From Chloroflexota bacterium (GTDB lineage Bacteria; Chloroflexota; Dormibacteria; Dormibacterales; Dormibacteraceae): 33,768 bases of DNA. The DNA lies in NCBI GenBank assembly GCA_005889085.1, contig VBDS01000018.1, positions 1-33,768 of the forward strand, written 5' to 3'. Both the position numbers and the translations under genes were made by a program. Of the stretch, positions 1 to 33,768 are shown piece after piece. Every line of letters begins with the position of its first letter. Position 1 is the first letter of the stretch. Below the pieces are notes generated by a model. That model made no database searches. It saw only the letters and a list, made by a program, of their open reading frames with translations, and was not told where the DNA came from.

Positions 1-1555
1 GCCGATCAACGTTCAGAAATGCTTCCAACCAGCGGTATCCGTCCTCGCTCCGGGCCCAAACACCGACGTTCGCGTTTCCGCCTTTGTCGCCCGACCTCGC
101 ACCGAACACCGTCCCCAAAGGGACGCGGCGCGTAGGTCCGATGTCGGACAACGTCCCATCGCCGCGATCCGACTTCTCGGCTTGCCCCGGTCGCCTCGGC
201 GGCTCGGCCACGTCGAGGCGCCGCCCGTCTTCCAGCACAACCGACTGAGCCACCAGGTCCGCGGGGATGAGCGCCGGCCAGTAGACCCCGTACGTCGTCT
301 CCGCGTCGGGCGGGCTGGTCGTGAAGAAACCCGGATAGCTTGCCAGCGCCAGCTCGATCGCCCTGTTGGAGAATGCGCGCCCGACCTTTTTGGGGTCTGA
401 GTCCTTCACGGTCACACGAAGCTGGGCGGTCGCCTCGCTCGTCTGAAGAAGCTGAACGTCGACGTGGTCGAAGGCTGCCTCGCCACCTGGCGATTCGAAC
501 AGCTGGCGGCGTGCGAGCTCGGCCTTGGCCTCGATGTCGAGGCCTGTGAGGACGAAAGTCATTGTGTTCCGGTAGCCGCCGATGTAGTTGAGCGACACCT
601 TGAGCGTGTCGGGCGCGGGCTCCCCGCGGATTCCCGACACGAGCACCCGATCCGGTCCGTCGGGCGAGAGCCGGATGCTGTCGAACCGCGCCACCACATC
701 GGGGTTCAGGTAGCGCCGGCCCTGGATCTCATACAGGAGCTGGGCAGTGACCGTTCCCACCGAGACCAGTCCCCCACTGCCCGGATGCTTGGTGATGACC
801 GAGCTGCCGTCTTCGCGCACCTCCGCGATCGGAAAGCCGAGATGCGTGATGCCAGGCACCTCAGAGAAGAAGCTGTAGTTGCCGCCGGTCGCCTGAGCGC
901 CGCACTCGATGACGTGTCCGGCGACCACCGCGCCGGCGAGCCGGTCCCAGTCGTCTCGAGCCCAGCCGAACCGCCAGGCCGCGGGGCCGACGACGAGCGA
1001 CGCGTCGGTGACGCGCGGGCAGACGACGATATCCGCTCCCGCATTGAGGGCTTCGACAATGCCCCATGCTCCGAGGTAGACGTTCGCCGACACCGGTTCG
1101 ACTCCGGCTTCGGCCAGCGAGCGGCCAGTGTCGAGATGGCGAAGCTCGTTGCCGGCGGCCTGGAGCTCGCCAAGGCGCGGGAGCAGGTCGTCGCCCTCGA
1201 TGTGAGCGACTGACGCCTCCAGGCCCAACCGCGTCAGCAGCTCGCGCAGCCTGGTTGCGAGACCGGCCGGGTTCAGGCCGCCGGCGTTGACGACGATCTT
1301 CACGCCGCGGTCGATCGCCAGGCCGGCGACCTCCTCCATCTGCCTGAGGTAAGTCGTCGCGTAGCCCGCCTCGGGATCCTTGAGTCGCGACTTCCAGAGG
1401 ATCAGCATCGTCAGCTCGGCCAGGTACTCGCCGGTGAGGACGTCGATCGGCCCTCCCTCGAGCATCTCGCGAGCCGCGGAAAAGCGGTCGCCGTAGAACC
1501 CGGAGCAGTTGGCGATCCGCAGGGCGTCGGTCACGATTGATACCGACTTTGACAC
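1..1555 (-). CDS. AtuA-family (acyclic terpene utilisation, DUF1446) protein; C-terminus runs off the window
   Basis: Minus-strand frame absent from the ORF track (no stop inside window) reads (V)TDALRIANCSGFYGDRFSAAREMLEGGPIDVLTGEYLAELTMLILWKSRLKDPEAGYATTYLRQMEEVAGLAIDRGVKIVVNAGGLNPAGLA, and near the window edge TVFGARSGDKGGNANVGVWARSEDGYRWLEAFLNVDR, matching AtuA-type GDKGGxAN. GTG start at 1555 or 1534. Confidence 0.85.
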   Translation of the reverse strand, partial: MSKSVSIVTDALRIANCSGFYGDRFSAAREMLEGGPIDVLTGEYLAELTMLILWKSRLKDPEAGYATTYLRQMEEVAGLAIDRGVKIVVNAGGLNPAGLATRLRELLTRLGLEASVAHIEGDDLLPRLGELQAAGNELRHLDTGRSLAEAGVEPVSANVYLGAWGIVEALNAGADIVVCPRVTDASLVVGPAAWRFGWARDDWDRLAGAVVAGHVIECGAQATGGNYSFFSEVPGITHLGFPIAEVREDGSSVITKHPGSGGLVSVGTVTAQLLYEIQGRRYLNPDVVARFDSIRLSPDGPDRVLVSGIRGEPAPDTLKVSLNYIGGYRNTMTFVLTGLDIEAKAELARRQLFESPGGEAAFDHVDVQLLQTSEATAQLRVTVKDSDPKKVGRAFSNRAIELALASYPGFFTTSPPDAETTYGVYWPALIPADLVAQSVVLEDGRRLDVAEPPRRPGQAEKSDRGDGTLSDIGPTRRVPLGTVFGARSGDKGGNANVGVWARSEDGYRWLEAFLNVDR

Positions 1556-1640
1556 CTCCTCGGGACTGATTTCGATACCGCTCCGGAAGGAGGCTGCGCG
1601 CCATCGCAGTCAACTCGCATTCCTGAGAGGAGAGGTTCAC

Positions 1641-2102
1641 ATGGTCAAAACACTATTGGCGTCGGTCACGGCGGTGGCGGCGACGATGCTGCTTGCGGTG
1701 GGAGCCTCGGCCGGGGCCACCGTCCAGCACTACAACCTGAGCATGCCGCAGCAGTGCTATCAGGGCAAGTTCGGCTCCACGTTCTGCGTGGCCTCGACCG
1801 GCGAAGAGAACGTCGTTCAAACCCCGTCAGGGAACCTGAGCGCTGAAATCAACGTGTCGAGCAGCTTCGTGGCCAGCCTCAACGGGACAGTCCTCGCAAC
1901 TGGAACCGACTCATTCCAGGAGCATGTCCTTTACACCATCGAATTCACCGTCCTCCAGGAGGGGGCCATACACGAGACGTCAGTGGCCACGAGTGATGGC
2001 GTGACCTGCACCTTCAGCGCAGACATTCACGTGACAGGTCTCGATCTCGCAACAGGAACGGGTCACATCCAGTACAGCAACGTCAGCTTCGTCTGCGTCT
2101 GA
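1641..2102 (+). CDS. Small secreted protein of unknown function
   Basis: ATG at 1641 preceded by GAGAGGAGAGG; N-terminal signal peptide MVKTLLASVTAVAATMLLAVGASAGA; two Cys in mature part; followed by a strong hairpin. Confidence 0.75.
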   Translation: MVKTLLASVTAVAATMLLAVGASAGATVQHYNLSMPQQCYQGKFGSTFCVASTGEENVVQTPSGNLSAEINVSSSFVASLNGTVLATGTDSFQEHVLYTIEFTVLQEGAIHETSVATSDGVTCTFSADIHVTGLDLATGTGHIQYSNVSFVCV

Positions 2103-2116
2103 GGTATTCAAGTCGA

Positions 2117-2143
2117 CCGGGGGCGTTCAGCGGACGCCCCCGG
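2117..2143. terminator. Hairpin between convergent genes
   Basis: CCGGGGGCGT-TCAGCGG-ACGCCCCCGG, perfect 10-bp stem, 14 bp after the stop at 2102. Confidence 0.6.
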
Positions 2144-2180
2144 CCTCGAGCGGTTTGTCACCGCCCGGACAGCCGTCATG

Positions 2181-2606
2181 TCAGGCCATTTCTCTGCGCC
2201 GATCAGGTGCGGCTTCGCGGCCTGCGCGTCCGATCGCTCGCTCAAAGGCCGCGCGGTAGTGAAGGAAAGCCTGGCGCAGGGCCTCAGTCTCACCGCGTTC
2301 CTCGCCGACAAGTCGGCTTCTGCGTGCATCGATCATCTGGCGTGGGAGCCGCTCGTGGTCGAGCGGATGGCCTCGTTCACGCAGCAGCGACATCACCAGT
2401 GCGTCAGCCTGGCGCGCCGCCTCGTGAGGCGAATGTATGAACGTGGCCGCGATCTGCCGCCACGTCTGCACATAGCGGTCCCGCGTTTCAGGCGCAAGCG
2501 GAGCGAGCCCGGGCGTTCGAGCTTGCCACGCCCGCAGCACCGCCACGAGGACGGCGATCACCCACAGGGCGATCACGACATCCACAACTAGAGTCGCTAG
2601 GTCCAT
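2181..2606 (-). CDS. Membrane-anchored conserved hypothetical protein
   Basis: MDLATLVVDVVIALWVIAVLVAVLRAWQ single TM helix followed by RDRYVQTWRQIAATFIHSPHEAARQADALVMSLLRERG, resembling a domain common in actinobacterial secreted hypotheticals (from memory). Confidence 0.6.
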   Translation of the reverse strand: MDLATLVVDVVIALWVIAVLVAVLRAWQARTPGLAPLAPETRDRYVQTWRQIAATFIHSPHEAARQADALVMSLLRERGHPLDHERLPRQMIDARRSRLVGEERGETEALRQAFLHYRAAFERAIGRAGREAAPDRRREMA

Positions 2607-2763
2607 CACAGCACCTCCAATTCGAAGAAAACGCACGAGCAAGGCTCGGCCCCCTTGTCAATCCACGGCCGATTGGAGTTCGAGTGAACGTGAGAGAACG
2701 GATCACGGGGTGGCCGTACCCCGGACCCACCCCCCGCGTCAGCTCCCAAACCGCGGGGGGACG

Positions 2764-3114
2764 GTGCCCAACCCGACGCTCGGCCCTGTCGAGCTTGGCA
2801 GGGGCAGAGCGACCATGAGCATGGCCAACCTCGCGGTCAACGACTTCTTCGACATCCCGAATGCGCTCTTCCGATTCGAGACTCCAGTTTCAGCGGGCGC
2901 ACATTGCAGCTTCGACATCGAATGGACCGGCCCCGTCACAAGCACCGCAGCGGTGACTACGAAGGGTTCGACCGGTGAGCTGCGGATGACCAACGCCACG
3001 ATGACCTGGTCAGCCAGCAACAGCCTCGGATTTCGATTCGTGTCGAACCCATCAGGCACGACCAGCTTCTTCGCCCAACTCGGGCGCGTCAAGAACGGGA
3101 TCTTCGCGGACTGA
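2764..3114 (+). CDS. Hypothetical protein
   Basis: GTG start after a GGGGGG Shine-Dalgarno-like stretch; protein-like composition (NDFFDIPNALFRFETPVSAGAHCSFDIEWTGPVTS); hairpin right after the stop. Confidence 0.5.
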   Translation: MPNPTLGPVELGRGRATMSMANLAVNDFFDIPNALFRFETPVSAGAHCSFDIEWTGPVTSTAAVTTKGSTGELRMTNATMTWSASNSLGFRFVSNPSGTTSFFAQLGRVKNGIFAD

Positions 3115-3128
3115 AATCTGTACGTATG

Positions 3129-3153
3129 GGAGGTCGCGAACGCCGCGACCTCC
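3129..3153. terminator. Hairpin downstream of 2764..3114
   Basis: GGAGGTCGCG-AACGC-CGCGACCTCC, perfect 10-bp stem. Confidence 0.5.
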
Positions 3154-3201
3154 GCCGGCGCACCGACCGCAACCTTGAATCGCGATATTGCGGCCGGATG
3201 C

Positions 3202-3266
3202 GTGCGTTTTACGCAGCTCGCACATATGGCGGAGTTCTCAAACGAGCATTTTGCGCAAGACGTCTA
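3202..3266 (+). repeat. Paired 42-bp-spaced motif, locus 1
   Basis: GTGCGTTTTACGCA at 3202 and GAGCATTTTGCGCAAGA at 3244; start-to-start 42 bp. Confidence 0.6.
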
Positions 3267-4241
3267 GTCGCTAACCAGGCTCGGCAATCGCTCACGGAGG
3301 ATCGACTCCGCCTCTCGAATCATCTCCGCCACCACCTCGCCGGCCGGCATGACCTCGCGGATCAGCGCCGCGGACTGACCGTAATAGACGATCGCCTCAT
3401 CAGCGTCCCCGGCTCGGCGGGCGTCACGCATTGCGGGGACCACCTCGTCTCGCCGCCGGCGCAGCTCGTTGGTGCGACCGAGCCAACGTTCCACGATGCG
3501 ATTACGCGCGATCCGCCCGACCGCACCCGGCCAGTCCGTGCCAAGCATGATGTCGGCGAGGTCCGTGACGATCGTGTCGCTCCCATCGCTGTCGATGATC
3601 AACTTCTTGAAAGCTGCGTGGAGGGGTGACTCGGGGGTAGCAAGGAACCTTGTTCCGACCAGAACGCCCGCGGCGCCCAACGCGAGCATCGCGGCGAGTC
3701 CTCGGCCATCTGCGATTCCGCCTGCTGCCAGGACGGGCGTGGGTGCGACCTCGCGCGCGACCATCGGCACGATGACGGTGGTTCCCAAAAGGCCTATATG
3801 ACCGCCGCCATCGGTGCCCTGGGCGATGATCACGTCCGCGCCGGCCGCCGCCGCCTTTGCAGCGTCGGCTACCGTCGGGACCATGTGCAGCACCTTGATG
3901 CCGCGCTCGTGAGCACTCGCAAAGATCGCGCCGAGGTCCTGGTCGTCGCGCGGCCAGGCTGTCGACAGGACCGAAGGGCGAACGTCCAGCACTGCCCGCA
4001 TCTGGTCGTCATCCGCACCGTGGAGCAGCAGATTGATCCCATATGGTCGCTTCGTCCTGCCACTGATAGCGTGGGCAAGCTCGTGAATTGCAGCGGCCTC
4101 GTGATCTGAGGCGCCGAGGATACCCAGGCCGCCGGCGTTGCTCACGGCCACCACCAGTTCTGGCGAGGTAGCGCCTCCCATTCCGGCCTGGGCGATCGGG
4201 TGTTGAATGCCGAGCAGCTGGTTGAAGGCGGTCTTGATCAC
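3264..4241 (-). CDS. Nitronate monooxygenase / 2-nitropropane dioxygenase family flavoprotein (FabK-like)
   Basis: LGIQHPIAQAGMGGATSPELVVAVSNAGGLGILG; DVIIAQGTDGGGHIG; VLAAGGIADGRGLAAMLALGAAGVLVGTRFLATPES are family hallmarks. Confidence 0.92.
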   Translation of the reverse strand: MIKTAFNQLLGIQHPIAQAGMGGATSPELVVAVSNAGGLGILGASDHEAAAIHELAHAISGRTKRPYGINLLLHGADDDQMRAVLDVRPSVLSTAWPRDDQDLGAIFASAHERGIKVLHMVPTVADAAKAAAAGADVIIAQGTDGGGHIGLLGTTVIVPMVAREVAPTPVLAAGGIADGRGLAAMLALGAAGVLVGTRFLATPESPLHAAFKKLIIDSDGSDTIVTDLADIMLGTDWPGAVGRIARNRIVERWLGRTNELRRRRDEVVPAMRDARRAGDADEAIVYYGQSAALIREVMPAGEVVAEMIREAESILRERLPSLVSD

Positions 4242-4779
4242 GCGACAATTGTCGAACGCCGGAGGAAGCGGTGCAGACAGGCCACGCGCCGAGCAACGCG
4301 AAGGCGCCTTAGGTCAGACGGTCATTTCGGCCCATCGGTAGTAGTCGCTTGCTGACGCGTTTACAACGTAGGCGACGTTTCTGACGTTCTGAGAGTCCTG
4401 AGCTCCAAAAAGGCTGAGCAGAGGTGCCTCGATACGGAGCACGGCCAAATGAAGCAATGGGGGGCGAAAGGAGGCGACATCGCTTGATTTGAGGTCGTCC
4501 GCGAGGCGGTCCGGGCGCGATCGGCGCATAACCGAGCGCAGAGCCGGCGTTTCTGGGCGCCGGACCATGGAGGTGCTTCATGCCCATTCGGCCCTCGGCC
4601 CGGAGCGCAGAAAGAGTCTTCGCCGACTCCAACACCGACGTAGCCTGCTGGATCGTCGTGCGGCTGCGCCACCATGATTGTCCAATCGAGTCTGAGGGGT
4701 CGGGCTCGCGTTTGGGCTTGCAGGGAGGAGCACGACGCGGCAAGTCCACGTCTATCTCAAGAGTTCCCCGCGCGTTGGC

Positions 4780-5799
4780 TCACCCGGTGACGAGCTCCTG
4801 CGGCGCGACGGCCGCCGCCTTCGCGGGCTCATGCCGCATCAGGTCGAGCGCGATTTTTCCCCTCGCATGGCCCTCGTTGAAGTAGGCGAACGCGTCCTCG
4901 AGCTGGTCGAGCGTGTATCGCCTGTCAATCACGGATGTCACCTTTCCGCTCACCATGAGCCCCGCGATGGCCTCCATGTCCTTTTGAGTCAGCTTGGCGA
5001 TGAAGAACACGGCCTTCTGGCGGCCGCGCATCGAACGCATGCGCGTGCCTATGATGTGGCCGAAGGCCTTCATCTCGTTGGTGTGCTGGACAGCGGCCGC
5101 ACCCACCAACACGAAGATGGAGCCGGGTTGGAGGACCCGCCTGCAATCCGACAGTGAGCGGCTCCCTGCAATGTCGATCAGGGCGTCGTAACGCTGTCCG
5201 CTTTTCGTGAAGTCCTCCCGCGTGTAGTCGATCACGCGCTGCGCGCCGAGCGAGCGAATCGCGTCCACGTTGCGCGGGCTGCAGACCGCGGTGACCTCGG
5301 CACCAAGCGCCCTCGCGATCTGGACCGCGAACGTCCCCACGCCTCCGGAAGCGCCATTGATCAACACCTCATGGCCCGGTTTGACCTGGCCGTGGTCCCG
5401 GATCGCCTGCAGCGCTGTCAGCGCCGCGACCGCCACACAGCCCGCTTGCTCCAAAGACACATTGGCTGGTTTGCGCGCCAGCGCATCACTCTCCGAGAGG
5501 CAGATGTATTCGGCGAAGGACCCGTGCTCGCCCCCGAACACCTCATCGCCGGGCCGGAACCGTGTGACGTCCTTGCCCACCGACTGGACCGTGCCCGCGA
5601 AGTCGGTGCCCATCACATCTCGCTTCGGCTTGCGGGCCAGCTTTCGCATCAGGCGTCCGGCACCCGACAGGGGAAACAGGTCCACCGGGTTCACCGACGA
5701 CGCGTGCACGCGGACGAGCACGCCGTCGTCGGGCACAGCCGGCAACTCGATCTCCTCGAGCTTCATCACTCCGCGCTTCTCGCAGACAATCGCCTTCAT
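4780..5799 (-). CDS. NAD(P)-dependent MDR-family alcohol dehydrogenase / quinone oxidoreductase-like
   Basis: MKAIVCEKRGVMKLEEIELPAVPDDGVLVRVHASSVNPVDLF; nucleotide-binding loop VLINGASGGVGTFAVQIARALGAEVTAVCS. Upstream part of the longer ORF (to 6021) is out-of-frame overlap with the next gene. Confidence 0.93.
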   Translation of the reverse strand: MKAIVCEKRGVMKLEEIELPAVPDDGVLVRVHASSVNPVDLFPLSGAGRLMRKLARKPKRDVMGTDFAGTVQSVGKDVTRFRPGDEVFGGEHGSFAEYICLSESDALARKPANVSLEQAGCVAVAALTALQAIRDHGQVKPGHEVLINGASGGVGTFAVQIARALGAEVTAVCSPRNVDAIRSLGAQRVIDYTREDFTKSGQRYDALIDIAGSRSLSDCRRVLQPGSIFVLVGAAAVQHTNEMKAFGHIIGTRMRSMRGRQKAVFFIAKLTQKDMEAIAGLMVSGKVTSVIDRRYTLDQLEDAFAYFNEGHARGKIALDLMRHEPAKAAAVAPQELVTG

Positions 5800-5804
5800 C
5801 TGCG

Positions 5805-6419
5805 TCAGCTCAGGCTGAACGGTGGGTACTGGTCGGTCACGAGGGTGAAGGCGTAGGCGGTCACCCGGTTGTTCCAACGCAGCACGCCAACGACGTAGCG
5901 GAAGAGCCCCTTTGGATAGGTGCCGGTGAAGAGGATGGCGAACCAGGCGGCGATGATCGCGAAGGCGGCGCCGATCCACAGGAAGAACAGCAAGACGTAG
6001 TGCGGGATCGCGAGCAGCCACTTGACCAGGGGCAGCCAGCGGTTGAGCTGCTTCGCGTCGGGATACGCGAAGTCGAGGTGCACGGACTGCTCCTCGTCAG
6101 TCGACGGGTAGCGGTCGTCGAGCAGCGCCATGTACGCGGTGACGCGATTGGAGAACCGGAGCAGGTTGAGGTTCCAGTCGAACCACCACCGCGGGTACTT
6201 CTGGCGGAAGACGAGCATCAGTACGAGCGGCACAAAGACAGCTGCACCGCCGATAACCAGTGCCCTCTGGTTGTGGCCGTCCTGAAAGGTCTCGCCGGAC
6301 AGCATGGTGAGCAAAACGACAATGGGTATCGCGGCGAGCAGCCGGAACGCTGTCGTGAGCCGGCTGAGCGGGCGGGCGGGAAAGTCGACGTCGAACTGGA
6401 CCGGGTAGCTGCTGACCAC
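5805..6419 (-). CDS. DUF4389-like membrane protein
   Basis: Multiple TM helices; repeated RYPRWWFDWNLNLLRFSNRVTAY / FRYVVGVLRWNNRVTAYAFTLVTDQYPPF pattern of DUF4389; GTG start with AGGAGGGG. Confidence 0.85.
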   Translation of the reverse strand: MVSSYPVQFDVDFPARPLSRLTTAFRLLAAIPIVVLLTMLSGETFQDGHNQRALVIGGAAVFVPLVLMLVFRQKYPRWWFDWNLNLLRFSNRVTAYMALLDDRYPSTDEEQSVHLDFAYPDAKQLNRWLPLVKWLLAIPHYVLLFFLWIGAAFAIIAAWFAILFTGTYPKGLFRYVVGVLRWNNRVTAYAFTLVTDQYPPFSLS

Positions 6420-6423
6420 TGGT

Positions 6424-6639
6424 TCACCCCTCCTGGATGAGATCGGTTGATTCGAGGCTGACCACCTCGTGACCTTGCAACGCCTCGAGAAACGGCTGAA
6501 AGCTGCCGTAGACGACGCAGCGGAGGACCCCGTCGTGGATCTCGACACCGCTCACTCCTGACGCCCGCGCGATCTGCTGCGCCGGCGGCGCGCCCACGAA
6601 GCTGACCTCCACTTTTCTCAACTGAGGCACCTCGGTCAC
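6424..6639 (-). CDS. Stand-alone DUF4162-like domain (normally the C-terminal part of ABC transporter ATPases)
   Basis: PQLRKVEVSFVGAPPAQQIARASGVSGVEIHDGVLRCVVYGSFQPFLEALQGHEVVSLESTDL resembles the ABC ATPase C-terminal DUF4162 pattern; no ATPase is encoded next to it. ORF can extend to a GTG at 6687. Confidence 0.55.
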   Translation of the reverse strand: MTEVPQLRKVEVSFVGAPPAQQIARASGVSGVEIHDGVLRCVVYGSFQPFLEALQGHEVVSLESTDLIQEG

Positions 6640-6671
6640 GGTGGCCAAGCTACGTGGCCCGCCCTTGATCG

Positions 6672-6693
6672 GAATCGGTGGAATCACCGATTC
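6672..6693. promoter_or_regulatory. Perfect inverted repeat upstream of the LuxR-type regulator
   Basis: GAATCGGTG-GAAT-CACCGATTC, 9-bp arms, 4-nt spacer, 30 bp upstream of the ATG at 6723. Confidence 0.45.
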
Positions 6694-6722
6694 TTGGCGC
6701 GGTAGTAACTTGCCGTCTCACG

Positions 6723-9011
6723 ATGGCCAAGCCCGCCCGCCGTGTTGGCAACCTTCCCGCCGAAGCGACCAGCTTCATCGGCCGCCGCCGCGAGCTGGCC
6801 GAGCTGCGCAAGAAGCTCTCATCGGCGCGGGTCGTGAGCCTGGTGGGACCGGGAGGCGTGGGCAAGACCCGCCTCGCCATTCGAGCGGCAACCGACCTAT
6901 CACGCGGGTTCCGGAATGGCGCTTGGCTCGTCGAGCTGGCCGAGGTGCAGGACCCGGCATTGGTCGGCAACGCGGTGATGGCGGCGCTCGACCTGCGCGA
7001 CCAGGCTGCGACCGAGCCGTTCGCCCTGCTGCGCACCTACCTCGCCGACAAGGAGCTGCTGCTGCTGCTCGACAACTGCGAGCACCTCCTGGAGGCGGTG
7101 GGCGAGCTCGTCAACGAGGTGGTCAGGGCGTCGCCCGGCGCGCGGGTCATGGCGACGAGCCGCGAGCCGCTGGATGTGCCGGGGGAGCACGTCCTCCCCA
7201 TCCCCCCTCTGGAGCTGCCCACCGCAGATGGAGGCCGGCTGGAGCAGAACGAAGCGGTGATGCTCTTCGTCGAGCGGGCAGCAGCAGCTTCGGGGACATT
7301 CGACCTGACCGCGTCGAATCGGTCGGCGGTCGCCGACGTGTGCCGGCGGCTTGATGGCCTGCCGCTGGCGATCGAGCTTGCGGCAGTTCGGACACGAGCG
7401 CTTTCTGTCGAGCAGATCCTCGAGCGCCTGAGCGACAGGTTCAGCCTCCTGGTGGGCGGTGGCCGCGCCGCGCTCCCCCGGCACCAGACCCTGCAGACCA
7501 CAATCGAGTGGAGCCACGATCTGCTTTCGGCCGCCGAGCGGACGCTGCTGCGCAGGCTTTGCGTGTTCGCGGGGCGATTCACGCTGGAGGACGTCGAGGG
7601 CATCTGCCCTTCTGACGAGCTGGCCGCCGGCTCGGTGCTCGATTCGCTGTCGTCGCTGGTCGACAGGTCGCTCGTCATCAAGGAAGACGCACGCGGCCAG
7701 GCCTGCTACCGCCTGCACGAGACGATGCGTGAGTACGCCGTCCTCAAGCTAAGGGAGGCCGGAGAAGACGAGACCCTCGGGGAACGCGCCACCGAGTACT
7801 ACGTGCTCAAATGCGCCGCGACCGGACCTCCTGGCAGATATCGGCTGGCCGAGTGGCTCGGATGGATGGAGCTCGAGATCGATAACGTCCGCGCCATCCT
7901 GCGGCACTGCTTGACGCGAGGGGACTTCTCGCGCGGGGTTGACCTGGTCGCGTCGCTCGGTTGGTTCTGGATCACGCGCGCGACCACCGAGGGCGTGCGG
8001 TGGTTGGAGGAGATGCTCGCGCCGGCCGAGGGTAACTCGGAGGGGCTGGCGTGGGCGTGCTTCCTGCGTGGGTTCCTGGCCGTGCTGCAGAACGACCCGC
8101 TGTCGGCTCGGCCGTGGCTGGAGCGCGCGACGGCTGCCGCCACCGAACTTGGTGATCTGGCGCTCCTCACGCAGGCGTGCGCGATGGGGTCGATCGCGGC
8201 GATGTCGGCGGGCGACCGCACCGCCGCGGACGCGCTGCATGAGGAGGCGCTGACGGCGCTGGCGGGCGCCAACGACCTGGCGGCCACGACGGCGGTCCTC
8301 CAGACACGAGCTTTCAATGGGATGTTCACGGGCGAGCTCGACGCGGTCCGAGAGGCGTCTACCGAGGGCGTGCGGCTGAGCCGGGAGGCCGGCGACCTCT
8401 ACGTGCTCGAGATCATGCTGATGGAGCTGGCCTTCTCTCTTCTTATGGCGGGCGACCTTGACGGGCCGAGGCCGCTCTACACGGAGGCTCTGCAGATCGC
8501 GCGCCGGATCGACGACCGGCTCGTTCAGTCCTATCTGATGGCCGCGTTCGGCTACTACGCGGCATTGGCTCGCCACGGACGGCTGGCGGCCCAGTTATTG
8601 GGGGCTGCGGAGTCGACACGCCTGGGAGCGGGCGCAGCAGTGATTGCGCCGATGGCGCCGATGATCGCCCAGACGGAGGAGACCGCGATCGCCCTGCTGG
8701 GTCAGGCGAGGTTCGACGATGAGTTTGGCGCGGGCAAGCGAATGAACCGAGAGGCCGCGATCGCGCTGGCGCTGGGCGAGTCAGGCCAGGCTGCCAGGGC
8801 TTCCGGCGCCTCCAGTGACAGCGCCCTTGGCGGGCTCGGGCGGCGAGAGGCCGAGGTGGCTCGGCTGATCGCCGAAGGCCTCAGCAACAGGCAAATCGGG
8901 GCGCGCCTGTTCATTTCCGAGCGCACCGTGGACAGCCACGTGCGCAGCATCCTGAACAAGCTCGGCTTCAACTCCCGGGCCCAGATCGCCGGCTGGGTCG
9001 CGAGGCGGTAA
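6723..9011 (+). CDS. NB-ARC/AAA-type ATPase LuxR-family transcriptional regulator
   Basis: P-loop LVGPGGVGKTRLA, LLLLDNCEHLLEAV, VMATSREPL; C-terminal LuxR HTH RREAEVARLIAEGLSNRQIGARLFISERTVDSHVRSILNKLGFNSRAQIAGW. Confidence 0.95.
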   Translation: MAKPARRVGNLPAEATSFIGRRRELAELRKKLSSARVVSLVGPGGVGKTRLAIRAATDLSRGFRNGAWLVELAEVQDPALVGNAVMAALDLRDQAATEPFALLRTYLADKELLLLLDNCEHLLEAVGELVNEVVRASPGARVMATSREPLDVPGEHVLPIPPLELPTADGGRLEQNEAVMLFVERAAAASGTFDLTASNRSAVADVCRRLDGLPLAIELAAVRTRALSVEQILERLSDRFSLLVGGGRAALPRHQTLQTTIEWSHDLLSAAERTLLRRLCVFAGRFTLEDVEGICPSDELAAGSVLDSLSSLVDRSLVIKEDARGQACYRLHETMREYAVLKLREAGEDETLGERATEYYVLKCAATGPPGRYRLAEWLGWMELEIDNVRAILRHCLTRGDFSRGVDLVASLGWFWITRATTEGVRWLEEMLAPAEGNSEGLAWACFLRGFLAVLQNDPLSARPWLERATAAATELGDLALLTQACAMGSIAAMSAGDRTAADALHEEALTALAGANDLAATTAVLQTRAFNGMFTGELDAVREASTEGVRLSREAGDLYVLEIMLMELAFSLLMAGDLDGPRPLYTEALQIARRIDDRLVQSYLMAAFGYYAALARHGRLAAQLLGAAESTRLGAGAAVIAPMAPMIAQTEETAIALLGQARFDDEFGAGKRMNREAAIALALGESGQAARASGASSDSALGGLGRREAEVARLIAEGLSNRQIGARLFISERTVDSHVRSILNKLGFNSRAQIAGWVARR

Positions 9012-9037
9012 TGCTCCGCGCGGCAACGCCCGATTCG

Positions 9038-9102
9038 GTTCGTTTTGCGCAAAAGGCGCGTCTCACGCCGGGTTGATACGTGCGTTTGGCGCAAAAGATC
9101 CG
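9038..9102 (+). repeat. Paired 42-bp-spaced motif, locus 2
   Basis: GTTCGTTTTGCGCAAAAGGCGCG (9038-9060) and GTGCGTTTGGCGCAAAAGATCCG (9080-9102); 18/23 identical, start-to-start 42 bp. Confidence 0.75.
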
Positions 9103-9158
9103 TAATTCCGGCTACCTTACCGGAAGCCGTTTGCCGTGTCGGTCAAAGGAATCGCCAA

Positions 9159-9605
9159 GTGACGAACCTGTATGTCTGGCTGCGGTTCCTCCATCTGTTC
9201 GGCCTTGCGGTGTTTCTCTTCGCGCACGGAGTCACCGGCGGCGCATCCCTGGCTCTGCGCGCGCCCGTTTCGGTCGCAAGTCGCAGGCTGCTCAGGCTCT
9301 CGCAGCGGGCAGGGATCGTCGCCAATGCCGGCCTGCTCGTCGTGATAATCACCGGAGTCTGGATGGCCTTCGCAGGGCAGTGGTGGGGCCGCGGCTGGCT
9401 ATGGGTATCGATCGTCATCCTCGTCGCGATCCTTGCCGCGATGGGCTTCATCGCCCGCCCGTACTACATGGCCCGGGACGCCACCCAACAGCCTGACGAT
9501 GTTCTTGCGGAGCGCCTCCACCACACGAGACCGCTCGCAGCGATCTGGATCGGCGTGCTCGGACTCGCTGCTCTGATATTTCTGATGGTGTTCAAGCCCT
9601 TCTAG
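9159..9605 (+). CDS. Four-TM-type integral membrane protein (DUF2269-like)
   Basis: GTG start after AAAGGA; VTNLYVWLRFLHLFGLAVFLFAHGVTGGASLALR...VIITGVWMAFAGQWWGRGWLWVSIVILV. Confidence 0.8.
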   Translation: MTNLYVWLRFLHLFGLAVFLFAHGVTGGASLALRAPVSVASRRLLRLSQRAGIVANAGLLVVIITGVWMAFAGQWWGRGWLWVSIVILVAILAAMGFIARPYYMARDATQQPDDVLAERLHHTRPLAAIWIGVLGLAALIFLMVFKPF

Positions 9606-9644
9606 GTCGGGATCACGGTGGGCGGAAAATTGTCCGGTTATCGG

Positions 9645-9800
9645 ACGTCCAATTTGCTGCATCACGCAGAGCACGTTCATCTCGCTCCAGTGCTCGACGA
9701 TCTTTCCATCCGCTATGCGCCAAATCGTCGTCCCACTCATGCCTGCCAGTCCGCCAAGTTCCGCTCCGTCCTGGGAATGCGTGATCCGTCTGCGACCCGG
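9645..9800 (-). pseudogene. SnoaL-like ester cyclase C-terminal fragment (probable gene remnant)
   Basis: MSGTTIWRIADGKIVEHWSEMNVLCVMQQIG matches the C-terminal SnoaL/ester-cyclase signature; no N-terminal SnoaL sequence in any of the three upstream minus frames and no proper terminus. Confidence 0.55.
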
Positions 9801-9893
9801 CACGCGACAGCTCAAGAGGGACTCGTTCAAGGGCGGCCAAATTGCTGTACAACTGGGTTGGGCCGTGCGACGAAGGCCCGAGGGGTGATTCGG

Positions 9894-10088
9894 ATGGACG
9901 CGCAGGTCCATGAGGCTGGCCAGGATCCCAGGCAAATCAAACTTGATCGCCTCGAAGGTGCGATGGCGAGAGGCGAGCACTGGAGCCACGACGACCAAGG
10001 GTGGCTGATCGCCGAGCTGCGGAGGGCGCTTTCGCGTCTAGGAGAAGGCGAGTCCTATATTCCCGTCGATCTTTCGAGGATCGGGTAG
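9894..10088 (+). CDS. Small hypothetical protein (64 aa) directly upstream of the GalT-like gene
   Basis: MDAQVHEAGQDPRQIKLDRLEGAMARGEHWSHDDQGWLIAELRRALSRLGEGESYIPVDLSRIG; AGGGG upstream; stop 3 bp before the next start. Confidence 0.6.
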   Translation: MDAQVHEAGQDPRQIKLDRLEGAMARGEHWSHDDQGWLIAELRRALSRLGEGESYIPVDLSRIG

Positions 10089-10091
10089 GCC

Positions 10092-11114
10092 GTGGCGAGG
10101 GCCAGACTTCTGGAGTTTCGAAGACATACCCTCTCTGCGCAGATCCTTCACCCTGCCCACAACTTCGAACCGGTCGAGGCGCAGGTCGAGGTCAGATGGG
10201 ATCCACTAACCGGATACGCCGCGAGATTGGTGAGAGCTAGCTCCGCTCTGCTCGCCCCGCCGAGCTTCAATCTCGAAGAGTTCGCGAGCGCGACCCGGGC
10301 CAGCTGTCCATTCTGTGCCGAGCGAATTGAGCTGGCTACGCCAAAGTTGCCAACTAAGATCTCCGCGGAAGGCCGTATCCAACGCGGCCAGGCGGTGCTG
10401 TTTCCGAATCTACTCACCTACACCAAGTACAGCGCGGTAGCGGTCTACTCGCCGGAACTGCATTACTTGCCCTTGAACGAAATGACAGCCGGCCTCATGA
10501 GGGACAATCTTTCAACTCACGTCGATTACATCCGCGCTTCGATGCGGACTGACAACGACGCGGTGTGGGCCTCGATCAACGCCAACCACATGTTGCCTTC
10601 CGGCAGCTCATTGTTTCATCCACACCTGCAGTCGAGCATCGATCCGCTGCCATCCACGGTCCAGCAGATGCTGGCCGACGTTCCAGGCGAACGCTTCCGC
10701 GCGTACATCGAGACCGAGCGAAGTAACCGTGAGCGATACATAGGCACCACCGGCAGCGTCGAGTGGCTCGCCAGCTTCGCGCCAATTGGCTTCAACGAGG
10801 TCCGCGCCCTCATTCCTGATGCCGTCTCGCCCGCCGACTTGACCGACGAGCGCGTGGCAGAACTCGGCTGGGGCATCGCGACGATCCTGAACCTGTATGC
10901 CGAGCTTGGATTCCAGAGCTTCAACATGGCGCTGTACGGAGCACCGCCGAGCAGCCACGATTACGTGCTCAATCTACGGATGGTCTGCCGCTCCAACCTG
11001 CAGTCGCCGTATCGATCCGATGTGACCTACTTCGAACGCCTCCATTGGCAGGCGATGGTCGACACGGTGCCAGAGGAGCTCGCGGCCAAGGCGAGGCAGC
11101 GCTTCGGCTCATAA
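10092..11114 (+). CDS. Galactose-1-phosphate uridylyltransferase-like (HIT superfamily) protein
   Basis: CPFC motif, NHMLPSGSSLFHPHLQSS (HPHxQ nucleotidyltransferase motif), C-terminal half similar to GalT-like proteins. Confidence 0.75.
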   Translation: MARARLLEFRRHTLSAQILHPAHNFEPVEAQVEVRWDPLTGYAARLVRASSALLAPPSFNLEEFASATRASCPFCAERIELATPKLPTKISAEGRIQRGQAVLFPNLLTYTKYSAVAVYSPELHYLPLNEMTAGLMRDNLSTHVDYIRASMRTDNDAVWASINANHMLPSGSSLFHPHLQSSIDPLPSTVQQMLADVPGERFRAYIETERSNRERYIGTTGSVEWLASFAPIGFNEVRALIPDAVSPADLTDERVAELGWGIATILNLYAELGFQSFNMALYGAPPSSHDYVLNLRMVCRSNLQSPYRSDVTYFERLHWQAMVDTVPEELAAKARQRFGS

Positions 11115-11305
11115 CCCCTGCGCGGGATGCGGATGACCGGGCGGAGAGAACTCTTCGTCCTCGACTTCCAGCAAACCCCGCCGTCACACAGATACCAACC
11201 CGCTGTGGAGGTCGTCACGGAGGAGACACGACGCCAGCCTTTACACGGTGTGGGCCACGGCAGTCATGCCAACTTGTTCGTGTGGCTCGCGTGCCCATCA
11301 CCAAC

Positions 11306-12868
11306 TCAGTAGTACTGCTTGCAGATCGGTGGCGAACTTGCGGCTTGGTCTGGTGGCAGACATGTGAGCGGAGTTCCGTCCGGCCCAGTTTGGCCGGGAA
11401 CAGTACATCCTTGGGGGCCGACCGGCCGGCCCACCTGACAGGTTGGACGAAGCGATGCAGGTTGACCGGGCGTTGGCGGAAGACTCTGCCTTAGCGGTAT
11501 CAACTCCTGCGATCCGCCATTGTTTGCGACCAAAACAATGCTGGCTCCGAGTCGATTGCGAAGGGTCAAAGTCGTCCGGGTTGTGAATGGCGGCGAGCCT
11601 GATGAAGGGCTGAATTCGACCTGAACCGGACCAGCTGGATCGGTGACCAGATCGATTACCCTGGGATTAGAGGCGTGCAGAGCGTCACCCTCTACTGAGT
11701 ATCCGATCGCACTCAGTGTGACCTCCGGACCCGAGCCCTCGATTTTGACGTTCACATACTCTGGAGGCGGCACCGGAGCAGTCAGACCAGGGCACCCGCT
11801 GCAAATTCCATTGAACACCCGGTCGGGGTCAACGCTTACGCGATAGCGTACGGGGCCGTAGACGTAACTCACGATCCGTTGGTTTTCCCCAAGCGTCTTG
11901 CCATCGAAGTCCTGAGGCAGTCCAAGAAAACCGTTCACGAAGAGCCGCGTTCGACCGTCGGGCAGCACTATCACGTCGGGATCACTCCCGAAGACACCTT
12001 CGTACTTGCGGTTTGTCCACGTCAGGCCGTCGACCGACGTCGCCGACCATGTCTCGTTGCCGCCCCAGTAGAACATCTCGAGGGAGCCATCGCGCACGGT
12101 AACAACCCGGGGATGCGACGCGTCCCCCGGCAGCACCACGTTGCCACCCTGATCGCGCAGAAACTCTGGGCCATTCCGAGGATCGATCCGGACGCCGGGA
12201 TCCTTTTGCCAGACGAGGCCGTCCTTCGATGTCGCGCTATCGATGACGTTGACGCCAAGGCAGAAGCCAAGTGCCGGCTGACACGCAGGGTTTGCCTGAC
12301 CGGCGGAGCAGTTGTAGTAGTAGCGAAGAGTTTGATCGGGCATAACTGCTACGTCGCCAGCCGAGTAGTGGCAGGGCCCAACAGGTTCCGGGGGAACTAC
12401 TGGGCCGCTGGTATCGAGGCTCCAAGTCCGAGCGTCATCCGAGACGAACGCTGTGAGGTTGTCCGAATATCCGCGGTATCGACCGTTAAGCAGCCGGACT
12501 GGGACAAGGTAGCCTGCGTCAAGCTTGCCCTCATCGGTCCAATGGAGCCCGTCCTTTGACACCGCAGTGGCGGCATACACATCAAGCCCGCGGGCACCAG
12601 GCCCACCTGTAATAGGCTGCCAGGACCGCCAGCTACCGTATATCTGGCGATAGCTGCCGTCTGTTAGGACGACTGTCCGCGGGTCAACCGCGTTAATGCG
12701 AACGGTGCCTTCATAGGCCCAGGCGAACAACGGTGCGGACGAGGGCCTGGCTTTCGGACTCGCGCTGGGCGTGACGGCACTCCTCGGGTTACAAGCTGAA
12801 ACTACCGTCATAGCCACTACCAGCGACGCTGCTGCGCGCAACAGCATGAATAACGCCGGGCGTCCCAT
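11306..12868 (-). CDS. Secreted lipoprotein with glycosidase-type beta-propeller repeats (GH43/GH32-like fold)
   Basis: Lipobox signal MLLRAAASLVVAMTVVSAC; repeats ATAVSKDGLHWTDEG, AFVSDDARTWSLD, DSATSKDGLVWQKDPG, WSATSVDGLTWTNRKYEG, SDPDVIVLPDGRTRLFVNG. Confidence 0.75.
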   Translation of the reverse strand: MGRPALFMLLRAAASLVVAMTVVSACNPRSAVTPSASPKARPSSAPLFAWAYEGTVRINAVDPRTVVLTDGSYRQIYGSWRSWQPITGGPGARGLDVYAATAVSKDGLHWTDEGKLDAGYLVPVRLLNGRYRGYSDNLTAFVSDDARTWSLDTSGPVVPPEPVGPCHYSAGDVAVMPDQTLRYYYNCSAGQANPACQPALGFCLGVNVIDSATSKDGLVWQKDPGVRIDPRNGPEFLRDQGGNVVLPGDASHPRVVTVRDGSLEMFYWGGNETWSATSVDGLTWTNRKYEGVFGSDPDVIVLPDGRTRLFVNGFLGLPQDFDGKTLGENQRIVSYVYGPVRYRVSVDPDRVFNGICSGCPGLTAPVPPPEYVNVKIEGSGPEVTLSAIGYSVEGDALHASNPRVIDLVTDPAGPVQVEFSPSSGSPPFTTRTTLTLRNRLGASIVLVANNGGSQELIPLRQSLPPTPGQPASLRPTCQVGRPVGPQGCTVPGQTGPDGTPLTCLPPDQAASSPPICKQYY

Positions 12869-12997
12869 TGTCGCCTCCCCCTACTAGCTGTGGTCCAGTG
12901 ACGGCGACCAGATGCGTAAGTACGTCTGTACTGTGACGCGGCCCTTACTTGTTGTCAAAGGGCCAAATGGCCACAAAATCAGGCCTCGGGTCGGAAT

Positions 12998-13073
12998 TGG
13001 AGCCCACGCCCGGATTCGAACCGGGGACCTTTTCCTTACCAAGGAAATGCTCTACCGCCTGAGCTACGTGGGC
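12998..13073 (-). tRNA. tRNA-Thr (anticodon GGT), CCA encoded
   Basis: Minus strand GCCCACG TA GCTC AGGCGGTA GAGC A TTTCC TTGGTAA GGAAA AGGTC CCCGG TTCGAAT CCGGG CGTGGGC T CCA: full cloverleaf, anticodon GGT. Confidence 0.97.
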
Positions 13074-13117
13074 GGGGCTCACCCGATTCTATCTGCTCCA
13101 TACTCTGGCCCAGATTC

Positions 13118-13495
13118 ATGCCGACCATCGACGATGTGCTCGCCGCCGCAAGGCGCCGCCTCGACCGGGTCACGCCCGAGCGGGCTGCCGCGGAGCAGTC
13201 CCAGGGCGCCCTTCTCGTCGACACCCGGACATCGGAGCAGCGCGCCCGGGATGGTGTGATTCCGGCCGCGTTGGTCATCGATCGCACAGTCCTCGAGTGG
13301 CGGCTCGACCCAACGTCCCCCACGCGCCTTCCACAGGCAAACGGCCACGATGTTCGCGTGATCCTGATCTGCGCCCAGGGCTACTCGTCGAGCCTCGCCG
13401 CGGCGTCGCTGCAGGACCTTGGCCTGGTCAACGCGACGGACGTGGTCGGCGGCTTCGAGGCGTGGAAGGCAGCCGGCCTGCCGGTCGAGACCTAA
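13118..13495 (+). CDS. Rhodanese-like domain protein
   Basis: GALLVDTRTSEQRARDGVIPAALVIDRTVLEWRLD...VILICAQGYSSSLAAASLQDLG...VVGGFEAWKAAGLPVE; Cys in CAQGYSS loop. Confidence 0.92.
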   Translation: MPTIDDVLAAARRRLDRVTPERAAAEQSQGALLVDTRTSEQRARDGVIPAALVIDRTVLEWRLDPTSPTRLPQANGHDVRVILICAQGYSSSLAAASLQDLGLVNATDVVGGFEAWKAAGLPVET

Positions 13496-13725
13496 AGGCC
13501 CGAGGCCACCTTCCCCACGTCGGTCAGGATCTCGGCCTTGCCCCTCACCTTGATCGCCGCGGTCAGCTCCGTGAACTGCGCGACCAGCACCTCGCCCGCG
13601 TCGAGTCGTTCCGAGTGATGTGAGCGCGTGTCCTTGCCGCGCGTCAGACCCATGATCACGACGCCGTCCTCCAGCGCCTTGACCACTATGTAGCGACCGC
13701 TAGGCTCTTCGTCCTCGCTCACCAT
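13492..13725 (-). CDS. mtrB: Trp RNA-binding attenuation protein (TRAP)-like protein
   Basis: GRYIVVKALEDGVVIMGLTRGKDTRSHHSERLDAGEVLVAQFTELTAAIKVRGKAEILTDVGKV aligns along its length with B. subtilis MtrB as recalled ([58 protein letters not shown]). Start could be ATG 13743, 13737 or 13725, or GTG 13722. Confidence 0.9.
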   Translation of the reverse strand: MVSEDEEPSGRYIVVKALEDGVVIMGLTRGKDTRSHHSERLDAGEVLVAQFTELTAAIKVRGKAEILTDVGKVASGL

Positions 13726-16700
13726 AACCCCGTCCATTCCCATTGGACTGCGCTTTCGGCCGCACCGTCTCGAGCCTGGTCGCAGCCTCGCCCACGAGCT
13801 GATCGATCTCGGCCGCGAGCGCCGGACCGGCCAGGACATGATAGCGGTCGGCATTTACGACGACCTCGCGACTGCCCACCACGACGTGGAGCACGACCTC
13901 GTCGGTGCCGGGGTGCCTCGCCAGCACCGCCTCCAGCTGCTCGGCGAGACCGGCGTCACTGCTCGGGATCCGCACATGAACCAGCTGACGCCGCGAGACC
14001 GGCGCGCATTCGGGGTCGTCCCACAGCCACGCCATATCGGCCACGACCGACGCCGTCTCGACCTCGACCTCAATCTCGGGGTCGACGGGCGAAGACGCCG
14101 CGCCGCTCGCACGCGTGCTGCCTGCGCGCGCGTCCACCTTGCCCTGGACCACGACGACCTTGTCCGGCTCGAACAACAGCCTCGCCTGCTCAAAGACGCG
14201 TGGAAACAGGACGATGTCGACCGAGCCGGTCAGGTCTTCGAGCGTTGCGTAAGCCATGATCTGACCCTTGCGCGTCACGACGCGCCGGACCTCGCGCACC
14301 AGGCCCGCGACCCGAACCTCAGTGTCCTGGAGCGCGCTCGTCACCTCGACCGCCTGCGTATCTGAGAGCTTGGCCAGCTCAGCCGAGATGCGGCGCAGCG
14401 GATGGTCGCTCAGGTACAGGCCGAGGAGCTCCTTCTCCAGGCGCAGCTTCTCTTCGCCCGCCATCGGCGCCACGTCGATGGTCAGGCCGTAGTCGTCGGC
14501 CGTCACCTCCTCCGAGCCCACCATCTCGAGCAGCGACGTCTGACCCGACTCGCGGTCGCGTCGCGCCCGCTCCGCGCGGCTCACCGCATGGTCGAGCGCG
14601 GCGATCAAGCGCGCCCGCTCGCCCAGTGAGTCGCACGCGCCCGATTGCACAAGCGCCTCGAGAACCCGCCGGTTCACGTCCTGGATCGCCGAGGTGCGCT
14701 CGCATAGGTCCTCGAGCGACTTGAACGTCCCGTCCGCGTCGCGCAGCGAGACGATCGATTCCACTGCGTGCTGGCCTACGTTCTTGATGGCGGCGAGGCC
14801 GAACTGGATGCGTCCGTCCGCAATTGAGAAGTCCGCGCGCGACCGGTTGATGTCAGGCGCAAGCACGTCGATCCCGCGCAGCCGGCAGTCGACGATGGCC
14901 GTCGCCACGCGCTCGGCGTTGCCCTCCATGTGGATGAGCAGCGCCGTCATGTACTCGAGCGGATAGTTGGCCTTGAGATACGCGGTCTGGTAGGCGATCA
15001 CGCCGTACGCCGCCGAGTGCGCGCGGTTGAATCCGTATTCGGCGAACTTCGCGATGCCGTCGAACAGCGCCTCGGCTGTGGACTTCGGGATGCCGCGCTC
15101 AACCGTCCCGTCGATGAACTTGGTGCGCAGCTTGGCCATCTTGGCCTTGTCCTTCTTGCCCATGGCGGCGCGGAGGATGTCGGCCTCGCTCATCGTGAAT
15201 CCGGCCAGCTCGCGAGCGGCCATCATCACCTGCTCCTGATAGATCATCACGCCGTACGTCTCACGCAGGATCGGCTCGAGCCGTTCATGCATGTACTCGA
15301 TGGGCTCGCGGCCCTGCTTGCGCGCGATGAACGCCGGGATGTTGACCATCGGGCCGGGGCGGAACAGTGCGACCGCGGCCGACACGTCGCCGAACGACTG
15401 CGGGCGCATATCCATGAGCATCCGGCGCATGCCCGCACCTTCGAACTGGAACACCCCGTGCGTGTCGCCGGCGGAGATCAGCTCATAGGTCTTGGCGTCG
15501 TCGAACCGCACCGACTCGAGGTCGACTTCGAGACCTCGGTGCTCGCGCACGAGCCGCAGGCACGTGGCGATGATGTCGAGGTTCTGCAGACCGAGGAAGT
15601 CGATCTTCAGCAGGCCGATGTCGCCGACCGCCTTCATGTCGTACTGCGTGATCACCGCTTCGCTCTTCGGGCCGTACTGCAGCGGCGTGTAGCGCACCAG
15701 CGGCTCGGGCGCGATCACCACGCCGGCCGCGTGCGTGCTTACGTTTCGGCTCACGTTTTCCAACGCCCGCGCGACGTCGATCAGCCGCTTCTGATCCTCA
15801 TTCGACTCATACGCCTCGCGGAGGTCCGGGACCTCCTTCATCGCGTCGTCGAGCGACTTCGACCGTCCCTGCCACACCGGGATGAGCTTTGCGAGCCGGT
15901 CGGTGTCGCGCAGCGGCACCTCGAGCACGCGGCCCACATCACGGATGGCCGCTTTCGAGGCCATCGTCGTGAAGGTGATGATCTGCGCCACTCGGTCGGA
16001 CCCGTACTTTTCCGAGACGTAGCGGATCACCTTCTCGCGTCCCTCGACCGAGAAGTCGCAGTCGATGTCGGGCATCGACACGCGGTCGATGTTGAGGAAG
16101 CGCTCGAAGATGAGGCCGTGCTGGATCGGGTCGAGGTTGGTGATGCCGAGGCAGTACGAGACCAGGCTCCCCGCCGCGCTGCCGCGGCCCGGCCCCACGA
16201 CGATCCCGTTCTGGCGCGCGAAGTTGTAGAAGTCCCAGACGATCAGGAAGTAGGACGCGTAGCCGGTCTGGCTGATGACGGACAGCTCTTGCTCCGCCCT
16301 CTCCATGACCTGGGCCGAGGGATTGCCGAACCGCCACTCCATGCCTTTCCCAACCAGCTGCTTCAGGTACTGGTCCGGGGTCAATCCGTCAGGAACGTCG
16401 AACGGGGGCAGAAGCGTCGCGCCGAGATTCAGCTTCAGGTCGACCTGGTCGGCCACTTCGAGCGTGCTGGCCAGGGCGTCGGGTAGGTCCCCGAACGTCT
16501 CGATCATCTCGGCCGGCGTCTTCAGGTAGTTCTCCTGGGTCGAGAAGCGCCACCGGTTGGGGTCGTTGAACCGCGCTCCGGTCTGGAGGCAAAGCAGGAC
16601 GTCATGTGCCTCCGAGTCGTGGCGGTGGACGTAGTGCAGGTCGTTGGTCGCGCACAGGCGCAGCCCGAGCTCCTTGCCGAAGCGCTCGAGCACGGTGTTG

Positions 16701-17269
16701 ACCTCGACCTGCCGATCGATGCCGTGGCGCTGGACCTCGAGCAGGAAGCGGTCTTTGCCGAAGATGTCGCGATACGCGGCCACCGATTCGCGCGCGCCGT
16801 CGATGTCGCCCTCGACGATCCGGCTCGCAGCCTCGCCCTGCAGACAGCCTGACAGCGCGATCAGACCCTTCGAGTGCTCGGCCAGGATCTCCTTGTCGAT
16901 CCGGGGTTTGTAATACATCCCCTCCATCTGGCCGACCGTGCAAAGCCGCATCAGGTTCACGTAGCCCTCGTGGTTGGCGGCGAGGAGGGTCAGGTGGTTC
17001 GGGTCCCTGTCGACCCGGCCCTCGCGCAGCAGGCGCGAGCGCGGGGCGACATAGACCTCGCAGCCGATGATCGGCTTGATCCCGGCGTCCTTGCACGCCT
17101 TGTAGAAGTGGATCGACCCATACATGACGCCGTGGTCGGTGAGGCCGATCGCCGGCATCCCCAGCTCGGCCGCGCGGGCGACCATAGCGGGAATGCGGCT
17201 GGCCCCATCGAGCAGCGAGTACTCGGTGTGGTTGTGGAGGTGGACGAAGGTTTCTGGGGCGTGCGGCAT
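13700..17269 (-). CDS. dnaE: DNA polymerase III alpha subunit
   Basis: PHP domain FVHLHNHTEYSLLDGASRIPAMVARA; FLIVWDFYNFARQNGIVVGPGRGSAAGSLVSYCLGIT; MPDIDCDFSVEGREKVIRYVSEKYG; C-terminal OB domain. ORF extension to 17347 is probably not translated. Confidence 0.98.
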   Translation of the reverse strand: MPHAPETFVHLHNHTEYSLLDGASRIPAMVARAAELGMPAIGLTDHGVMYGSIHFYKACKDAGIKPIIGCEVYVAPRSRLLREGRVDRDPNHLTLLAANHEGYVNLMRLCTVGQMEGMYYKPRIDKEILAEHSKGLIALSGCLQGEAASRIVEGDIDGARESVAAYRDIFGKDRFLLEVQRHGIDRQVEVNTVLERFGKELGLRLCATNDLHYVHRHDSEAHDVLLCLQTGARFNDPNRWRFSTQENYLKTPAEMIETFGDLPDALASTLEVADQVDLKLNLGATLLPPFDVPDGLTPDQYLKQLVGKGMEWRFGNPSAQVMERAEQELSVISQTGYASYFLIVWDFYNFARQNGIVVGPGRGSAAGSLVSYCLGITNLDPIQHGLIFERFLNIDRVSMPDIDCDFSVEGREKVIRYVSEKYGSDRVAQIITFTTMASKAAIRDVGRVLEVPLRDTDRLAKLIPVWQGRSKSLDDAMKEVPDLREAYESNEDQKRLIDVARALENVSRNVSTHAAGVVIAPEPLVRYTPLQYGPKSEAVITQYDMKAVGDIGLLKIDFLGLQNLDIIATCLRLVREHRGLEVDLESVRFDDAKTYELISAGDTHGVFQFEGAGMRRMLMDMRPQSFGDVSAAVALFRPGPMVNIPAFIARKQGREPIEYMHERLEPILRETYGVMIYQEQVMMAARELAGFTMSEADILRAAMGKKDKAKMAKLRTKFIDGTVERGIPKSTAEALFDGIAKFAEYGFNRAHSAAYGVIAYQTAYLKANYPLEYMTALLIHMEGNAERVATAIVDCRLRGIDVLAPDINRSRADFSIADGRIQFGLAAIKNVGQHAVESIVSLRDADGTFKSLEDLCERTSAIQDVNRRVLEALVQSGACDSLGERARLIAALDHAVSRAERARRDRESGQTSLLEMVGSEEVTADDYGLTIDVAPMAGEEKLRLEKELLGLYLSDHPLRRISAELAKLSDTQAVEVTSALQDTEVRVAGLVREVRRVVTRKGQIMAYATLEDLTGSVDIVLFPRVFEQARLLFEPDKVVVVQGKVDARAGSTRASGAASSPVDPEIEVEVETASVVADMAWLWDDPECAPVSRRQLVHVRIPSSDAGLAEQLEAVLARHPGTDEVVLHVVVGSREVVVNADRYHVLAGPALAAEIDQLVGEAATRLETVRPKAQSNGNGRGYGERGRRA

Positions 17270-17297
17270 CGTTTGGCTCGGGTTGGCGGTCCCCGCC

Positions 17298-17310
17298 CGA
17301 TAGTCTATCG
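17298..17310. promoter_or_regulatory. Dyad in the short divergent dnaE/aminotransferase intergenic region
   Basis: CGATAG-T-CTATCG, perfect 6-1-6 inverted repeat within a 47-bp gap. Confidence 0.35.
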
Positions 17311-17316
17311 ACACAA

Positions 17317-18486
17317 ATGGCCCGACTGGCGCTGCCTTCAATGGCACACGGACCCGCAGAGATGGCGCACTCAGGGATCCGCGAGATCGCCAACGAGGCG
17401 CTCCGCACCCCAGGGGCGATCCGGCTCGACGTCGGCCAGCCTGACTTCCCCACTCCCCAACACATCAAGGATGCGGGCAAGCGGGCGATCGACGAGAACA
17501 AGACCTTCTACACGCACACGCAGGGCTTGCTCTCGCTGCGCGAGAGGCTCGTCGCCAAGCTAGCCCGCGTGAACGGAATCACGACCACGCCCGACCGCAT
17601 TGCGTGCGGTCCAGGCGGCGTTGGCGCGATCGCTGCGATGTTCGCGGCCGTGCTGGAGCAAGGTGACGAAGTCCTGCTGCCGGATCCGGGCTGGCCGAAC
17701 TACCGCATGATGCTGCCCTGGCTCGGGGCTCGCGCCGTCAACTACCCCTGCCCATCCGAGGAAGGCTTCCAGCCAGACCTGGACGCGCTCGCGGCGCTGG
17801 TGGGGCCGCGGACGAAGATCCTTGTCGTCAACAGCCCGAACAATCCGACCGGCGCCGTCTATCCGGCGTCGACCCTGGCGGCGATGATCGAGCTCGCGCA
17901 GCGCAACAACCTGTGGCTGCTGAGCGACGAGTGCTACGACCAGATCCTCCTCGACGGCACATGGACCAGCCCCGCGAGTCTCGCTCCCGACGACGCACGG
18001 ATCGCGACAGTGTTCACGTTCTCCAAGACCTACGCGATGACGGGATGGCGGCTTGGTTATCTGGCCGGCTCTGCGGATCTGATCGACACCGCCACCAAGG
18101 TGCTCGAGTCCAACTCCTCATGCGTCTCGACCATCAGCCAGGTCGCGGCGGAGGCAGCACTCGATGGGCCACAGGACTGCGTGGCCGAGATGGTCGGCGC
18201 CTACCGGCGCCGGAGGGACCTGGTCGCCGGCATCCTCCATGACGCCGAGCTTCTGATCGCCAGGCCGACCGGGGCTTTCTACATCATGGCCGACGTTTCG
18301 CCGGCCGGCCTGCCCGCTCGGGAGCTCGCGTTCAAGCTGCTTCGGGAACGTGGGGTAAGCGTCGCTCCGGGGACGGCGTTCGGCCAGGTCGCCGGGCAGG
18401 CGGTTCGGATCAGCCTCGCCAGCTCGGACTCAGATCTCGAGGAGGGCGTTCGGCGGCTGGGGGAATTCGTGCACAGGGGTACCTAA
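17317..18486 (+). CDS. Class I/II pyridoxal-phosphate aminotransferase
   Basis: IRLDVGQPDFPTPQHIKDAGKRAID, VNSPNNPTGAVYP, LLSDECYDQ, FTFSKTYAMTGWRLGYLAG (PLP lysine). Confidence 0.95.
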   Translation: MARLALPSMAHGPAEMAHSGIREIANEALRTPGAIRLDVGQPDFPTPQHIKDAGKRAIDENKTFYTHTQGLLSLRERLVAKLARVNGITTTPDRIACGPGGVGAIAAMFAAVLEQGDEVLLPDPGWPNYRMMLPWLGARAVNYPCPSEEGFQPDLDALAALVGPRTKILVVNSPNNPTGAVYPASTLAAMIELAQRNNLWLLSDECYDQILLDGTWTSPASLAPDDARIATVFTFSKTYAMTGWRLGYLAGSADLIDTATKVLESNSSCVSTISQVAAEAALDGPQDCVAEMVGAYRRRRDLVAGILHDAELLIARPTGAFYIMADVSPAGLPARELAFKLLRERGVSVAPGTAFGQVAGQAVRISLASSDSDLEEGVRRLGEFVHRGT

Positions 18487-18635
18487 TCGGAAGCTGTTCG
18501 TTTATCCTGCCCCGGTTGAACTCGGGCGTAACCGTCCCACCCCACGTTCCGTTTGGCCCGACATGCAGCTGCTGAGGCCCATCCTGACCATGGTCGCCAG
18601 ATCGCTTGGCCCAGGCAGGCTGCGGCTCGTAGTCG

Positions 18636-19283
18636 TCAAGTTCGCGCAGAAGCTCGACCGACCCTAACCAGATCGATCGCGGCCACGATGGCCCAGATCG
18701 CCGCGACCAGGGTGAACAGGAAGCCGAACCCAATTGGGATCAGGCCGAGCCCCACTGCGCCCGCTGCGATCGCGGACCAACCTGTGACTCCGCGGCCGGC
18801 CTCACGTACAAGCGCCGATCCAAGAAGGATCAGGGATGCGCCGAGCAGAACTATCCCTGTCCAGCCGGCCCAATCAGTCGCCGCATGCTGCTGCAGCACG
18901 AGCACCTTGAACTGCTGCGACATCGGATCGATGCCTTCGCCCAGGACCGCCACCAGCGCGTATTGGAGTGAAAGAAACCCGATGAACGCCGCGGTCGCGA
19001 TTGCGGCGAGATACCGCGCGAGGCGCCCCGCTGGGCCCGAGGCTGCAGTCAGCGTCATCGACATGACCGCGATGCCGACGAAGAGGAGGACGATGGCTCC
19101 GGTCAGCGCGAACGTCGAGAGACTCAGGTCGGATCGCCCGGAGGGACTTGCCAGGTAGACCCACAGGTCGGGAGCGCTCGGCCCTTCCGCCGCGTACAGG
19201 GTCATGAGACCCACAACGAAGGCGAAAGCACAAAGCACGAACGAGACGGCTCCTGCCTGATGAAGCCATCGGGGCGAGCCCAT
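18636..19283 (-). CDS. Multi-pass membrane protein, unknown function
   Basis: Six or so hydrophobic segments; MGSPRWLHQAGAVSFVLCAFAFVVGLMTLY... Confidence 0.7.
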   Translation of the reverse strand: MGSPRWLHQAGAVSFVLCAFAFVVGLMTLYAAEGPSAPDLWVYLASPSGRSDLSLSTFALTGAIVLLFVGIAVMSMTLTAASGPAGRLARYLAAIATAAFIGFLSLQYALVAVLGEGIDPMSQQFKVLVLQQHAATDWAGWTGIVLLGASLILLGSALVREAGRGVTGWSAIAAGAVGLGLIPIGFGFLFTLVAAIWAIVAAIDLVRVGRASART

Positions 19284-19286
19284 CGG

Positions 19287-20528
19287 TCAGCTCCGCTCAA
19301 GAAGGGCCACGGACTCGATGTGGTAGGTCTGCGGAAACATGTCCACGATCGCCGCGCGCCTGATCCGATAACCGCCCTGCACCAGGCGCATCAGGTCCCT
19401 CGCGTGGGTGGACGGCTCGCACGATACATAGACGATCCGCTCCACGCCTAGCCGGATAAGCTCGGCGAGCGCCGCCGGCTCGCACCCGGCCCGAGGCGGG
19501 TCGAGGATCACCGCCTGGAAACGGCCGAGCCGGATGCCTTTGAGGACGGCCTCCACCTTCCCAGGCAGATACTGGACCCGCGCTGCGTTGATGCGCGCGT
19601 TGAGCCGGCCGAGCTGGACTGCGTGCGGGTTCTCTTCGATCGCGGCCACGCCCGCCGCGTCGCGGGCCGCCGCCACGGAGATGGTGCCGATCCCCGCGAA
19701 GAGGTCGATGACGTGCTCGTCGGGCCTCGCCTGGAGCATGTCGAGCGCGGTGCGATAGAGGACGAGCATCTGGCGGTAGTTCGTCTGGACAAACGTGTCG
19801 CTCCGGACGCGAAACGTCAGGCCCCAGAACTCGAGCGTCATCGCGTCATCGAGCAGCGTCGACTCCGGCAGAAGCTCAGCGACGCGGTGCGCGAACTCGT
19901 CGCGCGGCCACGCCGGTTCGCGTCCGTGAAAGCGCAACCGCCACAACATGCCTCGACCCAGTGGCTCGACAGTGAGCAAGATGTTCTGCAGCCCGCTGAC
20001 CCGCATCTCGTTGGCGGCCTGCGCGAACGCCGGCAGCGCTTGCTCGATGCGAACGTCATGGATGAGACAGCTGTCGACCGGCAGCACCGAGTGCGAGCGC
20101 ATGCGGTGGAATCCGAAACTCCAGCCACCGCTGCCGGCTACAGCCTCGAACTCGCCGCGGATCCGGTAGCGCCATGGGTCGTCCATGCCGAGCACCGCGG
20201 CGTCGGGGGGCAGGCGCAGACCGGCCCGACCCCACGCCTCCTCGACCACCTGCCGCTTGAGAGCGAGCTGGTGCGCGTACGCGGCGTGCTGCAGCTGGCA
20301 GCCGCCACAGTCCCCGAAATAGGGGCACGGCGCGCTAACCCGATGGGGTGAGGCTTCGATGACACGAGTCGTCGCGGCAACCGCGACGCCACCCTGGCGG
20401 CCGCGCGGCTCGGCTTCGACGACCTCGCCGGGCAACGCGTAGCTCACGAGCCAGACCTTGCCGTCATCCCGGGCCACCGACGCGCCACCGTGCGCCGGGG
20501 ACGAGGGCCGGAGGATCAGCGGCGCCAA
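19287..20528 (-). CDS. TrmA/RumA-family RNA (uracil-5-)-methyltransferase
   Basis: CPYFGDCGGCQLQHAAY Fe-S-type Cys cluster; DLFAGIGTISVAAARDAAGVAAIE; VILDPPRAGCEPAAL; IVYVSCEPSTHARDL. Start assigned at a TTG; GTG at 20477 also possible. Confidence 0.93.
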   Translation of the reverse strand: MAPLILRPSSPAHGGASVARDDGKVWLVSYALPGEVVEAEPRGRQGGVAVAATTRVIEASPHRVSAPCPYFGDCGGCQLQHAAYAHQLALKRQVVEEAWGRAGLRLPPDAAVLGMDDPWRYRIRGEFEAVAGSGGWSFGFHRMRSHSVLPVDSCLIHDVRIEQALPAFAQAANEMRVSGLQNILLTVEPLGRGMLWRLRFHGREPAWPRDEFAHRVAELLPESTLLDDAMTLEFWGLTFRVRSDTFVQTNYRQMLVLYRTALDMLQARPDEHVIDLFAGIGTISVAAARDAAGVAAIEENPHAVQLGRLNARINAARVQYLPGKVEAVLKGIRLGRFQAVILDPPRAGCEPAALAELIRLGVERIVYVSCEPSTHARDLMRLVQGGYRIRRAAIVDMFPQTYHIESVALLERS

Positions 20529-21307
20529 AGCGAGACCGGGTCGTGCGCCGGCTTGAAGCCGGCCGCCTCGACCATCTGGGCGGCGACCTTGAAGCCTTCC
20601 GCCACCTTGTCCGGTTGATGTGCGTCGCTGCCGTACTGCACGGCCTGGCCCCCCACCTCTCGCCACCAGCGCACGACCGTGATGTCCGGGCTCAAGGTGT
20701 GGCCGCGTGTGGTGTTGACCTCGAGGACCCGGCCCGTGCGAGCGGCGGCGGCGAGGATCGCGCGGATCTCCGCCTCGTAATCCTTTTCCTGGTATGGCGC
20801 CAGGCCGTCGAGCCAGTAGCGCTTGGGGTAGTCGATGTGGGCCAAAGTCTCAAACGGCTGGCTGCTCTCGACCATGGCGAGCACCTCGCGAAAGTACTCC
20901 CTGACCGCCGCGGGAAAGTCGATGCCGGCCCGGCCCCGGAACTGGCTGGCGTCGAGCATTCCGCCGTCGAACCTGATGCAGTGGATCGAGCCAAGGACCT
21001 GATCGAGCGGGCCGGCGGCGAGGACCCCGGCGGTCTCGTCCGGGAACCAGTGCGGCTCGCCGAGCTCGACGCCGGTCAGGATGCGCAGGCCGGAGAACCT
21101 GGCGCGGCAGCGCTCTACCGACTCGAAGTAGCCGTCGAGGTCGACCGAGTGCTGGCCCTGGTGGACGAGCGCCCAGTCCGCGTGTTCCGTGAACGCGATC
21201 GCCGGCAGGCCGACCTCGAGCGCCCGTTCGCAGCTGCGTTCCATCGATCCGTGGGGGGCGTCCCAGGACCACTCCGTGTGCACGTGGAGGTCGGGTGGCA
21301 GAGGCAC
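20516..21307 (-). CDS. PHP-domain phosphatase (histidinol-phosphatase-like)
   Basis: DLHVHTEWSWDAPHGSMERSCERALEVGLPAIAFTEHADW; LGSIHCI; YGSDAHQPDKVAEGF. Confidence 0.88.
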   Translation of the reverse strand: MPLPPDLHVHTEWSWDAPHGSMERSCERALEVGLPAIAFTEHADWALVHQGQHSVDLDGYFESVERCRARFSGLRILTGVELGEPHWFPDETAGVLAAGPLDQVLGSIHCIRFDGGMLDASQFRGRAGIDFPAAVREYFREVLAMVESSQPFETLAHIDYPKRYWLDGLAPYQEKDYEAEIRAILAAAARTGRVLEVNTTRGHTLSPDITVVRWWREVGGQAVQYGSDAHQPDKVAEGFKVAAQMVEAAGFKPAHDPVSLWRR

Positions 21308-21399
21308 CGCGCAAAGGCTACCGGGGTTCCACCTCCCCATCGGCGCTGCGCGCCAGTTCCCCACGAACGGGGGCAGAGACTGTCTATAAAATCGGCTCC

Positions 21400-21723
21400 G
21401 TGGGGTACGTGGTGGAGGGCGTCGCCTACGTTGGCGGCACGGTGCTGATCGGTGCCGGTCTGTACCTGGTCATGCGGGGCAGCTTTCCCAACTGGTGGGG
21501 GCAGCGGCTCCTCTGGCCGCTCGTCCGAGTGACGCCCACTGTCTCCCACCTCCAGGGTTGGGCAGCGATCGGCCTGGGGGCCTCGATCCTGGCGATCGTC
21601 TTCACCACCGTTGCCCCCGACCTCGTGGCCGGGATCCTGGTCGTGCTGGCCATGGCCGCGTACGTCGTCGGGGTGGCCCTCTTTCTCTTCAGCACCTGGC
21701 TGTCCCGCCGCCCAGCCGCCTAG
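21400..21723 (+). CDS. Small integral membrane protein
   Basis: GTG start; VGYVVEGVAYVGGTVLIGAGLYLVMRG...three hydrophobic segments. Confidence 0.65.
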   Translation: MGYVVEGVAYVGGTVLIGAGLYLVMRGSFPNWWGQRLLWPLVRVTPTVSHLQGWAAIGLGASILAIVFTTVAPDLVAGILVVLAMAAYVVGVALFLFSTWLSRRPAA

Positions 21724-21760
21724 AGCCGTCGCGGGTGCGGCCCCTGGCAACGTGGATCAT

Positions 21761-21825
21761 GTGCATCTTGTGCAGAAAGCTCCATTCGCGGGCCGGCCAA
21801 ACGTGCGTTTTGCATGAAACGCTCC
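21761..21825 (+). repeat. Paired 42-bp-spaced motif, locus 3
   Basis: GTGCATCTTGTGCAGAAAGCTCC (21761-21783) and GTGCGTTTTGCATGAAACGCTCC (21803-21825); start-to-start 42 bp. Confidence 0.65.
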
Positions 21826-21834
21826 GAATCTTTG

Positions 21835-22704
21835 TTAGCAGTCGCCGTTTTCGGGGCACACGCTGCCGACATTCCCCTTTGCATCTAGTAGAACGCGGCC
21901 ATCGAGCGGTTTCGCCAGGCGAACGGCCACGGTGCGGAAATGCCCTTCGAGGGTGCACCCTACGTTGCCGTCGCCGTGAATCCTGCTGCTGATCGCGATC
22001 GCGACCGCGGTGACTGACTCTGCGGCGGCGGCCGCATAGTCTTCGCCGCAGGGACCAGGTGTGTCCGGGCCGCCGATCAGCCCGATCGTGAGGGTGAGCC
22101 CGTCGGCGCTGATCTTCCCGCCGACGCCACCCGAGCTTGCCGTCTTGCCGCCGCCCCAGTAAGCCGAGGCATCGATGGCCGGGTAGCCCAGCTCGCCGCC
22201 AACCGCACCCACGTCGAACAGCCACGCAGACATTTGCGCCGTGCCTCGGTCGGTGCCAAACCCGGCTTCGCCCCAACGCACCGCGGTTATCACCTCAGCG
22301 GCGGCCGACGAGCAGTTGCTTCCACCTGCGTCCTTGCGGCTCGCCAAAAGACGCGCGAAGGCCTGGTCGGCGCCAATTGATGGATAGGAGGCCATAGCTC
22401 CCGGCTTCCACTTCGCAACCGCGCGCGCAGGGCCGGCACTCGGCAGCTGAACCCCGGTGCCGATTACGAAATGGCCGCAGAGCCAGTTGATCTTGCCGCT
22501 GCCGTCGGCAAATCCGTTGGTGTGCTCGTAGCTGTCTCCAAACCAGATGATCGGCCTCGGGTTGGCGTGCACCGGAAAGTCATTCCACGCCACGAGCGCC
22601 GCGGTCGGGGGAGCTGGGGGAAGCAGCGGCGTGGAGCCCTCGCCCACCGAGCCGCATGCGACCACAACGAATAAGGAGAGGCACCAGGCCACCAGCCGCC
22701 CCAT
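21835..22704 (-). CDS. Putative lipoprotein of unknown function
   Basis: MGRLVAWCLSLFVVVACGS lipobox-like signal; mature domain WNDFPVHANPRPIIWFGDSYEHTNGFADGSGKINWLCGHF... not recognised. Confidence 0.7.
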   Translation of the reverse strand: MGRLVAWCLSLFVVVACGSVGEGSTPLLPPAPPTAALVAWNDFPVHANPRPIIWFGDSYEHTNGFADGSGKINWLCGHFVIGTGVQLPSAGPARAVAKWKPGAMASYPSIGADQAFARLLASRKDAGGSNCSSAAAEVITAVRWGEAGFGTDRGTAQMSAWLFDVGAVGGELGYPAIDASAYWGGGKTASSGGVGGKISADGLTLTIGLIGGPDTPGPCGEDYAAAAAESVTAVAIAISSRIHGDGNVGCTLEGHFRTVAVRLAKPLDGRVLLDAKGNVGSVCPENGDC

Positions 22705-22837
22705 ATCCAGATATACGCACGCAACGCGCACCCGGTAACGCCTCGTTGGCGCCAACGGAGCTGAATTTTCGCGTTCCACAGGCACCGCTGGATACAACGA
22801 GGCCAAAAAGGTCGGTGTCGATCGGTCGCGGCGCGGG

Positions 22838-24241
22838 TTAACCGAGCAGCTTCAGCAGCAGCTCTCGCGCGACCTTCGGGTTGGCCTGGGGCGCCTTCTT
22901 ACGCAGCTCGTTGAGCAGCGCGTTGAGGGCCTGCGTCTTGCCGTTTCGGTAGTCGGCCACCGCCTTCGGGTTCGCGTCGATGACGGCCTCGGCGATGACG
23001 CGAAGCTCTGATTCGTCGCTGACCTGCCTGTAGCCGTGCTCGGCGACGATCTCGGCCGGCGTCCGCCCCGTCTCGACTGACTCGAAATAGGCCTCTCGCG
23101 CCTGGTCTCGCGTGATGTCTTTGGCTTGCAGCATCGTCATCAGCTCGGCGAGGTAGGCAGGGTCGAGCAGCTTGCCCGTCGGCGCCACCTCGTTGACGAT
23201 CCAGTTTGCGGTCGGCAACGGCGGCGCTCCTTGCATCACCGCGGTTTCGTAGAGGTCCGCCAGGTCTCGGTCGGCGCTGATGATGGCAGCCTGGCCCGCG
23301 GTCAAACCGTGCTGGGAGACCAGCCTGGCTCGCCGGATCGCGGGAAGCTCTGGCAGCGCGGCCCGCAGCTCCTCGATCCAGGCTCGATCCAGCTCGAGCG
23401 GTGGGAGGTCCGGCTCGGGAAAGTAGCGGTAGTCCTCGGCGAACTCTTTGCTGCGCTGGGAAAACGTGCGCTCTTCGTCCTCCGACCAGCCCCGCGTCTC
23501 CTGGACGACTGTTCCACCTGTTTCGAGCAGCTTCTGCTGGCGGTCGACCTCGTAGAGGATCGCCCGGTGCAGGGCCCGGAAGGAGTTGATGTTCTTCAGC
23601 TCGGTCTTCACACCGAGCGCATCCGTGCCGGCGCGGCGGATGGAGACGTTCGGCTCGGCGCGGAGCTGGCCCTTCTCCATGTCCGCCTCCGACGCGCCGA
23701 TCGCGCGGAGCACCGTGCGCAGCTCGATCGCGTAATCGCGCGCCTCGTCAGCGCTCCGCAGGTCGGGCTCGCTGACGATCTCCATCAGCGGCACGCCCGC
23801 GCGATTCAGGTCTACGTACGACTCCCATGCCTTGTGCAGCTTGTCGCCGGCGTGAACGAGCTTGCCGGTGTCCTCCTCCAGGTGCACCCGCCGGATGCGC
23901 ACCTTGCGTCCGTCCACCTCGAGCAAGCCGTTGACGCTCATCGGCAGGTCGTACTGGCTGATCTGGTAGCCCTTGGGCAGGTCGGGATACATGTAGTTCT
24001 TGCGGTCGAACTTGGTGTGGCGCGGGATCTCGCACCTCAGCGCGAGCGCGGTCTTGATGCATGCCTCGACCGCGGCGCGGTTGATCGCTGGCAGCGTGCC
24101 CGGCAGGCCCAGGCAGATCTCGCAGACATGAGTGTTCGGCGGCTCGTTCACGTCCGCCACCGAACACCCGCAGAACATCTTGGAGCGGGTCTTCGGCTGG
24201 ACATGGACCTCCATGCCGATCACGGTTTCCCAGTCGGCCAC
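22838..24241 (-). CDS. gatB: Asp-tRNA(Asn)/Glu-tRNA(Gln) amidotransferase subunit B
   Basis: [50 protein letters not shown]-terminal YqeY-like tail. Confidence 0.98.
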
Positions 24242-24242
24242 G

Positions 24243-24286
24243 GCCCCTCTCCCTAACCCTCTCCCCTACGGGGAGAGGGGCCTGGA
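24243..24286. repeat. REP-like palindromic repeat between gatA and gatB
   Basis: CCCTCTCCCC-TAC-GGGGAGAGGG perfect 10-bp arms (24257-24279) within a unit partly repeated near 30652-30676. Confidence 0.65.
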
Positions 24287-25743
24287 GTGGCGACACCGGC
24301 TTTCATCTCGCTCGCCTCTTCGTAAGCGCGCGCCACGCGAAAGACGACGTTCTCGCCCCATTGGGGGCCCAGCACCTGCAGGCCGACCGGCAGCCCGTCC
24401 GACGTGCCGCACGGCACACTGATCCCAGGCAGGCCGGCAAGGTTGCCGCCCAGGGTCAGGACGTCGCACAGGTACATCGAGAGCGGGTCCTGCGTCTTCG
24501 ACCCGATCGGGAACGCGACAGTCGGCGACGTCGCGCTGACGACGGCGTCGCATTTCTCGAAGGCCGCATCGAAGTCGCGCTTGATCAGCGTGCGCACCTT
24601 CTGCGCCTTCAGGTAGTAAGCGTCGTAATAACCGCTCGAAAGCGCGTACGTGCCGAGCATCACGCGGCGCCGCACTTCGGTCCCGAAGCCCTTGCGTCGC
24701 GTCCTCGAATATTCGGCCGTGATGTTCGGCGCGTCGACTTCCGAGAGGCCGTACCTGACCCCATCGAATCGCGCCAGGTTCGACGAACACTCGGCCGGCG
24801 CGATGATGTAGTACGCGGCGAGGCCGTAGTCGGTGTGCGGCAGGGAGACGTCGACGATCTCTGCGCCTTGCTTCTGGAGGATGAACAGCGCCGCGTCGAT
24901 CGCCGCCTTCACGCCCGGCTCGATGCCCGCGACGTCGTAGTACTCGCGCGGCACGCCGAGCCGCATGCCCTTCACGCCGGCGCCGTAGTTGTTGAGCACC
25001 TCCATGGCCGCGCGGTCCGATGAGGTGGAGTCGAGCGGGTCGTAACCCGCCATCAGCGAGAGCGTGAGGGCGGCGTCATCGACGCTGCGCGCGAACGGTC
25101 CGATCTGGTCGAGGCTCGAGGCGAACGCGATCAGGCCATACCGGCTAACGCGCCCGTAGGTGGGCTTCATGCCGACGACGCCGCACAACGCGGCCGGCTG
25201 GCGGATCGAGCCTCCGGTGTCGGTGCCGAGCGCGATGATCGCTTCACCCGACGCCACGGCCGCCGCACTGCCGCCCGAGCTTCCGCCAGGCACCCGTTCC
25301 AGGTCCCACGGATTGTGCGTCGGGAAGTAGCCCGAATTTTCAGTCGAGCTGCCCATGGCGAACTCGTCACAGTTCGTCACGCCCAGCATCACCGCTCCCG
25401 CCTCGAAGAGCCGGGAGACGGCGGTCCCGGTGTAGGGCGGCCTGAAGCCGCGCAGGATCTGCGATCCGGCGGTCGTCTCCACCCCGCGCACGCAAAGCAC
25501 GTCCTTGATCGCGATAGGTATGCCGGCCAGCGGTCCCGCGTCGCCGCGCCGGATCTTGCGGTCCGCCTCGTCGGCCTGCGTTTCCCAGAGGTCCTGGGTG
25601 AGACGCAGGTAAGCCTTCACACGAGGGTCGACACGCTCGATGCGCTCGACGTGCGCGGTCACGAGGTCCGCTGACGAGATCGATCCGAGCCGCAGCAGGC
25701 GTGTCGCATCCTGGATCGTGAGACTCGTCAGGTCGTCGGTCAC
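24253..25743 (-). CDS. gatA: Asp-tRNA(Asn)/Glu-tRNA(Gln) amidotransferase subunit A
   Basis: [24 protein letters not shown]; amidase signature [57 protein letters not shown] start overlaps the gatC stop. Confidence 0.98.
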
Positions 25744-26033
25744 GTCTCTTCCTGGATCGATGGCACGCGGAAGAATCCGTCCACCGCCGCCGGCGCGTTG
25801 GCCAGCGCCTCCTCCTGGCTGAGGCACGGACGCGGCTCGTCCTCGCGCAGCCTGCTCGCGATCTCGACCACCTGCGCGGTGGGCGGGATGTCCTCGGTGT
25901 CGAGCTGCTGCAGGCGGTCGATGTGCTCGAGGATGCCGCTCAGCTGGCCGGCGTAGAAGTCCTCCTCACCCGGCTCGAGCCCAAGGCGCGCGAGCATGGC
26001 GACATGGCGGACTTCGTCCTTCGAGAGAGGCAT
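25740..26033 (-). CDS. gatC: Asp-tRNA(Asn)/Glu-tRNA(Gln) amidotransferase subunit C
   Basis: MPLSKDEVRHVAMLARLGL...QLSGILEHIDRLQQLDTEDIPPTAQV...VDGFFRVP. Confidence 0.96.
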   Translation of the reverse strand: MPLSKDEVRHVAMLARLGLEPGEEDFYAGQLSGILEHIDRLQQLDTEDIPPTAQVVEIASRLREDEPRPCLSQEEALANAPAAVDGFFRVPSIQEET

Positions 26034-26046
26034 CAGGAGGCTTAGC

Positions 26047-30610
<4,564 letters not shown>

Positions 30611-30651
30611 GAGGAATCGAGTTTACCCATGCCCGTTGGAAGCCCCTCTCT

Positions 30652-30676
30652 CAGGCCCCTCTCCCTAAGTGGAGGG
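30652..30676. repeat. Second, partial REP-like copy in the pcrA/cyclase divergent region
   Basis: CAGGCCCCTCTCCCTAAGTGGAGGGA shares CAGGCCCCTCTCCC with the reverse complement of 24243-24286. Confidence 0.5.
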
Positions 30677-30696
30677 AAACTGCGATACCCGCCGTT

Positions 30697-31890
30697 ATGC
30701 TCCTCGTGGCCGTGGCTCGCGAAGTCGATATTGGCATGCGTGATCACCTGCTTTACGAGCTCGCGCGCGACCTCAGCTCGTCGCTCGAGCTCGACGTCGT
30801 GCTCGCCAAGGTCATGGACCGGGTGATCACCCTCATGAAGGCCTCGCGCGGCTTCATCGTGCTTGTCGATCCGGTCGACGGCTCGCTCTCAGTCCAGATG
30901 TCGAGCGGCGAAGCCGACCCCGAGAAGACCCGCCAGTTCCTCGGCTCGCGGACGGTGATCGAGCACGTCGTGAAGACCGGCCAGGCCGTGGTCTCGACCG
31001 ACGCCAGCCTGGACGACCGCTTCAAGGGCCAGCAGTCGGTGATCCTCCAGAACCTGCGCTCGATCATCGCAGTGCCCCTCGTGACCAAGGACGAGGTCAT
31101 CGGAGCGGTGTACGTCGACAACCCCTTCCGCGCCTCGATCTTCGAAGAGAAGGACAAGGAGTTCCTGCAGGCGATATCGGACCTGGCGGCGATCGCCATC
31201 GACAACGCGCGCCAGTACGAGCGCTCGGAGTTTCTGCGCCAGCTCTTCGAGGCGCACGTCAACAAGCAGGTGACCGACTACGTGATCAGGCGGTCGGGTC
31301 GGGCGTTGCGATTTCTGCCCGGCGAGCGCCGCGACGTCACGATGCTCAACTCCGACATCGCAGGGTTCTCCACGCTGTCCCAGAGCATGGACGCTGAGGA
31401 GCTGGTCCGATTCCTGAACAGCTACTTCCAGCGGATGATCAGGGTCGTCCTGGACCACGGCGGCAACATCGACAAGTTCCAGGGCGACGGCATGCTGGTC
31501 GTCTTCGGAGCACCCAACCCGATGGAGGACCACGCAGAGCGCGCGCTGCACGCCGCGATGGCGATGGTCGAGGAGATCGACCGTTTCAACCGCGAGCAGG
31601 TCAGCGCCGGCAGGCCCGCGATCTCGGTTGGAATGGGTCTGGACACGGGCGAGGTGGTCGCGGGCCATGTCGGGTCAGACGACCGGATGGAGTTCACGCT
31701 GATCGGCGTGCCGGTGAACAACAGCGCGTTCCTCTCCAAGATCCGGCCCGCGCGGGTGCTGATCTCGGAGACGACGAGGGAGCGCCTCCCGATCGGGTTC
31801 CAGGTTGCCGACTATCCGCCGATGCTGCTCAAGGGCGCGAACCGGCCTCAACCGATCTTCGAGCTGTCGATCTCAGTAACAGCCGAATAG
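30697..31890 (+). CDS. GAF-domain class III adenylate/guanylate cyclase-like protein
   Basis: N-terminal GAF (LVDPVDGSL...IIAVPLVTKDEVIGAVYVDNP...LAAIAIDNARQYE); cyclase domain DVTMLNSDIAGFSTLSQ, IDKFQGDGMLVVFG, GMGLDTGEVVAGHVGSDDRMEFTLIG. Confidence 0.93.
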   Translation: MLLVAVAREVDIGMRDHLLYELARDLSSSLELDVVLAKVMDRVITLMKASRGFIVLVDPVDGSLSVQMSSGEADPEKTRQFLGSRTVIEHVVKTGQAVVSTDASLDDRFKGQQSVILQNLRSIIAVPLVTKDEVIGAVYVDNPFRASIFEEKDKEFLQAISDLAAIAIDNARQYERSEFLRQLFEAHVNKQVTDYVIRRSGRALRFLPGERRDVTMLNSDIAGFSTLSQSMDAEELVRFLNSYFQRMIRVVLDHGGNIDKFQGDGMLVVFGAPNPMEDHAERALHAAMAMVEEIDRFNREQVSAGRPAISVGMGLDTGEVVAGHVGSDDRMEFTLIGVPVNNSAFLSKIRPARVLISETTRERLPIGFQVADYPPMLLKGANRPQPIFELSISVTAE

Positions 31891-31913
31891 GTCGCCTTAC
31901 CGACACGGCCTTG

Positions 31914-31936
31914 GCGGCCGGGTTCACCCCGGCCGC
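31914..31936 (+). terminator. Hairpin downstream of the cyclase
   Basis: GCGGCCGGG-TTCAC-CCCGGCCGC then AACTTTGTCTT. Confidence 0.6.
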
Positions 31937-32042
31937 AACTTTGTCTTCAGCGTCTGTCAGACGTTGCGTGTGGAAGACGTCTAGATCAATCCGAACCGTA
32001 TACCGGAATGGGAGCAGCCCCATCGGCGAAGCCGATCGGGCG

Positions 32043-32073
32043 ATGAGGGAAAACCATCCGGGTTTTCCCTCAT
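32043..32073. terminator. Strong hairpin between convergent cyclase and transglycosylase genes
   Basis: ATGAGGGAAAACC-ATCCG-GGTTTTCCCTCAT, perfect 13-bp stem, 5 bp beyond the transglycosylase stop. Confidence 0.65.
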
Positions 32074-32077
32074 ACGT

Positions 32078-32662
32078 CTATCCCTGGCACACCCACCGGC
32101 CGGGGCCGTAGTGCGAATAAAGCCAGGCTGCGGCGAAGGCGTTGGCGCGCGGGTCGAAGGGCGACTGGCTCGCGTACGGCGTCCCGGACCAGGTGCTGGG
32201 CAGGAACTGGAACAGGCCCGACGCGCCGCTGTCGGTGTTCACCGAGTTCGGGTGGTAGCGCGATTCGCAGTAGGCGACGTTCATCGCCCACTGCACCGCC
32301 GCCGGCCCAAGCGGGCTGAAGGCGTCGGTGATGTCCTTGGCGATCTCGGGGGGCGGACCCGCATGGTTGCTTCGAGCCGCGATCGCATCGGCCTGTGCCT
32401 GGGCCGCGGCAAGCGCCTGCTGCTGAGCGGCGTAGTCGGCGAGTCCCTGCTTGAGCTCGAGCGACCACGACTGGACCTGGGCCATCTGGGCGGCCTGGAC
32501 CTTCTGGGCCCTCGCCTGCTGGACGGCCGAGGTGCGGTCGAACGCGGTGAGGCGGGTCACGGCGACCGAGACCGACTCCTGCTGGGGCGGTTCGAGGCGC
32601 GGCAAGACGATGCTTACCAGGACGACGACCCACACCAGCACCGCACGAAATAGCGGCAGCAA
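32078..32662 (-). CDS. Secreted/membrane-anchored SLT-type lytic transglycosylase-like protein
   Basis: N-terminal TM/signal; C-terminal VAYCESRYHPNSVNTDSGASGLFQFLPSTWSGTPYASQSPFDPRANAFAAAWLYS; TTG start after AAGGGG. Confidence 0.88.
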   Translation of the reverse strand: MLPLFRAVLVWVVVLVSIVLPRLEPPQQESVSVAVTRLTAFDRTSAVQQARAQKVQAAQMAQVQSWSLELKQGLADYAAQQQALAAAQAQADAIAARSNHAGPPPEIAKDITDAFSPLGPAAVQWAMNVAYCESRYHPNSVNTDSGASGLFQFLPSTWSGTPYASQSPFDPRANAFAAAWLYSHYGPGRWVCQG

Positions 32663-32847
32663 ACCCCTTGCGCGCTCCTCCTTTCTTGCGCCCTACCCCT
32701 GGGACGCTTTCAGGCCTGAGCCAGGAGCTAGGACGTGTGGAGGACGCGCTCAGGATCCGGGAAAGGAGCCACCTTACCACACGGTCGGCGACTTGCAGTA
32801 GCCGTACGCCCCGGTACCGAAAGCCCCCAATTCGCGCGTACTGGGGA

Positions 32848-33543
32848 TCAGAACAGGTGCGTCAGCTTATTCCTCAGCAGCTTGCGGCCAGGCGGCTCGA
32901 CGTAGGCCGGAAGCATTTCCTCCACCTTTGCAAAGGCCACCTCGGTCAGCGCAGCCGGATCGTCGCTCTGAGGTAGCGCTTTGCCGATGACGACCTTGAT
33001 CGGCTTGCGAAACCACAGCTCCTTGGTGCCCGAGAGGGCGACAGGGACGACCGGCACCCCTGCCTTGATCGCGAAATGGGCGAACCCCTTGTGGAAAGGC
33101 AGCAGCTCGCCCTCCGTTGGGCCGTAGTTGCCCTCCGGGAAGATCGCCACCGCCCCGCCCATCTCGAGGCAGCGGTCGACGTGGCGGAACAGCGCCTTGT
33201 CGCCGTGGCGCTCGCGGACGACGGGGACGTAGCCTCCGGTGGTCCGGACGAGCCACCACTGGAACTTCCGCGTGACGAGCATGGTCGGGTCGGCCAGGAA
33301 GTGGAGCCGCGGCTCGACCGGCATCAACAGAAGAAGGGCGAACTCGTCCAGCCAGTTCAGGTGGTTGGCGATGACGACGTAGTTGCCCGAGCGCGGGATG
33401 TTGTCGCGCCCCCGGACCTCAAACCTGAAGCACAGGCGGAGGAGCGGGATGCCGATCATGCGGACGATCCGGTAAGGAATGTTGGCGCGGGGGCCGACAG
33501 GAAGGAGGTCGGCGGCTGGTAGCGCAGTGCTGGCCGTGGCCAA
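32848..33543 (-). CDS. plsC: 1-acyl-sn-glycerol-3-phosphate acyltransferase family (PlsC)
   Basis: VIANHLNWLDEFALLL (NHxxxxD) and VAIFPEGNYGPTEGELLPFHKGFAHFAIKAGVPVVPVAL. Confidence 0.92.
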   Translation of the reverse strand: MATASTALPAADLLPVGPRANIPYRIVRMIGIPLLRLCFRFEVRGRDNIPRSGNYVVIANHLNWLDEFALLLLMPVEPRLHFLADPTMLVTRKFQWWLVRTTGGYVPVVRERHGDKALFRHVDRCLEMGGAVAIFPEGNYGPTEGELLPFHKGFAHFAIKAGVPVVPVALSGTKELWFRKPIKVVIGKALPQSDDPAALTEVAFAKVEEMLPAYVEPPGRKLLRNKLTHLF

Positions 33544-33580
33544 GGCAGTGCGAGTGTAAGCCTCGGCCGGCGGATTCAGG

Positions 33581-33768
33581 CTAAGCCAGGAAGGCCAACC
33601 ACTCCAGGAAACGATTGAAGGTGCCGAGCGCGGCCTGGACCGCGTGCGCGTCCGCGCGCAGCGTGTCGTAGGCGCTCCTCGAGATCTTGCCCGTGTTCAG
33701 GTCTGCCAGCAGCTCGTTGAGGAATGCGTCGAGCTGGTTGTTGGCCGCCTTTGTCTCACCCCTGGTGA
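33581..33768 (-). CDS. C-terminal part of an unidentified protein (5' end beyond the window)
   Basis: Minus frame TRGETKAANNQLDAFLNELLADLNTGKISRSAYDTLRADAHAVQAALGTFNRFLEWLAFLA*. Confidence 0.55.
   Translation of the reverse strand, partial: TRGETKAANNQLDAFLNELLADLNTGKISRSAYDTLRADAHAVQAALGTFNRFLEWLAFLA

Follow-up and report, generated by a model that had tools for sequence, protein, structure and literature searches.

We have found that doublets of matching core flank the genes of one protein family and are inverted to each other at the two ends of the gene; this is the key finding of the study. The doublets, each made of two 22-bp palindromes at a nearly fixed distance, and the nuclease genes that they border suggest that soil Chloroflexota carry a type of small mobile DNA that has not been described before. 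With a probability of about 0.7, the motif represents an end standing alone, or a cognate site, of a small nuclease-coded mobile element that resembles the REPIN-RAYT system but has other machinery. Computation gave the geometry, dispersal and position of the doublets, the matching of cores between ends, the gene association and the predicted folds. The observation from which the work started, a paired motif recurring at three loci of one contig, is confirmed, and it extends further than first described.

The window, which is the whole stretch of DNA that was analysed (33,768 nt; contig VBDS01000018.1 of a Chloroflexota bacterium, a soil MAG), contains four intergenic doublets of 22-bp palindromes, all spaced at exactly 42 bp, three of type A and one of type F:

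3202..3265, unstranded: degenerate type A doublet; boxes 3202-3223 and 3244-3265; spacing 42
9038..9101, unstranded: type A doublet; box 1 9038-9059 GTTCGTTTTGCGCAAAAGGCGC, 20-bp spacer, box 2 9080-9101 GTGCGTTTGGCGCAAAAGATCC; spacing 42
21761..21824, unstranded: degenerate type A doublet; boxes 21761-21782 and 21803-21824; spacing 42
22740..22803, unstranded: type F doublet, absent from the original prediction; GCCTCGTTGGCGCCAACGGAGC and GCACCGCTGGATACAACGAGGC; spacing 42

The original prediction placed two cores at 9043-9054 and 9085-9096. Both are there, the first exact (TTTTGCGCAAAA) and the second with one mismatch (TTTGGCGCAAAA). The pairs said to recur at 3207/3249 and 21766/21808 also exist and, as claimed, all three loci are intergenic (by our own gene calls) with cores exactly 42 bp apart, but these two pairs are far more degenerate than the title of the prediction implied (TTTTACGCAGCT; ATCTTGTGCAGA; TTTTGCATGAAA), and only the 9038 copy is near the quoted consensus. 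Cores with at most two mismatches number three in the window against 0.28 expected. The GGCAACG string reported upstream of loci 2 and 3 is present; we gave it no weight. The 9038 doublet begins 26 bp downstream of the stop codon of a forward-strand gene ending at 9011, while the doublets at 3202 and 21761 each lie between convergent genes. An orthologous doublet corresponds to the 3202 copy in the related genome G013 (L160), where the region is 93% identical. The segment 9016-12990, which includes the 9038 doublet and the genes up to about 12.6 kb, is absent from both G013 and G011; it adjoins a conserved tRNA at 13001-13073 and resembles a variable tRNA-linked spot.

An RNA element was considered and rejected: a single tRNA was the only Rfam match within the window, and no palindrome compensation was seen inside the boxes of A/B doublets. 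When folding was compared with that of shuffled sequences, two window copies were no better (z 0.18 and 1.02) and two others were better.

That the spacing of the doublets is under constraint, as originally proposed from constant spacing with divergent spacers, is well supported because three lines of data agree. First, in a scan that assumed no core and looked for any two similar palindromes in intergenic DNA, a peak appeared at 41-43 bp and nowhere else (genomes G013, G008 and G011), with many unrelated cores contributing. G013 (492 kb of intergenic DNA) had 16 pairs at 42 bp and at most one at any other distance; G008 had 10 pairs at 41 and 9 at 42. Sampled stretches of G005 gave three pairs at 41-43 bp, and sampled stretches of G003 and of three genomes of another family gave none at those distances. 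Second, a scan covering spacings of 39-45 returned 95 distinct doublets, 64 of them at 42, 26 at 41, three at 43 and one each at 44 and 39; type A uses 42 or 41 and the other types nearly always 42. Third, all 20 doublets of G012, whose loci had been chosen by a single box only, have the exact 42-bp spacing, although identity falls from 90% in the boxes to 42% in the spacers. These data fit helical phasing no better than a fixed distance determined by the unit or its protein, and many type A doublets have 41 bp.

The repeat unit is a 22-bp palindrome (GNGCGTTTTGCGCAAAACGCNC), usually with a 4-bp centre, present twice, and such paired palindromes are dispersed in dozens to over a hundred scattered copies. 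The dispersed repeat that had been offered as an alternative is also a correct description. The source genome (G000) has at least 43 A/B doublets, plus type F copies. Exact palindromes occur six times genome-wide against none in the reversed control, and GYGCGTTTTGCGCAAA with up to three mismatches occurs 60+64 times against 19+26 for the reversed pattern. These counts put the core well above chance across the genome, and the doublets are mostly intergenic. Strong boxes are seldom alone (37 of 39 in G013 have a partner). At locus L353 (G014 C200) at least three boxes stand in tandem at 42 bp on either side of a gene, so arrays longer than two exist.

Several core types share this geometry. In G000, type A is TTTTGCGCAAAA and type B is TTWGGCGCCWAA, and both boxes of an A/B pair are of one type except for one hybrid and a few borderline boxes. 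Contamination of the bin as the source of two core types was rejected since A and B co-occur on contigs C11, C197 and C222. Only 2 of 16 genus mates are enriched for the A/B pattern, G008 (type A) and G013 (type B). Type C (GGATAGTCCGGACTATCC) is present in most genus genomes with up to 75 box matches, the reversed control being zero throughout; type F is frequent in two genomes, with 37 box matches in G000 and 60 in G013, where the reversed control gave none. Outside the genus, a type H core was observed in G018 of genus g3 (27 matches versus 5 in the reversed control). In a scan of the whole GTDB with the A/B doublet, genomes with several matches were related Chloroflexota MAGs only, and the remaining matches resemble single chance matches. 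The GTTAGGC/GCCTAAC of type B recalls an integron attC; this reading was dropped because types A, C, H and J lack GTTAGGC/GCCTAAC and because the copies lie scattered and do not form arrays. The same genus also has a different dispersed hairpin repeat, CTCCCCAT..ATGGGGAG and similar sequences (L177 4149-4258, L203 2117-2217 and L209 2363).

The doublets keep to a particular place between genes. In tandem gene pairs, as called by our own codon-score caller and not by standard annotation, 36 of 48 doublets begin no more than 30 nt past the upstream stop codon and 39 of 48 are nearer to that stop than to the next start. At one and the same intergenic site relatives may carry another core type: B versus A (L181 and L040 against G008), A versus C (L004 against G011), and A or B versus an F-like doublet (L032, L051 and the window's 21761 copy against G013). 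The site may also be empty, as at L003, L049 and L182 in G013 and at the orthologous gap of 21761 in G008. Since the exact position in some type-switched pairs is displaced by tens of bases, a single preserved site explains the data less well than several insertions into gaps that permit them. Sister species differ in which doublet types they carry, in a patchy manner. Some type H spacers are common to several copies, which suggests copying of the whole unit.

Such placement after stop codons, a fixed distance with variable spacers, and the stem and loop sizes fit REP dimers and REPINs (PMC3733652, PMC3116915), and the general features listed for REP dimers are all found here (palindromes of 20-40 bp, intergenic, near ORF 3′ ends, forming dimers; PMC3733652). 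As in those families, there are several repeat families per genome and a nuclease gene is bordered by the same repeats; moreover, the consensus type A doublet folds as a single hairpin. Nevertheless, a classical REP/REPIN moved by a Y1 (RAYT) transposase, with the nuclease genes as passengers or targets, is strongly disfavoured and must be rated very improbable, and membership in RAYT/REPIN was rejected. A Y1/HUH transposase (PF01797, Y1_Tnp) was found in 0 of 17 genus genomes, while control genomes (Escherichia coli and others) match. GTAG/CGTC-type tags (also TGTC and CCTC) beside the palindromes were seen at 1 of 190 outer and 0 of 190 inner flanks. Covariation of a hairpin between boxes is absent as well: in 68 A/B doublets the box-to-box correlation is direct (z +4.3, persisting after orienting) and not inverted (z −3.1), that is, head to tail. 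Further differences from REPINs are the full 22-bp palindromes, the single 42-bp spacing across unrelated cores, and the AbiEi-EDxHD/Vsr-like protein in place of the transposase.

The gene family was first met between doublets about 1 kb apart (picked for closeness). Members are present in 17 of 17 genus genomes, and several of these genes are interrupted by stops or have split frames. Among 30 genus loci, a doublet stands 5′ of the gene in 23, 3′ in 16 and on both sides in 14, compared with 5, 4 and 0 for 238 control genes in the same windows; flank windows and score thresholds were chosen during the analysis. At least one doublet accompanies 25 of the 30 loci versus 9 of the 238 controls, and 20 of 24 once the six discovery loci are set aside. 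Outside the genus, doublets with new cores occur at 13 of 15 loci in other genera or families, at distances 42 (18 times), 41 (once) and 29 (once) in a histogram that also includes two loci of G000 and G008. The 5′ end at G062 C251 is identical to that at G000 C244, and that of the G017 locus is nearly identical to the one at G000 C49; binning error or transfer is therefore possible and the count would become 11 of 13. Likewise, G075:C425 and G003:C27, supposedly of different families, hold gene copies with the same alignment scores. Such agreement across supposed families suggests mis-binned contigs or recent transfer.

The two ends of a locus match each other. Read inverted, the outer boxes at 5′ and 3′ agree at 17.8 of 22 positions within one element and at 8.8 of 22 between elements (23 two-ended loci, a few sampled twice), so that two-ended loci carry terminal inverted repeats of matching sequence. 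Because the boxes are near-palindromic, their orientation was judged from how outer and inner boxes differ, for instance in L341 and L355. Cognate genes could be assigned to core types B (G000 C49), F (G000 C172), A-like (G008 C111) and J (G005 C45), and to type C at several loci; they were not detected for type A in G000 or for types B or F in G013, these MAGs being incomplete. A gene with inverted, sequence-matched ends and many gene-less copies recalls IS elements with MITEs. Here, unlike in those, the gene-less copies resemble one end and not two joined, and no transposase domain was recognised in the five members scanned (Pfam, NCBIfam). Gaps in relatives are not precise, and target duplication was not found.

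The protein is predicted to be an AbiEi-antitoxin-like DNA-binding part fused to an EDxHD/Vsr-type nuclease. Pfam assigns the family to DUF559 (E about 1e-8 to 1e-10; 5e-10 in one scan); MTES_1575 endonuclease, Vsr and AbiEi_1 also left traces, all of them below threshold. AF2 gave a model of high confidence (pLDDT 89.6, pTM 0.83). Its residues 202-304, the C-terminal third, match the homing endonuclease I-Bth0305I (3r3p; Z 13.2, rmsd 2.1) and, with Z 9.5, 1vsr; together with DUF559 and 3hrl these matches indicate an EDxHD/Vsr-like catalytic fold. E249, D251 and H255 are conserved. Profile search of the PDB gave 3hrl at E 1.3e-6 and 3r3p at just 0.74, and the link to I-Bth0305I therefore rests on the fold. 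The N-terminal two thirds (residues 15-198) of the model have the fold of the DNA-binding protein AbiEi (6y8q; Z 12.6, Foldseek E 3.7e-6); the high rmsd of this superposition, 7.4, suggests shifted subdomains. AbiEi binds 23-bp inverted repeats in pairs (PMC7319586) and I-Bth0305I acts as a dimer on a target of nearly 60 bp (PMC3943268), which by analogy makes a two-palindrome target plausible for the fused protein.

A phage or plasmid origin was rejected: type A/B doublets searched for in viral contigs were not found, no relative of the protein was confirmed in IMG/VR, and the only relatives, from one phage record and six plasmid records of Actinobacteria, are about 30% identical. In a Tsukamurella plasmid record (L415), paired TCCCGCGGGA palindromes 56 bp apart lie on both sides of a relative of about 28% identity, one pair starting some 260 bp upstream of the gene and the other 57 bp before the gene's 3′ end; an Arthrobacter locus (L411) has one palindrome on either side of a relative. 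Actinobacteria may thus use the same principle at a different spacing.

The main rival to the mobile element takes the doublets as operators. The AbiEi-nuclease would be a regulator or defence protein repressing itself through the 5′ doublet, the dispersed copies would be its regulon or silencing sites, and nothing would move. AbiEi and Rv2827c, of type IV toxin-antitoxin systems, do autoregulate through 23-bp repeats in their own promoters (PMC7319586), and the excess of 5′ over 3′ doublets (23 versus 16 of 30) agrees with this. Box conservation could also be read this way, type B boxes differing between G000 and G013 by about 8.5% and spacers by about 22% (eight shared loci, partly chosen for core match). 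The present protein differs from AbiEi in being nuclease-fused, and its sites in being palindromes 42 bp apart that stand at both gene ends and genome-wide. Against operators, the dispersed doublets lie after stop codons and not in promoters, an orthologous site can lack a doublet or have one with a different core, a second, inverted 3′ doublet accompanies 14 of 30 genes, and point mutation is an unlikely source of dozens of complete 64-bp sites that all belong to one type. We regard the operator reading as unlikely overall, even if a lone 5′ doublet could be an autoregulatory operator.

Less probable still is that the doublets are older host repeats, such as roadblock terminators or nucleoid sites, beside which homing endonuclease genes settled because the doublets are their cleavage targets. 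A gene that homed into such a site would end up between two doublets, doublets far outnumber genes, and the nuclease part resembles a homing endonuclease; against this, individual genes in different genera each have their own matching core type, so that site and gene travel or evolve together, and doublet types are distributed patchily among sister species. EDxHD homing endonucleases are similar in the fold of the catalytic domain and in their long dimeric target; they differ from the present proteins, for which no intron or intein was seen, in which the DNA-binding part is AbiEi-like, and which come with palindrome-doublet ends and dispersed solo copies. Among the roles first suggested for the motif, a cooperative binder or recombinase-type protein remains plausible, given the AbiEi-like/nuclease genes bordered by doublets, but nucleoid organisation as a main role is unsupported because the core varies by type and species, orthologous sites can be empty or switched, and copies border nuclease genes.

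In the mobile-element reading that we prefer, the full element would consist of a gene of roughly 0.9 kb, coding for an AbiEi-like part and an EDxHD/Vsr-like nuclease part, and of a doublet at each end. Both doublets, each with its 22-bp palindromes at a distance of 42 bp, would have the same core and lie in inverted orientation. The AbiEi-like part would bind the two palindromes, and protein subunits paired over the roughly 64-bp doublet would fix the 42-bp distance. The nuclease part would then cut at or near the doublet, and repair or strand transfer would copy the element or a bare doublet elsewhere, mostly to places just past stop codons, which tolerate insertions. Many element types would arise as protein and core diverge jointly. 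After gene loss, solo doublets would persist and decay, as the three type A copies of the window may have done. Binding, cutting and mobility are here what we infer. We give even odds to the stronger proposal that this nuclease, measuring 42 bp between palindromes, is the only protein of a new class of mobile element, and that protein and core have co-diversified into dozens of specificities, leaving swarms of solo doublets after stop codons.

Some observations count against a mobile element. A clean empty site with target duplication was not found in relatives, where the cleanest gaps differ by more than the doublet. Many genomes have a doublet type with no detected cognate gene (the MAGs are incomplete), and lower-ranked, often decayed gene copies have doublets at 11 of 20 loci, two of the 20 repeating earlier loci. 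The direct-repeat correlation in solo A/B doublets is no simple consequence of an origin from terminal inverted repeats.

The literature search covered a library of open-access papers and found none linking DUF559 to transposons; the novelty of the element is therefore provisional. The finding links the DUF559 (domain of unknown function) family to dispersed repeats whose geometry follows a strict rule. If the mobile-element reading is true, it would be a second, non-homologous route to the repeat dispersal known from REPIN-RAYT, it would provide a natural series of nucleases and sites with equal geometry and different cores, useful for studying the evolution of specificity, and it would predict the role of many annotated AbiEi-DUF559 genes.
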